Made by a program: the position numbers and the translations under genes. DNA of 64,000 bases, taken from assembly GCF_027923405.1 (NCBI RefSeq), contig NZ_BQYI01000001.1:2396501-2460500 (forward strand), read 5' to 3'. This document shows positions 1 to 64,000 of this stretch, one piece after another (the stretch's first letter is position 1; each line of letters starts with the position of its first letter). Below the pieces are notes generated by a model. That model did not search any database, was not told the origin of the DNA, and saw only the letters and a program-made list of their open reading frames with translations. The DNA is from Paenibacillus sp. YYML68. Lineage in GTDB: Bacteria; Bacillota; Bacilli; Paenibacillales; NBRC-103111.

Positions 1-188
1 CCGGTACGGTTACGATCGATTATGCGCTCGAGATGATGAAGCTGATCGATAAGAAGCAGCTGCAGGGCAAGCTTGCGCCTGACGACGATCTGCGTGCGCT
101 GCTGGCCGCTGAGTCCTACTTCGTGCCGGCACGCTCCTATGCGTATCGGTTCGTGAACGGGGAGCCAGTGCCGATTACGGCGCCTTAG
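1..188 (+). CDS. C-terminal end of an unidentified protein (cut by window edge)
   Basis: An open frame runs from the window edge and stops with TAG at 186-188. The last 61 residues are visible, with a Lys/Gln/Leu-rich helix-like stretch and an end that reads YRFVNGEPVPITAP. It does not resemble the end of GpsA, which lies upstream of spoIVA in Bacillus subtilis. A hairpin terminator follows at 248-279. I do not recognise the family; the position just before spoIVA is the only context. Confidence 0.6.
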   Translation, partial: GTVTIDYALEMMKLIDKKQLQGKLAPDDDLRALLAAESYFVPARSYAYRFVNGEPVPITAP

Positions 189-247
189 GCGAACGAATAC
201 CAGCTTAACGCTGATTGCACATGCTTATATGGGAATGACCTCTTTAG

Positions 248-283
248 CCTCTGACTGTCCGCTCTCCGGATGTCAGGGGTTTA
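248..283 (+). terminator. Intrinsic terminator after the first partial gene
   Basis: An 8-bp stem (248-255 with 272-279, one G-U pair) is followed by a short T-rich stretch. It probably ends the upstream transcript. The rest of the gap to spoIVA (284-517) holds the spoIVA promoter candidate and nothing else I can name. Confidence 0.55.
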
Positions 284-433
284 TTCATGTTGTTCTATTT
301 CTTCCGTTCGATTCACTAGCATACGAAGAAAGGGCGGCTCATATATATGCTAAGGATGAGCATGCAGGCGCATCCTGCGGATGATCAGGGAGCAGCGGGG
401 AGACGTTGTGAAATTTCCTCAAGGCCTGTCATC

Positions 434-460
434 ATATTTTGTACCGCAATACATATATAT
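434..460 (+). promoter_or_regulatory. Candidate SigE-type promoter of spoIVA
   Basis: ATATT at 434-438 and CATATA starting at 452, about 13 bases apart, resemble the -35 and -10 elements used by the mother-cell sigma factor SigE. SigE is known to transcribe spoIVA in Bacillus subtilis. The match is partial, and the AT-rich stretch could fit by chance. Confidence 0.4.
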
Positions 461-517
461 GTACTAGTCCGAAGCATGTACGAGTTTCGTCTAAACAACC
501 TGTAGGAGGGATTCCGA

Positions 518-1996
518 TTGGAAAAAGTGGATATCTTTAAGGACATTGCAGAGCGTACTGGCGGGGATATTTACCTGGGGGTCGTGGGCGCGGTCCGTAC
601 GGGAAAATCAACGTTTATTAAGCGCTTTATGGAATCGATCGTGCTTCCGAACATTCAGAACGAGGCCGATCGCGCACGGGCAACCGACGAGCTGCCGCAA
701 AGCGCAGCGGGCCGCACCATTATGACGACAGAGCCGAAATTCGTACCGAACAATGCGGTTCAGCTTCACGTGGCCGAAGGCCTGAACGTGAACGTCCGCT
801 TGGTCGATTGCGTCGGATATGTGGTAGAAGGCGCCAAGGGCTATGAGGACGAGAGCGGCCCTCGCATGATCAACACACCTTGGTTCGATGAGGCGATTCC
901 GTTCCAAGAGGCAGCCGAGATCGGCACACGCAAGGTCATTCAAGAGCATGCGACGCTCGGTGTAGTCATTACGACAGACGGCTCCATTGCTGAAATTCCG
1001 CGTGCTTCTTACGTGGACGCTGAGGACCGCATCATCAATGAGCTGAAGGAAGTCGGCAAGCCGTTCATCGTCATTGTCAACTCCACGAAGCCGGACAGCG
1101 ACGCGGCGCTTGAGCTGCGGAGCGAGCTTCAGATGAAGCACGACGTACCGGTTGTCACGGTTAGTGTAGCGAACATGCAGGAGGAAGATTTCACTTCCGT
1201 GCTGCGTGAAGTATTATACGAATTCCCGGTTCATGAGGTGAACGTGAACCTGCCAAGCTGGGTAATGGTGCTCGAGGAAAATCATTGGGTGCGCTCTAGC
1301 TTCGAGAACTCTGTCCGTGATACGGTTCAAGATATTCGCCGCTTGCGCGATGTTGATCGTGTCGTCGAGCAGTTCCAGGAGTATGAGTTCATTGACAAGG
1401 CAGGTCTGGCCGGCATGAACATGGGCCAAGGCGTCGCTGAGATCGATCTGTATGCGCCAGATGAGCTGTATGATCGCATTCTGCAGGAGGTCGTCGGCGT
1501 CGAGATCCGCGGTAAGGATCACCTGCTGCAGCTGATGCAGGAATTCACACATGCGAAGCGTGAGTACGATCACTTCGCTGAGGCGCTCGAGATGGTGAAG
1601 ACGACAGGCTACGGTATTGCACCTCCGACGCTCGCAGAGATGATGCTCGATGAGCCGGAGCTGATCCGCCAAGGTGCGCGCTTCGGTGTACGCTTGAAGG
1701 CGACTGCGCCTTCCATTCACATGATTCGCGTCGACGTCGAGTCTGAGTTCTCGCCGATTATCGGTACAGAGAAGCAGAGCGAGGAGCTTGTTCGCTACCT
1801 GATGCAGGACTTTGAGGATAACCCGCTTAAGATTTGGGAGTCGGACATCTTCGGCCGCTCGCTGCACTCCATCGTGCGTGAGGGTATTCAGGGCAAGCTG
1901 GCGATGATGCCGGACAACGCGCGTTATAAGCTGCAGGAGACGCTCGGACGAATCATTAATGAAGGCTCCGGCGGTCTGATTGCGATCATTTTGTAA
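518..1996 (+). CDS. spoIVA: Stage IV sporulation protein A, spore coat ATPase
   Basis: SpoIVA assembles by ATP hydrolysis into the basement layer of the spore coat around the forespore, and is also needed for the cortex. The protein is 492 residues, the usual family length. A P-loop GAVRTGKST lies at residues 24-32, in a TRAFAC GTPase-like N-terminal domain, and NVRLVDCVGY near residue 92 is the Walker B region. The C-terminus ends in the hydrophobic GGLIAIIL typical of the family. The start is TTG at 518 with a strong AGGAGGG eight bases upstream. It is monocistronic, between a SigE-like promoter and a terminator at 2022-2047. Confidence 0.97.
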   Translation: MEKVDIFKDIAERTGGDIYLGVVGAVRTGKSTFIKRFMESIVLPNIQNEADRARATDELPQSAAGRTIMTTEPKFVPNNAVQLHVAEGLNVNVRLVDCVGYVVEGAKGYEDESGPRMINTPWFDEAIPFQEAAEIGTRKVIQEHATLGVVITTDGSIAEIPRASYVDAEDRIINELKEVGKPFIVIVNSTKPDSDAALELRSELQMKHDVPVVTVSVANMQEEDFTSVLREVLYEFPVHEVNVNLPSWVMVLEENHWVRSSFENSVRDTVQDIRRLRDVDRVVEQFQEYEFIDKAGLAGMNMGQGVAEIDLYAPDELYDRILQEVVGVEIRGKDHLLQLMQEFTHAKREYDHFAEALEMVKTTGYGIAPPTLAEMMLDEPELIRQGARFGVRLKATAPSIHMIRVDVESEFSPIIGTEKQSEELVRYLMQDFEDNPLKIWESDIFGRSLHSIVREGIQGKLAMMPDNARYKLQETLGRIINEGSGGLIAIIL

Positions 1997-2021
1997 TAAA
2001 ATCGGCGTTAGCGCCGTTCAG

Positions 2022-2047
2022 ATGCACCCTTCGGGGTGCATTTTTTG
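2022..2047 (+). terminator. Intrinsic terminator of spoIVA
   Basis: An 8-bp GC-rich stem with a TTCG tetraloop is followed by six or more T residues. It lies 26 bases after the spoIVA stop. Confidence 0.9.
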
Positions 2048-2057
2048 TTATTTTGTC

Positions 2058-2086
2058 TTGAAAAAGCGTAAAACCTGTATTACTAT
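2058..2086 (+). promoter_or_regulatory. SigA-type promoter of the HU gene
   Basis: TTGAAA at 2058-2063 and TACTAT at 2081-2086 are separated by 17 bases. The promoter lies just after the spoIVA terminator and about 100 bases before the HU start. Confidence 0.6.
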
Positions 2087-2192
2087 TAGTTTGTTTGCTT
2101 AGAGAGTATCTAACACCGTATGTATATTTTTCGCGGTTTCCGTGAAAAAAGGAAATAAAGGGTGTTGCACAACTTGGGGGGAGGTGAATCGC

Positions 2193-2465
2193 ATGAATAA
2201 ATCCGATTTGATCAATAAGGTCGCTGAAGTAAGCGAGCTGTCCAAGAAGGATGCGACTAAAGCTGTTGAAGCGGTTTTTGAAGCTATTTCCGAAGCTCTC
2301 CAAAGCGGTGACAAGGTCCAGCTCGTCGGTTTCGGCAACTTTGAGGTACGCGAGCGTTCCGCCCGTAAAGGCCGCAATCCGCAGACAGGTGAGGAGATTG
2401 AAATTCCTTCCAGTAAAATCCCGGCGTTCAAGCCTGGAAAGGCATTGCGCGACGGCATTCAATAA
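2193..2465 (+). CDS. hbs: HU-type DNA-binding protein
   Basis: This is a small basic histone-like protein that bends DNA and organises the nucleoid. It has 90 residues, the normal HU length, beginning [10 protein letters not shown]. The DNA-binding arm [12 protein letters not shown] lies near residues 61-72 and the typical FKPGKALRD end is present. The ATG at 2193 follows GGGGGAGGTG, so the longer upstream frame is not used. Its place after spoIVA and before mtrB matches Bacillus subtilis hbs, but the folE (mtrA) gene found there between hbs and mtrB is absent. Confidence 0.96.
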
Positions 2466-2517
2466 ATAAACATTGTTACATAGCATCACTGTTTTTGGTT
2501 GGAGCAGTGAGTACGGC

Positions 2518-2554
2518 AGACGCTTGAGTCCTGAAGATGGACCAGGCGTCTTTT
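2518..2554 (+). terminator. Likely terminator between hbs and mtrB
   Basis: A two-part stem pairs 2518-2523 with 2546-2551 and 2528-2531 with 2539-2542. It is followed by TTTT. It would separate hbs transcripts from mtrB or attenuate readthrough into it. Confidence 0.55.
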
Positions 2555-2594
2555 CATCGGCATGGCATAGGTTCAACGGGCTGGAGGTAGAGCA

Positions 2595-2840
2595 ATGGAA
2601 TCGAATGAGAACAAAGCCGCTCAGTCGGAAGGGCAAGATTATTTCGTCATCAAGGCGAAGGAGAACGGCGTTCAGGTGATCGGTCTTACGCGTGGCCAAG
2701 ATACGCGCTTTCACCATACGGAGAAGCTGGACAAGGGCGAGGTCATGATCGCACAATTTACGAACCATACGTCCGCAGTGAAGATTCGCGGCAAGGCAAC
2801 GGTGTTCACACGCTATGGCACCATTGAGACGCAGGAATAA
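2595..2840 (+). CDS. mtrB: Tryptophan RNA-binding attenuation protein TRAP
   Basis: TRAP forms an 11-subunit ring that binds tryptophan. It then wraps RNA bearing about eleven GAG/UAG triplets, causing termination in the trp leader. The 81-residue frame contains the family core around FFVIKAKE-type strand, [19 protein letters not shown], and the conserved [10 protein letters not shown] segment with RNA-contact Lys and Arg. An SD GGAGGT lies upstream of ATG 2595. A matching triplet array lies before trpE at 12973-13027, which strongly supports function. In Bacillus subtilis the gene follows folE; here it follows hbs directly. Confidence 0.97.
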
Positions 2841-2854
2841 TTTATCGGGGATTG

Positions 2855-2877
2855 GCAGGCATAGCCTGCTTTTTTTC
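2855..2877 (+). terminator. Intrinsic terminator of mtrB
   Basis: A 6-bp GC-rich stem (2855-2860 with 2864-2869) with a three-base loop is followed by eight T residues. It lies 14 bases after the mtrB stop. Confidence 0.85.
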
Positions 2878-2941
2878 GTTGTACAATGATAGTAGACAGG
2901 CTTTCAGCCGGTCGTCACCCGCGAAGGAGGAACGTGCCGCG

Positions 2942-3463
2942 ATGAGATGGATTACCCGTCTATTGATCATGACTTGTATATCTGCAGTGGTGGCTGTCGG
3001 ATTGTCCTACGTGCTGCAGCTGGACGAGAGCGCCTCTGTATTCCGAACGAACAAGCCGACTACCGTTAATGAATCGAACATTGTTGATGTCGTATCCAAA
3101 ATGCCGCTCCATCTGCGTATCAGACGTGTCGAGGTCAGTCACAGCATCGTCTCTGTCGATCTGCTCGCTGTTCAGGCTACACCTACGTCCGATCTGCTGA
3201 ACGACCTGTACCAAATTCCAAATTCGGTCTTCTCCGTCTCCACGAATATCAATCAAGTGCACGTTCGAGTGCTCGACGGCTCCAGCACGCAGTCCAGCGG
3301 TACGCAGCTTCTCGTCGCAGCTGATGCGCGCCGGGATAAGTGGCTCCCTAGCGAGCCGAAGCTGCAGCCCAAAGGGATGGAGGAGCTCCAGATGTTCCTG
3401 GATTCTCATTACCGAATGACCTACACACCGAAGTGGGAGGAGCATTCACGGCAAAAGAGCTAA
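2942..3463 (+). CDS. Membrane-anchored protein of unknown function
   Basis: A 173-residue protein begins MRWITRLL. One N-terminal membrane segment or uncleaved signal (about residues 5-25) is followed by an extracytoplasmic domain of mixed strands and helices and a basic end. The ATG at 2942 is preceded by GAAGGAGGAA, so the longer frame upstream is not used. I do not recognise the family. It sits between the mtrB terminator and hepS, a place occupied by no equivalent gene in Bacillus subtilis. A role beside prenyl or quinone enzymes is only suggested by position. Confidence 0.75.
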   Translation: MRWITRLLIMTCISAVVAVGLSYVLQLDESASVFRTNKPTTVNESNIVDVVSKMPLHLRIRRVEVSHSIVSVDLLAVQATPTSDLLNDLYQIPNSVFSVSTNINQVHVRVLDGSSTQSSGTQLLVAADARRDKWLPSEPKLQPKGMEELQMFLDSHYRMTYTPKWEEHSRQKS

Positions 3464-3513
3464 AGCTGTAACATTTGACCGGCATGGTCGAATATGCGAA
3501 TTGAATGCAGTTG

Positions 3514-3522
3514 TGCTATAAT
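3514..3522 (+). promoter_or_regulatory. Extended -10 promoter upstream of hepS
   Basis: TGC followed by TATAAT (3517-3522) makes a good extended -10 element about 50 bases before hepS. No clear -35 is seen at the usual distance. Confidence 0.5.
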
Positions 3523-3573
3523 GGTTTGGATCAAAAAGAGACGTGATTTATTGCAGGGTTCGGAGGCTTGGTT

Positions 3574-4443
3574 ATGAACAGTTATCGGATTCCGGAAATC
3601 GCCAAACCATATATCGAGCATGACATGATCCAGATGCATACGGACTTGCCGGTATTTCCTGATTTCCGCGCACGGTTGTTGTACGCTTTCTTGAACAAGC
3701 ACAGCTCTCTCGCCGGGCATAGCGAGCTCTATACGCTCGTGACGAGCCTAGTGCAGCTCGGGCTGGACACACATGATACGGTAAGCGTAACGAATGCGGA
3801 CAAAGAGATGAAGGCGGCTCGCTCGCGGCAGCTGAAGGTGCTGGCGGGCGATTATTTCAGCAGCCGCTTCTACTACTTGCTCTCACATGCCGGGCACATT
3901 GACTTAATTGGAATGATCTCAGGAGCGATCTGCGAGGCGAATCGGCTGAAGATGAACATGTACATGCTGATGAAGCAGCTGAAGCTGAGCGCAGACGACT
4001 ACATCCAGCGCACCGTTGAGGTGAAGTCGCAGCTGTTCCTGTCGTTCAACGGCATGCTGGAGGAGCACGTGAATACGACGTGGCGTGAGCTGCTGCAGCT
4101 GTTCACACGGTGCGAGGTGCTGCTGCATGAGCTGATACGTTCGGAATCCTCCCTCCAGTATCGGGATAGCTGGGGGTATTGGCATGTACTGCAATCCGGC
4201 ACCAAGGAGGAGCGAAGGCTGCTCCAGCAGGAGGAGACCGATCATGCGAAGGTGCGCTCCCTGTGGATGAAGTACAAGGTGACCTCTCAGCTGTACGACA
4301 TGCTGGAGGCGTGTATGGAGGAGCTGCAGGACAAGCTTCGCCTGCTCGGTGGGGATACGGACAAGTGGGTGAAGGAGCTGCAGCTGATCGGCGAGCCGGT
4401 GAAGCATTATTTATCAGCCCCAAGAGCGACACAGGAAGTATGA
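3574..4443 (+). CDS. hepS: Heptaprenyl diphosphate synthase component 1
   Basis: HepS is the small, non-catalytic subunit that pairs with HepT to make the C35 isoprenoid chain of menaquinone-7. The 289-residue protein is helix-rich, begins MNSYRIPEIAKPYIEHDMIQ and carries HSSLAGHSELYTLVTSLVQLGLDTHD, typical of the family. The start is ATG 3574, seven bases after CGGAGG; a TTG six bases earlier is too close to the SD. It is 12 bases before menG. Its partner hepT is at 7516, separated by four quinone genes, whereas in Bacillus subtilis only menG intervenes. Confidence 0.9.
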   Translation: MNSYRIPEIAKPYIEHDMIQMHTDLPVFPDFRARLLYAFLNKHSSLAGHSELYTLVTSLVQLGLDTHDTVSVTNADKEMKAARSRQLKVLAGDYFSSRFYYLLSHAGHIDLIGMISGAICEANRLKMNMYMLMKQLKLSADDYIQRTVEVKSQLFLSFNGMLEEHVNTTWRELLQLFTRCEVLLHELIRSESSLQYRDSWGYWHVLQSGTKEERRLLQQEETDHAKVRSLWMKYKVTSQLYDMLEACMEELQDKLRLLGGDTDKWVKELQLIGEPVKHYLSAPRATQEV

Positions 4444-4455
4444 GGTGAGAACCGG

Positions 4456-5184
4456 ATGGAAGGCAAGACGAAGGAACAATTTGTACATTCCGTATTTGAG
4501 AGCATTGCGCCCAAATATGACTTGATGAACGACATTCTAAGCTTTCGGCGTCATAAGGCGTGGCGTGAATTTACGATGCGGAAGATGAATGTGCAGCCAG
4601 GCAGCAGCGGTATCGATGTATGCTGCGGCACTTGCGACTGGACGATCAGTCTGGCGGAGGCGAGCGGCAACGGCCCGATGGTCGGTCTTGATTTCAGTCA
4701 GAACATGCTTGATGTCGGCGCTGACAAAATCGAGCGGATCAATCGGGACCGTCAAATCAAGCTCATTCGCGGCAATGCGATGGAGCTGCCATTCGCCGAT
4801 CATACGTTCGATTATGCGACGATCGGCTTCGCGCTTCGCAACGTCCCTGATCTTGTGCAAGTGATCAAGGAGATGCAGCGAGTCGTGAAGCCTGGCGGAC
4901 TGGTCGTCTCGCTGGAGCTGTCCAAGCCGACTTGGCAGCCGTTTAAGAGTTTGTACTACTTTTATTTCCAGCGTGTGCTTCCGATGCTCGGCAAGCTGAT
5001 CGCGAAGAGCTACGAGCAGTACAAGTGGCTGCCGGAATCACTGGTGAATTTCCCCGATCATAAGCAGCTTGCGGACATCTTCCGCTCTACGGGGCTCATT
5101 GATGTGAAGGCATACCCATTAACAGGCGGCATTGCTGCGCTGCATATCGGTGTGAAGCCGGGCGAGCTGCCTAAGGGAGACTGA
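4456..5184 (+). CDS. menG: Demethylmenaquinone methyltransferase
   Basis: This enzyme uses S-adenosylmethionine to C-methylate demethylmenaquinone, the last step of menaquinone synthesis. The 242-residue protein has the UbiE/MenG motifs: the start FVHSVFESIAPKYDLMND, GIDVCCGTCDW for SAM near residues 52-62, GNAMELPF, and FALRNVPD. The SD is GAGGTGAG before ATG 4456. In an organism using the futalosine route the same enzyme acts as MqnG. It lies between hepS and a prenyltransferase in what looks like one operon through hepT. Confidence 0.95.
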   Translation: MEGKTKEQFVHSVFESIAPKYDLMNDILSFRRHKAWREFTMRKMNVQPGSSGIDVCCGTCDWTISLAEASGNGPMVGLDFSQNMLDVGADKIERINRDRQIKLIRGNAMELPFADHTFDYATIGFALRNVPDLVQVIKEMQRVVKPGGLVVSLELSKPTWQPFKSLYYFYFQRVLPMLGKLIAKSYEQYKWLPESLVNFPDHKQLADIFRSTGLIDVKAYPLTGGIAALHIGVKPGELPKGD

Positions 5185-5188
5185 CATC

Positions 5189-6061
5189 ATGTGGAGAAAG
5201 ACACGAATATTTCTCGAAATGATTAAGATCGAGCATACATTGTTCGCCCTGCCGTTCGCGTTCATGGGGGCGCTGCTCGGATCAGTTGTAAAGTTCAACC
5301 AGCTGCCGTCGTGGGCGCAGATCGGCTGGATCCTGCTCGCGATGGTCGGGGCGAGGAGCGCGGCGATGGGTATTAATCGGGTTGCAGACAAAGTATTCGA
5401 CGCGAAGAACCCGAGAACGTCAATGCGCGCCATACCCGCTGGACTCATATCATCCAAAGAAGCAATCATCTTTATTATCGTTTCGTTCGTTCTGCTCTTT
5501 GTTGCAGCGGCGCAGTTGAATCCGCTATGTATGAAGCTGATGCCGATCGCTGTATTCTTTCTCGTCTTCTATTCGTATACGAAGCGCTTCACGTGGCTGT
5601 GCCATCTGTTCCTCGGAATGGCGATTGCCCTTGCGCCGCTCGGCGGATGGGTAGCGGTTACCGGCGAGATCACGCTTGCTTCCATCGTGTTCTACATCGC
5701 AATCATGTTCTGGCTTGCTGGCTTCGACGTCATCTATGCGTGCCAGGATGCGGAATTCGATCGGAACGAAGGGCTTCATTCGATTCCGGCCCGCTTCGGT
5801 ATTCCGACTGCGTTGAAGCTGGCGCGAGCGTTCCATGTGGTGACTGCAATCGGCTTGCTCAGTCTTTATTTTATGACCGATCTGGCATGGGTGTATTTGC
5901 TCGGAGTCATCGTTTCGTTCGGCTTGCTGTTCTATGAGCACCTCATTGTGAAGCCGAACGACCTTACACGTGTAAATACGGCGTTCTTTACGATGAACAG
6001 CACGCTAAGCATGGTGATGTTCGCCGTCACCTTCATCGATCTGGTGGTGTATCGCGTATGA
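5189..6061 (+). CDS. mqnP: UbiA-family prenyltransferase of menaquinone synthesis (MqnP-like)
   Basis: This is an integral membrane prenyltransferase that would attach the polyprenyl chain to an aromatic quinone precursor. It has 290 residues and about eight membrane segments. The first Asp-rich motif appears as NRVADKVFDAKNPRT (about residues 63-77) and the second region as YACQDAEFDRNEG. Its place beside menG, ubiX and mqnA points to the late futalosine pathway, where MqnP prenylates dihydroxynaphthoate-type acids. MenA of the classical route is less likely, since the motifs resemble 4-hydroxybenzoate prenyltransferases. It overlaps ubiX by 4 bases (ATGA). Confidence 0.85.
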   Translation: MWRKTRIFLEMIKIEHTLFALPFAFMGALLGSVVKFNQLPSWAQIGWILLAMVGARSAAMGINRVADKVFDAKNPRTSMRAIPAGLISSKEAIIFIIVSFVLLFVAAAQLNPLCMKLMPIAVFFLVFYSYTKRFTWLCHLFLGMAIALAPLGGWVAVTGEITLASIVFYIAIMFWLAGFDVIYACQDAEFDRNEGLHSIPARFGIPTALKLARAFHVVTAIGLLSLYFMTDLAWVYLLGVIVSFGLLFYEHLIVKPNDLTRVNTAFFTMNSTLSMVMFAVTFIDLVVYRV

Positions 6062-6696
6062 CAGCTACGAAGCCTTGGGTGATCGGAATAACGGGAGCGA
6101 GTGGCGCTGCCTACGGCGTCCGCTTGTGCCGGTTTTTGCTATCGGAGGGAGAGAGTGTTCATCTGATCGTGACGGATGCCGGCTGGCGCGTGTTCAAGGA
6201 GGAGCTCGGCTGGGATTCCGCGAAGCGGGTCGATACGTTGAAGCAGCAATTCAGCGGCCTTCCGGGCTCACTCGAGTATGTGAACAACCAAGACATTGGA
6301 GCGAAGACAGCGAGCGGCTCGTTCTTGACGAAGGGAATGATCGTTATTCCTTGCTCAATGGGGACGCTGTCCGGCATTGCGAACGGCGCTTCGGATAATC
6401 TTCTCGAGCGTACAGCGGATGTTATGCTGAAGGAAGGTCGCAAGCTTATTCTCGTGCCTAGAGAGACGCCGCTTCATGCGATTCATCTGGAAAATATGCT
6501 GAAGCTCGCTCGAATGGGTGTTCGCATCATACCGGCGATGCCGGCTTTTTATCAAGGTCCGCAAACGATAGACGATATGGTCGACTTCATGGTGGGCAAA
6601 GTGCTCGATGCCATGGAGCTTGAGCATCAATTGTACAAAAGATGGGGTATGCCACATGACAACGAGCATCAGGCCCATTCGGATCGGACGAATTGA
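6058..6696 (+). CDS. ubiX: Flavin prenyltransferase UbiX
   Basis: UbiX prenylates FMN to make the prenyl-FMN cofactor of UbiD-type decarboxylases. The 212-residue protein starts with the flavodoxin-like VIGITGASGAAYGVRL. It carries IPCSMGTLSGIANGASDNLLERTADVMLKEGRKLILVPRETP, whose signature ends with the conserved RETP. It overlaps the prenyltransferase gene by ATGA and mqnA by 41 bases, so translation is coupled. In the futalosine pathway the decarboxylase MqnL needs prenyl-FMN. No mqnL is in this window. Confidence 0.93.
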   Translation: MTATKPWVIGITGASGAAYGVRLCRFLLSEGESVHLIVTDAGWRVFKEELGWDSAKRVDTLKQQFSGLPGSLEYVNNQDIGAKTASGSFLTKGMIVIPCSMGTLSGIANGASDNLLERTADVMLKEGRKLILVPRETPLHAIHLENMLKLARMGVRIIPAMPAFYQGPQTIDDMVDFMVGKVLDAMELEHQLYKRWGMPHDNEHQAHSDRTN

Positions 6697-7519
6697 TTTC
6701 ACGAACGTTTGGCCGTTGTTTTACTATTTCCCCTTTGCTGCATTTGGCTCCCAGGTAGAGGTGCTGCAGCAGGTTCCGACGGGACTGAACCGGGCAATGG
6801 CGGCTGGCCAGATCGACATCGGTCCAATCTCGTCTTATGCATACGGCGAGAACGTGTCTGAGTATATGCTGTTCCCTGATATATCAGTTAGCGCTTACGG
6901 GGCGGTGCATTCCATCTTGCTGTTTCATCGTAAACCGCTGGAAGCACTAGGAGGCGCTACGATTGCCTTACCGACAACGAGCGCAACCTCGGTCAATTTA
7001 TTGAAGATTATTTTGGCTAAATTTTATCGTGTGCAGCCTGAATACGTCTACGAGACTCCGAACCTGGACACGATGATGACGAAGGCTGACGCCGCGCTAC
7101 TGATCGGCGATCACGCTATCCGGGCCAACTGGGAAGATCGCGGCTACATGATCACCGATCTTGGCGCGGAATGGAACAAGTGGACGGGCCACTGGATGTC
7201 GTTCGCGGTGTGTGCCATCCGCAAGGCTGTGATCGAGGAGCAGCCGGAGCTGATCAAGCGTATTTATGACGGCTTTATCGAGAGCAAGCGTAAGTCCTTG
7301 ACCGACATGACGTTGCTGATCGAGGACGCGCAGGTGGAGCTTGGAGGCGAAGCGGCCTATTGGCAAAGCTATTTTTCCAAGCTCAGCTATGATTTCGGAC
7401 CACAGCAGTGGGCAGGCTTGAAGCAATATTTCGAATACGCAGCGGAGCTCGACTTCCTGAAGCATGAGGTGCCGCTGCACATATGGAACGATAATTCAGT
7501 AGCACAGGTGACGGAATGA
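6656..7519 (+). CDS. mqnA: Chorismate dehydratase, futalosine menaquinone pathway
   Basis: MqnA dehydrates chorismate to 3-enolpyruvyl benzoate, the first committed step of the futalosine route. The likely 287-residue protein starts MTTSIRPIRIGRIDFTNVWP, close to the family signature. Also present are VPTGLNRAMAAGQIDIGPISS and the conserved ALLIGDHAIRANW. It is a periplasmic-binding-protein fold enzyme in the cytosol. The ATG at 6656 is preferred over upstream in-frame 6608, which adds 16 residues not expected in MqnA. It overlaps the end of ubiX and overlaps hepT by four bases. Chorismate comes from aroB and aroC downstream. Confidence 0.92.
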   Translation: MTTSIRPIRIGRIDFTNVWPLFYYFPFAAFGSQVEVLQQVPTGLNRAMAAGQIDIGPISSYAYGENVSEYMLFPDISVSAYGAVHSILLFHRKPLEALGGATIALPTTSATSVNLLKIILAKFYRVQPEYVYETPNLDTMMTKADAALLIGDHAIRANWEDRGYMITDLGAEWNKWTGHWMSFAVCAIRKAVIEEQPELIKRIYDGFIESKRKSLTDMTLLIEDAQVELGGEAAYWQSYFSKLSYDFGPQQWAGLKQYFEYAAELDFLKHEVPLHIWNDNSVAQVTE

Positions 7520-8490
7520 AACTGCTTGATTTATATGCAAAGCTAAAAAAAGATATCTCGTACATCGAGAAGGAGCTGGAGCGCAGCATTGACGTTGATC
7601 ATCCGATGCTGCGCGATGCGTCGCTGCACCTGCTGAAGGCAGGAGGCAAGCGCATACGTCCGGTCTTCGTGCTGCTTGGCGGCAAGTTCGGCACGTACGA
7701 TCTGGAGCTGATCAAGCATGTGGCCGTGCCGCTCGAGCTCATCCACATGGCTTCTCTTGTGCACGATGACGTCATCGATGACGCGAATACGAGACGCGGC
7801 CAGCTCACCGTTCGCTCGAAGTGGGACAATCGCGTTGCGATGTACACCGGTGACTACATATTTGCCAAGGCGCTCAGCATCGTCACGAAGCTGTCCAATC
7901 CGGAGATACACCAGATCATGTCCAAGGCGCTCGTAGAGATGAGCATTGGAGAGATGGAACAGATTCGATTCTTCTACCGTAAGGAGCAGCGGGTACGTGA
8001 CTACCTGCTTCGCATTAAGCGCAAGACTGCGCTATTGCTTGCCATTAGCTGCCAGCTCGGTGCTATGGCGGCCGACGCTCCTGATCGCGTTGCGAGACAG
8101 CTGTTCAAGTTCGGCTATTACGTTGGGATGGCGTTTCAGGTGCGTGACGATCTGCTCGATCTGTGCGGTACGGAGAAGGAGATCGGCAAGCCGCCGGGCA
8201 GCGATATTAAGCAGGGCAACATTACGATCCCGGTCATTTTCGCTTTGCAAAATGCGGAGCTGCGTCCAGCACTTCTCGAGGAGATCGCTCGAATTGAAGC
8301 GCAGGACGGTCAGACCGACATCAGCCACTTTTTGCAGCTGATTCGCAATAGCGACGGAATAGCCCGCTCGGAGGCGCTCGCCTCCAAATATATTGATAAA
8401 GCGATCGAGGCGTTGCAGGAATTACCCGATGTCGCATCGAAAAAAGACTTGATTGGTATTGCCCATTTCATCGGCAACCGATCGTATTAA
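7516..8490 (+). CDS. hepT: Heptaprenyl diphosphate synthase component 2 (catalytic)
   Basis: HepT extends farnesyl diphosphate with isopentenyl units to C35, together with HepS. The 324-residue protein has the two Asp-rich Mg-binding motifs: [15 protein letters not shown] (about residues 82-96) and [11 protein letters not shown] (about 210-220). [12 protein letters not shown] near residue 43 binds diphosphate. It shares an ATGA overlap with mqnA. The ndk gene follows after 53 bases. Confidence 0.95.
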
Positions 8491-8543
8491 ATGGAATAGA
8501 CGTCGGCAGAAGAGATGTTTGCTTGGGAAGGGAGGATGTACAT

Positions 8544-8987
8544 ATGGAGAGAACGTTCGTCATGGTGAAGCCGGATGGTGTTGAAAGAGGACTGATTGGG
8601 GAAATAGTTAGACGGTTCGAGCAGAAGGGGTTGCAGCTCTGCGCCGCGAAGCTTGTACAGATGAGTCGTGAGCAGGCGGAGGCTCATTACGCTGAGCATG
8701 AGGGCAAAGATTTTTATGAGCCACTCGTCGCATTCATTACATCCAGCCCTGTGTTCGCGATGGTATGGCAGGGTGACCGCGCTGTTGCACTTGTTCGATC
8801 CATGATCGGCAAGACCGACGCGCTTGAGGCTGCACCTGGTACGATACGCGCCGATTATGCTGTACATACCCGCTTGAATCTTGTGCACGGCTCTGATTCA
8901 CCAGAGAGTGCGGAGCGAGAGATGGCTAATTTTTTTGCACCAGAGGAGCTAGTCGTTTATACAAGAGCTATCCAACAGTGGATCTGA
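8544..8987 (+). CDS. ndk: Nucleoside diphosphate kinase
   Basis: Ndk transfers the gamma phosphate from ATP to nucleoside diphosphates through a phosphohistidine. The 147-residue protein starts [21 protein letters not shown]. It carries the active-site stretch [20 protein letters not shown] with the catalytic His. GGGAGGATG lies just before ATG 8544, so the upstream frame is ignored. Its position between hepT and cheR is as in Bacillus subtilis. Confidence 0.97.
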
Positions 8988-9005
8988 CAAGGTGGGGATG
9001 ACAGC

Positions 9006-9782
9006 ATGGAGGATCAAGATTTCCTATTGTTCATCAAGAAGGTAAAGGACTACACGTCGATTGACCTGTCACAATATAAGGAAGCGCAGATGAAGCGCAG
9101 ACTGACCACCTTGCGGATGAAGAAGGGCTATAACACTTTCGTTGCCTTTTTTGACGCGATGACCAAGGATAAGGCGTTGTTCTATGAATTTCTAGACCGG
9201 ATGACGATCAATGTGTCCGAATTTTGGCGCAATCCGAACCGGTGGGAGCTGGTCGAGCAGCGCTTCATCCCCGAGATGATTAAGAAGTCACGCCGGCTCA
9301 AAATATGGAGTGCCGCCTGTTCGACCGGCGAGGAGCCGTATACACTCGCGATGATATTAGCTGAGCAAGGCGTGCTTGGCGATAGCACCTTGATGGCGAC
9401 CGACATTGACGAGGGCGCGCTGGAGAAGGCAAGGCACGCCGTCTATTCGGATCGCTCGATCCGGGATGTGCCGGACAAATATTTAAAAAAGTATTACACG
9501 CAGGAAAACTTAACGTTCAAAATCGTCGATTCGCTAAAGAAGTCGGTCCGCTTTCAGAAGGGCAATCTGTTAACGGACACATTCGAGTCGAACTTCGATA
9601 TGATCGTTTGCCGCAACGTGATGATTTATTTCACGGAGGATGCGAAGCATTTGCTGTACCAGAAGTTTGCTAACGCGTTGAAGCCGGGCGGCATTCTATT
9701 CGTTGGGAGCACGGAGCAAATTTTCAATCCGGGTCAATACGGCATGGAATCCGCAGATACTTTCTTTTATAGAAAAGTATAA
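9006..9782 (+). CDS. cheR: Chemotaxis methyltransferase CheR
   Basis: CheR methylates glutamates of chemoreceptors using S-adenosylmethionine for adaptation. The 258-residue protein has an N-terminal helical CheR domain (about 1-80) and a SAM-binding domain with IWSAACSTGEEPYTLAMIL. Conserved CRNVMIYF and the end LFVGSTEQ are also present. It stands alone with no other chemotaxis gene nearby, as in Bacillus subtilis, 18 bases after ndk. Confidence 0.96.
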   Translation: MEDQDFLLFIKKVKDYTSIDLSQYKEAQMKRRLTTLRMKKGYNTFVAFFDAMTKDKALFYEFLDRMTINVSEFWRNPNRWELVEQRFIPEMIKKSRRLKIWSAACSTGEEPYTLAMILAEQGVLGDSTLMATDIDEGALEKARHAVYSDRSIRDVPDKYLKKYYTQENLTFKIVDSLKKSVRFQKGNLLTDTFESNFDMIVCRNVMIYFTEDAKHLLYQKFANALKPGGILFVGSTEQIFNPGQYGMESADTFFYRKV

Positions 9783-9872
9783 GCTGTAGTGAATATAGAC
9801 TTACATTCAATCCCATACTAGGAATAAACTGAGTATGAGCCGATTGCTGAAGCAATCAGCGGAAGGAGAAGA

Positions 9873-10037
9873 ATGGACAAGCGTAAAGTCATTACCGCAT
9901 ATCGACGCGGATTTATTACGATGCAGGAATGTGCCCAGATCTTAGGTATTGATTCGTTGCAAATCGTAGGTATCGTTGAGGACCCACAGTGGAGAGAGCC
10001 TGCCCGCGCGCTGCACAAGCAGTCTGCGAACGGTTAG
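9873..10037 (+). CDS. Small protein with helix-turn-helix-like core
   Basis: A 54-residue frame starts at ATG 9873 with a strong GGAAGGAGAAG SD and stops with TAG at 10035-10037. The sequence starts MDKRKVITAYRRGFITMQEC and continues AQILGIDSLQIVGIVED. It resembles the first helices of a MerR- or SpoVT-like helix-turn-helix, but this is not diagnostic. It lies between cheR and the terminator at 10057. Just upstream (9839-9861) is an imperfect hairpin with a TGAA loop. Function unknown; the strong SD and clean frame argue that it is real. Confidence 0.7.
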   Translation: MDKRKVITAYRRGFITMQECAQILGIDSLQIVGIVEDPQWREPARALHKQSANG

Positions 10038-10056
10038 GCTTGCAAGAGAATGCACG

Positions 10057-10099
10057 ATACGCCGCCCCGACAGCGCAAGCTTTCGGAGGCGGCGTATTT
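10057..10099 (+). terminator. Terminator after the small gene
   Basis: A perfect 10-bp stem (10057-10066 with 10088-10097) has a 21-base loop and only a short T-run. It probably closes the hepS-to-cheR transcript before the aroC promoter. Confidence 0.65.
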
Positions 10100-10119
10100 G
10101 GTGTTGACGCTATTATTTC

Positions 10120-10148
10120 TTGTCAAAGAACAAGGCCTGTACTATAAT
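10120..10148 (+). promoter_or_regulatory. SigA promoter of the aro operon
   Basis: TTGTCA at 10120-10125 and a perfect TATAAT at 10143-10148 are 17 bases apart. It lies about 90 bases before aroC. Confidence 0.8.
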
Positions 10149-10239
10149 TAGGCCAAGGAATATAATGCTTAAAAGCGGTAAAGTGTTCAAGTGCCGCAAA
10201 GCGTAGTGGGTTGGGATAGGACGAAAGGGGAAACGAATA

Positions 10240-11403
10240 GTGAGATACCTGACTTCAGGCGAAACGCATGGCCCGCAGCTGACGGCCATTATTGAAGGAT
10301 TTCCAAGCAATGTAAGCATCGATTTCGAAAGCGTGAATTTCCAGTTAGCGAGACGTCAGAAGGGCTACGGACGTGGGCGCCGCATGCAGATCGAGAAGGA
10401 CACAGCTAACATTGTCGGCGGCGTTCGACATGGGAAGACAACAGGAGCTCCGATCGCAGTCGTTGTCGAGAACAATGACTGGAAGCATTGGACGACAGTC
10501 ATGAACATTGAACCGATCGAAGGCAGCGATGAGACGAAGCGTCGGGTGAACCGTCCGCGTCCGGGTCATGCTGACTTGAACGGCGGCTTGAAATACAACC
10601 AGCGCGACCTGCGCAACATTCTTGAGCGTTCCAGCGCGCGTGAGACGACCATGCGCGTTGCGGTTGGCGGCATCGCGCGCGAGCTGCTGAAGGAGTTCGG
10701 CATCAAGGTTGCTGGACAAGTAATTCGTATCGGCGATGTGGAAGCGAAGCGTCAGGAGCTGCCGATCGATGAGCTGATTGCGATCACTGAGGAGTCACCG
10801 GTTCGTGTAACTGACAAGGAAGCAGAAGCGCGCATGATCGCAGCAATCGACGCGGCGAAGGAAGATGGCGATACACTTGGCGGTATCATTGAGTGCATCA
10901 TCGAGGGCGTACCGTCAGGACTTGGCAGCCACGTGCAGTGGGATCGCAAGCTGGACGGACGTATTGCTCAGGCGGTGCTGTCCATTCAAGCGTTCAAGGG
11001 TGTGGAGTTCGGCATCGGCTTCGAGGCTGCTGAGCGCCGTGGCTCTGCTGTGCATGATGAGATCATGCACGAGGAAGGACGCGGCTTCTACCGCGCGACG
11101 AACCGTGCTGGCGGCTTCGAGGGCGGCATGACGACAGGCGAGCCGATCGTTGTACGTGCTGTTATGAAGCCGATCTCAACGCTGTACAAGGCGTTGCAAA
11201 GCGTCGATATTGATACGAAGGAAGCGTTCACGGCTCAGGTAGAGCGTTCTGATACGTGCGCCGTTCCTGCGGCAGGCGTTATTCTGGAGAATGTCGTCGC
11301 TTGGGAAGTGGCGAATGCGTTCCTAGAGAAGTTCGGCGGCGACTCGATCGAGGAGATTCGCCGTAATTACGAGGGCTACCTGGAGCAGATCAAGAACTAT
11401 TAA
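10240..11403 (+). CDS. aroC: Chorismate synthase
   Basis: This enzyme converts EPSP to chorismate with reduced FMN; the Bacillus subtilis homologue is named AroF. The 387-residue protein begins with GTG and reads [20 protein letters not shown], the N-terminal signature. It also has [25 protein letters not shown] and the [14 protein letters not shown] signature. An SD-like AAAGGGGAAAC precedes GTG 10240. It begins the aroC-aroB-aroH cluster feeding trp, tyrosine and menaquinone synthesis. Confidence 0.97.
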
Positions 11404-11407
11404 GCGG

Positions 11408-12514
11408 GTGAGAGCATTGATTAAAGAGCTAACGGTTGACTTGGGTGACCGGTCCTATCCGATCTATGTCGGGTCAGGACTGCTGAATGACATCGCAGTC
11501 TATCTCGAGAAGCACGGTATCAGCAAGGCCTCTCCGCTCATCGTCATAACCGACAGTCAGGTTGCGCCGCATTACTTGGAGCCAGTTGTGTCGAAGCTGA
11601 CCGAAGCTGGCTTCAAGGCGGCCTCACATACGATAGCTTCCGGTGAGAAGTCGAAGTCGCTCGCTGTGCTCGAGGACGTTGTCACGACTTGTCTTGAGGC
11701 GGGTCTCGACCGCAAGTCGGCTGTTCTTGCGCTCGGCGGCGGTGTGGTCGGCGATCTGGCAGGCTTCGTCGCAGCCAGCTACATGAGAGGCATTCGCTTT
11801 GTGCAAATTCCGACGACCATTCTGGCACACGATAGCAGTGTCGGCGGCAAGGTGGCTGTCAATCACCCACTCGCCAAGAACATTATCGGCGCGTTCCATC
11901 AGCCAGAGCTTGTGCTGTATGACACGGCGACGCTTGCGACGCTGCCAGACCGCGATGTGCGCTCAGGCTTGTCGGAGATGATTAAGCATGGCCTGATCTG
12001 GGATGCAGATTTTACAACGTGGTGTGAGGACAACGCGGAACGGCTGATCGCTCTTGACCCGGAGGCGCTTCAATATGGTCTGTATAAGGGCTGTAGCGTG
12101 AAGGCTGCTGTCGTCTCGCAGGACGAGCGGGAGAACGACCTGCGCGCGATTCTGAATCTAGGCCACACGATCGGACATGCACTCGAAGCTGTTGCAGGCT
12201 ACAATGAGCTGCTGCACGGTGAGGCGATCTCCATCGGCATGATCGGCTCGGCGATGCTGTCGGTCGAGCTTGGCAATCCGGAGCATATACATACGGTAAC
12301 CGAACGTATATTCACCAAGTTCGGCCTGCCTACCCGTATCCCGGCGCATTTCGACACGGATGAGATCATGAAGGCGATGATGCACGACAAGAAGTTCAAG
12401 GAAGGTCAGATGGTTTTCATCGTGCCGACAGAGATTGGTAAGGTGGAAATCAATAAACGCGTCTCCGCTGATCTCGTTAGATCAATCGTGGAGCGGTTAA
12501 AACAGGAGGCTTGA
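11408..12514 (+). CDS. aroB: 3-Dehydroquinate synthase
   Basis: AroB cyclises DAHP to 3-dehydroquinate, with NAD and a metal. The 368-residue protein has ALGGGVVGDLAGFVAASYMRGI (NAD region), PTTILAHDSSVGGKVAVNHP and the metal-binding NLGHTIGHALEA and LLHGEAISIGM segments. The start is uncertain: GTG 11408 gives the longest protein but has little SD, while TTG 11417 lies after GGTGAG. The gene lies 4 bases after aroC. Confidence 0.96.
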   Translation: MRALIKELTVDLGDRSYPIYVGSGLLNDIAVYLEKHGISKASPLIVITDSQVAPHYLEPVVSKLTEAGFKAASHTIASGEKSKSLAVLEDVVTTCLEAGLDRKSAVLALGGGVVGDLAGFVAASYMRGIRFVQIPTTILAHDSSVGGKVAVNHPLAKNIIGAFHQPELVLYDTATLATLPDRDVRSGLSEMIKHGLIWDADFTTWCEDNAERLIALDPEALQYGLYKGCSVKAAVVSQDERENDLRAILNLGHTIGHALEAVAGYNELLHGEAISIGMIGSAMLSVELGNPEHIHTVTERIFTKFGLPTRIPAHFDTDEIMKAMMHDKKFKEGQMVFIVPTEIGKVEINKRVSADLVRSIVERLKQEA

Positions 12515-12518
12515 CAGC

Positions 12519-12887
12519 ATGTTTGTTAGGGGAATCCGCGGTGCGACAACTGTGGAGCATAACGAGGAGAACGAAATTTTATCAGCAACGACCGAGCTGT
12601 TGAACCAGATCGTGCAGGAGAACGGCATCGTTCCTGAGGAGATCGCCAGCGTATTCATTACGGTAACTCCGGACTTGACAGCGACGTTCCCAGCTCGCTC
12701 CATTCGCCAGATGGCAGGCTGGGAGCTTGTACCGCTCATGTGCTCGCTCGAAATTCCGGTGGAGGGCGGATTGCCGCAGTGCATCCGACTGATGGTTACT
12801 GTGAACACCGAGAAGAAGCAGAATGAGATCAAGCATGTGTATCAGCGTGAAGCGATGCGTCTTCGTCCGGACCTATCGACGAAATAA
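12519..12887 (+). CDS. aroH: Chorismate mutase, AroH type
   Basis: A monofunctional chorismate mutase makes prephenate for tyrosine and phenylalanine. The 122-residue protein starts MFVRGIRGATTVEHNEENEI. Active-site residues are visible in VFITVTPDLTATFPARSIR and in EIPVEGGLPQCIRLMV. The SD AGGAGG precedes ATG 12519. It ends the aro group before the trp promoter, as in Bacillus subtilis. Confidence 0.97.
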   Translation: MFVRGIRGATTVEHNEENEILSATTELLNQIVQENGIVPEEIASVFITVTPDLTATFPARSIRQMAGWELVPLMCSLEIPVEGGLPQCIRLMVTVNTEKKQNEIKHVYQREAMRLRPDLSTK

Positions 12888-12898
12888 TACTATCCAAA

Positions 12899-12928
12899 TT
12901 GACAATTCCATCCTTGAGGTAGTATAGT
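12899..12928 (+). promoter_or_regulatory. SigA promoter of the trp operon
   Basis: A perfect TTGACA at 12899-12904 and TATAGT at 12923-12928 are 18 bases apart. Transcription would start near 12934, so the 5' stem-loop lies at the very start of the RNA. Confidence 0.75.
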
Positions 12929-12933
12929 AAGGG

Positions 12934-13282
12934 CAAACGAACCGTCGGTAGACGGCGGTTGTTTGAGCATTACAGTAGAGACGAGCATAGTTCAGCAGAG
13001 CCTAGACGAGCATAGTAGCCAGCATAGCAAGGTACCGATCAGTCTACAGATGACCAAGTATCCATCACAATTGTTGCCCTCTCTTGTTCGGAGTATGAAC
13101 GTTGAAGGCATTTGAAGATGCTTGTTCGAGCTGATGTCTGTCGATTATTTTTCATGCTGCCCTCATTCCTTATTCTGCTGATTATCGCCTCTACGTACGC
13201 GTAGAGGCTTTTGCGCGTATATACGGCTTCAAGCTTGCCACATAATTAAGAGACGTACGAGACGAGTAGAGGAGAGATGAAG
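12934..13282 (+). promoter_or_regulatory. TRAP-regulated trp leader (attenuator)
   Basis: The leader begins with a bulged stem-loop (12934-12965, CAAAC and AACCG paired with CGGTT and GTTTG), like the 5' stem-loop of Bacillus subtilis trp. Then come NAG triplets starting at 12973, 12978, 12983, 12988, 12993, 12998, 13003, 13008, 13013, 13020 and 13025: eleven, nine of them in a strict 5-base period. A terminator lies at 13187-13212. GTAGAG at 12975-12980 inside the triplet array can pair with CTCTAC at 13189-13194 and so act as an antiterminator. Tryptophan-TRAP binding would free the terminator. Confidence 0.88.
13187..13212 (+). terminator. trp attenuator terminator
   Basis: A perfect 9-bp stem (13187-13195 with 13200-13208), four-base loop and TTTT lie 71 bases before the trpE start. 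It is the terminator arm of the leader switch. Confidence 0.85.
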
Positions 13283-14821
13283 ATGTACACACCGGAAGCG
13301 TTGGAAGTTATCCGACTGGCCAAGGACTATAATTTAATCCCGGTCGTACGCACGCTGATGGCCGACACCGAGACGCCGATTCGCGTGTTTCAATACTTTT
13401 ATGAGGACAACAACTCGTTCCTGCTCGAAAGTGTAGAGGGCGGCGACAAGTGGGCCCGCTATTCGTTCATCGGCACTGATCCGTTCATGAAGATTCGTTC
13501 GAAGAATGGGGTCACTATGATCGATGGCAAGGATGGTCAGGTTGCCGTTGAGGAGAAGCCGCTTGAGGTGCTGAAGGCGCAGCTTCGTTCCTACCGCAGT
13601 CCGAACTTGCCGGGCTTGCCGCGGTTCACAGGAGGCGCCGTAGGCTTCTTCGGATACGATCTGCTGCAATATTATGAGAAGCTGCCTGCTCATCGCAAGG
13701 ATGACCTTGAGATGAATGACATCGAGTTCATGTTCTGTGATCAGGTCATCGTCTTCGATCATGTGAAGCAGCAGCTGAAGCTGATCGCGAACGTGCATGT
13801 GCCGGCAGGCGGCACCGATGCGGACATCGTAGCTGCATACGAAACAACGTGTGCCAAGATCGATGCGACGATCGAGCGTCTGCGCCGTCCAATGCCGAAT
13901 ATGGCGACGCCTCACCGTCCGCTTCCGGACGATGTAGATATGGGCGAGATTAAGTCAAATTTGACGAAGGAGCAGTTCCTCGACAACGTTGTGAAGGCGA
14001 AGGAGTATATTCGCGCCGGAGATATTTTCCAAGTCGTATTGTCCCAGCGCTTCGAGATCGAGACGGATGTGTCGCCGATGCAGGTGTATCGTATTCTGCG
14101 GGCCATGAATCCATCTCCGTACATGTACGTGCTCAAGATGGATAACGAGGTCATCGTCGGTACGTCGCCTGAAATCTTAGTGCGCGTAGAGGACGAGAAG
14201 GTCGAGACGCGTCCGATTGCCGGTACAAGACCGCGTGGACGGACGCCCGAGCAGGACGCTGCGCTTGAGGTGGAGCTGCTTGCCGACGAGAAGGAGCGCG
14301 CAGAGCATCTGATGCTCGTCGACCTTGGTCGTAACGATATTGGCCGCGTATCCGAGTTCGGTACAGTCAAGTGTGACTCATACATGCAGATCGAACGCTA
14401 CTCGCACGTCATGCACATTGTGTCGAACGTATCCGGTAAGCTGGCGAAGGATAAAGACTTCTACGATGCGTTCATCTCCTGCATGCCGGCGGGTACGGTC
14501 TCCGGCGCTCCGAAGCTCCGCGCCATGGAAATTATTGCTGAGCTGGAGAACGAGGCGCGTGGCGCGTACGCTGGTGCGATCGGCTATCTCGGCTTCTCGG
14601 GGAACCTTGATACGTGCATTACGATTCGTACCATCATATTCAAGAATGGCAAAGCTTATGTACAAGCAGGCGCAGGCATTGTGTGGGACTCTGTTCCGGA
14701 GAGCGAGTACCAAGAGACGGTCAACAAGGCGATGGGCATGCTGAAGTCGATTCGCGTCGCAGAGGCTGTATTCACCCAGACTCCACGCGAGCAGGCAGTC
14801 ATTAATCACGACTATGCTTAA
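13283..14821 (+). CDS. trpE: Anthranilate synthase component I
   Basis: TrpE makes anthranilate from chorismate and glutamine-derived ammonia. The protein is about 512 residues, with FLLESVEGGDKWARYSFIG early (feedback-site region), and the catalytic stretches RPIAGTRPRGRT, HLMLVDLGRNDIGRV and AGTVSGAPKLRAMEII. ATG 13283 lies at a better distance from the GAGGAGAG SD than the in-frame ATG 13277, which touches it. No glutaminase subunit gene is in the cluster, so a shared PabA elsewhere is expected, as in Bacillus. Confidence 0.96.
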   Translation: MYTPEALEVIRLAKDYNLIPVVRTLMADTETPIRVFQYFYEDNNSFLLESVEGGDKWARYSFIGTDPFMKIRSKNGVTMIDGKDGQVAVEEKPLEVLKAQLRSYRSPNLPGLPRFTGGAVGFFGYDLLQYYEKLPAHRKDDLEMNDIEFMFCDQVIVFDHVKQQLKLIANVHVPAGGTDADIVAAYETTCAKIDATIERLRRPMPNMATPHRPLPDDVDMGEIKSNLTKEQFLDNVVKAKEYIRAGDIFQVVLSQRFEIETDVSPMQVYRILRAMNPSPYMYVLKMDNEVIVGTSPEILVRVEDEKVETRPIAGTRPRGRTPEQDAALEVELLADEKERAEHLMLVDLGRNDIGRVSEFGTVKCDSYMQIERYSHVMHIVSNVSGKLAKDKDFYDAFISCMPAGTVSGAPKLRAMEIIAELENEARGAYAGAIGYLGFSGNLDTCITIRTIIFKNGKAYVQAGAGIVWDSVPESEYQETVNKAMGMLKSIRVAEAVFTQTPREQAVINHDYA

Positions 14822-14896
14822 GCTGCCGCTGTTCGGCTTGCCTCTATGGAGGCCGGACAGTCAGGTGACGATTATCGGGAGAGGGTGACCGTACGT

Positions 14897-15940
14897 ATGG
14901 AAGCGACGAGAAAAACGATGCAGCAGGCGATCCAGCAGGTAATCGGCCTCCAGCATCTGTCTCGTGCCGAAGCGCGCGAGGTAATGGAGCTCATCATGGA
15001 GGGGGAGGCGACACCGACCCAGATCGGCGCGCTGCTGACCGCTCTGCGGATGAAGGGCGAGACGACAGACGAAATTACCGGCTTCGCGGAGACGATGCGT
15101 GCGAAGTCAAACCGTGTACAGACGGAGCAGTCCGATCTGCTCGATACATGTGGCACAGGCGGAGACGGCTCGGACACGTTCAACATCTCGACGACAGCTG
15201 CGATCGTTGCCGCTGCTGGAGGCATTCGCGTAGCGAAGCATGGCAACCGCGCCATGTCGAGCAAGAGCGGCAGCGCAGACGTGCTGGAGGCTCTCGGCGT
15301 GAACATTCAGCTTAATCAGGAGCAGGCGGGGGAATGTCTGGACCGTGTCGGCATCTGCTTCATGTTCGCGCAGCTGTTCCATCAGTCGATGAAGCACGTC
15401 GCAGGTCCTCGGCGCGAGCTCGGTATCCGCACCATATTCAATCTGCTCGGACCGCTGACGAATCCGGCAGGTGCGGACCGTCAAGTGCTTGGCGTATTCG
15501 ATCGGTCGAAGACCGAGACGATTGCACAGGTGCTGCAGGCACTCGGTGTGAAGCGTGCGCTCGTCGTCGCTAGCTTGGATGGACTCGACGAGATTAGTAT
15601 CTCGGATGCAACGAAGGTGACGGAGCTTCGCAACGATGAAATTCACACGTTCGAAATTACGCCGGAGGAGCTGGGCTTGAAGCGTTACCCGATCTCGGAG
15701 GCTGTTGGCGGCGATGCTGCAGTGAACGCTTCGATTATTCGCGGCGTGCTCGAGGGTAAGCAGGGAGCTTGCCGCGATATTGTGCTTGCGAATGCGGGTG
15801 CATGCTTCTATGTGACAGGAAGAGCAGAATCGCTCGTGGAAGGCGTGAAGCTGGCCGCAGAGACGATTGACAGTGGGAAGGCACTGAATAAGCTGAATCA
15901 ACTAGTACAATGTACGGAGGACGTGAGCCATGTTTCTTGA
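14897..15940 (+). CDS. trpD: Anthranilate phosphoribosyltransferase
   Basis: TrpD transfers phosphoribose from PRPP to anthranilate. From ATG 14897 it has 347 residues. Signatures are DTCGTGGDGSDTFNISTTAA (PRPP binding), VAKHGNRAMSSKSGSADVLEALG and RTIFNLLGPLTNPA. The GGGAGAGGGTG upstream supports 14897; an in-frame ATG at 14846 would add 17 residues. It overlaps trpC by 11 bases. Confidence 0.95.
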   Translation: MEATRKTMQQAIQQVIGLQHLSRAEAREVMELIMEGEATPTQIGALLTALRMKGETTDEITGFAETMRAKSNRVQTEQSDLLDTCGTGGDGSDTFNISTTAAIVAAAGGIRVAKHGNRAMSSKSGSADVLEALGVNIQLNQEQAGECLDRVGICFMFAQLFHQSMKHVAGPRRELGIRTIFNLLGPLTNPAGADRQVLGVFDRSKTETIAQVLQALGVKRALVVASLDGLDEISISDATKVTELRNDEIHTFEITPEELGLKRYPISEAVGGDAAVNASIIRGVLEGKQGACRDIVLANAGACFYVTGRAESLVEGVKLAAETIDSGKALNKLNQLVQCTEDVSHVS

Positions 15941-16742
15941 TCGAATTGTAGCGACGAAGCAGCAGGAGGTCGCAGCGCTGAAGGAGACCGTAACGATCGC
16001 TGAGCTTGAGCGTCAAATCGCCGACATGCCAGCATGTCTCGGATTCGAGCGTGCGATTAGCGAGCGGGCGAACCGTTCCATGGGACTGATCGCCGAGGTG
16101 AAGAAGGCATCGCCTTCGAAGGGCTTGATCCGCGAGGACTTCGAGCCTGTGCTGCTGGCGAAGGCGTATGAGTCTGCGGGCGCCGATTGCATCTCGGTGC
16201 TGACCGATGTGCAATATTTTCAAGGTGCGAATGAATACTTAAGCCGAGTGCGTGAAGCGGTCAATGTGCCGCTGCTGCGCAAAGATTTCACCATTGACCC
16301 GATTCAGATCTATGAGGCACGTGCGATCGGAGCTGATGCGATACTGCTGATCGCTGCTATTCTGACGACTGAGCAGATGAAGGAGTACCAATCGATCGCC
16401 CGCAGCATCGGGCTGGATGTGCTCATCGAGGTGCATGACCGTGAGGAGCTTGATCGTGTGTTAACGCTAGAGCCTTCGCTCGTTGGTATTAACAACCGGA
16501 ACTTGAAGACGTTCGTTACGGATCTCGGCACGACCGAGGAGTTGGCCAAGCACGTTCCAGCTGGCGTTACAATCGTAAGCGAGAGCGCGATCTCGAAGCC
16601 GGAGGAGATTGCATGGCTGCATCAGGTGGGTGCTAGAGCCGTCCTGATCGGCGAGCACTTCATGCGCCAGCCTGTCGTCACCGATGCGGTTCACGACTTG
16701 ATGGGACCGATGGTGAACGGCGCTGCTGCCGTGAAGGAGTAG
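15930..16742 (+). CDS. trpC: Indole-3-glycerol phosphate synthase
   Basis: TrpC decarboxylates and closes the indole ring to form indole-3-glycerol phosphate. The 270-residue TIM barrel has IAEVKKASPSKGLI, the catalytic LLRKDFTIDPIQIYEARAIGADAILLI, and EVHDREELDRVL with VGINNRNLKTF. It overlaps the end of trpD, and trpF follows after 5 bases. Confidence 0.97.
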   Translation: MFLDRIVATKQQEVAALKETVTIAELERQIADMPACLGFERAISERANRSMGLIAEVKKASPSKGLIREDFEPVLLAKAYESAGADCISVLTDVQYFQGANEYLSRVREAVNVPLLRKDFTIDPIQIYEARAIGADAILLIAAILTTEQMKEYQSIARSIGLDVLIEVHDREELDRVLTLEPSLVGINNRNLKTFVTDLGTTEELAKHVPAGVTIVSESAISKPEEIAWLHQVGARAVLIGEHFMRQPVVTDAVHDLMGPMVNGAAAVKE

Positions 16743-16747
16743 CGGCG

Positions 16748-17479
16748 ATGGCGTTGGTCAAAATATGCGGCATTCTGTCCGCTGAAATGGCGGAGCATGT
16801 AGCGAAGCTTGAGGTCGATTATATCGGCTTCGTCTTCGCGCGCAGTAAGCGGCAAGTAAGTGCAGCTCAAGCAGCCGAAATGATACGCTCGATTCGATCT
16901 GCAAGTCCGGAGCGTAAGGTGAAGGCTGCTGGCGTGTTCGTCAATCCAACTCTTGAGGAGCTGGATGCAATCGTGTCCGAAGCTCCCCTCGATGTTGTGC
17001 AGCTTCACGGGCAGGAATCGGCAAATTATTGCCGTGAGGTGAAGTCGCGCTATGGCGCGTATGGCATCGAGGTTATCAAGGTGTTCTCGCTGAGCACGGC
17101 TGGAGCTGCGAGCGTGGGTGAAGAAGGCGCTGTAGAGGCAGAAGCGGAGTCCGATTCTTATGAGTCGGCTGCGAATAAGCTGCTGGAGCCGTATCGCGAT
17201 GCGGTGGACGGCGTGCTGCTGGACACCTTCGATCCGCTCTACGGTGGCGGCTCGGGCAAGACGTTCGCCTGGGATGCGATTCCACCCTATCAAGCTTGGT
17301 GCCGTGAGGCTGGTGTGCCGCTCCTTGTCGCAGGTGGCTTGCTGCCTGATAACGTGAGCGGACTGCTGGAGCAATATCGTCCAGATGGAGTAGACGTATC
17401 AAGCGGTGTCGAAACGGATGGAACGAAGGATTTATCCAAAATTATAACGTTCGTCGAAAGGGTGAAATCGATTGTTTAA
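16748..17479 (+). CDS. trpF: Phosphoribosylanthranilate isomerase
   Basis: TrpF performs the Amadori rearrangement of phosphoribosylanthranilate. The 243-residue protein has the catalytic Cys in VKICGIL (Cys7), VQLHGQE, and [17 protein letters not shown] with the catalytic Asp. It is longer than the usual ~205-220 residues because of an acidic insertion at about residues 117-140. It overlaps trpB by 8 bases, implying translational coupling. Confidence 0.95.
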
Positions 17480-18677
17480 CGGACCAGATGAGCATGGCCG
17501 CTTCGGTAAATTCGGCGGTCGATACGTGCCAGAGACGCTGATGAATGCGTTGATCGAGCTCGAGCAAGCATTCAAGTCGCACACGAAGGAAGAGAAATTC
17601 ATTCAAGAGCTGCATTATTGGTTGCACCGTTATTCAGGCAGACCGACATCGCTCTATTATGCGGGCCGTCTGACCGAGCACCTCGGCGGTGCGAAAATAT
17701 ATTTAAAGCGTGAGGATCTTAACCATACGGGCGCACACAAAATTAACAACGCGCTCGGACAAGGCCTGCTGGCGAAGTGGATGGGCAAAAAGAAAATTAT
17801 TGCCGAAACTGGAGCAGGTCAGCACGGTGTAGCTACAGCTACGGTCGCTGCGTTATTCGGCTTCGAGTGTAAGGTGTTCATGGGTGAGGAGGATACGAAG
17901 CGTCAGCAGCTGAACGTGTTCCGTATGAACCTGCTGGGCACAGAGGTCGTACCGGTCAAATCAGGCACACGGACACTGAAGGATGCGTGTAACGAAGCGC
18001 TGCGCTATTGGGTTAGCCACGTGGATGACACGTATTACATCCTCGGATCGGCAACGGGTCCGCATCCGTACCCGATGATGGTGCGCGACTTCCAGCGCAT
18101 TATCGGCGACGAGGCGCGTAAGCAAATAGTCGAGCTCGAGAATCGTCTGCCTGATACGATCATTGCTGCAGTTGGCGGCGGTAGCAACGCCATTGGAATG
18201 TTCTACCCGTTCCTGCAGGACGAGAGCGTTCATCTTGTTGGTGTCGAGGCGGCCGGTCACGGTGTCGATACAGACAAGCACGCGGCGACGATGACGAAGG
18301 GAACGATGGGCGTCTTCCAAGGCTCGTACAGCTACCTGCTGCAGGATGAGTACGGTCAAGTCGTTGAGCCGCACTCGATCTCTGCCGGACTCGACTATCC
18401 GGGTATTGGACCTGAGCATTCACATCTGAAGTATACAGGCCGTGCCGAGTATGTACCGATTACGGACCAGGAGGCTCTTGATGCGCTTCAGCTGCTGAGC
18501 CGCACGGAGGGCATTATTCCTGCTCTTGAGAGTGCTCATGCGATTGCCGAGACGATCAAGCGTGCGCCGCAAATGAGCAAGGACCAGGTCATCGTCGTCA
18601 GCTTGTCCGGCCGTGGCGATAAGGACGTGGAAGCCATTATGAAATATTTAGGGGGGAACGTCCGTGAATCGCATTGA
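17472..18677 (+). CDS. trpB: Tryptophan synthase beta subunit
   Basis: TrpB joins indole and serine using pyridoxal phosphate. The 401-residue protein starts at TTG 17472 with GAAAGGGTG upstream. It carries [33 protein letters not shown] with the PLP lysine, and [15 protein letters not shown] for the phosphate. It overlaps both trpF and trpA. Confidence 0.98.
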
Positions 18678-19476
18678 TCAAAGGTTCGCCGAGCTTCGTG
18701 ATAAAAAAGAGGCAGCCTTCATTCCTTTCATCTCCGTCGGAGATCCGGATCTGCGGACGTCCGTCGATATTATTAAAACATTAGAGGAAGCCGGAGCTGC
18801 TATGGTCGAGCTCGGCGTTCCTTACTCCGATCCGCTAGCGGACGGTCCGGTCATTCAGCGCTCCTCCATGCGCGCGCTGTCGAACGCGAGAATCTCGATT
18901 CTTGATGTCATCGAGACGGCGAAGCAAGCGCGCAGCGAAGGCTGCGAGCTGCCGTTCATTCTGTTCACGTACTTCAACCCGGTGCTTCAGGTTGGTCTGG
19001 ATCGTATATTCCCGCTGCTGCAGGAAGCGAGCATTAGCGGGCTCATTATTCCGGACCTGCCGATGGAGGAGGACGAGGAGGTTCGGGCAGGCGCTGCCGC
19101 TCACGGACTTCACCTTATTCCTCTCGTTGCTCCGACGTCGAATGAGCGGGTGAAGCGTATCTCCTCGAGAGCGAGCGGGTTCGTCTACTGCGTATCGTCG
19201 CTGGGCGTTACAGGTACGCGAACAGAGTTTTTCTCCGGCATCGATGACTTCTTGTCTACGGTCAAGAGCTCGACCGACCTGCCGATTGCGATCGGCTTCG
19301 GGATCTCGACGCGCGAGCAATATAGCCGCTTCGCTGAGAAGTGCGATGGCATTGTGGTCGGAAGCGCACTCGTTCGTCAAATCGAAGAATCGTTGCCATT
19401 GTTAACAAACTCGGATACGAAATCGGAAGGCCTCTTGCAAATTCATAAATTTGTGAGAGAATTAATAGGAAACTGA
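18664..19476 (+). CDS. trpA: Tryptophan synthase alpha subunit
   Basis: TrpA cleaves indole-3-glycerol phosphate and channels indole to TrpB. The 270-residue protein starts with GTG 18664 after GGGGGGAAC. The family signature [21 protein letters not shown] contains the catalytic Glu/Asp region, and [14 protein letters not shown] is also present. The GTG lies 14 bases inside the end of trpB. Confidence 0.97.
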
Positions 19477-19520
19477 ACACAGAACAGTTATTAACATCGA
19501 TTGTTGAGGTGACCTATTAC

Positions 19521-20621
19521 GTGCAACCCAAAGCTAATATTGTACATCTTCCGGTGTATCAGCCGGGAAAGCCTATTGATGAAGTGAAGCGTGAGCTTGG
19601 ATTGACCGAAGTCATCAAGCTCGCTTCGAATGAAAATCCGTTCGGCTGCTCGCCGAAGGCGAAGGAAGCGATTATCGCTGCCGTTGAGCAGTCGAGCATA
19701 TATCCGGACGGAGGCGCGGTCGACCTGACGAAGGCGGTAGCTGAGCAGCTTGGCGTTCAGCCGAACCAGATCATCTTCGGAGCGGGCTCTGATGAAGTGA
19801 TCTTGATGATTGCCCGTGCGTTCTTGACGTCTCAGGACGAGACGATCACCGCGTCCCCTACATTCCCGCAGTATAAACATAATGCGGAGGTCGAAGGGGC
19901 TACGGTCATCGAGGTGCCTGTCGATTCTGAAGGTAAGCATGACCTTGCAGCGATGCTGGCGAAGGTGAACGAGAAGACGAAGATCGTCTGGCTGTGCAAT
20001 CCGAACAATCCGACCGGTACGATGCTGACAGAGGAAGAGGTTGTCGGCTTCCTGAACGCGGTGCCAGACCGCATCATGGTTGTCCTTGATGAGGCGTATG
20101 CCGAGTATAATGTGAGCGGCGCTTATCCAGACAGCATTAAGCTGCTTGATCAGTACCGGAACATCGTCGTATTGCGTACGTTCTCCAAAATATTCGGTCT
20201 CGCTTCGTTGCGTATCGGCTACGGCGTTGGACATCCAGACGTCATTCGTTCGATCAACCAGGTACGTGAGCCTTTCAATACGACAGGCTTCGCGCAGAAG
20301 GCAGCGCTCGCTGCTGTGCACGATACGTCATTCATCGAATCATGCCGCGAGGCGAACGCCAAGGGCATCGCACAGCTGAACGCAGCCTTTGACGAGCTGG
20401 GACTGTCTTACTTCGAGGCACACGGCAACTTCGTTATGGTCGATGTACAGCGTCCGGGGACAGAAGTGTTCCAGAGCTTGCTGCGCAAGGGCATCATCGT
20501 CCGTCACGATCCGAGCTGGGGCTATCCGACCCGTATCCGCGTCACGGTCGGTAGTGTGGAGCAGAATGATAAATTCCTTGATGCGCTGAAGCTGGCGCTG
20601 AACGAAGTAGCGGTTTCATGA
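19521..20621 (+). CDS. hisC: Histidinol-phosphate / aromatic aminotransferase
   Basis: This PLP-dependent aminotransferase serves histidine synthesis and, in Bacillus, also tyrosine and phenylalanine synthesis, which explains its place between trpA and tyrA. About 366 residues. The PLP lysine lies in LRTFSKIFGLASLRIGYG, and LCNPNNPTGTMLT and VLDEAYAEYN are fold-type I signatures. GTG 19521 is preferred because GAGGTG lies ten bases before it; GTG 19509 overlaps that SD. Confidence 0.95.
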   Translation: MQPKANIVHLPVYQPGKPIDEVKRELGLTEVIKLASNENPFGCSPKAKEAIIAAVEQSSIYPDGGAVDLTKAVAEQLGVQPNQIIFGAGSDEVILMIARAFLTSQDETITASPTFPQYKHNAEVEGATVIEVPVDSEGKHDLAAMLAKVNEKTKIVWLCNPNNPTGTMLTEEEVVGFLNAVPDRIMVVLDEAYAEYNVSGAYPDSIKLLDQYRNIVVLRTFSKIFGLASLRIGYGVGHPDVIRSINQVREPFNTTGFAQKAALAAVHDTSFIESCREANAKGIAQLNAAFDELGLSYFEAHGNFVMVDVQRPGTEVFQSLLRKGIIVRHDPSWGYPTRIRVTVGSVEQNDKFLDALKLALNEVAVS

Positions 20622-21706
20622 CGAAAATCACCATCTTTGGAGTCGGGCTGATCGGTGGCTCACTGGCTTTGTCCTTCAAGGGAAAGCCGGATCTGTACGT
20701 CGTCGGTCATTCCAACAATCCAAGCTCGGTTGATAAATATTTAAAACGTGAGGTCGTCGATCATGCGACGACCTCGATTGAGGAAGCGGCTGCGGATGCC
20801 GACTTCATTTTTATTTGTGTGCCGGTCGGCAACCTGGAGGAGTATCTACTTAAGCTCTCCGCCCTGCCGCTGAAGCCAGGCTGTATCATTACAGATGTGG
20901 GCAGCACGAAGGCCTCCATCGCAGCGTGCGCGTCGGGTATTGAGCTGCCGAATGCATACTTCATCGGGGGCCATCCGATGGCGGGCAAGGAGAAGTCCGG
21001 CGTCGAGGCGGCCAGCTCACTGCTCTTCGAGAATGCGTTCTATGTGCTTACACCAGACTCTAAGACGCCTCAGGGGGCTGTGGATCGTCTGAAGAGTCTG
21101 TTGAAGCATACAGGTGCCCAACTGGTTACAGTCGATCCTGATCATCACGATGAGATCGTCGGTGCGATCAGCCATCTGCCTCATATTATTGCGGTTGCAC
21201 TCGTCAATCAGATCGCCCGCTACAATGAGACTAATGAGCTGTATCAGATGCTAGCAGCAGGCGGCTTCCGCGACATTACGCGAATCGCCTCCGGCGACCC
21301 AATCATCTGGCGCGACATCTTGATCAGCAATCGTCATGTGATGCTGCAGCTGCTGAAGGACTGGAATGAGGAGATCAGCGGCTTCATTCGACTGATTGAG
21401 GAGAAGAACGGGGACGGCATTGAGCAAGCGTTCAGCCGTGCGGGCAAATTCCGCAGCGGCTTGCCGGAGCGTCGCAAGGGTGTCATTCATTCGTTCTACG
21501 ATATCTATGTCGATGTACCGGATCATCCTGGCGTCATCGGTCAAATTACGATGCTGCTTGGCAGCCACAAGGTGAATCTGAGCAACATTCAAATTATCGA
21601 GAGCCGGGAGGACATCCCTGGTGCGCTGCGTCTATCGTTCCGCGAGGAAGCGGATATGGACAAGGCGCTCGAGCTGTTGAAGCAGGACTACGCGGTTTAC
21701 GTGTAG
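20618..21706 (+). CDS. tyrA: Prephenate dehydrogenase with ACT domain
   Basis: TyrA oxidatively decarboxylates prephenate to 4-hydroxyphenylpyruvate with NAD. The 362-residue protein has a Rossmann motif (FGVGLIGGSLALSF), GGHPMAGKEKSGVEAA with the catalytic His, and a C-terminal ACT domain from about residue 293 (YVDVPDHPGVIGQITMLLG) for tyrosine feedback. It shares ATGA with hisC and is the last gene of the aromatic supraoperon. No hairpin terminator follows it directly. Confidence 0.95.
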   Translation: MTKITIFGVGLIGGSLALSFKGKPDLYVVGHSNNPSSVDKYLKREVVDHATTSIEEAAADADFIFICVPVGNLEEYLLKLSALPLKPGCIITDVGSTKASIAACASGIELPNAYFIGGHPMAGKEKSGVEAASSLLFENAFYVLTPDSKTPQGAVDRLKSLLKHTGAQLVTVDPDHHDEIVGAISHLPHIIAVALVNQIARYNETNELYQMLAAGGFRDITRIASGDPIIWRDILISNRHVMLQLLKDWNEEISGFIRLIEEKNGDGIEQAFSRAGKFRSGLPERRKGVIHSFYDIYVDVPDHPGVIGQITMLLGSHKVNLSNIQIIESREDIPGALRLSFREEADMDKALELLKQDYAVYV

Positions 21707-21742
21707 TTCTGTTTTTCTCTTTATCTGGGCTTGTTTAAAAAA

Positions 21743-21756
21743 TTAAAACGTTTTCA
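21743..21756 (+). promoter_or_regulatory. cre-like palindrome before the sigma-gene promoter
   Basis: TTAAAACGTTTTCA matches the CcpA operator consensus TGWAANCGNTNWCA at all fixed positions except the second. It lies nine bases before the -35 element, so it could be a CcpA site, but the central AAAACGTTTT could also serve another regulator. Confidence 0.35.
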
Positions 21757-21765
21757 AAAAAGTGG

Positions 21766-21794
21766 TTGACATTTTGTAACCGTATACATATAAT
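21766..21794 (+). promoter_or_regulatory. Consensus SigA promoter upstream of ECF sigma operon
   Basis: TTGACA (21766-21771) and TATAAT (21789-21794) with 17-base spacing is a full consensus match. The start point would be near 21801. A strong terminator follows about 50 bases later, before any known gene. Confidence 0.85.
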
Positions 21795-21851
21795 AAAAGT
21801 ACAGTATGGTTTCTCTCCACTCCTATCCGAATACTCGCACAGATTGTGCAG

Positions 21852-21879
21852 CCGCCTGATTGTCAGGCGGTCTTTTTTT
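21852..21879 (+). terminator. Terminator in the leader of the ECF sigma operon
   Basis: A perfect 8-bp GC-rich stem (21852-21859 with 21863-21870) with a three-base loop is followed by TCTTTTTTT. A smaller hairpin, 21837-21849, precedes it. It would end an RNA of about 79 bases from the promoter at 21766, or attenuate the sigma gene. Bases 21880-22046 hold no other feature I can support except the SD. Confidence 0.85.
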
Positions 21880-22046
21880 GTTCCCTCCGCAAAAAAGAAG
21901 GATTTTTGCCATTCAATGGCGAATTATTACTAACGTTTTACATGAGAATATTTTCTTCAATGAATGACCGCAACTTTTTACCGCCGCGGCAGTACAAACA
22001 AATAGAGTCGCGGGGTAAGCGGGAATCACAAGGAGGGTCGCTCTGG

Positions 22047-22640
22047 ATGACCGATTCCCATTTAATCCGAGAAATTAAGGATGGCAACGTTCAGCTCTAT
22101 AATGAACTCATGCGCCGATATGAGCGTAAAATTTTGGCGTTTATTTATCATATGCTCAAGAGCGCCCAACTGGAGTCAATGGCTGAAGACCTGTGCAACG
22201 AGACGTTCTACAAGGCGTACCGCAGTCTGCATTCTTTCCGCGAGGTGGAAGCGACCTTCTCGACATGGCTATATACAATTGCTCGCAATACGGTTCTGAG
22301 CGAGCTACGCAAGCATAAGAACGTGAAGGTGTCGCTTGAAGAAAGCGGGTACACACCTCCGGTATCGCTGGACGCTCTGCCGGAGCAGTCTGTGCTTCGC
22401 AATGAGAAAGTATCGCTCGTTCGCGAGGCCATTAATAATTTACCAGAGAAGCAGCGCAGCGCACTAATACTGCGGGAGTACGACCAGTTGGACTATCAAG
22501 AGATTGCTAATATATTGGGGCAGACGGTCAGTTCGGTGAAGTCGCTTTTGTTCAGAGCGAGAGCGAGTGTCAAGCTTCAACTGGAGCCTTACTTTGTAGA
22601 GCCAATCATCGAAGAGTACGAGGGGGTGAGTCGACATTGA
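22047..22640 (+). CDS. ECF-type RNA polymerase sigma factor
   Basis: This is a group 4 sigma factor of 197 residues. Region 2 is at about residues 20-90 (ELMRRYERKILAFIYHMLKS and ETFYKAYRSLHSFR-type helices). Region 4 is at about 125-180 (LPEKQRSALILREYDQLDYQEIA and GQTVSSVKSLLFRARASVKL, the -35 recognition helix). ATG 22047 has AAGGAGGG upstream, so the longer frame through the terminator is false. It overlaps the anti-sigma gene by four bases. The stimulus is unknown. Confidence 0.93.
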   Translation: MTDSHLIREIKDGNVQLYNELMRRYERKILAFIYHMLKSAQLESMAEDLCNETFYKAYRSLHSFREVEATFSTWLYTIARNTVLSELRKHKNVKVSLEESGYTPPVSLDALPEQSVLRNEKVSLVREAINNLPEKQRSALILREYDQLDYQEIANILGQTVSSVKSLLFRARASVKLQLEPYFVEPIIEEYEGVSRH

Positions 22641-23257
22641 AGTGTGAGCATGTCCAGGAGCTGTTAGCTGTGTACTGGGATTTGAAGGAAGAAGATCCGG
22701 AGCGCCGTGCTGTGGATGAGCATCTTGTAGAGTGCGAGGCGTGCGCCGAGGAGTTCATGATATGGCAAGAAAGCATGACGTTAATTCGCGAAGTTCCAGC
22801 CGCTGAGCTGCAGGAGTCCCGAATGGGTGTGAGCTCCAGTGTAATGAGCCGCATTTATGCTGAGGAGTCGTGGCGGGTACCTGTAGCGGACCGCTTTTAT
22901 CATTTCTCAGGGAAGCTGAGACGTAACTTCATGGCTTCCATTGCAGCATGCTTGCTCGTGTTTGCGTTTACGTTCTGGGTGTCGATCATGCAGGAGCCAT
23001 CGTACGAGCCGGCTACATCGCAATCGAGCGTATTCGGACGCATCGGCGATCCAGCTGTCGCGGCAGGCGGTCAACAGGAGTCGATGAACGTGCACGCGAT
23101 GCCAACGGCTGTTGCAAGCCTCAAGGGGTTCAATCAGCCAGTCGCGTATCAGATCGGGCCGATTCATACGTTGAAGGATTATTTATTATTCGTTTCGTTG
23201 CTTGGCTTGACGAGCACACTGCTCATTATGAACTGGCTGTCTCGAACACGTCAGTAG
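22637..23257 (+). CDS. Membrane anti-sigma factor with zinc-finger (ZAS) domain
   Basis: It starts with TTG 22637 overlapping the sigma stop. The N-terminal domain carries the H-x3-C-x2-C motif in DEHLVECEACAEEF (about residues 29-42) and an upstream Cys, as in zinc anti-sigma proteins that hold ECF sigma factors. Two hydrophobic segments lie at about residues 98-117 and 180-199, so a short external loop of about 60 residues separates them. The pair probably forms a self-contained envelope-stress or nutrient response. Confidence 0.88.
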   Translation: MKCEHVQELLAVYWDLKEEDPERRAVDEHLVECEACAEEFMIWQESMTLIREVPAAELQESRMGVSSSVMSRIYAEESWRVPVADRFYHFSGKLRRNFMASIAACLLVFAFTFWVSIMQEPSYEPATSQSSVFGRIGDPAVAAGGQQESMNVHAMPTAVASLKGFNQPVAYQIGPIHTLKDYLLFVSLLGLTSTLLIMNWLSRTRQ

Positions 23258-23276
23258 ACGACTGCACGCTTAGATG

Positions 23277-23307
23277 AAGGCTCCCCGTGGAGCCTTTGTT
23301 TTTTTAG
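23277..23307 (+). terminator. Terminator of the sigma/anti-sigma operon
   Basis: An 8-bp stem (23277-23284 with 23289-23296) with a CCGT loop is followed by a T-rich run. It lies 20 bases after the anti-sigma stop. Confidence 0.9.
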
Positions 23308-23341
23308 CTATACAACAAACATCTACAAGGAGCTCAGCTAC

Positions 23342-23917
23342 ATGATAACGATAGGTTTTATTCGGCATGGTACGACAGAGTGGAATCTCGCAGGACGCAT
23401 GCAGGGGCAGATGGATACACCACTAGCAGAGGCGGGACGCCATCAGGCAGAGCGAATTGCCGAGCGGCTGCGGGGCGAAAGCTGGGATGGGATATGGTCG
23501 AGCGACTTGAAGCGTGCGCTGGAGACGGCGGAATGTATCGCCAGCATGACGGGGATTCCGTTGCTCGGGACGGATGCCAGACTGCGAGAGCGTTCGTTCG
23601 GACAGCTGGAAGGAACGACGCTGGAGGAGCGTATCAGCCGCTGGGGAACCGAGTGGCGCGAGCTTGACCTTGGCCTCGAGAGCGATGAGTCGCTGCTGCT
23701 GCGCTGGTCCTCATTTCTTGAGGAGCTTGAAGAATCGCATGAGGGCAAGCGAATGCTTGTCGTCAGTCATGGCGGCTATATCGTACCGATTGTGGAGTCA
23801 ATCCGGCAAGAGAAGCTGGAGCAGCATCTCATGAACACGTCGCTCACCGTGATGGTCAAGCACCAATCCGAAGGCTGGAGCTTCCCTGTGCTTAACTGTA
23901 CGAGACATCTCCCCTGA
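23342..23917 (+). CDS. Histidine phosphatase (phosphoglycerate mutase family)
   Basis: The 191-residue protein carries the phosphohistidine motif IGFIRHGTTEWN (about residues 4-15), then WSSDLKRALETAE and the second catalytic His in VVSHGGYI. Family members include cobalamin phosphatase CobC and general phosphatases PhoE/YhfR; the substrate cannot be told. A hairpin-bearing repeat begins within the last codons (from 23909), so its stop codon TGA is part of the repeat unit. Confidence 0.9.
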   Translation: MITIGFIRHGTTEWNLAGRMQGQMDTPLAEAGRHQAERIAERLRGESWDGIWSSDLKRALETAECIASMTGIPLLGTDARLRERSFGQLEGTTLEERISRWGTEWRELDLGLESDESLLLRWSSFLEELEESHEGKRMLVVSHGGYIVPIVESIRQEKLEQHLMNTSLTVMVKHQSEGWSFPVLNCTRHLP

Positions 23918-24094
23918 ATAACGGTTTCCAATATAATGGAAACCGTTATGTAAGCCTCGAATTTGACGGAGACAAATTGAGGGTAGGGCACTCCCCTGAA
24001 TAACGGTTTCCAATATAATGGAAACCGTTATGTAAGCCTCGAATTTGACGGAGACAAATTGAGGGTAACGCACTCCCCTGAATAACGGTTTCCA
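23909..24094 (+). repeat. Tandem 82-bp hairpin repeat, two and a quarter copies
   Basis: Copies start at 23909, 23991 and 24073, exactly 82 bases apart. The first two differ only at two bases near their ends (80 of 82 identical). The third stops after 22 bases. Each full unit contains a perfect 13-bp inverted repeat (first copy 23918-23930 with 23937-23949, loop ATATAA). A second bulged hairpin follows (about 23955-23982, AATTTG with CAAATT and CCTC with GAGG). I do not recognise it as a known regulatory RNA or insertion element. Confidence 0.9.
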
Positions 24095-24130
24095 TACACT
24101 CACAGCATTCGCTGCTGAACGTGGAACGAA

Positions 24131-24166
24131 GCCTCAAGCTGTATATCAGCTTAGGCGCTTTGTTTT
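24131..24166 (+). terminator. Terminator after the hairpin repeat
   Basis: A bulged stem pairs GCCT-AAGCTG (24131-24141) with CAGCTT-AGGC (24147-24156), followed by a T-rich GCTTTGTTTT. Bases 24167-24385 hold no further feature I can support besides the SD before 24386. Confidence 0.6.
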
Positions 24167-24385
24167 ATCGTCGGCCGCGGATGCTTTTTTTTGTTCGTAT
24201 GCACGTTTAAAAGCGGTAGTTTTTCCCATAATGATAGTAGACGCCAACGACACGGGACAGCAGGCTGAAGCGGCGTCACCTTCGAAAGCTGTAAACGGGA
24301 CCTCGCACATAGCCGAGGCGACTTTACAAGAAAGGTGAATGGCCTCTCTATTCAATGCGGGGGGAGGACGGGAGGGAAGCATAGG

Positions 24386-25510
24386 ATGAACTTGGCGGAT
24401 ATGTTGAGCTACGCGGACATTCATGATCTGGGTCGAATTGCCAGCACCTATGAGTGCGAGTGTAACGGTCATTCGAAGCATGAACTGATTCAATCGATAT
24501 TGTCACGGGTCGGGCGCAGAGAAGTATTTGATCAGTCCGTGGACAGGCTGACCTTGGAAGATTTGCGCTTCCTGAATTCATTACTGTTCGATCAACGCCA
24601 ATATTTCAGTCTGGAGGAGCTGCTCGCCCGGGTGAAGCAGAGTCGATTCCAGAAGGAAGAAGACGTAGACTGGAATCCGAGAGAAATGATTACACGATTC
24701 AAGCATCGCGGCTGGCTGTTCAATGGCTATTCCCAGCAGACACGATATTTGTTCCAGGTGCCTATTGATCTGAAGCGAAGATTCATACACGCCCTGACGA
24801 AGCGCTTCGAGGAGAAGCTGGTGTTGACGGACGAGCCCCCGATATATCGGGATGAGCAGAGGTTAATCGTCGAGGACATATGGAACTTCCTGCATGTGCT
24901 ACAGGAGCAAGAGGTTATGCTTACCTCAGAGTCAGTGATGTACAAGCGAAGCCTCCAGCTCATTCTGGACCGACTGTCGGTGGCAGAGGAGCCGGTTGGC
25001 AAGACAGCGTGGCGATTCGGCTACGGACGGATGTTCCGCGATTATCCGAATCGGTTCTCTTTCATTTACGACTACTGCTACTTCAACGAACTGATCACGG
25101 AGCATCATCAAGTGCTGGCACTTACCGAGCTTGGTAAGGATGCGGTTATGCAGCTTAAGAAGGAAGATCCCGCTCACGTCTATCGGTTCTGGCTTAGATT
25201 GTACAAGGGGCCGATCCCTCAGCTTCAATCACTCGTATATTGGATGAGTCGCTTGGCAGATGAGTGGGTGACCTATGAATCGGTGAGGGCGATACTCGTG
25301 CCGTTCATCCGACCGTTCTACTACGATGAACCGGACTCTATATTGGAGCAGCGCATTACGCTGATGATGATGCACCTCGGACTGCTTCGAGTCGGAGAAG
25401 ATTCAAGACATGGACGAGTGATCCGTATGACCAAGCTGGGCAAAAGCATTGCAGAAGGTACTTATGTACCGGATGAAGATAAAATCGTACTTCCCATTGA
25501 CAAGCCGTAA
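24386..25510 (+). CDS. Unknown protein, possibly winged-helix repeats like XPB helicase N-terminus
   Basis: A 374-residue, mostly helical protein starts MNLADMLSYADIHDLGRIAS. Repeated stretches of about 80-100 residues ending in LALTELGKDAV and RMTKLGKSIAEG look like winged-helix units seen in helicase-associated proteins (Helicase_C_3 type). No nucleotide-binding motif is present. ATG 24386 follows GGGAGGGAAG; an in-frame GTG at 24335 is possible. It is flanked by the hairpin repeat and a carbonic anhydrase gene 52 bases downstream. Function unknown. Confidence 0.75.
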   Translation: MNLADMLSYADIHDLGRIASTYECECNGHSKHELIQSILSRVGRREVFDQSVDRLTLEDLRFLNSLLFDQRQYFSLEELLARVKQSRFQKEEDVDWNPREMITRFKHRGWLFNGYSQQTRYLFQVPIDLKRRFIHALTKRFEEKLVLTDEPPIYRDEQRLIVEDIWNFLHVLQEQEVMLTSESVMYKRSLQLILDRLSVAEEPVGKTAWRFGYGRMFRDYPNRFSFIYDYCYFNELITEHHQVLALTELGKDAVMQLKKEDPAHVYRFWLRLYKGPIPQLQSLVYWMSRLADEWVTYESVRAILVPFIRPFYYDEPDSILEQRITLMMMHLGLLRVGEDSRHGRVIRMTKLGKSIAEGTYVPDEDKIVLPIDKP

Positions 25511-25562
25511 ACGAAGTTGCTACAATCTCTCCAATTTCGAAGTGAAATGAGGAGGGAATGGT

Positions 25563-26072
25563 ATGCTGCATAGCTACAACGGGATCATGCCGAAGGTGCA
25601 TCAGACTGCATTTTTGGCGGCGGGGGTTCAGCTGATCGGAGATGTCGTCATCGAGGAGGGCGCTTCCGTCTGGTACAACACGGTGCTGCGAGGAGATTTG
25701 GCGCCGATTCGTATCGGACGTCGAAGCAACATCCAAGATGGCTGTATCGGTCATGTGAATACCGATCAGCCACTAATCGTCGAGGATGAGGTGTCTGTCG
25801 GACACGGAGCTATCATTCACGGCTGCCGCATAGGCAAAGGCACATTAATCGGCATGGGGGCGATTGTCCTTAACGGTGCCGACATCAGTGAATATGCTTT
25901 AATAGGAGCAGGTGCGCTTATAACGGAGCGGAAGTCGATACCCTCGTACACGCTTTCAATGGGCTCCCCGGCGAAGGTGGTCCGCGACTTGAATGATTCG
26001 GACTTGGCGCGGATGCGAAAAACAATGGAGAGCTATTGCTTGAAGGCCGAGGAATATCGAAGCATGAACTAA
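25563..26072 (+). CDS. Gamma-class carbonic anhydrase family protein
   Basis: A 169-residue left-handed beta-helix of hexapeptide repeats is related to YrdA/YtoA/PaaY. The three zinc-type histidines are visible in IGHVNTD and SVGHGAIIHGC. The Gln/Asn-rich RRSNIQDGC and the end PSYTLSMGSPAKVVRDL are family features. Activity as carbonic anhydrase is likely but unproven for this subgroup. The SD GGAGGG lies before ATG 25563. Confidence 0.9.
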   Translation: MLHSYNGIMPKVHQTAFLAAGVQLIGDVVIEEGASVWYNTVLRGDLAPIRIGRRSNIQDGCIGHVNTDQPLIVEDEVSVGHGAIIHGCRIGKGTLIGMGAIVLNGADISEYALIGAGALITERKSIPSYTLSMGSPAKVVRDLNDSDLARMRKTMESYCLKAEEYRSMN

Positions 26073-26150
26073 GTGCAGCCGTCGTCCGTGCTCCTGCTGT
26101 AGAAACGGTAGTTGGTGTTATCAAATGACCCCGTTTGGAGGTAGGGACCC

Positions 26151-26348
26151 ATGGGCAAAATGAATGTAACAGGCGACGTCATGCTGGGCTTGTTCGCTGA
26201 AATGGTGCTGGATGAGGCGATTCGACGCTATAAGGAAAAAAAGCTGTATTCCGAGATCGACAGTGCTTTGGCTGCCAAAGATAAATCCGCCTTTTTAGTC
26301 CTTACAGCTGAGCTGAATAAGCTGCGGCTAGAGCGTAAATGCGGCTAA
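26151..26348 (+). CDS. Small IDEAL-domain protein
   Basis: The 65-residue protein ends with IDSALAAKDKSAFLVLTAEL, the IDEAL motif found at the C-terminus of YpiB in Bacillus subtilis, a gene in the same neighbourhood. Here the UPF0302 part of YpiB is missing and only the short C-terminal module remains. GGAGGTAGGG precedes ATG 26151. IDEAL domains mediate protein interaction, for example in ComK control; the partner here is unknown. Confidence 0.8.
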   Translation: MGKMNVTGDVMLGLFAEMVLDEAIRRYKEKKLYSEIDSALAAKDKSAFLVLTAELNKLRLERKCG

Positions 26349-26389
26349 TCAGGCGAGCATCGGGTAACATCGGTTACGATAGGTTCATG

Positions 26390-26423
26390 AAGGACATATG
26401 AAGCCCTTTCATATGTCCTTTTT
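26390..26423 (+). terminator. Terminator after the IDEAL gene
   Basis: A perfect 13-bp stem (26390-26402 with 26408-26420) with a five-base loop is followed by a T-run. A short promoter-like GGTATGGTAAAGT follows before the next gene. Confidence 0.85.
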
Positions 26424-26461
26424 GGTATGGTAAAGTAAGGGACGGGAAGGATGGTGAACGA

Positions 26462-26920
26462 ATGAAGTTCAGTGATATCGAGGCTGTGCAGTGGAAGGAG
26501 CTGCAGCCTTATTTAGACACGTGCATCCTTCCGGTTACCGGCATGGATGGCAGTGAGGAGCCGTGGCAGGCGACCGATGCGCTGGAGGCGCTGAGGGATG
26601 TGCTTGACTTAATTGAAGTACCGTTCAGAGGGCGCGTTGTGACGTATCCGGCCTTCCATTATTTCGGCACCGGACAAGCGGCAGCTGCCGGTCTGGCATT
26701 GCTGGAGGAGCTATGCGAGAGGCTAAGGCTGTCAGGCTTCCGCTATATCGTACTTGTGTCGGCAGCATCCAAGGAGCTGGCAGTCGGTCTTGAGTCGGCC
26801 TCTGGATCGGATCTGCTCATTCATATGACTCGTGAGGAGCTCTGCGATCCAGAGGTCGACGCGAAACGTGCTGTGGCCGCCATGCTTACAGCATTATGGA
26901 ATGGAAGGCAATCTGTGTGA
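26462..26920 (+). CDS. ypiF: DUF2487 protein, YpiF-like
   Basis: The 152-residue protein starts MKFSDIEAVQWKELQPYLDT and continues with a conserved CILPVTG, matching the YpiF/DUF2487 family. ypiF lies just before qcrA in Bacillus subtilis, the same order as here. Function is unknown. The gap 26921-27240 to qcrA holds a hairpin without a T-run (27099-27120) and the qcr promoter. Confidence 0.85.
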   Translation: MKFSDIEAVQWKELQPYLDTCILPVTGMDGSEEPWQATDALEALRDVLDLIEVPFRGRVVTYPAFHYFGTGQAAAAGLALLEELCERLRLSGFRYIVLVSAASKELAVGLESASGSDLLIHMTREELCDPEVDAKRAVAAMLTALWNGRQSV

Positions 26921-27138
26921 GTGATGTATGATTCGTGGCAGCTGTGTTAATTATATGTAGACGACTTACCATGCCATTAATGCGGCCTTCCAGGTGCGAA
27001 GTGTTTTCGATACAATTGGAAACTTGTTCCATTCGAATTAGAGTCTGTTGTCCAGCACAGGCTGCGTACAGTTGTGACAATTATGTTAAACTGTTTCGGA
27101 GGCTTCGGCTTCGCAGCCTCATATGCTCGTCTCTATTC

Positions 27139-27167
27139 TTGACGCACCTTGTGCCGTAGGCTATTAT
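27139..27167 (+). promoter_or_regulatory. SigA-type promoter of qcrABC
   Basis: TTGACG (27139-27144) and TATTAT (27162-27167) are 17 bases apart, about 75 bases before qcrA. Confidence 0.65.
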
Positions 27168-27240
27168 AAGTTATGTCCTAGTATATGGTGTAAAAGTATG
27201 TCGAACGACTGATATATGTAGCAAAAGGGGGTAGAACAGA

Positions 27241-27786
27241 ATGAACGATCATACGAGTCACGATTCGCAGCATCAGGGTCAGAAGCCGGTTAAGCGTCGC
27301 GAAATGTCCAGACGCCAGTTTCTTTCCTATACCCTTGGCGGAGCAGGTGCATTCATGGGCGCAGGTATGCTGGTGCCGATGGTTCGATTTGCGGTCGATC
27401 CGGTTCTTCAGCCGAAGGCGAAGGCGGACTGGGTGAAGGTCGTCGAGGAAGCTCAAGTTACGACGACGCCGAAGTCCTTTAAGTTCAAGGTGCTTCAGAC
27501 CGACGGCTGGTACGAGAGCGAGCCTGAGCTTGAAGCATGGATTGCCAAGGACAAGGCTGGCAACGTATTCGCGCTGAATCCGACATGTAAGCATCTGGGC
27601 TGTACAGTTAACTGGAACGGCAGTCCCGAGTTCAAGGATGAATATTATTGTCCGTGTCACGGTGCTCACTATACAGCTGACGGCAAGCATCTGGCTGTAG
27701 CTTCGGCACCGCTCGATGAGTATGAAGTGAAAGTGGAGCAAGGCTTCGTGTATCTCGGTCAGCTTGGTCCGAACAAACGGGTGTAA
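27241..27786 (+). CDS. qcrA: Menaquinol:cytochrome c reductase Rieske iron-sulfur subunit
   Basis: This subunit carries the 2Fe-2S cluster of the bc-type complex. The 181-residue protein has a twin-arginine signal/anchor (SRRQFLSYTLGGAGAF, about residues 22-37). The Rieske boxes are CKHLGCTVNW and YYCPCHGAHY (Cys and His ligands in each). It is exported to the outer face of the membrane by Tat. It leads the qcrABC operon, with 19 bases to qcrB. Confidence 0.96.
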   Translation: MNDHTSHDSQHQGQKPVKRREMSRRQFLSYTLGGAGAFMGAGMLVPMVRFAVDPVLQPKAKADWVKVVEEAQVTTTPKSFKFKVLQTDGWYESEPELEAWIAKDKAGNVFALNPTCKHLGCTVNWNGSPEFKDEYYCPCHGAHYTADGKHLAVASAPLDEYEVKVEQGFVYLGQLGPNKRV

Positions 27787-27805
27787 GAAGGAGGCGTAAC
27801 ATCAA

Positions 27806-28477
27806 ATGTTTAAAAGTGTTTATAACTGGATCGATGAACGCCTTGACATCACGCCGATGTGGAGAGACGTTGCAGACCATGAGGTGCCGGAGCACGTTAA
27901 CCCGGCTCACCACTTCTCTGCATTCGTTTATTGCTTTGGCGGCTTGACGTTTTTCATCACAGTTATTCAGATCTTGTCCGGTATGTTCCTGACGATGTAC
28001 TACGTTCCGGATATTATTAATGCGTATGCGAGTGTTGACTACTTGCAGCATAAGGTTGCGTTCGGTGTTATCGTGCGCGGTATGCACCACTGGGGCGCCA
28101 GCCTCGTAATCGTCATGATGTTCCTACATACGCTCCGCGTGTTCTTCACAGGATCGTACAAGGCTCCTCGAGAGATGAACTGGGTTGTAGGAATGCTGAT
28201 TTTCTTCGTTATGCTCGGTCTAGGTCTCACAGGCTACCTGCTTCCTTGGGATAACAAAGCCTACTTCGCAACGAGCGTTACGCTGAAAATCGTTGAGTCC
28301 GCTCCGTATATTGGACCGTACGTGAAGACGTTCCTGCAGGGCGGCGAGATCATCGGCGCGCAAACGCTGACTCGCTTCTTCGCGCTGCACGTGTTCTTCT
28401 TGCCGGGCGCGTTGCTCGGACTGCTTGCCGGTCACTTCATCATGATCCGTAAGCAAGGTATTTCCGGGCCGCTGTAA
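27806..28477 (+). CDS. qcrB: Menaquinol:cytochrome c reductase cytochrome b6 subunit
   Basis: The 223-residue membrane protein binds two b-type hemes and the quinone. It has four main membrane helices with the heme His pairs (in FGVIVRGMHHWGASLVIVMM and RFFALHVFFLPGALLGLLAGHF) and the GYLLPWDNKAYFA quinone-site loop. The length corresponds to the N-terminal half of cytochrome b, as in b6 type. GAAGGAGG precedes ATG 27806. Confidence 0.97.
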   Translation: MFKSVYNWIDERLDITPMWRDVADHEVPEHVNPAHHFSAFVYCFGGLTFFITVIQILSGMFLTMYYVPDIINAYASVDYLQHKVAFGVIVRGMHHWGASLVIVMMFLHTLRVFFTGSYKAPREMNWVVGMLIFFVMLGLGLTGYLLPWDNKAYFATSVTLKIVESAPYIGPYVKTFLQGGEIIGAQTLTRFFALHVFFLPGALLGLLAGHFIMIRKQGISGPL

Positions 28478-28540
28478 GCTTCCTGACGGAGGCGATCACG
28501 GCATACGGCTTCAAATGATAAGAGAAGGAGGGGCGCTCAC

Positions 28541-29434
28541 GTGGCTCACGGACCTAAACCTGGTGAAAAAATTGTATTCGTTGGAGATTCGCGCGTTCGC
28601 GCAAAGGATAAGCAAGATCGCCCTATACCGCAAGACTTCTCGGCTTACCCGGGTAAGTCAGAGGTGTTCATCCCGAACTTCCTGCTGAAGGAATGGATGG
28701 TAGGGGTTGTCGTTCTGCTCGGTATTCTTGCGCTCGTTATGTCCGAGGCAGCTCCGCTCGGCTATCCGGCGGACCCGACGAACACCGGCTTCATTCCGAT
28801 GCCGGACTGGTACTTCCTCTTCATGTACCAGCTGCTGAAATATCCGTATACATCCGGAGACTATGTTGTGCTTGGTACGGTCGTTATTCCTGGACTACTG
28901 TTCGGTGGACTGTTGCTAGCACCGTTCCTCGATACGGGTAAAGAAAGACGCTTCTACAAGCGTCCGATTGCTACTGCCTTGATGTTCCTTAGCTTGGTCG
29001 CTTGTACGTACCTGACTGTGTACTCTTGGGACCACTACCAGCATGAGCTGAAGGAAAAAAATATTATTCCTGAGCACATCAAGCGTGAACAGGAGATGCA
29101 TGCGGCTAAGGGCGAGGGCGGACATACGCCAGCGAAGAAGCCTGGTGCGAAGGAGCAGCTCGCTGCGATTGTCGCTCCGGATGATCCGGCTGCAGCAATT
29201 TATCAGAAGTCCAACTGCTTGTCCTGCCATGGCGGCGACCTGAAGGGTATGCCGGCTGCAGGTATCCCAGCACTTCGCGGTGTTGGCGACAAGCTGGATC
29301 AGGCAGGTATCTTGAATGTCATCAAGAACGGCCAAGGTAATATGACCCCAATGTATGATGCGAACATTGCCAAGGGCTTGACGGCTGATGACATCGATAA
29401 GCTTGCTGAATGGCTATCCAAGCAAAAGAAATAA
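28541..29434 (+). CDS. qcrC: Menaquinol:cytochrome c reductase fused subunit IV / cytochrome c
   Basis: The 297-residue protein joins a subunit-IV-like membrane part (three helices, with MPDWYFLFMYQLLKYPYT) to a C-terminal cytochrome c domain. The CXXCH heme site is NCLSCHGGDLKG at about residue 225, and the axial Met may be in NMTPMYD. This fusion is typical of Bacillus QcrC. The start is GTG 28541 after AGAAGGAGG. Confidence 0.96.
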   Translation: MAHGPKPGEKIVFVGDSRVRAKDKQDRPIPQDFSAYPGKSEVFIPNFLLKEWMVGVVVLLGILALVMSEAAPLGYPADPTNTGFIPMPDWYFLFMYQLLKYPYTSGDYVVLGTVVIPGLLFGGLLLAPFLDTGKERRFYKRPIATALMFLSLVACTYLTVYSWDHYQHELKEKNIIPEHIKREQEMHAAKGEGGHTPAKKPGAKEQLAAIVAPDDPAAAIYQKSNCLSCHGGDLKGMPAAGIPALRGVGDKLDQAGILNVIKNGQGNMTPMYDANIAKGLTADDIDKLAEWLSKQKK

Positions 29435-29445
29435 ATACAGCTGCG

Positions 29446-29473
29446 AAACCTGACCGATACGACTCGGTCAGGT
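29446..29473 (+). terminator. Terminator of qcrABC
   Basis: A long perfect stem (29446-29457 with 29464-29475 region) with a six-base loop has a T-run that forms the end of the 3' arm and beyond. Confidence 0.9.
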
Positions 29474-29524
29474 TTTTTTCGAAATCAGGTACATCATTCA
29501 GCCATAGAGCAAGGAGGTACATCA

Positions 29525-30199
29525 TTGACAGACTGGCGAATCGCTTATTTCGTGTCCGATCGCTTTCTAACGAGTAGGCTCATGCTTACGCTTTTGCTCA
29601 TCATTAATGTGCCAGGTACGGTGTACGGCTACCAATGGTACTGGGGGCAGCTTCAGTATACGGCGAGGGAGGTGGGAGAGCAGTATCTACCTTTTGTGCC
29701 GGATAGTCCGACTGCGAGCTTGTTCTTCAGCCTATTCCTCTTCTACTTACTCGCGAGCTGGAGACGAGAGACTCAGATGGCCGTGATGCCAGAACGGTCC
29801 GGCTTCGTGCGCGGCTTCGTAGAGGCGATGGCGCTCATCACGTCGTTTAAGTACGGAATATGGGCCGTTGTGATGATCTGGGCCTCAGCGTATCAAGGGG
29901 ATTCCGTTAGCTGGCAAGATTGGATGCTCACGATCTCTCATCTGGGGATGGCGGCCGAGGCTCTCCTCTATGTGAGGCTGTACCGATTCACAGCTGTGGC
30001 GGTTATCACGGCCTCCGTATGGACGCTCTGGAACGATACGATGGACTACAATGTCGGTGTGTTTCCTGGGCTTCCTGACACATTGATGGACGACCTGAAG
30101 GTGGTTGAGTCGTTCACGGTCACTCTCAGCATCGTGAGTATAGGCATTGCCGCAGCAGTGCTACTGTATCGCTACCGCTCACTAAGAGCTAATGGATAG
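29525..30199 (+). CDS. ypjA: DUF1405 membrane protein YpjA
   Basis: The 224-residue protein has about six membrane segments; ypjA follows qcrC in Bacillus subtilis in the same way. GYQWYWGQL, ALITSFKYGIWAVVMIW and the acidic TMDYNVGVFPGLP are family-like. The start is TTG 29525 after AAGGAGG. Function is unknown; it may relate to the cytochrome complex by position. Confidence 0.85.
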   Translation: MTDWRIAYFVSDRFLTSRLMLTLLLIINVPGTVYGYQWYWGQLQYTAREVGEQYLPFVPDSPTASLFFSLFLFYLLASWRRETQMAVMPERSGFVRGFVEAMALITSFKYGIWAVVMIWASAYQGDSVSWQDWMLTISHLGMAAEALLYVRLYRFTAVAVITASVWTLWNDTMDYNVGVFPGLPDTLMDDLKVVESFTVTLSIVSIGIAAAVLLYRYRSLRANG

Positions 30200-30231
30200 C
30201 TTGTATATAGAAATCGGTCTAAAACAGACAA

Positions 30232-30259
30232 CCCCTCCATAGGATGTACTTAGGAGGGG
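30232..30259 (+). promoter_or_regulatory. Hairpin covering the ypjB ribosome binding site
   Basis: CCCCTCC (30232-30238) is perfectly complementary to GGAGGGG (30253-30259), the ypjB Shine-Dalgarno. The 14-base loop allows a stable fold that would hide the SD. There is no T-run, so it is not a terminator. Confidence 0.55.
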
Positions 30260-30267
30260 ATGTCCGA

Positions 30268-31149
30268 ATGATATGGTTCCTATGGAAGAAGTGGCTGGCG
30301 ATCAGCATCATGTGTGTACTTGCTATGAGTATGGTAACAGGCTGTGGCAGCAAGGGTGAGAGCAAGGATGCGAAGGAGAGCGAGACGAATCGTTCAGCAG
30401 CAGCACCTTCACAGGAGCAGCTGAAGCAGATCAAGCTGCTGAACGAAACAGCCGATGGGATGTACCAGAAAGTACAGAAGGGCGATATTGCAGGCGGACG
30501 GGAGCTATTGCTACAGCTGAGCGATCAAGTAACGAACATCAGCTTTGACGGTATTGCGTCTGTGGAAGGCATTAATGCATTGACGGAAACAGTCGTTGAA
30601 GGAAAGCGTGTATTGAACGCAGTCAAATTCGATCCTGCGGCCGGTCAAATCGCGGCAGCGAAGATTCGTCTTGCTACTGATGCACTGACGCATGCGAACC
30701 AGCCGCTGTGGCTGCAGTTCTACAAGCAGCTTCAGGATGATGTGAATGCGATCGAGCAGGCAGCGAAGACGAGTGACAAGACCGCGCTGAAAAATGCGAC
30801 TGTGCTGCTAGAGCAGCATTATGCGATCGTACACCCAAGCCTTATCATTAGCAGACCAGAAGCGGATGTCGAGCGCATGGATTCGCTTATCACGTTCATC
30901 CAGACACAAGCAGATAATCAAGGTATGCCTTATCGCAATGTGCTGAATGCGGTCCCCCCATTAAGACAAGCGCTTGACAAGCTGTTCATGAAGCGCGAGA
31001 CGACGGCCTTCTTGCCTTATCCGGAGCCCCAAAACCCACTACTATGGACAGCTATTTTCGGCTCTGTCATTATGGCGGCCCTCGGCTTTGCCGGTTGGCG
31101 GTTGTGGAAGAAGGATGACGGACTTGTACGTGTCAAACGGTCCGAGTAG
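30268..31149 (+). CDS. ypjB: Sporulation protein YpjB, probable lipoprotein
   Basis: About 293 residues from ATG 30268, after AGGAGGGG. The N-terminus has a signal with a lipobox (MSMVTGC), and a C-terminal membrane helix lies near WTAIFGSVIMAALGFAGW. The middle is helical. The position after ypjA and the architecture match YpjB, a protein linked to sporulation in Bacillus. An in-frame ATG at 30244 is poorly placed relative to the SD. The IS element at 31197 lies just after it. Confidence 0.82.
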   Translation: MIWFLWKKWLAISIMCVLAMSMVTGCGSKGESKDAKESETNRSAAAPSQEQLKQIKLLNETADGMYQKVQKGDIAGGRELLLQLSDQVTNISFDGIASVEGINALTETVVEGKRVLNAVKFDPAAGQIAAAKIRLATDALTHANQPLWLQFYKQLQDDVNAIEQAAKTSDKTALKNATVLLEQHYAIVHPSLIISRPEADVERMDSLITFIQTQADNQGMPYRNVLNAVPPLRQALDKLFMKRETTAFLPYPEPQNPLLWTAIFGSVIMAALGFAGWRLWKKDDGLVRVKRSE

Positions 31150-31189
31150 CTGGTTGCTCAGCTGATTTTCATACATATAATTGATACTC

Positions 31190-31196
31190 TTACAAT
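31190..31196. repeat. Left copy of IS target duplication
   Basis: TTACAAT is repeated at 32807-32813 on the other side of the element, so it is probably a 7-bp target site duplication. The following CT also matches, so 9 bp is possible. Confidence 0.7.
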
Positions 31197-32806
31197 CTGG
31201 ACAGTGAAAAGTTCTAACGCTTAAGAAGCCAGCAAATCCACGTTGTTCGTGTTTTTTTCCTGCTTGGAACGAATTATTTCGGTTATGGGTAAATCCGGGT
31301 GCTGGGCAACCATGCGAAAAATGGATCTGCGCAAATAAACCGCCACGGTAGCCTCAGAGACGATGGCTTTCGATGGTGTTCGCAAATAGCGCGAGAACAA
31401 GCCCGGCGTACGCGCCGAAAACGTCAACGCGACCATCTGAATTAAGCCGGTTGCGATGCAACTGCACATGACGAATCCTTCGATGGCTTCAAGTGTTTGT
31501 CGTATTCGCTTTTGATCCTGTTCGTTCTTTACTTGTTCCAGTGGATGGCTCTCGGTCTTGCGTAGATACCGCTTGAGCTTCGGCATGGATTTGCTCCAGA
31601 AGCGATAGCCGAAGGCGCCGATGACTTGTTTCATTTCCCGAAACGTACATTCGATCTTGAACCGGTATCCGTACAAGGAAATGATCTCGGGGCCGGCAAG
31701 CGTCAGGTCCGTACTCACCAAAATAGAGGTCTGGTCTCCACGCAGCACCAGGACAAATCGCAAAGGCTGATACAGCTTTTGCCCCCACAACAGGTCCAGG
31801 CACAAAAAGGAAACCGTTTCTTCCTTGCCATACAGCATCACCTCGGCCGTTTGAAACGATGCTGCCCGGGTTTGAAAAAGCTCCTTGAGCTTGACTTTCG
31901 CACCTTTCTTCGGCGGACGGCCCCGGCCTGGTTTTTTGGCAGCGGGGAATTCATAGGCTGTGGTGTTGACTTTGGCCTTCGTGATGAGGTCCAGTCGGAC
32001 TCCGCTCGCAGCCTGCTCCTGCTTCCACCGGATCAGCGCCGGAACGGACAGAAAATAGCGATCCAGCAGGAACAAGGCGTCACCAAGCACCTTCGCGGCG
32101 GCAAAGCCCTGCCCGATCATTTGCACCACATGGGAATCTGATTTCGGCTCGGCTGGAGCGGACGCTCCCCAGTTCCAAATCGTTTTCACGCCGTCTTGCA
32201 AATTCATAAAGAGGGGCAAGCAGAACCATTTGGCCGACGCTCCGACCAACACACCGACGGCTCCAAAGAGATGGCCAAAGATATATTCACCTTTGGACGA
32301 ATTTTCTGATTCCTGATGCATTTTCTTCACGCCGGGCATTCGACGGCCTTCCTTGGACTGCTTCATGCCATCGCCCACCAGGACTACGCGATCACCAACG
32401 GTCATCAAAGGAGCCGCCTTGCGGACGACTTGGAGCCAAGTTAATCGAAGGGATTCCAGCGACCAGGCCGAAGAACGAAAGAAATGGATCAGCGTCTCGT
32501 AGCAGCGCGGATGCAGCGTAAGGTCTCGTACAATGGAGGTCACCCCTAACTGGTCGGAGCGCACCATCAGGCCGATCACCGTAATGACAAACCAGTGAAA
32601 GGCGGCTTGCCTGGAGAAGCAGGAACGAAATTCATTTATGATTTTATCGATGTATGGGAGCATAGGTCTGGTCAATCGCCCGCAAATGGGTTAGACTGGT
32701 GTCTATAACCCATCCAGCGATTCTATCCTTTTAGAGTGAGACCTTAAGGATACCGTAAAATCGCTAGGTTGGGTTATTTTTCTATCGAGAACTTTTCACT
32801 GTCAAG
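31197..32806. mobile_element. IS4-family insertion sequence, complete, ~1.6 kb
   Basis: The terminal inverted repeats of 19 bp (31197-31215 and 32788-32806) match at 18 positions. One intact transposase gene on the minus strand fills the element. It sits between the convergent ypjB and YitT-family genes, one base from the stop of the latter after the duplicated bases, and disrupts no gene. Confidence 0.9.
31221..32675 (-). CDS. IS4-family DDE transposase
   Basis: The 484-residue transposase appears intact, with the IS4 signature Y-(2)-R-(3)-E-(6)-K at YGYRFKIECTFREMK. Catalytic Asp candidates lie in VLVGDGMKQS and LFLLDRYF. It is on the opposite strand to most neighbours and nearly fills the element between its inverted repeats, so it is an autonomous-looking copy. 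Confidence 0.93.
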   Translation of the reverse strand: MTRPMLPYIDKIINEFRSCFSRQAAFHWFVITVIGLMVRSDQLGVTSIVRDLTLHPRCYETLIHFFRSSAWSLESLRLTWLQVVRKAAPLMTVGDRVVLVGDGMKQSKEGRRMPGVKKMHQESENSSKGEYIFGHLFGAVGVLVGASAKWFCLPLFMNLQDGVKTIWNWGASAPAEPKSDSHVVQMIGQGFAAAKVLGDALFLLDRYFLSVPALIRWKQEQAASGVRLDLITKAKVNTTAYEFPAAKKPGRGRPPKKGAKVKLKELFQTRAASFQTAEVMLYGKEETVSFLCLDLLWGQKLYQPLRFVLVLRGDQTSILVSTDLTLAGPEIISLYGYRFKIECTFREMKQVIGAFGYRFWSKSMPKLKRYLRKTESHPLEQVKNEQDQKRIRQTLEAIEGFVMCSCIATGLIQMVALTFSARTPGLFSRYLRTPSKAIVSEATVAVYLRRSIFRMVAQHPDLPITEIIRSKQEKNTNNVDLLAS

Positions 32807-32813
32807 TTACAAT

Positions 32814-33689
32814 CTATATAGGCTTAAAGCCTTCGCCGACGACGTCGTGCACCTCCGTTATGATAATGAACGAACGGGGGTCGACGGAGCGGATGAGGTC
32901 TTTAAGCCTTTTCATTTCGCTCCGGGCCACCACACAATATACGACGTTCTTCTGTCTCTTCGAATAAGCGCCAACAGCAGGGAATAAGGTGACGCCACGG
33001 TCGAGATTGCTCGTAATGACAGCGGCAAGCTCCTCGGCTTGCTCCGTAATAATGGTGAACGCCTTAGCTGCATACGCACCCTCTACGATAATATCGATGA
33101 TCTTCGTGGCAATGAAGACGACGACCAGCGTATACATGATCTTCTCCTTCGGAATGAAGAAGAGCGCCATGCCTAATACGATCGCATCGACGACGAGTAT
33201 GAGTCGCCCTACGCTCCAGCCCTTCAGCTTATGACCGATCTGAGCGATAATATCGGACCCGCCCGTCGTGCCACCATAGCGGAAGACGATGCCGAGTCCT
33301 GCTCCTAATGTGACGCCCGCATAGGCAGAGACGAGAAATATGTCTTGATCCGTACGAAATGGAACGATCAAGCCCGCATGGATGCCAAGCTCCATCATCC
33401 ACAGAAAGAAGGAGAGCAGGAAGGTTCCGGCTATCGAGTAGCCGACTGCCTGCCGCCCAAGATATTTCCACCCGATAAGAAATAATGGTACATTGATGAC
33501 AAGTGTAGTCAGCGAAGGCGGGAAGCCGAATATATAGTTTAAAAGCAGAGCGACGCCAGTGACACCGCCCTCCATAAATTCGTTCGCGATAATAAAGTAA
33601 TGAAGGCCGAAGGCATAGATCGCCGTTCCGAGCGTAATCGGCAGCAGATTGCGCATGATCGTCCAAGAAGCCGCAAGCAACGTGTTCAC
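32814..33689 (-). CDS. ypjC: YitT/YpjC-family membrane protein (DUF2179)
   Basis: It has five or more membrane segments followed by a cytoplasmic DUF2179 domain (about the last 80 residues, with VITSNLDRGVTLFPAVGAYS and VVARSEMKRLKDLI). It matches the YitT family, of which ypjC lies in this place in Bacillus subtilis. The start is uncertain: GTG 33689 or ATG 33656 fit the family, and the frame extends to 33761, but no clear SD is seen. Its stop codon directly follows the IS target duplication. Confidence 0.85.
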   Translation of the reverse strand: MNTLLAASWTIMRNLLPITLGTAIYAFGLHYFIIANEFMEGGVTGVALLLNYIFGFPPSLTTLVINVPLFLIGWKYLGRQAVGYSIAGTFLLSFFLWMMELGIHAGLIVPFRTDQDIFLVSAYAGVTLGAGLGIVFRYGGTTGGSDIIAQIGHKLKGWSVGRLILVVDAIVLGMALFFIPKEKIMYTLVVVFIATKIIDIIVEGAYAAKAFTIITEQAEELAAVITSNLDRGVTLFPAVGAYSKRQKNVVYCVVARSEMKRLKDLIRSVDPRSFIIITEVHDVVGEGFKPI

Positions 33690-33754
33690 ATCCGTTTTTT
33701 TGACCCTAATATGTGTTATTCGACAGGGGCCTATGCTTGTGGGCGAAAAAAAAT

Positions 33755-33784
33755 TTGTCATGCAGGCATCGTTTGCGATAACAT
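33755..33784 (+). promoter_or_regulatory. Possible promoter before mazG
   Basis: TTGTCA (33755-33760) and TAACAT (33779-33784) are 18 bases apart and lie between the divergent YitT and mazG genes. The -10 is weak. Confidence 0.35.
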
Positions 33785-33847
33785 GGTAATGATGTCCACA
33801 TCACCGTTACATACACCACACAAGACAAAGGCAGGTGAAGCCGCCGC

Positions 33848-34186
33848 ATGGATAAGGAACGTTCCTTAAAGGACCTTCAGGAAGAGGTTCATGCCTATAT
33901 TTCACAGTTCAAGGAAGGCTACTTCGGTCCACTCTCGATGATGGCGAGGATGACCGAGGAGGTCGGCGAGCTCGCGCGCGAGGTCAATCATCAATTCGGC
34001 GAGAAGCCGAAGAAGACGACTGAGGCGGACAATTCGATCGAGATGGAGCTTGGCGACATTCTATATGTCATCATCTGCTTTGCGAATTCGATGAACATCG
34101 ATCTTCAGGAAGCGCATGATAAAGTGATGCACAAGTTCCGCACCCGCGATGCAGATCGCTGGACCCGAATAAACACCGATTCGTAA
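33848..34186 (+). CDS. ypjD: MazG-type nucleotide pyrophosphohydrolase (YpjD)
   Basis: The 112-residue single-domain MazG would hydrolyse NTPs or dNTPs to monophosphates. The metal-binding motif EEVGELAREV and the downstream EMELGDILYVI (ExxD) are both complete. It matches ypjD, placed before dapB in Bacillus subtilis. Confidence 0.9.
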   Translation: MDKERSLKDLQEEVHAYISQFKEGYFGPLSMMARMTEEVGELAREVNHQFGEKPKKTTEADNSIEMELGDILYVIICFANSMNIDLQEAHDKVMHKFRTRDADRWTRINTDS

Positions 34187-34270
34187 GCAGCTACATATGC
34201 TGTAGCATCACCCTTTTGACATACGGCCGCTCCACACACGAGGCTCCGCCTAAGGAGGAGGGAGAAGCGA

Positions 34271-34843
34271 ATGGACGGCGAATATGCGATAAAGAAAGCG
34301 TATGAATCGATATTGAAGCATGATTTCGAACAGGCGATCGTCTGGTTCGAGCAAGCGATACAATCGAATCCGACGTGTGCGTCGTACCACTATAAGCTGT
34401 CGATTACGTACGCGCGCAGCAACAAGCTGCAGAAGGCGATTGACCATGCGGGTCAAGCGGTTAAGCTCGATTCGTCGGATGAGCATTACCGGTTTCATCT
34501 GCAGCATCTGAAGGCGAAGGCGCTGCTGTTCGAAGCGGAGAAGCTGTTCGAGGAATCAGATGAACGACTGTGGCTGGCGGTAGCCTTGCTGAAGCAAGCT
34601 GCACAAATGGACCCTCTGTCATCAGAGGCTTTCCTATTGCTGGGGATCGCCTACAGCCGGCTGGACGAATATAGTCTGGCAATTGGGGCAATCAAAGATC
34701 TACTGAAGCTCGATCCCGGTCATGAGATCGGCGGTCGACTGCTCTCGGAATATGAGATGAAATGGAAACTATATATGCAGCGTACTTCACAGACGGGAGT
34801 GCAGAAGGAGAGGGACCTTGATCATGGTGCAAACGAGAATTAA
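34271..34843 (+). CDS. Tetratricopeptide repeat protein
   Basis: The 190-residue protein has at least three TPR-like helical pairs (FEQAIVWFEQAIQSNPTCAS, LQKAIDHAGQAVKLD, YSLAIGAIKDLLKLDPGHE). It starts at ATG 34271 after GGAGGAGGGAG and overlaps the dapB start by 20 bases. No signal is present, so it is cytoplasmic. It probably mediates protein contact; partner unknown. Confidence 0.8.
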   Translation: MDGEYAIKKAYESILKHDFEQAIVWFEQAIQSNPTCASYHYKLSITYARSNKLQKAIDHAGQAVKLDSSDEHYRFHLQHLKAKALLFEAEKLFEESDERLWLAVALLKQAAQMDPLSSEAFLLLGIAYSRLDEYSLAIGAIKDLLKLDPGHEIGGRLLSEYEMKWKLYMQRTSQTGVQKERDLDHGANEN

Positions 34844-35630
34844 AGTTGCGGTAGCAGGTGCAAGCGGCCGAATGGGGCGTGAGGTTGTCAAAATGGTGCT
34901 CAGCGACGCCGAGCTGGAGCTGGTCGCTGCTGTGGGCCGTTCGACAAAAGATACAGATGCAGCGAAGATGGTGGGCATGGAGCCTTGCGGCGTGCAAGTA
35001 ACTAACGATTTGGAGCTGGCGCTCGTGGAATCGAAGGCGGACGTTCTCGTCGATTTCACGACGCCGCAGTCTGCTGTTGCGAATACGTCGCTTGCGATCA
35101 AGCACCGTGTTCGCCCTGTCATCGGGACGACTGGCTTCACGCCGGAGCAGATTGAGGAGCTGGACAAGCAGTGCAAGGAGGCTGGAATCGGCGGATTGAT
35201 CGCGCCGAACTTCTCGATCGGAGCTATATTGATGATGAAGTTCGCCGCACAGGCAGCTAAATATATGCCGCACGTCGAAATTATTGAGTATCATGGTGAT
35301 CAGAAGCTCGATGCGCCATCCGGTACATCGATTAAGACGGCTGAGATGATTGCCGAGGTGCGCGAGGAGTTCCGTCAAGGCAATCCAAACGAAGAAGAAA
35401 CAATAGAAGGCGCCCGCGGCGCATATTATAACGGCTTCCGCATTCATAGTGTGCGGCTGCCAGGCGTGTTCGCCCAGCAGGAGGTCGTATTCGGTGCGTT
35501 CGGACAGACGCTGAAAATTCGCCACGACTCATACGATCGGGCTGGGTATATGCCAGGAGTGAATGTTGCTGTCAAAAAAGTGATGACGTACGAGGGCATG
35601 GTGTACGGCTTCGAGCATTTTGTAGATTAA
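34824..35630 (+). CDS. dapB: 4-Hydroxy-tetrahydrodipicolinate reductase
   Basis: DapB makes tetrahydrodipicolinate for lysine, diaminopimelate and, in spores, dipicolinate. About 268 residues with the NAD(P) motif VAGASGRMGREVVKM and GTTGFTPEQIEEL. The catalytic segment reads IIEYHGDQKLDAPSGTS: the first His, the Lys and the PSGT loop are kept, but the second His of the usual HH pair is Gly. ATG 34824 is preferred to TTG 34818 for SD spacing. Confidence 0.95.
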   Translation: MVQTRIKVAVAGASGRMGREVVKMVLSDAELELVAAVGRSTKDTDAAKMVGMEPCGVQVTNDLELALVESKADVLVDFTTPQSAVANTSLAIKHRVRPVIGTTGFTPEQIEELDKQCKEAGIGGLIAPNFSIGAILMMKFAAQAAKYMPHVEIIEYHGDQKLDAPSGTSIKTAEMIAEVREEFRQGNPNEEETIEGARGAYYNGFRIHSVRLPGVFAQQEVVFGAFGQTLKIRHDSYDRAGYMPGVNVAVKKVMTYEGMVYGFEHFVD

Positions 35631-35658
35631 TCACCGTCCCTAAGGAGGCATTGACCCT

Positions 35659-36084
35659 ATGTCCATGAATATCGCTCTTATCGCCCATGACCGGAAGAAG
35701 GATGAGATGGTCAACTTCGTAATGGCTTATGAGCATGTGTTCCAGCATCATAAGCTGTTTGCGACCGGTACGACCGGCACGCGCATTATGGCCAATACGA
35801 AGCTGAACGTTCACCGCTTCATGAGCGGTCCGCTCGGCGGAGATCAACAGATCGGCGCACTGGTCGCCCAGAACGAGATGGATCTGATCATCTTCTTGCG
35901 CGATCCGCTCATGGCACAGCCGCACGAGCCGGACATTATTGCCTTGCTCCGTCTATGCGATGTGCAAGGAATACCGGTAGCGACGAACATCGCGACTGGA
36001 GAAATATTAGTTAAGGCGCTCGACCGCGGCGATTTCGCATGGCGGGAGCTTGTACATAAATATAAGCCGGGTGTGGACGAATGA
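35659..36084 (+). CDS. mgsA: Methylglyoxal synthase
   Basis: MgsA converts dihydroxyacetone phosphate to methylglyoxal, a bypass of lower glycolysis. The 141-residue protein has [13 protein letters not shown], the phosphate loop [25 protein letters not shown] and the catalytic FLRDPL. It follows dapB with AAGGAGG and overlaps bshB1 by ATGA. Its place next to bacillithiol genes fits, because bacillithiol helps remove methylglyoxal. Confidence 0.96.
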
Positions 36085-36776
36085 CTGAACGGCTAGACTT
36101 CTTAATATTCGGCGCCCATGCCGACGATGCCGAGATCGGGATGGGTGGCACAATCGCGAAGCATGCTCGCGCTGGCTATCGGATCGGACTATGTGATCTG
36201 ACTTGCGCCGAGATGTCGTCGAACGGCACCGTCGAGACGAGACGAGTCGAGGCGGAGCAAGCGGCTCGAGTGCTCGGCGTTGCGGTGCGGGACAATCTCG
36301 GCTTACCGGATCGAGGCTTACGCGATGAGCCAGAGACGATTGAGCGTATCGTGTCCGTTATTCGAGCGTATCGGCCCCGAATGGTCTTCGCTCCTTATTG
36401 GGAGGATCGGCACCCGGACCATATTGCTTGTAGCAAGCTGGTGCAGGAGGCCGTATTTAATGCAAAGCTTCGCAAGTATAGACCAGACCTTCCTGCGCAT
36501 AGTGTAGAAGAAACGTTGTTTTATTTCATTAACGACATGGTTCCGCCGGATCGCATGATTGATGTATCGGAAGTCTATGAGCTGAAGCGGCAGTCGCTGC
36601 AAGCATACCGCTCCCAGTTCGAGCGTTCGTCAGGGGACGACCGCATTGCGACTCCGTTGAATCAAGGCTATCTCGAGCGGGTGGAGGCACGTGATCTGCT
36701 GCTCGGACAGAAGCGCTCCGTACCGTTTGCGGAAGGCTTCGTCAGTAAGCTTCCCGTGATGACGGACTTGTTATAG
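36081..36776 (+). CDS. bshB1: Bacillithiol biosynthesis deacetylase
   Basis: BshB1 removes the acetyl group from GlcNAc-malate in bacillithiol synthesis. The 231-residue PIG-L family zinc enzyme has the motif [16 protein letters not shown] (metal ligands in AHADD), and the second metal region [10 protein letters not shown]. It is translationally coupled to mgsA, and bshA follows after 48 bases. Confidence 0.94.
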
Positions 36777-36824
36777 GATGGTACGAACAGACCGATTACG
36801 AACGATCGGAAGGGGGCGGCATCG

Positions 36825-38000
36825 ATGAATCCGAAGGATCGATTGAAAATAGGCATTACTTGTTATCCGACGCTCGGCGGCTCGGGTGTCGTGGCGACGG
36901 AGCTTGGGAAGCTGCTGGCGGAGAAGGGGCATGAGGTGCATTTTATTACGCACAGCATGCCTTTTCGACTCGGGAAGTTCGATAAGAACATCTTCTACCA
37001 TGAGGTGGAAGTGAACGATTATCATGTGTTCAAATATCCGCCTTACGATCTGTCTCTTGCGAGCAAGCAAGCACAAATTGTGAAGCAGGAAGGACTCGAT
37101 CTGCTTCACGTTCACTATGCGATACCCCATGCTGTATGTGCGCTGCTGGCCAAGCAGATGGTTGGTGAGCATCTGAAGGTGGTGACGACACTGCACGGCA
37201 CAGATATTACGGTGCTGGCGCAGGATGAGTCGCTTAGTGATCTGATCCGCTTCGCGATCAATGGTAGTGACGTGGTGACAGCCGTATCGGACGATCTTAT
37301 TCAGGAGACGAGACAACTGCTCGGCATCGAGAAGCCGATCGAGCTGCTCTATAACTTCGTGGACAAGCGCGTCTATTACCCGCGTGATGTCGGTAATTTG
37401 CGCAGAGAGTTCGCACGTCCCGATGAGAAAATATTAATTCATATCTCCAACTTCCGTCCGGTGAAGCGTGTAATCGATGTGATCGAAATATTCGACCGGA
37501 TCAGCAAGGAGGTACCGTCAAGGCTCTTGTTCGTCGGGGAAGGTCCAGAGCTGTCGAAGGTGCTGTGCAAGGCGAAGGAGAAGGGGCTGCTGGATAAAGT
37601 AACGTTCTGCGGCAGGCAGGATGACGTGGCACAGCTGCTCTCTCTCGCCGACCTGATGCTGCTGCCGTCGGAGAAGGAGAGCTTCGGCCTCGTGGCGCTT
37701 GAAGCGATGGCGTGCGGCGTTCCGACGATTGCCTCTAATGCAGGAGGTATTCCAGAGCTGATTACGCATGGGGTGACGGGCTATCTGGCCGACATCGGTG
37801 ATGTGGAGACGATGAGTCAGCTTGCGATTCATCTGCTGCAGAACGAGGCGGCCTATAAGGCGATGCGTGAGGCATGTCTGTACCGGGCCCGGTATACCTT
37901 CTGTAATGATGTCATCTCGAGGCAGTACGAGGCGCTCTACTATCAGGTGCTCGGCCGTGAGGCTCCAGAGGAGCTGCTCGTGAAGCCGCTCGAGTGCTAA
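36825..38000 (+). CDS. bshA: GlcNAc-malate glycosyltransferase of bacillithiol synthesis
   Basis: BshA joins N-acetylglucosamine from UDP-GlcNAc to malate. The 391-residue GT4 enzyme has GITCYPTLGGSGVVATELGK near the N-terminus, HGTDITVL, and the donor-site LPSEKESFGLVALEAMACG. SD-like AAGGGGG lies before ATG 36825. Operon position is the same as in Bacillus subtilis. Confidence 0.95.
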   Translation: MNPKDRLKIGITCYPTLGGSGVVATELGKLLAEKGHEVHFITHSMPFRLGKFDKNIFYHEVEVNDYHVFKYPPYDLSLASKQAQIVKQEGLDLLHVHYAIPHAVCALLAKQMVGEHLKVVTTLHGTDITVLAQDESLSDLIRFAINGSDVVTAVSDDLIQETRQLLGIEKPIELLYNFVDKRVYYPRDVGNLRREFARPDEKILIHISNFRPVKRVIDVIEIFDRISKEVPSRLLFVGEGPELSKVLCKAKEKGLLDKVTFCGRQDDVAQLLSLADLMLLPSEKESFGLVALEAMACGVPTIASNAGGIPELITHGVTGYLADIGDVETMSQLAIHLLQNEAAYKAMREACLYRARYTFCNDVISRQYEALYYQVLGREAPEELLVKPLEC

Positions 38001-38067
38001 TGTGTGTTAGACTGCTGATGTAAGTGGCGATAGCTAATGAAGGATGATACTTAAGGATGGTACATGG

Positions 38068-39417
38068 ATGACGCACTTGCCACAGGACCATGGAGTGAAA
38101 CGGAGGGCGCTTCAGCTGATCCATACGCTGAATGATGCGGGCTATGAGGCGTATCTCGTCGGCGGTTGTGTACGTGACGAGGTGCTGGGTCGCCCTGTTA
38201 AAGATTACGACATTGCGACATCGGCGCGGCCTGAGCAGGTCGAGAGCCTCTTCTCGCGCACGATCCCAACTGGCCTGCAGCACGGTACGGTAACGGTTGT
38301 CATCGAGCGGGAGCCATTCGAGGTGACGACGTTCCGTAAGGAAGCAGGCTATGAGGATTTTCGACGTCCAAGTGAGGTGTCGTACATCGACAGCCTGCTG
38401 GAGGACTTGAGACGGCGTGATTTCACGATGAATGCGATGGCTCTCGATGCGGAGGGTCGACTGATCGATCCGTTCGGCGGGCAGGCGGATGCGGCTAGCG
38501 GTGTGCTGCGTTGTGTGGGGGATGCACATGAGCGGTTCTCGGAGGACGCGCTGCGCATGCTTCGCTGCGTCCGCTTCGCGGCGGAGTACAGACTTGAGGT
38601 GGAGCCGCTAACCTGGGAAGCGCTGACGACTTCAGCTCCACTGCTGCGACATATCGCTCTGGAGCGGGTGCGCGCGGAGCTTGAGCGCATGTTAAGCGGG
38701 AGTGACCCGAATCGGGCGCTGCTGCTGCTAGGCGCAAGCAAGCTGCTGCTGCATACGAAGTCGCGGGTCCTATGGAGTGAGCTGCAAGATACGAAGAGCT
38801 GGCCGTCCTTGAGCGTTATTCCGACGCTGGAGGGGCGGCTAGCTTACTTATATATAGGCTGCGGGGCTGACTTGAACGAGACGAAGAACGATATGCGCGT
38901 GCTGACGTTCTCGAAGAAGCAGCTGGAGGAGACAGGGGCGATCGTTGCGGCGCATCGGGCTCTAATAGACAAGCTACAGCAGGATGCGGACGAAGGAACG
39001 GCAACCGAGGATGAGCAGCGGAAGCATTGGCTGCTGACAGCTGTCCAATATGGGGCTATCGCAATGGAGTCACTGAGACAGCTCTATGAGCTGGAGCTGG
39101 AGCATGAGCGGCGGGACAGCTCGGACACAGCGGTGAGCGGCGGTCTCAAGCTGTCCGGTGCGCAGAAGTTGGCTGCTGAGGCATGGGCTTACAGCGGAAG
39201 CCGATGGCTTACAGAAGCGCCGGCGCTGGAGCTGAAGCAGCTAGCGCTCACTGGTCAGCAGCTCGTGCAGCTGCTTGGCGTGAAGCCGGGGCCTTGGACA
39301 GGACAGCTGCTCAGTCGATTGCTCGAGGAGACGGCGCTCGGATTCATCCCGAATGAACCCGAAGCGTTAGCCGCTGCCGCGAAGAGTTGTTACGAACTAC
39401 TGCAGGAGAAGGGATAA
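38068..39417 (+). CDS. cca: CCA tRNA nucleotidyltransferase
   Basis: Cca adds or repairs the 3' CCA end of tRNA. About 449 residues. The head has YLVGGCVRDEVLGRPVKDYDIATSA, with the catalytic DxD, and RRRDFTMNAMALD further on. AEYRLEVEP-type neck and a helical body follow. ATG 38068 lies nine bases after TAAGGA; an in-frame ATG 38044 lacks an SD. birA follows after 5 bases. Confidence 0.94.
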   Translation: MTHLPQDHGVKRRALQLIHTLNDAGYEAYLVGGCVRDEVLGRPVKDYDIATSARPEQVESLFSRTIPTGLQHGTVTVVIEREPFEVTTFRKEAGYEDFRRPSEVSYIDSLLEDLRRRDFTMNAMALDAEGRLIDPFGGQADAASGVLRCVGDAHERFSEDALRMLRCVRFAAEYRLEVEPLTWEALTTSAPLLRHIALERVRAELERMLSGSDPNRALLLLGASKLLLHTKSRVLWSELQDTKSWPSLSVIPTLEGRLAYLYIGCGADLNETKNDMRVLTFSKKQLEETGAIVAAHRALIDKLQQDADEGTATEDEQRKHWLLTAVQYGAIAMESLRQLYELELEHERRDSSDTAVSGGLKLSGAQKLAAEAWAYSGSRWLTEAPALELKQLALTGQQLVQLLGVKPGPWTGQLLSRLLEETALGFIPNEPEALAAAAKSCYELLQEKG

Positions 39418-39422
39418 TAGCG

Positions 39423-40394
39423 ATGTCAGAACGATTAATAGAGCTCTTCGAGCAAGCGAAGGGTGAGTTCATATCCGGGGAGCAGCTGAGTGGGGAGCTG
39501 AAGGTGAGCCGGACCGCGGTGTGGAAGCAGATTGAACGGCTGAAGCTGCAGGGGTATCATTTTGAAGCGATTCCACGTAAGGGCTATAGACTGCTCTCCG
39601 CTCCGCAAAAATTCGCAGAGGACGCCTTCAGGCAGCAGCTGCGTACAGCATCATTCGGCCGTCCGCTGCACCTGCTGGACGAGATCGACTCGACCCAGCT
39701 GGCAGCAGTCCAGCTCGTGCGGGATGGGGCCGAGGAGGGGACCCTTGTGCTCGCCGAGCAGCAGCTGGCTGGGCGGGGACGGCTCGGGCGGCAGTGGCAC
39801 TCGCCCAAGGGCAAGGGACTGTGGAGCTCGCTTGTGCTGAAGCCTAATTGGCTGTCGCTGGCGCAGACGCCTCAGCTCACGCTGCTGACAGCGGTTGCGT
39901 TGTGCCGTGCCGTCCGTCAGGTGACGGGTCTGGACGCTGGCATCAAGTGGCCGAACGATCTGCTCGTCGGCGGTCGTAAGGTTGCCGGTATATTGCTCGA
40001 GGCGAGCGTCGAGAATGGCACGCTGCAGCACATCGTCGCTGGAGTCGGCATCAGTGTGAATTTGCAGGAGAGCGACTACCCGACGGAGCTGCTGGAGAAA
40101 GCGACATCACTGGCGATGTGCGCCGGACATTCGATCTCCAGAGAGACGCTGCTTGCGGAGCTCATGAACGAATGGGAGCAGCTGTACAAGCTGTATCAAG
40201 CGTCTGGCTTCGCCCCGATCAAGCTGCTGTGGGAGGCGCTGACCGTATCGCTTGCTCGCGAGCTTGTGTGCAGCACTCCGCAAGGTCCCGTACAAGGCTT
40301 CGCCGAGTCGATCGATGAGCATGGAGCGCTGCTGCTAAGACTGCCCGACGGAAGCTCCCGCAAAATGTTTTCCGGCGATGTCGATTTTAAGTGA
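39423..40394 (+). CDS. birA: Biotin-protein ligase and biotin repressor
   Basis: BirA biotinylates carboxyl-carrier proteins and represses biotin genes. The 323-residue protein starts with a winged helix (EFISGEQLSGELKVSRTAVW), so it is the bifunctional type. The ligase domain has GRGRLGRQWHSPKGKGLW and IKWPNDLLVGGRKVAGIL. The C-terminal SH3-like domain ends in GALLLRLPDGS. A candidate promoter overlaps its stop codon. Confidence 0.95.
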   Translation: MSERLIELFEQAKGEFISGEQLSGELKVSRTAVWKQIERLKLQGYHFEAIPRKGYRLLSAPQKFAEDAFRQQLRTASFGRPLHLLDEIDSTQLAAVQLVRDGAEEGTLVLAEQQLAGRGRLGRQWHSPKGKGLWSSLVLKPNWLSLAQTPQLTLLTAVALCRAVRQVTGLDAGIKWPNDLLVGGRKVAGILLEASVENGTLQHIVAGVGISVNLQESDYPTELLEKATSLAMCAGHSISRETLLAELMNEWEQLYKLYQASGFAPIKLLWEALTVSLARELVCSTPQGPVQGFAESIDEHGALLLRLPDGSSRKMFSGDVDFK

Positions 40395-40419
40395 CATTTG
40401 GAGAATCGTTTGTTACACT
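40391..40419 (+). promoter_or_regulatory. Candidate promoter of the pan leader
   Basis: GTGACA (40391-40396) and TACACT (40414-40419) are 17 bases apart, overlapping the birA stop. A transcript from here would have a leader of about 310 bases before panB. Confidence 0.4.
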
Positions 40420-40619
40420 CTTCTATAAGCGCTCTGACTCGTGCATGAGCAAGGGCATTGGCACAATGAAGGTGGCATCCGATACCAGGAGCTGCACTTC
40501 AGCAGGCTGATTCGCTTGCATTAATTGCATTAACTGCGACGAGGATTAACGTGTCACAATTCATACGAAGTTCATTTCAGTAGGTCGGATTCTGCTCTGA
40601 GCCGCAAGGACCGAGACAG

Positions 40620-40687
40620 AAGGATCATGTGAGTCTATTTGCCATGTGAACCTTTTAGCTCCGATTGCGGGCTGGAAGGTTTTTTTT
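40620..40687 (+). promoter_or_regulatory. Possible panB attenuator: terminator with alternative upstream stem
   Basis: A three-part stem (40649-40654 with 40676-40681, 40656-40659 with 40671-40674, 40661-40663 with 40668-40670) is followed by seven T residues, 50 bases before panB. AAGG at 40620-40623 and CATG at 40626-40629 can instead pair with CATG and CCTT at 40643-40654, which would break the terminator. The pan RNA motif is known upstream of panB in Firmicutes, but I cannot confirm its consensus here. Bases 40420-40619 show no feature I can name. Confidence 0.5.
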
Positions 40688-40737
40688 GCATACTCTGGGA
40701 ACAACTAACGATATCGAACGAGAAGGCAGGTGAAGCT

Positions 40738-41613
40738 ATGGATACGCGCAAGCCTATAACAACCGCTAAGCTTCGCAAAATGAAGCTCGACCATACACCC
40801 ATCGCCGTCGTAACGGCTTATGATTACCCGTCGGCGCGGCTAGCTGAGGAGGCGGGAGTCGATGTGATTCTCGTCGGAGATTCGCTCGGCAACGTGGTGC
40901 TCGGCTATGAATCGACGGTGCCGGTGACGCTCGACGATATGCTGTATCATACTCGCGCCGTCACTCGCGCCGTCCGTTCCAGCTTCGTCGTCACCGATAT
41001 GCCGTTCATGACGTATCACGGCAGCCTCGATGCGACACTGAAGGGAGCAGCTCGCCTCATGCAGGAGGGGCTCGCGAAGGCGGTGAAGCTGGAGGGCGGT
41101 GCGGAGATCGCCCCTGCAGTGAAGGCGCTCGTGCAGGCCGGCATCCCGGTCATGGCGCACATAGGTCTAACACCGCAGTCCATTCATCAGATCGGCGGCT
41201 ACAAGGTACACGGTAAGACGAACGATCAGGCGGAGCGTCTAATGGCAGACGCCCTCGCGCTCGAGGAGGCGGGAGCGTTCGCGATCGTGCTGGAGCTCGT
41301 GACCGAGCAGCTGGCGGCTGAGGTGACGGCGAGGCTGTCCATCCCGACGATTGGTATCGGGGCAGGCGCAGGCTGTGACGGACAGGTACTCGTCTTCCAT
41401 GATGTGCTTGGCTATGGCTCTGACATCGTGCCGAAGCGGTTCGTCAAGGCGTACGCATCGGTCGGCGACACGATCCGCACGGCGATCGGGCAATATGTAT
41501 CCGAGGTCAAGGGACGGCAGTTCCCTGCAGCCGAGCATGCATTCCGGATGTCGGATGAGGAGGCAGGACGCTTGTACGGCCAAGGAAGTGGGGGCAACGA
41601 CCATGAGCAATGA
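40738..41613 (+). CDS. panB: 3-Methyl-2-oxobutanoate hydroxymethyltransferase
   Basis: PanB makes ketopantoate from ketoisovalerate and methylene-tetrahydrofolate. About 291 residues from ATG 40738 (SD GGCAGGTG). Signatures are VVTAYDYPSARLAEEAGVD, VGDSLGNVVLGYESTVPVT and AHIGLTPQSIHQIGGYKVHG. It starts the panBCD operon and overlaps panC by 11 bases. Confidence 0.96.
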   Translation: MDTRKPITTAKLRKMKLDHTPIAVVTAYDYPSARLAEEAGVDVILVGDSLGNVVLGYESTVPVTLDDMLYHTRAVTRAVRSSFVVTDMPFMTYHGSLDATLKGAARLMQEGLAKAVKLEGGAEIAPAVKALVQAGIPVMAHIGLTPQSIHQIGGYKVHGKTNDQAERLMADALALEEAGAFAIVLELVTEQLAAEVTARLSIPTIGIGAGAGCDGQVLVFHDVLGYGSDIVPKRFVKAYASVGDTIRTAIGQYVSEVKGRQFPAAEHAFRMSDEEAGRLYGQGSGGNDHEQ

Positions 41614-42490
41614 TCAACAGCCCATCATCATCCTGAGCGGTGTTGAATTGAGAGCGTGGCTGAAGTCACGTCGATTACAATCGCCAGGAGCGGTCGTCGG
41701 GTTCGTGCCGACGATGGGATTTCTGCATGAAGGGCATGCCTCGTTGCTGACCGCTGCACGTCAATCGTGCGATATTGTTGTATTGAGCATCTTCGTGAAT
41801 CCGCTCCAGTTCGGACCTAACGAAGATTTCGAGCGATACCCGCGCGACGAGCAGCGCGACCTTGCGATCGCGGCGGAGTACGGTGCCGATGTCGTGTTCA
41901 TGCCTCAGGTTGAGGAGATGTATCCAGAGCGGACGCGAACGACCGTAACCGTATCTGGCGTGACCGAAAGACTGTGCGGCGCCTCACGGCCGGGACACTT
42001 CGACGGTGTCGCTACCGTCGTGACGAAGCTGTTCAACCTCGTACAGCCGGACCGAGCTTATTTCGGGTTGAAGGATGCGCAGCAGGTCGCTGTCATTGAG
42101 CAAATGGTCCGCGACTTGAACGTACCGGTCGAGATCGTTCCTTGTGCGACGGTACGGGAAGCGGACGGCCTCGCGAAGAGCTCGCGCAACGTCTACTTGA
42201 GCGCAGAGGAGCGAGAGCAGGCTGTTATATTGAACAAGGCGCTGCGGGAGGCCGAGCAGCAGCTGCGCACGCAGCGCGACGCCATGTCGTCGCAGGAGCT
42301 TGCCGCGCAAGTAACGGCACGCATCCAGGAGGCGCCGCTTGCCCGCATCGATTATGTCGAGGCGCTCGCCTATCCGTCGCTGGAGCCGATCTCCTCATTC
42401 ACGGAGGCTGAGCAAGCTCTGATCGCTGTGGCGGTCAAGTTCGGCAATACAAGACTGATTGACAACTGCTTGATACGCTTTAACGGCTAA
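41603..42490 (+). CDS. panC: Pantothenate synthetase
   Basis: PanC condenses pantoate with beta-alanine using ATP. About 295 residues from ATG 41603, just inside the end of panB. The nucleotidyl-transferase motif is [15 protein letters not shown], followed by [18 protein letters not shown] and KSSRNVYLS. The long in-frame extension upstream runs within panB and is not used. Confidence 0.96.
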
Positions 42491-42527
42491 GCGGGGCAAC
42501 AATACGATAATGAAGGAGGCGCTAGGA

Positions 42528-42911
42528 ATGTTCCGCACGATGCTGAAGGCCAAAATACACCGCGCAACGGTAACCGAAGCGAACTTGAACTATGTGGGCA
42601 GCATAACGATCGACGAGGAGCTGCTGGAGGCGGTAGACATGCTGCCGAACGAAAAGGTGCAAATCGTCAACAACAACAATGGTGCACGCTTCGAGACTTA
42701 TATTATACCTGGACCAAGAGGCTCCCGCGTCATCTGTTTGAACGGCGCAGCGGCGCGCCTCGTGCAGCCTGGCGATAAGGTAATTATTCTCTCCTATGCG
42801 ATGATGACCGATGAGGCAGCGCGCACTCATGCGCCACGAATCGCTATTATGGGCGATGAGAACGAGATCATCAGTGTCCTGAAGGAAGAAATTCATTCCA
42901 CTATTCTATAG
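42528..42911 (+). CDS. panD: Aspartate 1-decarboxylase precursor
   Basis: PanD makes beta-alanine and cleaves itself at Gly-Ser to form a pyruvoyl group. The 127-residue precursor has the cleavage site in [10 protein letters not shown] (Gly24-Ser25), and [29 protein letters not shown] lies before ATG 42528. Confidence 0.96.
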
Positions 42912-42985
42912 ATAGAATGAAACAGGACGGGTCGACGCACAATGAATATACAACGCAACCAATCGGCCAAAGGTGGGATGTACGT

Positions 42986-43651
42986 ATGTTCAAGCATCTG
43001 TTCGCATCGATGAATGCTATGCTGGATGAAGTGCAGTCGGAATACCCGTCCTCAACCGGTGGGAGAAGGAAGCAGCTGAAGCATAAGCTCGAGGAGCTGA
43101 AGTCGATGAGCGACTTCTGCATTGAGGAATGGCTGCAATTCGAGGAGAAGCTGGCCCAGACGCTGAAGGAAACAGGCATTGGCGCCCTTGGGGAGGGCAA
43201 TGCGACGGACCCGCTAGATCCGGAGTTCGCGGCCAGGCGGTCCGATGCGTTCATTCGCGGTCAAGGCTATTATAAGCTTCATATGTTTCATGAAGCGCTT
43301 GCTGAATTTACCGAGCTGCTAAGCAAGCAGCCGGAATTTACGCTCGCCCGCATTTACATGGCCATGTCATACTTTCATTTAGGGCGGACAGCGGATAGCT
43401 ACTCCCACTTTCATTTTTTGTACCAGCTGACAGAGAACGTGCAATTGAAGGCCATCTCCTTGAATGCGATGGGCTGTATTCAGATTCAGCACAACAATAT
43501 GGAACGGGCCGGTGAGCTGTTCGAGCTTGCCTATCGTACCGATCCGACGAGTATAGAGCCGCTAATTGCGATGGGGCTGTGCACAGAGAAGCAAGGCGGG
43601 CTGCAGTTCAGCTTCTCTGGTACTCGTAAGTCGGGCGTTGTGAAGGGATAA
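42986..43651 (+). CDS. TPR-like protein of unknown function
   Basis: A helical protein of about 221 residues. The N-terminal part is coiled-coil-like (KQLKHKLEELKSM, then EEWLQFEEKLAQTLKE). The C-terminal part has TPR-type units, such as KLHMFHEALAEFTELLSKQP and NNMERAGELFELAYRTDPTS. ATG 42986 follows AAAGGTGGG; in-frame ATG 42917 has no SD. It lies between panD and dinG. Confidence 0.72.
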   Translation: MFKHLFASMNAMLDEVQSEYPSSTGGRRKQLKHKLEELKSMSDFCIEEWLQFEEKLAQTLKETGIGALGEGNATDPLDPEFAARRSDAFIRGQGYYKLHMFHEALAEFTELLSKQPEFTLARIYMAMSYFHLGRTADSYSHFHFLYQLTENVQLKAISLNAMGCIQIQHNNMERAGELFELAYRTDPTSIEPLIAMGLCTEKQGGLQFSFSGTRKSGVVKG

Positions 43652-43754
43652 GCCGTATGCAGGCTGACGGTCCAGAAAGTTGCTATTCCTTTTTCTGCGC
43701 AGTATGCTATTCTAGTGTGAGGAAGAGTGGAATGAAGGGATGTAACGGGCACCG

Positions 43755-46619
43755 ATGAAATTCGCGGTATTGGACTTCGAGACAACCGGCAGCACCGCTG
43801 CTGATCGAATTATTCAGGTTGGTCTCGCCATTGTCGAAAATATGGAAATTACAGACAGGTATACTTCACTCGTCAATCCGGGCATGAGTATACCTTCTTC
43901 TATTATTGCATTAACGGGTCTAACAGATGATATGGTTAAGGATGCACCAACATTGGATGAGGTGATGGCCGAGGTCGTGCCGCTGCTGCAGGATACTGCG
44001 CTAGTTGGGCACAATGTCGGCTTTGACCTCGCTTTTTTGCAGCGAGCGCTCGATGAATGCGGCTACTTCGCCTATGACGGCCGTACGCTCGATACGCTGG
44101 ATGTGCTGCGCGTCGTGTTCCCCGGCTTGTCCAGCCTGCAGCTGTCCATGGTGTGCAACGCGATGGGCATCGTGCATGACAGACCGCATCAAGCTGACAG
44201 TGATGCTGAGGTGACGGCACTCATCTGGCTCCGCTGTCTGGAGCGACTGCAGGCGATGCCGCTGCTCACGCTTCAGCGGATGGAGATGATCTTCGCCGAT
44301 TCCTCGAATGATTTCGGCTGGCTTGTACACGAGTTTGTACAGTATAAGGAGCAGCAGACGGCGGATCAAGCGGATGAGAAGTTTACGTTTCATAGACAAT
44401 TCGCACTCGCTGTGGACGATTGGGGCGACGAAGAGCCGATCCGTGACGAAGCGCAGGTGCAGTCGTTACCGGACACGTTCGAGTCGTTCTACACGCAGCT
44501 GCGCGAGTCACTGAAGCAGCGCTTCGCCTCCTACGAGGATCGGGAAGCGCAGGTCATCATGATCAACGAGGTCGAGAACGCGTTTCAGGACAGCCGACAT
44601 CTTCTCGTCGAAGCGGGGACTGGAACAGGGAAGTCGCTCGGCTACTTGATCCCTTCCTTATATTATGGCCTGAAGCATGAGAAGAAAGTAGTGGTCAGCA
44701 CCCATACGATTAACCTGCAGGAGCAGCTTCGGGAGCGTGATCTCCCGCTGCTGCACGATTTGTTCACGGTTCCGTTCCAGGCGTCTGTGCTGAAGGGGCG
44801 AAGCCACTACTTGTGTATGCGTAAGTTCGAGCATAAGCTGAACACGCTTGACTTCGAGAATGGGAAGGATGATCGGATTACAGCTGGTCAAATGCTCGTC
44901 TGGCTCGGAGAGACGAAGCGAGGAGACGAGGAAGAGCTATACTTCGCGAATAAGGGCAAGCAGTTCTGGCACACGGTGGAGAGCGATGCGGATTCGTGTC
45001 TGAATCGGGCTTGTCCGTGGTTCAAAAAATGCTTCTACCACCGCGCTCGACATGAGGCCAACAGCGCTGACGTTATCATTACGAATCATTCGTTATTATT
45101 CACCGATATGAAGGCGGAGAACCGGCTGCTCCCGGCATACAAGCATCTCGTTGTTGACGAGGCGCATCACTTCGAGGAAGTCGCGAGTAAGCATCTGGGG
45201 ATGGAGCTGCATTACCACCGCCTGATGAATACGCTTCATGCACTGTACAAGGATAGCCGCTCCGGGCAGCTGACAAGCCTACGGATCAAGCTGCAGCAGA
45301 CGTCGGAGGATCATCGAGCCGCGGCGTGGAGCGCTGAGCTGGATCGAGCTGTAGAGCCGCTGCTCGCGCTCAAGGAGGAATGGGAGCAGCTAACCGAGCT
45401 GCTGTACCAGCTGCTGGTCATGCGCAGTCAGGACAGCGCGCAGAGCGAAGGCAATGCGCTCGTCTACCGGCTCAAGAAGGATACGCTTCCAGAAGGCTGG
45501 GACAAGCTGGTACTCCTCGCGGAAAATATGCAGCTGCATTTCTCCGAGGCGCTGAAGAAGCTCGACAAGCTGGTGACGGAGCTGAAGGAAGCGCAGGACG
45601 AGTTCGACCTGCAAGGTCAGGTTACCGACCTCAGTGGTACGGTCAAGGATCTGCATAGGCACAAGGATGCGCTGCAGCTGTTCATGACGATGCCGGACGA
45701 CAACTCCGTCTATTGGCTGGAGGGCGGCACCTATAACAAAAACCGCTCGCTACAGCTTCATAGCGTGCCGATCGATGTCAGCTCGATGCTGAAGCAGCAC
45801 TTCTTCGAGCCGAAGGAAAGTGTCGTGCTGACGAGTGCAACGCTGTCCGTCGGCAAGTCGTTCGACTATACGTGCGAGCAGCTAGGGCTGCAGCCGAGCG
45901 CGCCGGAAGCGGAGCTGAAGACGGTCATGCTGCCGTCTCCGTTCAACTACAGGGAGCAGGCGCTGGTGGCGATTCCGCGCGACTTTCCGACGCTGCGTGG
46001 CGGCGCTTCTGGCGATAAGGAGTTCGTCGACGCACTCGTGCAGTCGCTTGCGGAGGTCGCACTCGAGACGCGCGGCCGTATGCTCGTGCTGTTCACGTCG
46101 AACCGTATGCTGCGTACGGTACACGGCAGCTTGAAGGATATGCTGTCGTCGTTCGGCATCAGCGTGCTCGGTCAAGGTGTCGACAGCAGCAATCGCAGCA
46201 AGCTGACACGCTTGTTCCAGAGTAGTCCGGAGTGCGTGCTGCTCGGCACCAGCAGCTTCTGGGAAGGTGTCGATATCCCTGGCGATGCGTTGATGTGTCT
46301 GGCGATCGTACGATTGCCGTTTCAGCCGCCTACACACCCGCTCGTTGAGGCGAAGATCGAGAAGGTGAAGCTGCGCAATCAGAATCCGTTCATGAAGCTA
46401 TCGGTGCCTCAGGCGGTCATTCGCTTCAAGCAAGGCTTCGGCAGACTGGTGAGAACGGCATCAGACAAGGGCATCGTCATTATTTACGACACACGGGTGA
46501 TTGATACGAACTATGGCAAATATTTCTTATATTCCTTGCCCGGCCCGAAGATCGAGCATATGCCCAGCAGCCAGCTCGTCCCGAGAATCAAGCAATGGAT
46601 GGAGGACAACCCCTCATGA
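43755..46619 (+). CDS. dinG: DinG-family exonuclease/helicase
   Basis: The 954-residue protein combines an N-terminal DnaQ-type 3'-5' exonuclease (about residues 1-165, with FAVLDFETTGS, LVGHNVGFDLAFL and PHQADSDAEVTA) with an XPD-like superfamily 2 helicase. The helicase has Walker A VEAGTGTGKSLGYL, DEAH box VVDEAHHFEEV and a late GFGRLVRTASDKG. The four-Cys region CLNRACPWFKKCFY resembles the iron-sulfur site of E. coli DinG. The fused form is typical of Bacilli. It overlaps rex by ATGA. Confidence 0.94.
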   Translation: MKFAVLDFETTGSTAADRIIQVGLAIVENMEITDRYTSLVNPGMSIPSSIIALTGLTDDMVKDAPTLDEVMAEVVPLLQDTALVGHNVGFDLAFLQRALDECGYFAYDGRTLDTLDVLRVVFPGLSSLQLSMVCNAMGIVHDRPHQADSDAEVTALIWLRCLERLQAMPLLTLQRMEMIFADSSNDFGWLVHEFVQYKEQQTADQADEKFTFHRQFALAVDDWGDEEPIRDEAQVQSLPDTFESFYTQLRESLKQRFASYEDREAQVIMINEVENAFQDSRHLLVEAGTGTGKSLGYLIPSLYYGLKHEKKVVVSTHTINLQEQLRERDLPLLHDLFTVPFQASVLKGRSHYLCMRKFEHKLNTLDFENGKDDRITAGQMLVWLGETKRGDEEELYFANKGKQFWHTVESDADSCLNRACPWFKKCFYHRARHEANSADVIITNHSLLFTDMKAENRLLPAYKHLVVDEAHHFEEVASKHLGMELHYHRLMNTLHALYKDSRSGQLTSLRIKLQQTSEDHRAAAWSAELDRAVEPLLALKEEWEQLTELLYQLLVMRSQDSAQSEGNALVYRLKKDTLPEGWDKLVLLAENMQLHFSEALKKLDKLVTELKEAQDEFDLQGQVTDLSGTVKDLHRHKDALQLFMTMPDDNSVYWLEGGTYNKNRSLQLHSVPIDVSSMLKQHFFEPKESVVLTSATLSVGKSFDYTCEQLGLQPSAPEAELKTVMLPSPFNYREQALVAIPRDFPTLRGGASGDKEFVDALVQSLAEVALETRGRMLVLFTSNRMLRTVHGSLKDMLSSFGISVLGQGVDSSNRSKLTRLFQSSPECVLLGTSSFWEGVDIPGDALMCLAIVRLPFQPPTHPLVEAKIEKVKLRNQNPFMKLSVPQAVIRFKQGFGRLVRTASDKGIVIIYDTRVIDTNYGKYFLYSLPGPKIEHMPSSQLVPRIKQWMEDNPS

Positions 46620-47236
46620 AGTCAATGAAAATATCTGAAGCGGTCGTCCGCCGTCTGCCTATCTATCTGCGATTCCTGAATGAGCTGAGCAAAAAAAATA
46701 TAGCCACTGTCTCTTCACAGGATCTTGGGCAGAAGCTCGATCTCAACCCGGCGCAAATTCGCAAGGATCTTGCCTATTTCGGTGAGTTCGGTAAAAAAGG
46801 GATCGGCTACGACGTTAATTATTTAATTGAGAAAATACGTCAAATATTGAAGATTGATAAAGTGATCCCGGTTGCGCTAGTCGGTGCAGGCAACCTGGGC
46901 CGTGCATTGTGCAATTATAACGCCTACTTGAAGGACAATATGAAGATCGTGGCCGTATTCGACGCGCATCACACGAAGGTCGGTGAATCGATCAACAATT
47001 TGAGAGTGAAGTCGATGTCAGAGCTTCCACATTGCGTGCGGTTGCATAAGGTTCGAATCGGTATTATTACGGTTCCGGCGACGGAGGCGCAGCAGGTTGC
47101 GAATCTGTTCGTCGAGGCAGGAGTCGAGGCGATTCTGAACTTCGCACCGATCATCCTCAAGGTGCCGCCTGATGTGCGCATTCATCATGCTGACTTTACA
47201 GCCGAGCTTCAGAGTTTGGCGTATTATTTAGAATAA
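46616..47236 (+). CDS. rex: Redox-sensing repressor Rex
   Basis: Rex senses the NADH/NAD ratio and represses fermentation and respiratory genes. The 206-residue protein has an N-terminal winged helix (RRLPIYLRFLNELSKKNIAT, then LGQKLDLNPAQIRKDLAYFG). A Rossmann domain carries VALVGAGNLGRALCNY. The start is ATG 46616 overlapping dinG's TGA. I saw no clear Rex operator before qcrA or rex. Confidence 0.94.
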   Translation: MKSMKISEAVVRRLPIYLRFLNELSKKNIATVSSQDLGQKLDLNPAQIRKDLAYFGEFGKKGIGYDVNYLIEKIRQILKIDKVIPVALVGAGNLGRALCNYNAYLKDNMKIVAVFDAHHTKVGESINNLRVKSMSELPHCVRLHKVRIGIITVPATEAQQVANLFVEAGVEAILNFAPIILKVPPDVRIHHADFTAELQSLAYYLE

Positions 47237-47245
47237 TGACTGTGA

Positions 47246-47291
47246 AGCCTGTGCCGCTGCCAAGACTTGCGTGCGGTACGGGCTTTTTTTT
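47246..47291 (+). terminator. Terminator between rex and the DUF47 gene
   Basis: A 12-position stem (47246-47257 with 47273-47284, two G-U pairs) is followed by T residues. It ends rex; a reverse transcript could also use it less well, as both genes converge here. Confidence 0.8.
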
Positions 47292-47295
47292 CTCA

Positions 47296-47916
47296 TTAAG
47301 AATACTTCATCACGATGCTGTTCAAAATATCGGCTACGTCCTCACACGCGTCCGTCGTCTCCTCTAGCCCCTCGTACAGCTCCTTAAGCTTGAAGTCATG
47401 ATACGGCTCCTTCGGGTTCGCGAATATGTCGCGCACCCCTTCACGCATCAGACGATCGGCCTCGTTCTCCAGCGCGTTAATCTGCACCGTATGCTCGGCG
47501 ATCTGAATGTACTTCTTCTTCGATAGCAGCTTGAAGGCGTCCAAGATATGCTGGCAGCTGTTCACGAGAACGGCAGAGAAGCTTCGCATGTGCTTATCGG
47601 TAAACGTAATGCTCAAATAGTCGAAGCGCGCGATCGATGCCTCTATGCCGTCGAGTACATCATCCAGCTTCGATGCAAGCTGCATCAGATCTTCACGGTC
47701 AATCGGTGTGACGGTAACTTTGCTCAGCTCTTGATAAATCTGATGCGTGATCTTGTCTCCTAGGTGCTCAAGCTCTTTAATCTCGGCGTTGTAGGAGGCG
47801 GGCGGCTCCGTTCCCATCATTGCATGTCTAAACCGTTGGGCAGCATGCAGCACGTTCTCGGAGGCTTTGATCAGCAGCAGTAAAAAATCGGTCTCATTTT
47901 TCTTCGTAAATAGCAT
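47296..47916 (-). CDS. DUF47 PhoU-like phosphate transport accessory protein
   Basis: The 206-residue helical protein belongs to the PhoU-like DUF47/TIGR00153 group (with LASKLDDVLDGIEASIARFD, LKELYEGLEETTDACEDVAD and ILNSIVMKY). Relatives usually lie beside a Pit phosphate transporter and modulate it. No transporter gene is adjacent here. It is transcribed toward rex, with GGGGGCCTCC-like sequence near its start at 47916. Confidence 0.87.
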   Translation of the reverse strand: MLFTKKNETDFLLLLIKASENVLHAAQRFRHAMMGTEPPASYNAEIKELEHLGDKITHQIYQELSKVTVTPIDREDLMQLASKLDDVLDGIEASIARFDYLSITFTDKHMRSFSAVLVNSCQHILDAFKLLSKKKYIQIAEHTVQINALENEADRLMREGVRDIFANPKEPYHDFKLKELYEGLEETTDACEDVADILNSIVMKYS

Positions 47917-48102
47917 CGGCGGAGGCCCCCCATCGAATCATGTTCTTCCTTAGTTTATGTGGAAGTCGTCTATAGTATGAGGGAGAGGGGCGCAATTCAA
48001 GGAATGAAGCTTGCTTTTGGCGCGTTGAAATTGTAAATTGTTAACGTGAAGACGAGCTTAACGGCTCGACAATGAGGTCGATGACGGAAAGGAACTAGCG
48101 GA

Positions 48103-49401
48103 ATGAAAAGAACGGTAATTACGAATGGCTTGTTCATCACGATGGATGAGCACAAGCCTCTGGTCAAGGGGTATATGGTAGTAGAGGGTAGCCGCATCGT
48201 TGCCATCGAGGAGGGGGCGCCAGAGCCAGCAGCTGTGTTCGATGAGACGATTGACGGCAGCGGAAAGCTGTACATGCCGGGCTTCGTCAATACGCACGGT
48301 CATGCGGCGATGTCGCTGCTGCGCGGCTATGGCGACGATCTGGCGCTGCAGGTGTGGCTGCAGGAGAAGATGTGGCCGATGGAGGCGAAGTTCACCGCTG
48401 CCGATGTGCGTGCAGGGACGAGTCTGTCGGTGCTCGAGATGCTGAAGGGTGGTACGACGACGTTCGTCGATATGTACGATCATATGAATCAGGTCGCGGA
48501 GGTAAGCAGAGACAGCGGCATACGTGCTTGCTTGACGCGCGGCGTCATCGGTCTGTGCCCGCGTGACGTGCAGGATGCAAAGCTGGCGGAGGCGGTGCAG
48601 TTCGCCCGTGACTGGCACGGACAGGCGGACGGACGCATTACGGCGATGATGTCGCCGCACGGACCGTACACATGCCCGCCGGATTACATCGAGCGCATCG
48701 TGCAGGCGGCGCATGACCTGAACCTGCCGCTCCATACGCATATGTCCGAGACGGCGCGCGAGGTGCAGGATAACGTTGACCAGTATGGCGTGCGTCCGGT
48801 GGAGCATCTGGAGAAGCTCGGCGTATTCTCACGTCCGACACTGCTCGCTCATGGCGTCCACTTGACCGACGAAGAGATCGCGGTGCTGAGCAAGTACGAT
48901 GTGCGCATCTCGCACAATCCGGGCAGCAACCTGAAGCTGGCGAGCGGGGTTGCGCGTGTACCTGAGCTTCTGAAGGCGGGTGTGCTCGTGTCGCTCGGTA
49001 CGGACGGCGCCGCTAGCAACAACAATCTTGATATGCTTGAGGAGATTCGTCTTGCCGCTCTGATCCACAAGGGTGTATCCGGTGATCCTGTCGCTGTATC
49101 GGCCGCGGAAGCGCTGCGCATGGGGACATTCGATGGAGCCAGATCAATCTGGCTTGAGGATGTCGGTACGCTGGCACCTGGAATGAAGGCGGACTTCATC
49201 GCACTTGATATCGATCAGCCGCATTATTATCCGCGTACGAGCATGATTTCTCACGTTGTATATTCCGGCAGCTCACGGGATGTCGTAGATGTATGCGTGG
49301 ATGGACGCTGGGTTGTGCGTGGCGGCGAGTGCTTGACGATGGACGAGGAACGCGTTCTATTCGAAGCACAGCAGGCATTCGAGCGTCTGACAGGCGTGTA
49401 G
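48103..49401 (+). CDS. mtaD: 5-Methylthioadenosine / S-adenosylhomocysteine deaminase
   Basis: This amidohydrolase deaminates MTA or SAH to the inosine forms, or acts on a related adenosine compound. The 432-residue protein has the metal HxH in FVNTHGHAAMSLLRGYGDDL, the conserved SPHGPYTCP, THMSETAREV, AHGVHL and LGTDGAASNNNLDMLEE with the metal Asp. It is divergent from the DUF47 gene. Family members vary in substrate, so the exact nucleoside is not certain. Confidence 0.88.
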   Translation: MKRTVITNGLFITMDEHKPLVKGYMVVEGSRIVAIEEGAPEPAAVFDETIDGSGKLYMPGFVNTHGHAAMSLLRGYGDDLALQVWLQEKMWPMEAKFTAADVRAGTSLSVLEMLKGGTTTFVDMYDHMNQVAEVSRDSGIRACLTRGVIGLCPRDVQDAKLAEAVQFARDWHGQADGRITAMMSPHGPYTCPPDYIERIVQAAHDLNLPLHTHMSETAREVQDNVDQYGVRPVEHLEKLGVFSRPTLLAHGVHLTDEEIAVLSKYDVRISHNPGSNLKLASGVARVPELLKAGVLVSLGTDGAASNNNLDMLEEIRLAALIHKGVSGDPVAVSAAEALRMGTFDGARSIWLEDVGTLAPGMKADFIALDIDQPHYYPRTSMISHVVYSGSSRDVVDVCVDGRWVVRGGECLTMDEERVLFEAQQAFERLTGV

Positions 49402-49446
49402 CTTAAGATGACTTGCGAGCCTGTCAGCTAAGGAGGGGCGAGTCTT

Positions 49447-49944
49447 ATGAGTAAATATTGGAAGTGGGGCCTTAGCTTCGCCGCGATGCTCGTTGCCTCG
49501 CTGCTCCTCATCAATTGGCTGTTTCACGTCATCTCCTCGGCAGAGTGGAATACGCAGCGTGCTGCGGTGCAGACCGCCTATGAGAAGACGGTGCTTGTGA
49601 AGACACACAAGGTAGAGCGCTTCGTCGGCGATCAGGCCTACACGGTCATTACCGGAGAGGACAAGGTGGGCCGAAGACTCTATGTATGGGTCGGCGATGA
49701 GGGCCTTCGTACGGAGCTGGCGGCCAATGGGCTTGACATCGAGGCAGTCAAGGCCAAGGTGCTGGAGAAACAGCCTCGTGCGCGCGTGCTGAGAGTGACG
49801 CCGGGCATACAGGGTGACAGGCTGATATGGGAAGTTTTTTATAAGCTAATACCGGAAGGGCAAAGCGACGAGCAGCACTTTTATGACTATTATACGTTTT
49901 ACGAAGGAAGCTGGATCGATACTTGGCGCTTAACTATACAATAG
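49447..49944 (+). CDS. ypmB: YpmB-type membrane protein (DUF5590)
   Basis: The 165-residue protein has one N-terminal membrane segment (about residues 8-29) and an external domain with PepSY-like halves (AAVQTAYEKTVLVKTHKVER and VKAKVLEKQPRARVLRVTPG). It resembles YpmB, found after dinG in Bacillus subtilis. Function unknown. A terminator follows at 49962. Confidence 0.83.
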   Translation: MSKYWKWGLSFAAMLVASLLLINWLFHVISSAEWNTQRAAVQTAYEKTVLVKTHKVERFVGDQAYTVITGEDKVGRRLYVWVGDEGLRTELAANGLDIEAVKAKVLEKQPRARVLRVTPGIQGDRLIWEVFYKLIPEGQSDEQHFYDYYTFYEGSWIDTWRLTIQ

Positions 49945-49961
49945 ACAGATCACACCGGAAG

Positions 49962-50003
49962 GCCGCATGGACTGCAATTGCGCAGCGCTGTGCGGCTTTT
50001 TTT
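49962..50003 (+). terminator. Terminator of ypmB
   Basis: GCCGCA (49962-49967) pairs with TGCGGC (49991-49996), with an inner CTGC/GCAG stem, followed by seven T residues. Confidence 0.85.
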
Positions 50004-50067
50004 GTGCTAGCTGACATGACGGCTGTCTACTTACCACTCATTACATGCGCGAAAGTGATAGATCATG

Positions 50068-50101
50068 TGATATACTTTCTGTACAGAAATGTTGATATAC
50101 T
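50068..50101 (+). promoter_or_regulatory. Palindromic operator between two extended -10 elements
   Basis: TGATATACT occurs at 50068-50076 and 50093-50101; each looks like an extended -10 (TGN then TATACT). Between them, 50076-50089, is a perfect 14-bp palindrome, TTTCTGTACAGAAA. The layout suggests a repressor or activator site for the downstream protease-like operon. No good -35 is present, which fits activator dependence or an extended -10. Confidence 0.5.
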
Positions 50102-50152
50102 ATTTCCGAATGCGTTCAGACCTACATTATATAGAAAGGGGGACGTCGACTG

Positions 50153-50686
50153 ATGAAGTTACGTCTCTTACCGGTAGTGCTAAGTGTTGTCATCTCGGCC
50201 TCGTTGTTGTTCGGAGGGTACTTCGCTTATCAGAGCTACGCGATGGAGAACCCGTTCGAGAAGGCGGTCAACGGTATTGCAGGAGTGGAGTTGGTGTCTT
50301 CCAAGCTCACCTCAAGCACGGCGGATGTTGAGCTGAAGCTCGAGGAGGGCCAAAGCTTGCGCGAGGTGTACCAGCATATTGAGGAACGCGGCAAGCAGGT
50401 GCTCGGTACACGTGGGCTGAAGGTGAAGGTAGTGAACGAATCGTCCTCCAGGCTAGATGGCTGGTGGTCGACCGTGTTGTTCGATGTAGCAGAGGCGATG
50501 GAGACGAAGCAGTATTCGGACATCCCGAAGACGCTTCATGAGCATGCAGGACGAGAGTCCGGCTTGTCGGCGTCGTCTGAAATCGACGAGAAGTTCGTCT
50601 ATGTAACGTTGACCGATGGACAATATCGTAAATATATGATGCTTCCTAGAACGCCTGCGACAATGGGGGTGTGGCCGAATGAGTAA
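50153..50686 (+). CDS. Single-pass membrane protein paired with an FtsH-like protease
   Basis: The 177-residue protein has an N-terminal membrane segment (about residues 4-24). Its external domain of about 150 residues has mixed strands and helices (for example VELKLEEGQSLREVYQHIEE). I do not recognise the family. The start is ATG 50153, after GAAAGGGGG. It overlaps the next gene by 8 bases, indicating coupled translation. Its topology could supply the outer domain that the downstream FtsH-like protein lacks. Confidence 0.75.
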   Translation: MKLRLLPVVLSVVISASLLFGGYFAYQSYAMENPFEKAVNGIAGVELVSSKLTSSTADVELKLEEGQSLREVYQHIEERGKQVLGTRGLKVKVVNESSSRLDGWWSTVLFDVAEAMETKQYSDIPKTLHEHAGRESGLSASSEIDEKFVYVTLTDGQYRKYMMLPRTPATMGVWPNE

Positions 50687-52184
50687 ATACGGCAAAGAAA
50701 TATTGATCGGCACCGTGCCGGTCGTCATCGTTTTTTTGTACTTCCTTGGCGTTAATATTATTCCGATCGTATTCATGACCGTGATCCTTGGCACGTTCCT
50801 GTACATGAACCGTGCTCGTAATGGCATGGGAGTTGGTAGTGACCGTAAGAGCCGCGCCGCTGCAACGCCGAGCTACTTGACGTTCGACGATATCGGCGGT
50901 CAAGAGCGGGCGAAGCGGGAGCTGAAGGAGGCGCTTGACTTTCTTATCCGATATGACGACATTAAGCGTCTTGGTATTCGCCCACTGAAGGGAATGCTGC
51001 TGACCGGCCCGCCTGGAACGGGAAAAACGTTAATGGCGAAGGCATCCGCGCATTATACGAACTCCATCTTCCTCGCTGCATCAGGCAGTGAGTTCGTCGA
51101 GATGTATGTCGGTGTCGGCGCGAGCCGGGTACGCGACCTGTTCAAGGAAGCCCGCACTCGTGCGCAGAAGGAGAACAAGGACAGCGCAATCATCTTCATC
51201 GACGAAATTGATGTCATCGGTGGTAAGCGCGACGGCGGTCAGCAAAAAGAGTACGATCAGACGCTGAACCAGCTGCTCACTGAGATGGACGGCATTCATA
51301 CGTCCGAGAGTCCGCGTGTCTTGATTATGGCGGCGACGAATCGTAAGGAAATGCTGGACAGCGCGCTGCTGCGTCCGGGACGCTTCGACCGTCACATTGA
51401 GGTTGATCTGCCTGACAAGAAGGCCCGTCTTCATATTCTAAACATTCATGCGAAAAATAAACCGATGGCTGAGGATGTTAATCTGGAGCTCATTGCACAG
51501 GAAACGTTCCAATTCTCCGGTGCGCAGCTGGAGAGCGTCATGAACGAGGCCGCGATCTATGCGATGCGCGAGGAGCTGGAGACGATTCAGCAGAGGCATC
51601 TGTCGCTCGCCGTCGATAAGGTCATGCTCGGAGAGAAGACGGATCGCGAATCGACGAAGGAGGAGCGTGACCGTGTCGCTCTTCACGAGCTGGGTCACGC
51701 GATCGTCGCGGAGCGGGTTCGCCCTGGCTCGGTATCGCAAGTATCGCTCAGTCCACGCGGCAAGGCGCTAGGCTTCGTTAGACACAACCCGCAGTCGGAC
51801 CAGTACTTGTATACGAAGGAGCAGATTGAGGAGCAAATCATGATTGCGCTTGGCGGCTCTGTAGCAGAGGAGATGTTCTACGGCGGACGAAGCACAGGCT
51901 CTCGCAACGACTTCGAGCAGTCTCTGCAGATGGTGCGTACGATGATGGATTCGGGCTTGACCCGACTTGGCATCATTGACCGCTCCATGGTGACGAAGCA
52001 GGAGCTGATGAAGGAGAATGGAGCGATTCTGGAAGACCTTACAGGCCGCACGAGGGAGCTGCTTGAGCTGCATCGTCCTGTGTTCGAGCAGTCGCTTGAG
52101 ATATTGATTGCCGAAGAGGTGCTGTCAGGCGAACAATTCAGACAGCTGCTGGCTCAGCATAGTAAAGTCGAGCAAATCGCTTGA
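50679..52184 (+). CDS. FtsH-like membrane AAA protease without external domain
   Basis: The 501-residue protein starts with two hydrophobic helices (about residues 8-23 and 26-44) with almost no loop between them. The AAA domain has LTGPPGTGKTLMAKAS (Walker A), AIIFIDEIDVIGGKRDGG (Walker B), and the second region of homology in LLRPGRFDRHIEVDLP. The M41 protease domain has the zinc site ALHELGHAIVAE (about residue 336) and the third-ligand region STGSRNDFEQSLQM. All catalytic residues are present. FtsH proper has an external domain of about 75 residues between its helices; it is absent here, so this is a paralogue. Confidence 0.9.
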   Translation: MSKYGKEILIGTVPVVIVFLYFLGVNIIPIVFMTVILGTFLYMNRARNGMGVGSDRKSRAAATPSYLTFDDIGGQERAKRELKEALDFLIRYDDIKRLGIRPLKGMLLTGPPGTGKTLMAKASAHYTNSIFLAASGSEFVEMYVGVGASRVRDLFKEARTRAQKENKDSAIIFIDEIDVIGGKRDGGQQKEYDQTLNQLLTEMDGIHTSESPRVLIMAATNRKEMLDSALLRPGRFDRHIEVDLPDKKARLHILNIHAKNKPMAEDVNLELIAQETFQFSGAQLESVMNEAAIYAMREELETIQQRHLSLAVDKVMLGEKTDRESTKEERDRVALHELGHAIVAERVRPGSVSQVSLSPRGKALGFVRHNPQSDQYLYTKEQIEEQIMIALGGSVAEEMFYGGRSTGSRNDFEQSLQMVRTMMDSGLTRLGIIDRSMVTKQELMKENGAILEDLTGRTRELLELHRPVFEQSLEILIAEEVLSGEQFRQLLAQHSKVEQIA

Positions 52185-52202
52185 GAATGAAAGCTAATGC
52201 GG

Positions 52203-52230
52203 GGCAATCCGGTCGGATCGCCTCTTTTTT
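52203..52230 (+). terminator. Terminator of the FtsH-like operon
   Basis: A stem of about 8 bp with one mismatch (52203-52210 with 52215-52222) is followed by CTCTTTTTTT. Confidence 0.75.
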
Positions 52231-52341
52231 TCGTAAAATCGGTCTAAATGAAAAAAAATGAGCCGAACCTGCAACTTTTTTGCCGAATGAGAGTCTAATA
52301 GAGTAATAGATTTTGTCAAATTATGAGGCTCGAGGTGCAGG

Positions 52342-54063
52342 ATGAAGCGAATGACAGCTTGGTTATTGATGTTGCTGCTGATGATGTGTATCGCGGTGCC
52401 CGCCGCGAACGCCGCTGAAACGAAGCCGATTCAATTATTTCTGAATGGTAAGCAGCTAAACCCCGAGGTTGCACCGCGCATCGTTAACGGCAATACGATC
52501 GTGCCTGTGCGTATTATTGCTGAGTCCGCAGGTGCGAAGGTGAGCTGGGACGAGAAGCAGCGCAAGGTTACGGTGCTTCAAGGGGAACAGACGGTTCAGT
52601 TGTTTATCGACAAAACGACAGCTTATGTGAACGGGAAGAGCTATACGCTTGAGGCGGCTCCAGTCATCGTAGACGGAAGCACGCTGCTGCCGCTTCGCTT
52701 TGTGGTCGAGCAGCTGAACACGAAGGTGACGTGGGATGAGATTACCCGATCCGTGTTCATGTACAATCAATCGACGCTGGCAGGTGCAGGGACGAATGGG
52801 GGCGGCGCCCAGGGTGAAGTCGTCGTTGATGCCAAGCCGGAGCAGCCGGTCGGACAGTCAGCCGGACAGCCAGATGGTGAAGCGCAAGGTGAGAAGACGA
52901 CAGGGTCTGGCAAGACGGATGGAACGGATAAGCCGACAGGAGTGAATAATTCCACAGGTGCTTCGAACAAGCCGGGTGGCACAGAGCAGTCAAGCGGGGA
53001 GGCTGCGGCACCGCAAGCTAGTGGGCAGCCGACGACAGGCGCGTCACAGCCTGGACAGGCAGGTCAACAGCCGAATGCGGGTCAGGCGGAGCAGGGCGGG
53101 GAGAAGAAGGTCGATTCTGGTACAGCGGATAAGCCTCAGCAGCCAGCATCGCCGTCTGTCGAACCTCAGATTGCTAATGTGATCTACGATCTTGCATTCG
53201 CAGGCGAGCAGTTGGTCGTTCGAACGACGACCGAGGCACCGCTCAAGCCTAAGGTGTTCCGGCTGAGTAATCCGGACCGCGTCGTCATCGATGTGCCTGG
53301 AGTCAAGCTTCATGAGCCGCTTGCGGCACAGGCGGCCGGTCAAGCGAGCGGAGCTGTCATAGAGGCGACGAACAGTGCGTTCGCCTCGCAGATTCGTTAC
53401 TCGCAATTTACCGAGGAGGCTGTCCGCATCGTCATCGACCTGACCAACGGCTCGAGGTACAAGCTAGCCGTCGCCGCAGAAGGGGCGAAGCAGCTAGTGC
53501 TGCAGCTCGAGCCGCCACGCGAGCGGGCTGTCGTCTATCTGGACCCAGGGCACGGCGGTAAAGATTCTGGTGCTATCTCGAAGCATACAGGACGGTATGA
53601 GAAAACTTTTGTACTCGCGCTTAGCAGGAAAGTGACGGCCTTGCTCGAAAAAGAAAAAGGGATCGAGGTGCGCACAACGCGTTCTGACGATACGTTCCTT
53701 GAGCTCGCCGAGCGTGTGGCGCTAGCGAACTACAATGATGCCGACGCCTTCATATCGATTCATGCGAATGCGAGTGACAAGGCGTCCGTGAGCGGGACGG
53801 AGACGTTCTACTATACGGAGCATAGCTTGTCGTTCGCGAACATCATGCACAGTTATATCATTCAAGCAACCGGCTTCATCGACCGTAAAGTGAAGCAGGG
53901 CAACTTTCACGTGCTTCGCAATACTTCAATGCCCTCCGTGCTGCTTGAGATTGGGTTCCTCAGCAACAAGCAGGAGGAGAGTCTTCTGTTCCAGGAGTCG
54001 TTACAAAACCAGGTCGCCGCAGCTATCGTTCAAGGCATCAAGAAGCAGCTAAATCTGGAATAA
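52342..54063 (+). CDS. N-acetylmuramoyl-L-alanine amidase with copper amine oxidase-type and AMIN domains
   Basis: An exported cell-wall hydrolase of 573 residues. A signal peptide runs to about residue 24 (PAANA). A copper-amine-oxidase-like domain (about 30-135) has two matching repeats, NGNTIVPVRIIAE and DGSTLLPLRFVVE. A long Gly/Gln/Ser/Thr/Pro-rich linker (about 145-275) follows, then an AMIN domain (about 277-385). The zinc amidase_3 domain has VVYLDPGHGGKDSGA, FISIHANASD and SVLLEIGFLSNKQEE with catalytic Glu. It probably cuts peptidoglycan during division or sporulation. Confidence 0.93.
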   Translation: MKRMTAWLLMLLLMMCIAVPAANAAETKPIQLFLNGKQLNPEVAPRIVNGNTIVPVRIIAESAGAKVSWDEKQRKVTVLQGEQTVQLFIDKTTAYVNGKSYTLEAAPVIVDGSTLLPLRFVVEQLNTKVTWDEITRSVFMYNQSTLAGAGTNGGGAQGEVVVDAKPEQPVGQSAGQPDGEAQGEKTTGSGKTDGTDKPTGVNNSTGASNKPGGTEQSSGEAAAPQASGQPTTGASQPGQAGQQPNAGQAEQGGEKKVDSGTADKPQQPASPSVEPQIANVIYDLAFAGEQLVVRTTTEAPLKPKVFRLSNPDRVVIDVPGVKLHEPLAAQAAGQASGAVIEATNSAFASQIRYSQFTEEAVRIVIDLTNGSRYKLAVAAEGAKQLVLQLEPPRERAVVYLDPGHGGKDSGAISKHTGRYEKTFVLALSRKVTALLEKEKGIEVRTTRSDDTFLELAERVALANYNDADAFISIHANASDKASVSGTETFYYTEHSLSFANIMHSYIIQATGFIDRKVKQGNFHVLRNTSMPSVLLEIGFLSNKQEESLLFQESLQNQVAAAIVQGIKKQLNLE

Positions 54064-54075
54064 GGAGTGTTCGCT

Positions 54076-54630
54076 ATGCACAACCATTGGAGATCGTCGC
54101 TCGCAGCCGCAGTGCTGCTCGCTGTCGTCATGACCGGCTGCGGACAAGGTAAGCCGCTTAGCGGCGGAGCTACTACAGCTGACCCTGTACAGTCGGTCCA
54201 GCCGGATGCGACAAGCACTACAGCTGAGCAGTCTCAGAAGAAGCTTTCACTTCCAGTGAAAACTTACTACAGCAATAGCGGCTTCGATAAGCTTGTCGAG
54301 AAGCAGTCCATGATTGAAGTGGACACTGACGCTGACAAATATAAAGCGGTATTCGAGCAGCTTCGCACGGCCCCCGATGAGCAGACCGTTTCGCTGGCCA
54401 AGCATATTACCGTCAAGTCTGTGCAGCTGCAGGGCAGCTTATTGACCGTCGATATGACGATCCCGGGTGAGGCAAGGCTGGGAGCAGGTGGCGAGGAGAT
54501 GCTGCTGCAGGCTTTCGCTCAAGCAGCCTTCCAATTCAAAGAAATTAACGCACTGCAGCTGCTCGTAGACGGGCAGAAGGTAGATAGCCTGATGGGTCAT
54601 ATGGAGCTACAGCACCCGATTAAACGTTGA
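54076..54630 (+). CDS. GerM-domain lipoprotein
   Basis: About 184 residues. A lipoprotein signal ends in VVMTGC (Cys about residue 24). A Ser/Thr/Gln-rich spacer precedes one GerMN-like domain (about 55-180) with LPVKTYYSNSGFDKL, AVFEQLRTAPDEQ and AQAAFQFKEINALQLLVDGQ. ATG 54076 lies eight bases after AAGGAG. It follows the amidase by 12 bases. GerM-type domains occur in sporulation and germination proteins that form rings or bind the wall. Confidence 0.85.
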   Translation: MHNHWRSSLAAAVLLAVVMTGCGQGKPLSGGATTADPVQSVQPDATSTTAEQSQKKLSLPVKTYYSNSGFDKLVEKQSMIEVDTDADKYKAVFEQLRTAPDEQTVSLAKHITVKSVQLQGSLLTVDMTIPGEARLGAGGEEMLLQAFAQAAFQFKEINALQLLVDGQKVDSLMGHMELQHPIKR

Positions 54631-54683
54631 TTACAAAGCTTACCAACATCGACATCTGCTGATTGAGAGGAGCTCGCTTACTT

Positions 54684-57458
54684 ATGCAACTACGCAATCG
54701 TCAAATGAATAAATCACGCAAGCTGGCAGCCGCCGTGCTTGCACTCAGCCTGGCCTTCAGCGGGTCCGCCTATGCGGCGGACCCTGTGTCCGTTACAGCT
54801 AATACGAATACAAGCTCGGTGCTTCAGTTCTCGGACGTGAGCGGCACACACTGGGCCGTCAAGCATGTGACGAAGCTGGCTGCGCTCGGAATCGTTCAAG
54901 GTTACGAAAACAGAGAGTATCGTCCTGACACTACCGTGTCACAGCAGGAAGTCATCATCATGGCCATACGAATGATGGGTCTTGAGCAGCAGGCGCTCAG
55001 TGATACGGCTGAGACTGTGCTACCGGTGCTCGTCAGCGATTATGCGAAGCCCTATGTCGCGTATGCCTTGGATAAGGGTCTCCTGTTGGCCTCGGAGGAG
55101 CTTGCGAACACAACGACCACCAAGACGGCGTGGGGCTCCAGGGAAGCGTCCCGTGAATGGGTCGCGAAGCTTGTTATTCGTGCGATCGGCAAGGAGCAGC
55201 TAGCGAAGGATCATTCTGCATCTACGGTACCATTCACGGATGCTACTTCATTCTCTACTGCAGGTAAGGGCTATGTGAATGCAGCAGTTTTGCTCGGCAT
55301 CGTTCAGGGGTTCGAGGACGGCTCCTTCAAGCCGCAGGGCAGCGTAACACGCGCTCAGATGGCTACGTTCCTAAGCCGTGCGGACAAAGAAATGACGGTG
55401 AAGTCCTCACGTGTTGCAACCGGCTATATTATGGACATGATGGACGGGAAGCTGACCGTTCTTAATTCCAAGGGCGATACGAATACATACACGATGAATG
55501 CGGATACGGTCATCTATAATGCGAAGGACGATACCCGTATTCCGGCTACCCAGCTGAAGCTGACGAATGAAATTTACATGGTACAGAGCTTGAATAAAGC
55601 GCTGTACATTGAGCTTACGAATGCGGATGACCGAATGGAAGTAACCGAAGCGATCCTTGACCGTTTCTATATGGATCGGATGATCGTCTCGGCTGAAATT
55701 AATGGATCCATCGGATTGTTCGATCTGGCTGCTAACGTGTCGGTGACGGACAAGGACGGCAGAGGGTTGAGCATCGGCTCTGTTCAGGCAGGTAGCCTGC
55801 TGGAGCTGAAGCGCAATACGCTCTTGAAGGAAAATAAAATTACTCATATCGTAGTGAAGCAAGCGCCGGTCTCCAAGACGGCTGAAGGTACAATCTCGAG
55901 CATCGATCGGACACAAGGGTCAATCACGATTCTAGAGAAGACGAGCGTCGCCGCAGAGTCGTATGCGATGACGGAGCCTCTGATCGTGAAGCTGCCGGAC
56001 GGCTCGCTCGCGGACTTGTCCAAGCTTCATCTTGGCGATGCCGTCACCTATGAGGTGAAGAACAACAAGCTAGTTGGCATCACCATCAAGAAGCAAGCGG
56101 ATGTCGTGACGACGGTACAGGGCACACTGACCGCGGAAGTGAATAAGGACACTCGCATATTGACGATTACAAAAACGGGCGGCAGCGGTCTTGCAGCGTA
56201 CTATTTGAATGACAATGCGATTGTCGACATCTCCGGCTTATCGAGTGCAAGTCTGTTCGATCTGGAGGTAGGCGATGAGCTCAGCCTGGAGCTGCTTAAT
56301 GACAAGGTTGTAAAGGTGTCGGTAACGAGCAGACAGGTCGAATCGTTCGAATTCGTTAAAATATTGTCGTTCGAGCCGACAACGAAGGTGCTGACGATTA
56401 TTAAAAATAATGGCAGCTTCGGTGCGTACCAGCTGTCCGATACGACCGTCATTAAATTTGCAGGTACGACGCTCCCAATCGATCAATTCCAGACCAACTT
56501 CATCGGAACACAAAGCGGCCAGTCGACCGCGGACCGCAACCGTAAGGTGAACCTGAAAGTATCGAAGGATCGCATCGTTTCGCTTGAAATGACAACAGCG
56601 CTTGACGCAACCGTCGCGCAGGTGAACACCACTCTGCACGAGGTTACTCTTCGAACTGCAAGCGGACAGGCACTAACGTTCAAGGCACCTGGAGCTAAGG
56701 TGGAGCTCCAGAATAAGGCGAATGGGGAGCTAGCGGACCTCAAGGTAGGCGATTCCGTACGAGCGAGCTTAATATTTACACAAGACATGATCAGTTCCAT
56801 TGCGGTCAAGTCATCCGGAATGTACAAGACGCTCATTACGAATGCAGCAACGAAGCAAGTAACGGCGAAGCATACACAGTCCGGAGTCACGGTTACATTT
56901 ACTCTGGATAGCTTGGATAAAATCGTGAACCAGGCCAAGCCGGCCAGCGGCTTCGAGGATATTCATGTCGACGAATATATCAAAGCCAGCTTCACCGGGA
57001 CGAAGCTTGATCAAGTCGCGATTATGAATACTGTTCGGGGCAAGGTTAATGCTGTCGATGCGACACAGCAGACGATCACGGTGCAAGATTTCCAAGGCGG
57101 ACTGCATGTGCTGGCTCTGGCGCAAAGCTTCACGGTAAAGCTTCCGGATGGCACCTCCTCTGCGAATATTACGGCGATTAAGGCCGGAGACCGTGTCGAA
57201 ATTGTGAAGGAAGCGGACGGTAAGACGCTCATTCATACAGCAGCAGCCTCCAAGCGATTGTTCGCCTCATACGACAATGTATTAGGGTTTATCTTGCTCA
57301 AGCCTTCGGGCTCTAACAGTAAGGATCGATACAATATGCATACGAAGGCTTATCTCCACCGTGGCAGCACGGTCGTCAGTCCTGGCAGCTTTGCGCCTGA
57401 CGAAGAAGTGAATGTTTATGTAATTGACGACAAAATTATAGAAATCGAGAAGCCCTAA
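54684..57458 (+). CDS. S-layer homology protein with tandem beta-rich repeats
   Basis: The surface protein is about 924 residues. A signal peptide ends near GSAYA. Three SLH domains follow (about 35-235), with FSDVSGTHWAVKHVTKLAAL and VTRAQMATFLSRADK, which bind pyruvylated wall polymer. The rest holds about seven units of 65-75 residues with the pattern GTI-x-x-VD-x-x-x-x-TITI and a later GD-x-V near their ends, for example LHLGDAVTYEV, LEVGDELSLEL, IKAGDRVEIV. ATG 54684 follows GAGAGGAG. Confidence 0.88.
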   Translation: MQLRNRQMNKSRKLAAAVLALSLAFSGSAYAADPVSVTANTNTSSVLQFSDVSGTHWAVKHVTKLAALGIVQGYENREYRPDTTVSQQEVIIMAIRMMGLEQQALSDTAETVLPVLVSDYAKPYVAYALDKGLLLASEELANTTTTKTAWGSREASREWVAKLVIRAIGKEQLAKDHSASTVPFTDATSFSTAGKGYVNAAVLLGIVQGFEDGSFKPQGSVTRAQMATFLSRADKEMTVKSSRVATGYIMDMMDGKLTVLNSKGDTNTYTMNADTVIYNAKDDTRIPATQLKLTNEIYMVQSLNKALYIELTNADDRMEVTEAILDRFYMDRMIVSAEINGSIGLFDLAANVSVTDKDGRGLSIGSVQAGSLLELKRNTLLKENKITHIVVKQAPVSKTAEGTISSIDRTQGSITILEKTSVAAESYAMTEPLIVKLPDGSLADLSKLHLGDAVTYEVKNNKLVGITIKKQADVVTTVQGTLTAEVNKDTRILTITKTGGSGLAAYYLNDNAIVDISGLSSASLFDLEVGDELSLELLNDKVVKVSVTSRQVESFEFVKILSFEPTTKVLTIIKNNGSFGAYQLSDTTVIKFAGTTLPIDQFQTNFIGTQSGQSTADRNRKVNLKVSKDRIVSLEMTTALDATVAQVNTTLHEVTLRTASGQALTFKAPGAKVELQNKANGELADLKVGDSVRASLIFTQDMISSIAVKSSGMYKTLITNAATKQVTAKHTQSGVTVTFTLDSLDKIVNQAKPASGFEDIHVDEYIKASFTGTKLDQVAIMNTVRGKVNAVDATQQTITVQDFQGGLHVLALAQSFTVKLPDGTSSANITAIKAGDRVEIVKEADGKTLIHTAAASKRLFASYDNVLGFILLKPSGSNSKDRYNMHTKAYLHRGSTVVSPGSFAPDEEVNVYVIDDKIIEIEKP

Positions 57459-57488
57459 TCATTCATTATAGACTGGTCTATTTGATCG

Positions 57489-57537
57489 AAACCGTCTTGT
57501 CCGGCATAGCTTTCTCGGCCGTGTCAGGGCGGTTTTT
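57489..57537 (+). terminator. Probable terminator of the wall-protein cluster
   Basis: An imperfect hairpin pairs AAACCG (57489-57494) with CGGTTT (57530-57535), plus inner CCGGC/GCCG pairing, ending in TTTTT. Confidence 0.6.
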
Positions 57538-57662
57538 GACGTCTTACCTGAAGACTTGCGATGTCGGAAAAATTTCTTAATTTCGCGGGAATGTACGTTG
57601 CTTCGACCTTGCAGATTCGGTAAACTAAAGGTCAGACACGAGAGCGAGGAAGGACGGTAAGC

Positions 57663-58361
57663 ATGAATCGATCACAGGTTCGGAAGGTGCTGGATACGAT
57701 CGCTGAAATGTTTCCCGATGCTCATTGCGAGCTTCGTCATGAGAATCCGTTCGAGCTAACGATCGCCGTGCTGCTGTCCGCGCAATGTACGGACGAGACG
57801 GTCAATAAAGTGACGGCTGATTTGTTCCAAAAATATAAGAAGCCTGAGGATTACTTGGCGGTTCCCTTAGAGGAGCTGGAGCAGGACATTCGACGTATTG
57901 GCTTATTTCGCAATAAGGCGAAGAACATTCAGGCGCTGTGCGCGCTTCTCTTGGACAAGTTCGGCGGTGAAGTGCCTAGGGAGCATGAGCAGCTCGTCGA
58001 GCTTCCAGGTGTCGGTCGGAAGACGGCGAATGTCGTGATGTCGAACGCATTCGGCGTACCAGCTATAGCTGTGGACACACATGTCGAGCGTGTATCGAAG
58101 CGTCTCGGTCTTGCAGGCGCAGACGATTCGGTGCTTGAGGTGGAGAAGAAGCTGATGAAGCAGGTGCCTCGGGACGAGTGGACCGATACGCATCACCGGC
58201 TCATTTTTTTCGGAAGATACCATTGCAAGGCACAAAACCCGCGCTGTGAAGCTTGTCCGCTCCTCGAATTATGTCGAGAAGGAAAAAAACGTATGAAACC
58301 GGCCCGAACAAGGAAAACTGTACCAAAGGCCGCAAAATCGGCGGAAGCCGAGATTCAATAG
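57663..58361 (+). CDS. nth: Endonuclease III
   Basis: Nth is a base-excision repair glycosylase/AP lyase for oxidised pyrimidines. The 232-residue protein has a helix-hairpin-helix LPGVGRKTANVVMSNAFGVP with catalytic Lys, the catalytic Asp in AVDTHVERVSKRL, and four Cys of the 4Fe-4S cluster in HCKAQNPRCEACPLLELC (C-x6-C-x2-C-x5-C). A basic tail of about 25 residues extends beyond the cluster. SD AGGAAGGACGG lies before ATG 57663. Confidence 0.96.
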   Translation: MNRSQVRKVLDTIAEMFPDAHCELRHENPFELTIAVLLSAQCTDETVNKVTADLFQKYKKPEDYLAVPLEELEQDIRRIGLFRNKAKNIQALCALLLDKFGGEVPREHEQLVELPGVGRKTANVVMSNAFGVPAIAVDTHVERVSKRLGLAGADDSVLEVEKKLMKQVPRDEWTDTHHRLIFFGRYHCKAQNPRCEACPLLELCREGKKRMKPARTRKTVPKAAKSAEAEIQ

Positions 58362-58381
58362 AAGAAGGGATAGGATAATCG

Positions 58382-58654
58382 ATGAAATGCATCTCCGTAT
58401 ATACAAATGACTTTGAAGTGTTCTCAGATATTTATGAGAAGGTGCTGAATACGCCGCTGCAGGAGGACGAGGAGCTTCAGGTTGAGGGTGTGATCGTGTC
58501 CGAGTCGGGCAGTGTGCCTGAAAACTATTTGTCACGGATGAAGCAGCGTCCTGAGGTCGTTGTGATGAAGGTGAAGGACAAAGACATTACAATTTTGCAG
58601 CATCGGGACGTGTTTGAAATTTTTATTCCTGAGAAGGAAACTGTGGTACACTAA
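58382..58654 (+). CDS. Small conserved-looking protein of unknown function
   Basis: The 90-residue acidic protein starts MKCISVYTNDFEVFSDIYEK and has a likely alpha/beta fold. No family recognised. It starts 20 bases after nth, with GAAGGGATAGG before ATG 58382, and ends at a terminator, so it is probably cotranscribed with nth. Confidence 0.75.
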   Translation: MKCISVYTNDFEVFSDIYEKVLNTPLQEDEELQVEGVIVSESGSVPENYLSRMKQRPEVVVMKVKDKDITILQHRDVFEIFIPEKETVVH

Positions 58655-58679
58655 AACCGAAGCAATTCGGTTTTTTCTT
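58653..58679 (+). terminator. Terminator of the nth operon
   Basis: A 9-bp stem (58653-58661 with 58666-58674) with a GCAA tetraloop is followed by a T-rich run. Confidence 0.9.
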
Positions 58680-58724
58680 TTTTATTCATCACATATACAT
58701 GGGATCGCAAAGTAGGGGGAACGG

Positions 58725-61700
58725 ATGAACAGTATGTTACATACAACAGAAGGAGCTGCACAAGGGGAAGTGCAGCACAAGGACAGTCAAGGAGAAGCGA
58801 ATTCGGGCGGCTCGCCGATGAAGGAGATTCGTCAGCTGCTCGTTCAGATGGAGCAGGCTGGCGATCTGGAGCATGCGGGCAAGCTGAGGCAGTTAATGGC
58901 GAAGGTGCAGACGGGACGATTGAACCTCGCGTTCTGCGGACACTTCTCTGCAGGGAAGTCCAGCTTGATTAACAAGCTGTGCGGGCATCAGCTGCTCCCG
59001 TCGAGCCCGATTCCGACGAGCGCGAATATCGTCAGCATTGCAAGCGGGGAGCCAGGAGCTCGTGTCGTCTATCGGGCGGAGGAGTCTGCAACTGGTTCGG
59101 TGGAGGCAGGCCGCACGGAGCGGGTTGCGCTGGATGATCTGGCTGAGCATTGTCGTAATGGGGAAGCGATCGAGACGGTTGAGATTACATATCCGATACC
59201 ATTGCTTGGCGATATGGCGGCGCTGCTTGATACGCCGGGTGTCGATTCGACGGACGATGCGCATCAGCTGGCGACGGAATCGGCGCTGCATCTCGCGGAC
59301 GCGGTGTTCTATACGATGGATTATAACCATGTGTTATCCGAGGTTAATTTGGCCTTCGCGAAGAAGATGGTGGAGTGGGGCAAGCCGCTCTACTTGATCG
59401 TCAATATGATCGATAAGCATCGGGAGCACGAAGTGACGCTGGAGGCTTATAAGGCGGGCGTCCACGAATCGTTCGCAAGCTGGGGCGTGAAGCCGGACGG
59501 CATCGTCTATACGTCGGTGAAGGTGCCCGAGCATCCGGCCAACGAGTGGTCGACGCTGCTATGGCTGCTGAGCGAGCTGATTGCTCGTAAAGATTCGCTG
59601 ATCGTGCAAAGTCTGGAGCAATCGGCAAGAGCGCTGGCGAAGCAGCATGCGGATAAGCTGGCGGAGGCTGCAGAACCGGAGAAGGAGGCGCTTCGCGCCC
59701 GTCTTGCGGAGGATGAGGGTGTTGAGGCTGCTCAGCAGCAAGCTGTGGAGCTGCAGGCTGAGCTGAAGCGGATCGATGCGTTACCGCAAACGATCGTCAA
59801 CGATGTACGTAAGGAAGTAACGGCACTGCTTGACAACGCGAACGTTACTCCTGCGGTTACTCGCGATCTTGCGCATACGTATCTCGAGAGCCGTCGACCG
59901 GGCTTCAAGGTCGGCTGGCTCGGCTCTGCAGCGAAGACGACCGCGGAGCGTGAGCGTCGTCTTGCTGCGTTGCATCAGGATTTCGCGTCGCAGGTGCATA
60001 CGCAGGTCGAGCGTCACGTGCAGCAGCTGCTGAAGGCGAAGCTGAGTGGTCTTGGTCTTGCGACTGAGCGCGTGGCTGAGGCGGCAGAGGGCGTCACGTT
60101 CGAGGTGACGCCAGAGTGGCTCGCCGCCGCGGTGAATGAGGCGGCCGTATTCGGTAACGAGTACACGATGACGTACTCGAAGCATGTAGCCGCCGAGCTG
60201 AAGGCGGCGTATCGCAGGCTGGCGCTCGACGTAGCCGATGCGCTGGCTGCGGAGCTCGCGGCTGCGCTCGCGCCGAGCCGCGAGGCGCTGGCTGCGCAGC
60301 TCGCCGCGCTCGAGCAGCGCCTCAGCGCGCTGCGCGAGCTCGAGCGCCGCGAGCAGGCGGAGCGCGCGTATCGCGACGCGCTGCTCGCCGCGCTGCCGGC
60401 GAGCGCCCGCGCGGCGCTGCCGGCGCCCGAGCGCGCGCCGGGCCGCGACGCGGCCGCAGGCGAAGCCGCTGCGGCCGCTAGCGCGGCTGCGCCTGCGGCG
60501 AGCGCCGCGCTCGCCGCGCTGGCGGAGCGCGCAGGCGCTGGCGCCCGCGGCGCGGCTGGCGGCGGCGAAGCGGCCGCCGCGAGCGGGCTGCGCGCAGCGG
60601 GCGGCCACCGCGCGCGGCTGCGCAGCACGAGCGAGCGGCTCGCCGCTGCGGCTGGCGAGCTCGAGGATGTAGCGGCGCTTCAATCGATTCGCCGCTCGCT
60701 GCTGGAGAAGGCGGAGCGCCTCGCCGGCAACCGCTTTACGATCGCGCTGTTCGGAGCGTTCAGCGCGGGTAAGTCGTCGTTCGCCAATGCGCTTATTGGC
60801 GAGCGGGTGCTGCCGGTATCGCCGAATCCGACGACGGCGGCGATTAACAAGATTATGCCGCCGGAGCCCGAGGCGGGCTGGCCGCACGGCACGGCGAAGG
60901 TGCGCGTGAAGAGCGCCGATAAGCTGACCGCCGACGTTCTGTACTCGCTTGAGATGCTGGGCGAGCGTGTCGAATCGCTCGATCAAGCGCTCGCGGCTAT
61001 CGACGGGCTGAAGCCGGAACGCATTCCAGGCAAGGGCAAGCCTCACTTCGCCTTCCTGCGAGCGGTGAAGCTGGGCTGGAGCGCAATGAGCGCAAGCTTG
61101 GGTCAAGAGCTTCGCATTACAGTGGATGAATTCGGCAGCTACGCAGCGGACGAGTCGAAATCGTGCTTCGTCGAGCTAATCGAGCTCTATTACACGAACC
61201 CGCTTACTGAGCAAGGGGTCGTCCTTGTCGATACGCCGGGCGCAGATTCGATCAACGCCCGCCATACGGGTGTGGCATTCGAGTTTATCAAGAACGCCGA
61301 CGCCATTCTGTTCGTCACGTACTACAATCATGCGTTCTCGCATGCAGACCAGCAGTTTCTGCTGCAGCTCGGACGAGTGAAGGATAGCTTCGAGCTGGAT
61401 AAAATGTTCTTCATCGTCAACGCGGCGGACCTCGCCTCGTCGTCAGAGGAGCTCGACGGCGTCGTGAAGCACGTCGAGAGCAATTTGCTGCACCATGGCA
61501 TTCGTCATCCGCGCATCTACCCGCTGTCCAGCTACTATGCACTGGAAGGGAAGCTGGCGGGCGATGAAGCGGCGACTGACCTGTCCGGGATTACCCGATT
61601 CGAGCAGGAGTTCGTCCGCTTCACCTTCGAGGAGCTGACCGATATGGCGGTTCAGGCCGGAGATGCCGACCTGCGCCGTGCTTCGCAGACGCTGCAGAGC

Positions 61701-62498
61701 TGGCTTGACAGCGCGAGCAGCGACGCCGCTGACCGCGCCAAGCAGGCGGAGGCGCTGCGCCGTTCGCTGGCGGCAGCCTCTAGCCGTTTGCAGGAGACAA
61801 CTAGCGACCGTGAGGTGAAGGAGCTGTCCAAGGAGATCGAGGAGCTGCTCTACTACGTGAAGCAGCGGACGGCGTATCGATTCGGTGAGCTGTATCAGCT
61901 CGCCTTCCATCCTTCGCTGTTCCGTGAAGACCCTCGTGAGCCGAAGGCTGTGCTTATGTCGGCTTGGGAAGACCTGCGGCGGATGATCAGCTTTGATCTG
62001 TCCCAAGAAATATTGGCGACGACGCTTCGCATCGAGAATGCGATCAACAAGCTTGCCAAGGAAACCGCCGCCCAGTGGACGGATTCGATCCGCAAGGAGC
62101 TGTCGAGCTTTGATTCGCCGGGCTTCGAGTCGTTCAAGCTGAACACACCGGAGCTGACGGGTACGCTTGAGGCCGATGACGTGAATGCGAAGTGGCTGTC
62201 AGGCTTCTTCAAGAATACGAAGCAGTTCTACGAGGGCGAAGGACGGGCACAGCTGCGTCGTGAGCTGGAGTCGAGGCTGAACACGCCGATGGCTCGCTTC
62301 GCGCAGCAGCAGGCCGAGCAGCTGGAGCTTGCTTACGCCGATCAGCTGCGCTCCGTTCTAACGGAGCTGTCCGCTCAGTGGCAGCAAGCGATGCGCGAGC
62401 ATGCCGAAGGTCTTCTTGAGGCGCTGGAGATGAAGCTGGATCTGGCAGCTCTGCAGGCGAAGCAATCGAGATTAGACGCGTATAGACAGCAATCATAA
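58725..62498 (+). CDS. dynA: Double dynamin-like GTPase (DynA type)
   Basis: The 1257-residue protein has two dynamin GTPase modules in one chain, as in Bacillus subtilis DynA, which tethers and fuses membranes and helps resist phage and membrane damage. The first P-loop is GHFSAGKSS (about 72-80) with LLDTPGVDS near 167; the second is GAFSAGKSS (about 677-685) with VLVDTPGADS near 836. Long helical stalk regions follow each. Residues about 500-650 form an Ala/Arg/Glu-rich helical linker coded by very GC-rich DNA. Confidence 0.93.
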   Translation: MNSMLHTTEGAAQGEVQHKDSQGEANSGGSPMKEIRQLLVQMEQAGDLEHAGKLRQLMAKVQTGRLNLAFCGHFSAGKSSLINKLCGHQLLPSSPIPTSANIVSIASGEPGARVVYRAEESATGSVEAGRTERVALDDLAEHCRNGEAIETVEITYPIPLLGDMAALLDTPGVDSTDDAHQLATESALHLADAVFYTMDYNHVLSEVNLAFAKKMVEWGKPLYLIVNMIDKHREHEVTLEAYKAGVHESFASWGVKPDGIVYTSVKVPEHPANEWSTLLWLLSELIARKDSLIVQSLEQSARALAKQHADKLAEAAEPEKEALRARLAEDEGVEAAQQQAVELQAELKRIDALPQTIVNDVRKEVTALLDNANVTPAVTRDLAHTYLESRRPGFKVGWLGSAAKTTAERERRLAALHQDFASQVHTQVERHVQQLLKAKLSGLGLATERVAEAAEGVTFEVTPEWLAAAVNEAAVFGNEYTMTYSKHVAAELKAAYRRLALDVADALAAELAAALAPSREALAAQLAALEQRLSALRELERREQAERAYRDALLAALPASARAALPAPERAPGRDAAAGEAAAAASAAAPAASAALAALAERAGAGARGAAGGGEAAAASGLRAAGGHRARLRSTSERLAAAAGELEDVAALQSIRRSLLEKAERLAGNRFTIALFGAFSAGKSSFANALIGERVLPVSPNPTTAAINKIMPPEPEAGWPHGTAKVRVKSADKLTADVLYSLEMLGERVESLDQALAAIDGLKPERIPGKGKPHFAFLRAVKLGWSAMSASLGQELRITVDEFGSYAADESKSCFVELIELYYTNPLTEQGVVLVDTPGADSINARHTGVAFEFIKNADAILFVTYYNHAFSHADQQFLLQLGRVKDSFELDKMFFIVNAADLASSSEELDGVVKHVESNLLHHGIRHPRIYPLSSYYALEGKLAGDEAATDLSGITRFEQEFVRFTFEELTDMAVQAGDADLRRASQTLQSWLDSASSDAADRAKQAEALRRSLAAASSRLQETTSDREVKELSKEIEELLYYVKQRTAYRFGELYQLAFHPSLFREDPREPKAVLMSAWEDLRRMISFDLSQEILATTLRIENAINKLAKETAAQWTDSIRKELSSFDSPGFESFKLNTPELTGTLEADDVNAKWLSGFFKNTKQFYEGEGRAQLRRELESRLNTPMARFAQQQAEQLELAYADQLRSVLTELSAQWQQAMREHAEGLLEALEMKLDLAALQAKQSRLDAYRQQS

Positions 62499-62512
62499 CG
62501 ATACGAGAGAAG

Positions 62513-62543
62513 GAATCGGTGCGGAACCGGTTCCTTTTTTTGT
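62513..62543 (+). terminator. Terminator of dynA
   Basis: A 9-bp stem (62513-62521 with 62527-62535, one G-U pair) with a five-base loop is followed by seven T residues. Confidence 0.88.
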
Positions 62544-62761
62544 TCGGCTCGTACCAGATTGATCGGATGAAAGCTGTTTTTTTGAGAAAAGGATTCCGAC
62601 GCCTGTATGAGCACGATTCGGGAGAAAAAGCTTGGTACAGCTGACATAACTGCGGCATATGGGGGAATATACGATGTCATGCATCGATATCGAGTTAGCG
62701 CTTGTTGCCGCACCTGGTTGATGGTGGTAAACTGCTAACCATGACCATAAGAAATAGAGCC

Positions 62762-62791
62762 TTGTCAATGGATGTAAGCCCTTCACATAGT
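62762..62791 (+). promoter_or_regulatory. Possible promoter of the ABC exporter gene
   Basis: TTGTCA (62762-62767) and CATAGT (62786-62791) are 18 bases apart. The match is weak. The remainder of the 442-base gap 62499-62940 holds no other feature I can support besides the dynA terminator. Confidence 0.3.
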
Positions 62792-62940
62792 GGATGCTAG
62801 AGAAATTTCGATTTATCGTAACAGAAGTCGAAGCAGCCGGAGGGACTAATGATTTATGAACGCGCGTACATCACGAGCTATTCATCTACATACATACTCG
62901 CGCTCACAATAGAGTTTATGTTCAAGAGGAGGAGTGCAGC

Positions 62941-64000
62941 TTGGAAGTGTTCAAGCAATTAAAAGATTTTTATTGGCCTGCCCGCAAGTTTTTGGTCTCA
63001 TCGATCCTATGTCTGATGACGGCGACGGCGTTAGGGCTCGTGTACCCGAACCTGTACCGTTACTTCATCGACGAGGTCATAGCCAATGAGCGCTACGAGC
63101 AGGTTCCGATGCTTGCCGCTGCTGTACTCGTTGTGATGGCGCTGAAGGCATGCTTTCAATTTTTGCACGGAGCGTCTAGTGGAAGGCTCGGCAACCTGAC
63201 CGCGTTCAACATGCGTGAGGCGCTGTACCGGAAGCTGCAGTTCTTATCGTTCCAGTATTATGACAAGGCTCGAACCGGTGACCTCATGTCCAGGCTGACG
63301 GCAGATCTGCAAGCGGTTCGTGACTTTATCGGCTTCGGCTTCGTGCAGATGCTGAACGTGTTCATGATGTTTACGTTCGGCATGGCGATGATGCTGACGA
63401 TCCACTGGCAGCTGACGCTCATCACGCTGGCGACGATGCCGCTACTCGTGTTCACAGCGATCCGCTTCGAGGGCCGGATTCATCCGGCCTTCCGCTCAAT
63501 TCGCCAATCGATGAGCTCGATGACGACGACCGTTCAAGAGAACATTACAGGCGTTCGCACCGTCAAGTCGTTCGCTCGCGAGCCTTATGAGCTCGAGAAG
63601 TTCGACGGACGCAATGAAGATTATAAGTCGAATAACGTGAATACGTCGACGATCTGGGCTACCTATTTTCCACTTATGGAGATGATTGCGAACTTGAGCG
63701 TCGTGCTGTTGCTGGGCACTGGCGGCTGGATGGTCATTCAAGGCTCAATTACGCTGGGAGAGCTGATTGCATTCTACACGCTGGTCTGGTATATTATCGG
63801 CCCGCTGTGGAGCATCGGCTTTCATATTAACAACTTCACGCAATCGAAGGCGGCCGGAGAGCGGCTGATCGAGATCCTGCATCAATATGTGCATGTGAAG
63901 GATCGGGACAACGCCAAGGTGCTGCGCAAGGAGGAGGTGCGAGGCGAGGTACAGTTCGAGAACGTGACGTTCACGTACGGCGAGGCGCCGACTCCGGCTC
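62941..64000 (+). CDS. ABC exporter, fused membrane and ATPase subunit (cut by window edge)
   Basis: It starts at TTG 62941 after GAGGAGGAG; 353 residues are visible with no stop. The transmembrane domain has about six helices (for example FLVSSILCLMTATALGLVYP, and MMFTFGMAMMLTI). The coupling-helix region is TTTVQENITGVRTVKSFARE. The ATPase domain begins at VQFENVTFTYGEAPTPA just before the window ends. It resembles MsbA/YknU-type half-transporters; the substrate is unknown. Confidence 0.92.
   Translation, partial: MEVFKQLKDFYWPARKFLVSSILCLMTATALGLVYPNLYRYFIDEVIANERYEQVPMLAAAVLVVMALKACFQFLHGASSGRLGNLTAFNMREALYRKLQFLSFQYYDKARTGDLMSRLTADLQAVRDFIGFGFVQMLNVFMMFTFGMAMMLTIHWQLTLITLATMPLLVFTAIRFEGRIHPAFRSIRQSMSSMTTTVQENITGVRTVKSFAREPYELEKFDGRNEDYKSNNVNTSTIWATYFPLMEMIANLSVVLLLGTGGWMVIQGSITLGELIAFYTLVWYIIGPLWSIGFHINNFTQSKAAGERLIEILHQYVHVKDRDNAKVLRKEEVRGEVQFENVTFTYGEAPTPA

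Follow-up and report, generated by a model that had tools for sequence, protein, structure and literature searches.

Organization of the locus and sampling of relatives

The window, as we call the whole stretch of 64,000 nucleotides from Paenibacillus sp. YYML68 analysed here, encodes both trpE, preceded by a leader with a (G/U)AG triplet array and a terminator hairpin, and mtrB, the gene of the TRAP subunit (Table 1). TRAP attenuation, a textbook example of a switch, is best known from Bacillus subtilis, where trpE translation is controlled by a structure that sequesters the Shine-Dalgarno (SD) sequence. Residues 12-80 of the TRAP encoded here align to solved MtrB chains, and TRAP is encoded in 58 of the 60 genomes searched, the source genome included. 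Near mtrB, Pfam analysis reports genes of the heptaprenyl diphosphate synthase subunit 1, UbiA, flavoprotein, VitK2_biosynth and polyprenyl synthetase families, together with cheR and aroH, while other neighbours are, as we take it from their translations, aro genes and ndk. The UbiA-, flavoprotein- and VitK2_biosynth-family genes sit at positions 5189-7516 of the window between two heptaprenyl synthase subunits, and this gene set may point to a futalosine-type menaquinone route. A search for anti-TRAP returned no match in the source genome, which differs in this from B. subtilis; among the 60 genomes a sole match lies over the cut-off (G008:C36:122524-122667), and two more are weak.

Upstream of the leader, a promoter-like pair of hexamers matches 11 of 12 consensus positions, where shuffled sequences average 0.9 such sites. 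Given this pair, the transcript start would fall near 12935, at the 5' stem-loop. As for the start of trpE, ATG 13283 (MYTPEALEV) is more likely than 13277, which abuts the SD. Rfam returned 0 matches at gathering score in the window. The original prediction, made from the window sequence alone, was that of a three-state switch in which one pyrimidine arm, CCTCTAC (13188-13194), could pair with GTAGAG in the array (12975-12980), with the terminator 3' arm (13201-13207) or with GTAGAGG at the trpE SD (13266-13272), and all four segments were found at these positions. GTAGAG has 24 matches in the whole window (both strands) versus 22.8 in shuffles, which is the chance level, and the three plus-strand copies within 300 nt therefore constitute a local cluster.

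Table 1. Genes and sequence features discussed in the text, in window coordinates
Feature	Position	Strand	Basis
mtrB, TRAP subunit, 81 aa	2595..2840	+	PF02081, 138.2 bits (cut-off 21.3)
Promoter-like TTGACA-18-TATAGT (TTGACA at 12899, TATAGT at 12923-12928)	12899..12928	+	Consensus scan, 11/12
5' stem-loop just before the array	12934..12965	+	z -3.4 versus mononucleotide shuffles in the window
Predicted antiterminator 5' strand, overlapping the array	12974..13011	+	Duplex prediction with 13161-13195; spacer-permutation test
(G/U)AG triplet array, likely TRAP site	12976..13027	+	Triplet list (CAG at 12993 and 13020); arrays also in relatives
Insert between array and anti-array	13028..13160	+	TTNTTT motif at 13145; fold versus shuffles
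Anti-array, the predicted antiterminator 3' strand, ending in the terminator 5' arm	13161..13195	+	Duplex prediction; relatives
Terminator hairpin GCCTCTACG-TACG-CGTAGAGGC, then TTTT	13187..13212	+	-16.1 kcal/mol; arm variants covary
Phased GAG mini-array over the trpE SD, GAG-AC-GAG-TA-GAG-GA-GAG	13259..13276	+	Triplet pattern; conservation
trpE, 512 aa from the likely start	13283..14821	+	PF00425 and PF04715

Relatives were found with aroH as the anchor, which gave 153 fetched loci with an aroH match in addition to the window. Once 33 loci without a downstream trpE match, 7 gaps of more than 700 nt and 8 identical duplicates had been dropped, 106 distinct aroH-trpE gaps remained, window included. 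A CTCYRC terminator pattern was matched in 100 of these 106 leaders, and the analysis was carried out on those 100, without the other 6. A subset of 32 leaders represents two genera, g1 with 25 and g11 with 7, the genus counts being inflated by the relatedness of the leaders. For comparison with other orders of the class, whose genomes we guess to be Bacillales, 40 regions were chosen by hand out of 76 genomes with an aroH match; trpE lies beside aroH in 28 of the 40, and 25 yielded an array-terminator distance. In equilibrium folds, "pairing" is the sum of pair probabilities divided by the nominal number of pairs, and its values can exceed 1.

Triplet array, predicted antiterminator and terminator

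The roughly 11 (G/U)AG repeats with 2-3 nt spacers that were looked for upstream of trpE are present as nine (G/U)AG and two CAG triplets, eight of the eleven perfectly phased and three irregular. From 12978 on, seven (G/U)AG and one CAG follow each other in perfect 5-nt phase (12978-13015), and the out-of-phase triplets come thereafter (TAG 13016, CAG 13020 and TAG 13025). In the two genera, the 5' array contains 7-10 (G/U)AG triplets in 18 of 32 leaders, with a range of 5-15, by a soft count. The trp leaders of Cohnella (L014-L017) have six or seven strict GAG triplets; passages of PMC4027176 give seven repeats as the minimum for stable TRAP binding. A 5' stem-loop before the array, known from the B. 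subtilis leader, is strong in the window but does not look general, with a z-score at or below -1.5 in 9 of the 32 leaders (median +0.49).

A terminator hairpin with a U-tract does lie between the array and trpE, though the U-tract is short, with T at only 4 of the 8 bases that follow the stem, where the median is 7. The sequence downstream of the stem is TTTTGCGC, and a consensus terminator scan that needs five T in eight misses this terminator. Pairing of the arm with 13201-13207 is borne out by the relatives, in which the arm variants covary: all 84 leaders with CTCTAC have GT as its counterpart, and 14 of the 15 with CTCTGC have GC. This agreement does not arise by construction, since the search pattern fixed both arms but left the covarying base free (T or C). 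The array and the terminator are 160 nt apart in the window, with a median of 128 nt (range 49-368) over the 100 leaders and of 23 nt (range 1-62) over the 25 leaders from other orders. That this distance is longer than in B. subtilis had been predicted and is correct, going by passages of PMC4027176 that place the 11th repeat of the B. subtilis trp leader at +87 to +91, the antiterminator at +60 to +111 and the terminator at +108 to +133, a distance of about 16 nt. The two systems also differ in how much of the terminator 5' arm belongs to the antiterminator, the whole arm here and 4 bases in B. subtilis.

The array pairs with about 35 nt that end in the terminator 5' arm, in an imperfect helix (12974-13011/13161-13195) with a predicted energy of -25.8 kcal/mol. 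The competition proposed between the array and the terminator is supported in silico, but the antiterminator is not just the 6 bp first envisaged, GTAGAG being the outer end of a longer helix. The array is a purine-rich repeat and the arm is pyrimidine-rich, so that some complementarity is automatic, and the null model therefore kept the triplets and permuted only the spacers; it took the place of column-by-column covariation, given that the register in which periodic arrays align is arbitrary. The real spacer order scores at or below 0.05 in 33 of 100 leaders (median z -0.98) and, with one hand-picked leader per genus, in 9 of 31 genera (binomial 1.4e-5). Exact GTAGAG is found in 73 of the 84 arrays of CTCTAC leaders, versus a mean of 59 and a maximum of 71 in 500 spacer permutations, and is lacking in the other 11. 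The arrays of the 15 CTCTGC leaders have no excess of GCAGAG (7 versus a permuted mean of 6.9), and the signal is weaker when the 31 nt upstream of the arm, the anti-array, are shuffled instead (22 of 100 leaders, 6 of 31 genera). The array spacers look tuned for antiterminator pairing, and the fold prediction and the spacer-permutation null both point to an antiterminator that would share bases with the array and with the terminator.

Folding with and without the array masked, as had been suggested, flips the predicted structure of the window: the arm pairs with the array at 0.86 in the free RNA (0.97 in L085), and masking the array raises terminator pairing from 0.01 to 0.82. Together with the presence of the TRAP gene, this in silico behaviour is consistent with the idea that TRAP on the array would free the arm for the terminator. 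The window and L085 are exceptions among full-length equilibrium folds, however: with the array free, terminator pairing exceeds 0.5 in 27 of 32 leaders, and arm-array pairing averages 0.10. Since the terminator wins at equilibrium in most leaders, the antiterminator there must win by timing, forming first during transcription. When the RNA is cut at the arm, the arm pairs with the array at more than 0.5 in 57 of 100 leaders, but in 8 of the 25 g1 leaders, and the expected number of array/anti-array pairs is 8 or more in 92 of 100, a count made without a shuffle control.

Folding of the inserts between array and anti-array is modestly more favourable than that of dinucleotide shuffles (median z -1.70 over 94 leaders, median -1.01 in g1, -0.74 in the window). 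TTNTTT occurs in the insert of 71 of 100 leaders, that is, in 23 of 25 from g1 (100 shuffles gave a mean of 13.4 and a maximum of 18) and in 48 of 75 outside g1 (null mean 28.6, maximum 37). Passages of PMC12288461 describe TTNTTT as the NusG pause motif, necessary yet not sufficient, and attribute to NusG-dependent pauses in the B. subtilis trp leader the effect of giving TRAP time. A pause of the polymerase at the insert TTNTTT is plausible on the strength of this motif. In several insert folds, TTNTTT sits in a hairpin loop.

Phased GAG triplets over the trpE ribosome site

The trpE SD overlaps four phased GAG triplets. At least three phased triplets are found at the SD in 24 of 25 g1 leaders versus 0 of 25 aroH sites. 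The two genera supply 26 distinct sites, of which 25 keep the GAG at -13 to -11; the next triplet upstream is kept at 0.69, 0.81 and 0.92 per column, the spacer columns -15, -14 and -10 vary, and -9 and the SD core are invariant. Four triplets are present in two leaders outside the two genera, L136 and L145. Within 400 kb of the source genome, 5 of 264 script-predicted genes have at least three phased triplets and 2 have at least four, and in the genome as a whole the 4-triplet pattern has 8 matches versus 23 for the reversed pattern, hence no genome-wide enrichment. The pattern KAGNNKAGNNKAGGAGAG occurs at 35 places in 25 whole g1 genomes. Judged by their position relative to aroH, 17 of the 35 are trpE sites, each in a different genome, and the 18 elsewhere are on a par with the reversed-pattern control (23). 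The effective number is smaller, since ten of the g1 genomes have near-identical leaders (L063-L071 and L074). Only the placement of the pattern at trpE is notable, not the pattern as such.

The triplets may be no more than a strong, purine-rich ribosome site that one lineage has inherited, without any TRAP role and with trpE translation not separately regulated, a reading that we regard as a serious possibility, if somewhat short of an even chance. GAGGAGAG alone is a good SD, four phased triplets are also reached by two of the 264 predicted genes, and 10 of the 25 g1 leaders are near copies; the four triplets moreover lie below the number stated for stable TRAP binding. This reading accounts less well for a GAG that lies outside the SD core and is nevertheless kept in 25 of 26 sites while the adjoining -15, -14 and -10 vary, and for the 17 of 35 genome-wide places that fall at trpE.

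It is also possible that TRAP contacts the GAG mini-array in the readthrough RNA. The 9-11 triplets, at least one of them over the site, that passages of PMC4347634 associate with direct TRAP block of a ribosome-binding site are not found at 13259-13276, which has four. The same review states that one repeat over the site suffices to block ribosomes once TRAP is bound. With four triplets, the mini-array falls short of the seven stated for stable binding and would need help from the 5' array. One form that such help could take is a split TRAP site, in which a single ring would bind the 5' array and, with the pockets left free, grip the four GAG triplets on the trpE ribosome site about 230 nt downstream; we deem it unlikely. 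If true, the readthrough leader would be looped and trpE translation blocked directly, replacing the local SD hairpin of other orders. The 5' and SD triplets do not settle at a sum of 11, the sums running from 9 to 19 with soft counting.

A local SD-sequestering hairpin of the B. subtilis type was rejected for the two genera, in which the SD is unpaired below 0.3 in 2 of 32 leaders. The same threshold is passed by 18 of 67 other leaders of the set versus 21 of 28 in other orders, and the median z of the SD hairpin is -1.60 in other orders, +0.95 in the two genera and +0.20 in the rest of the set. Also unlikely, in our view, is a long-distance version of the B. subtilis logic, whereby the anti-array freed by TRAP would pair with the SD triplets, which mimic the array. 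Such pairs lower the unpaired fraction of the window SD from 0.60 to 0.30 when the array is masked, and L006 and L082 pass the shuffle test. These two are, however, the only ones of 32 leaders to pass at 0.05, the mean energy of -11.4 is surpassed by the -14.0 of the aroH SD control, and mean SD exposure barely moves on masking (0.445 to 0.415), and anti-array-SD pairing was rejected as a general mechanism on these grounds. In these leaders, neither the local SD hairpin nor the anti-array strand is supported as a control of trpE translation.

The least credible reading, to which we give very little weight, is the third state of the original prediction, in which the freed arm of a readthrough RNA would pair with GTAGAGG at 13266-13272 and hide the trpE SD: the window does hold an exact 7-bp complement, an arm-SD duplex of 12 bp with a bulge is possible at -14.3 kcal/mol, and array-masked pairing reaches 0.60 in L007, 0.53 in L010 and 0.37 in L096. 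In the window, however, this pairing is 0.002 in the free RNA and no more than 0.038 once the array is masked, the average over 32 leaders is 0.05, and the local terminator hairpin wins (-15.9). Within the 30 nt that precede the assumed trpE start, 8 of 100 leaders carry six bases exactly complementary to the arm (7 of the 25 in g1, 1 of the 7 in g11, none of the 68 elsewhere). The covariation expected of all three partners holds for the terminator arms, and the array spacers look tuned, but it fails for the SD copy: the arm is CTCTAC in 32 of 32 two-genera leaders, yet the SD position opposite its A holds A in 21 of them, T in 9 and C in 2, with no compensation. The aroH SD pairs equally well with the same arms (median -7.7 kcal/mol versus -7.9 for the trpE SD in g1), and arm-SD pairing as a general mechanism was rejected by the fold, complement, covariation and aroH control data.

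Proposed mechanism and relation to known systems

The leader is very likely a TRAP attenuator, and what is left of the three-state idea are two states with in silico support, antiterminator and terminator, together with a lineage-specific GAG mini-array on the trpE ribosome site; the arm-SD state fails. The segments themselves, the TRAP gene, the array pairing above the spacer null and the conservation of the SD triplets in two genera are direct observations. On this basis, we consider it probable that the leader is a tryptophan-sensing TRAP attenuator with a stretched, array-encoded antiterminator and an SD mini-array that TRAP possibly touches. From here on, TRAP binding, termination, the role of timing and any translation control are what we infer. 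At low tryptophan, TRAP would be empty, and the transcribed array (12976-13027) would pair with the anti-array (13161-13195) as the latter emerges; this helix would take up the terminator 5' arm, and RNA polymerase would continue into trpE and the genes behind it. At high tryptophan, TRAP would wrap the array and leave the anti-array free, CCTCTAC would pair with GTAGAGG at 13201-13207, and transcription would stop. The insert of 130-160 nt may delay or pause the polymerase and so give TRAP time to bind. The third GTAGAGG is part of the SD mini-array rather than a partner of the arm, and TRAP may touch that mini-array in the readthrough RNA.

With the B. subtilis trpEDCFBA leader, this leader shares the TRAP gene, a (G/U)AG array with mostly 2-nt spacers, and an antiterminator that overlaps the array and competes with a terminator upstream of trpE. 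Unlike the B. subtilis leader, that of the window is devoid of a local SD hairpin and carries phased GAG triplets on the SD. Du and Babitzke reportedly described, in 1998, a long-distance refolding that controls trpE translation in B. subtilis; the likeness is that one leader sets both termination and SD access, and the difference is that no supported SD-pairing strand was found here. That one B. subtilis leader governs termination and trpE translation is already known, according to passages of PMC12288461. Ribosome sites of B. subtilis that TRAP represses by direct blocking also have (G/U)AG triplets over the SD in the account given by parts of PMC4347634, whose reference titles name trpG and trpP among them; the window differs from these in that it has only four triplets, in the same RNA as the main array. 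B. subtilis-type attenuators are characterized in passages of PMC3913778 as weak intrinsic terminators on which TRAP acts beyond refolding. Among the open-access matches listed, taken by their titles and abstract starts and with subscription journals outside the scope, none was a paper on a Paenibacillus trp leader; PMC3184956 and PMC7773762 mention Paenibacillus and TRAP or mtrB.

If the stretched attenuator is correct, it would represent a second architecture, in which the terminator arm is written into an antiterminator, 49-368 nt from the array, with a U-tract usually longer than that of the window. Its comparison with B. subtilis would help to separate the shared core, an array and a competing terminator, from lineage detail such as distance, SD hairpin and 5' stem-loop, and would offer a natural test of whether TRAP can act over a long distance and on a second, partial site.

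Phased triplets were also sought at other genes. In the 25 g1 genomes, no more than two phased triplets lie in the 70 nt ahead of the pabA/trpG-like gene, the starts of which were set by motif and are doubtful in three cases; TRAP control of this gene was rejected on that count, unlike that of the TRAP-repressed trpG of B. subtilis. Five phased triplets cover the SD of a presumably methyltransferase-like gene, so named from its translation (L158, G000:C1:1895515-1895537), and five phased (G/U)AG triplets lie upstream of a predicted gene on the minus strand of L278 (G000:C1:3600001-3620000, offset 4859). Four phased triplets, possibly by chance, lie over the SD in L164 (G000:C1:3379780-3379797, minus strand), the gene of which we take, from its translation, to be shikimate dehydrogenase-like.
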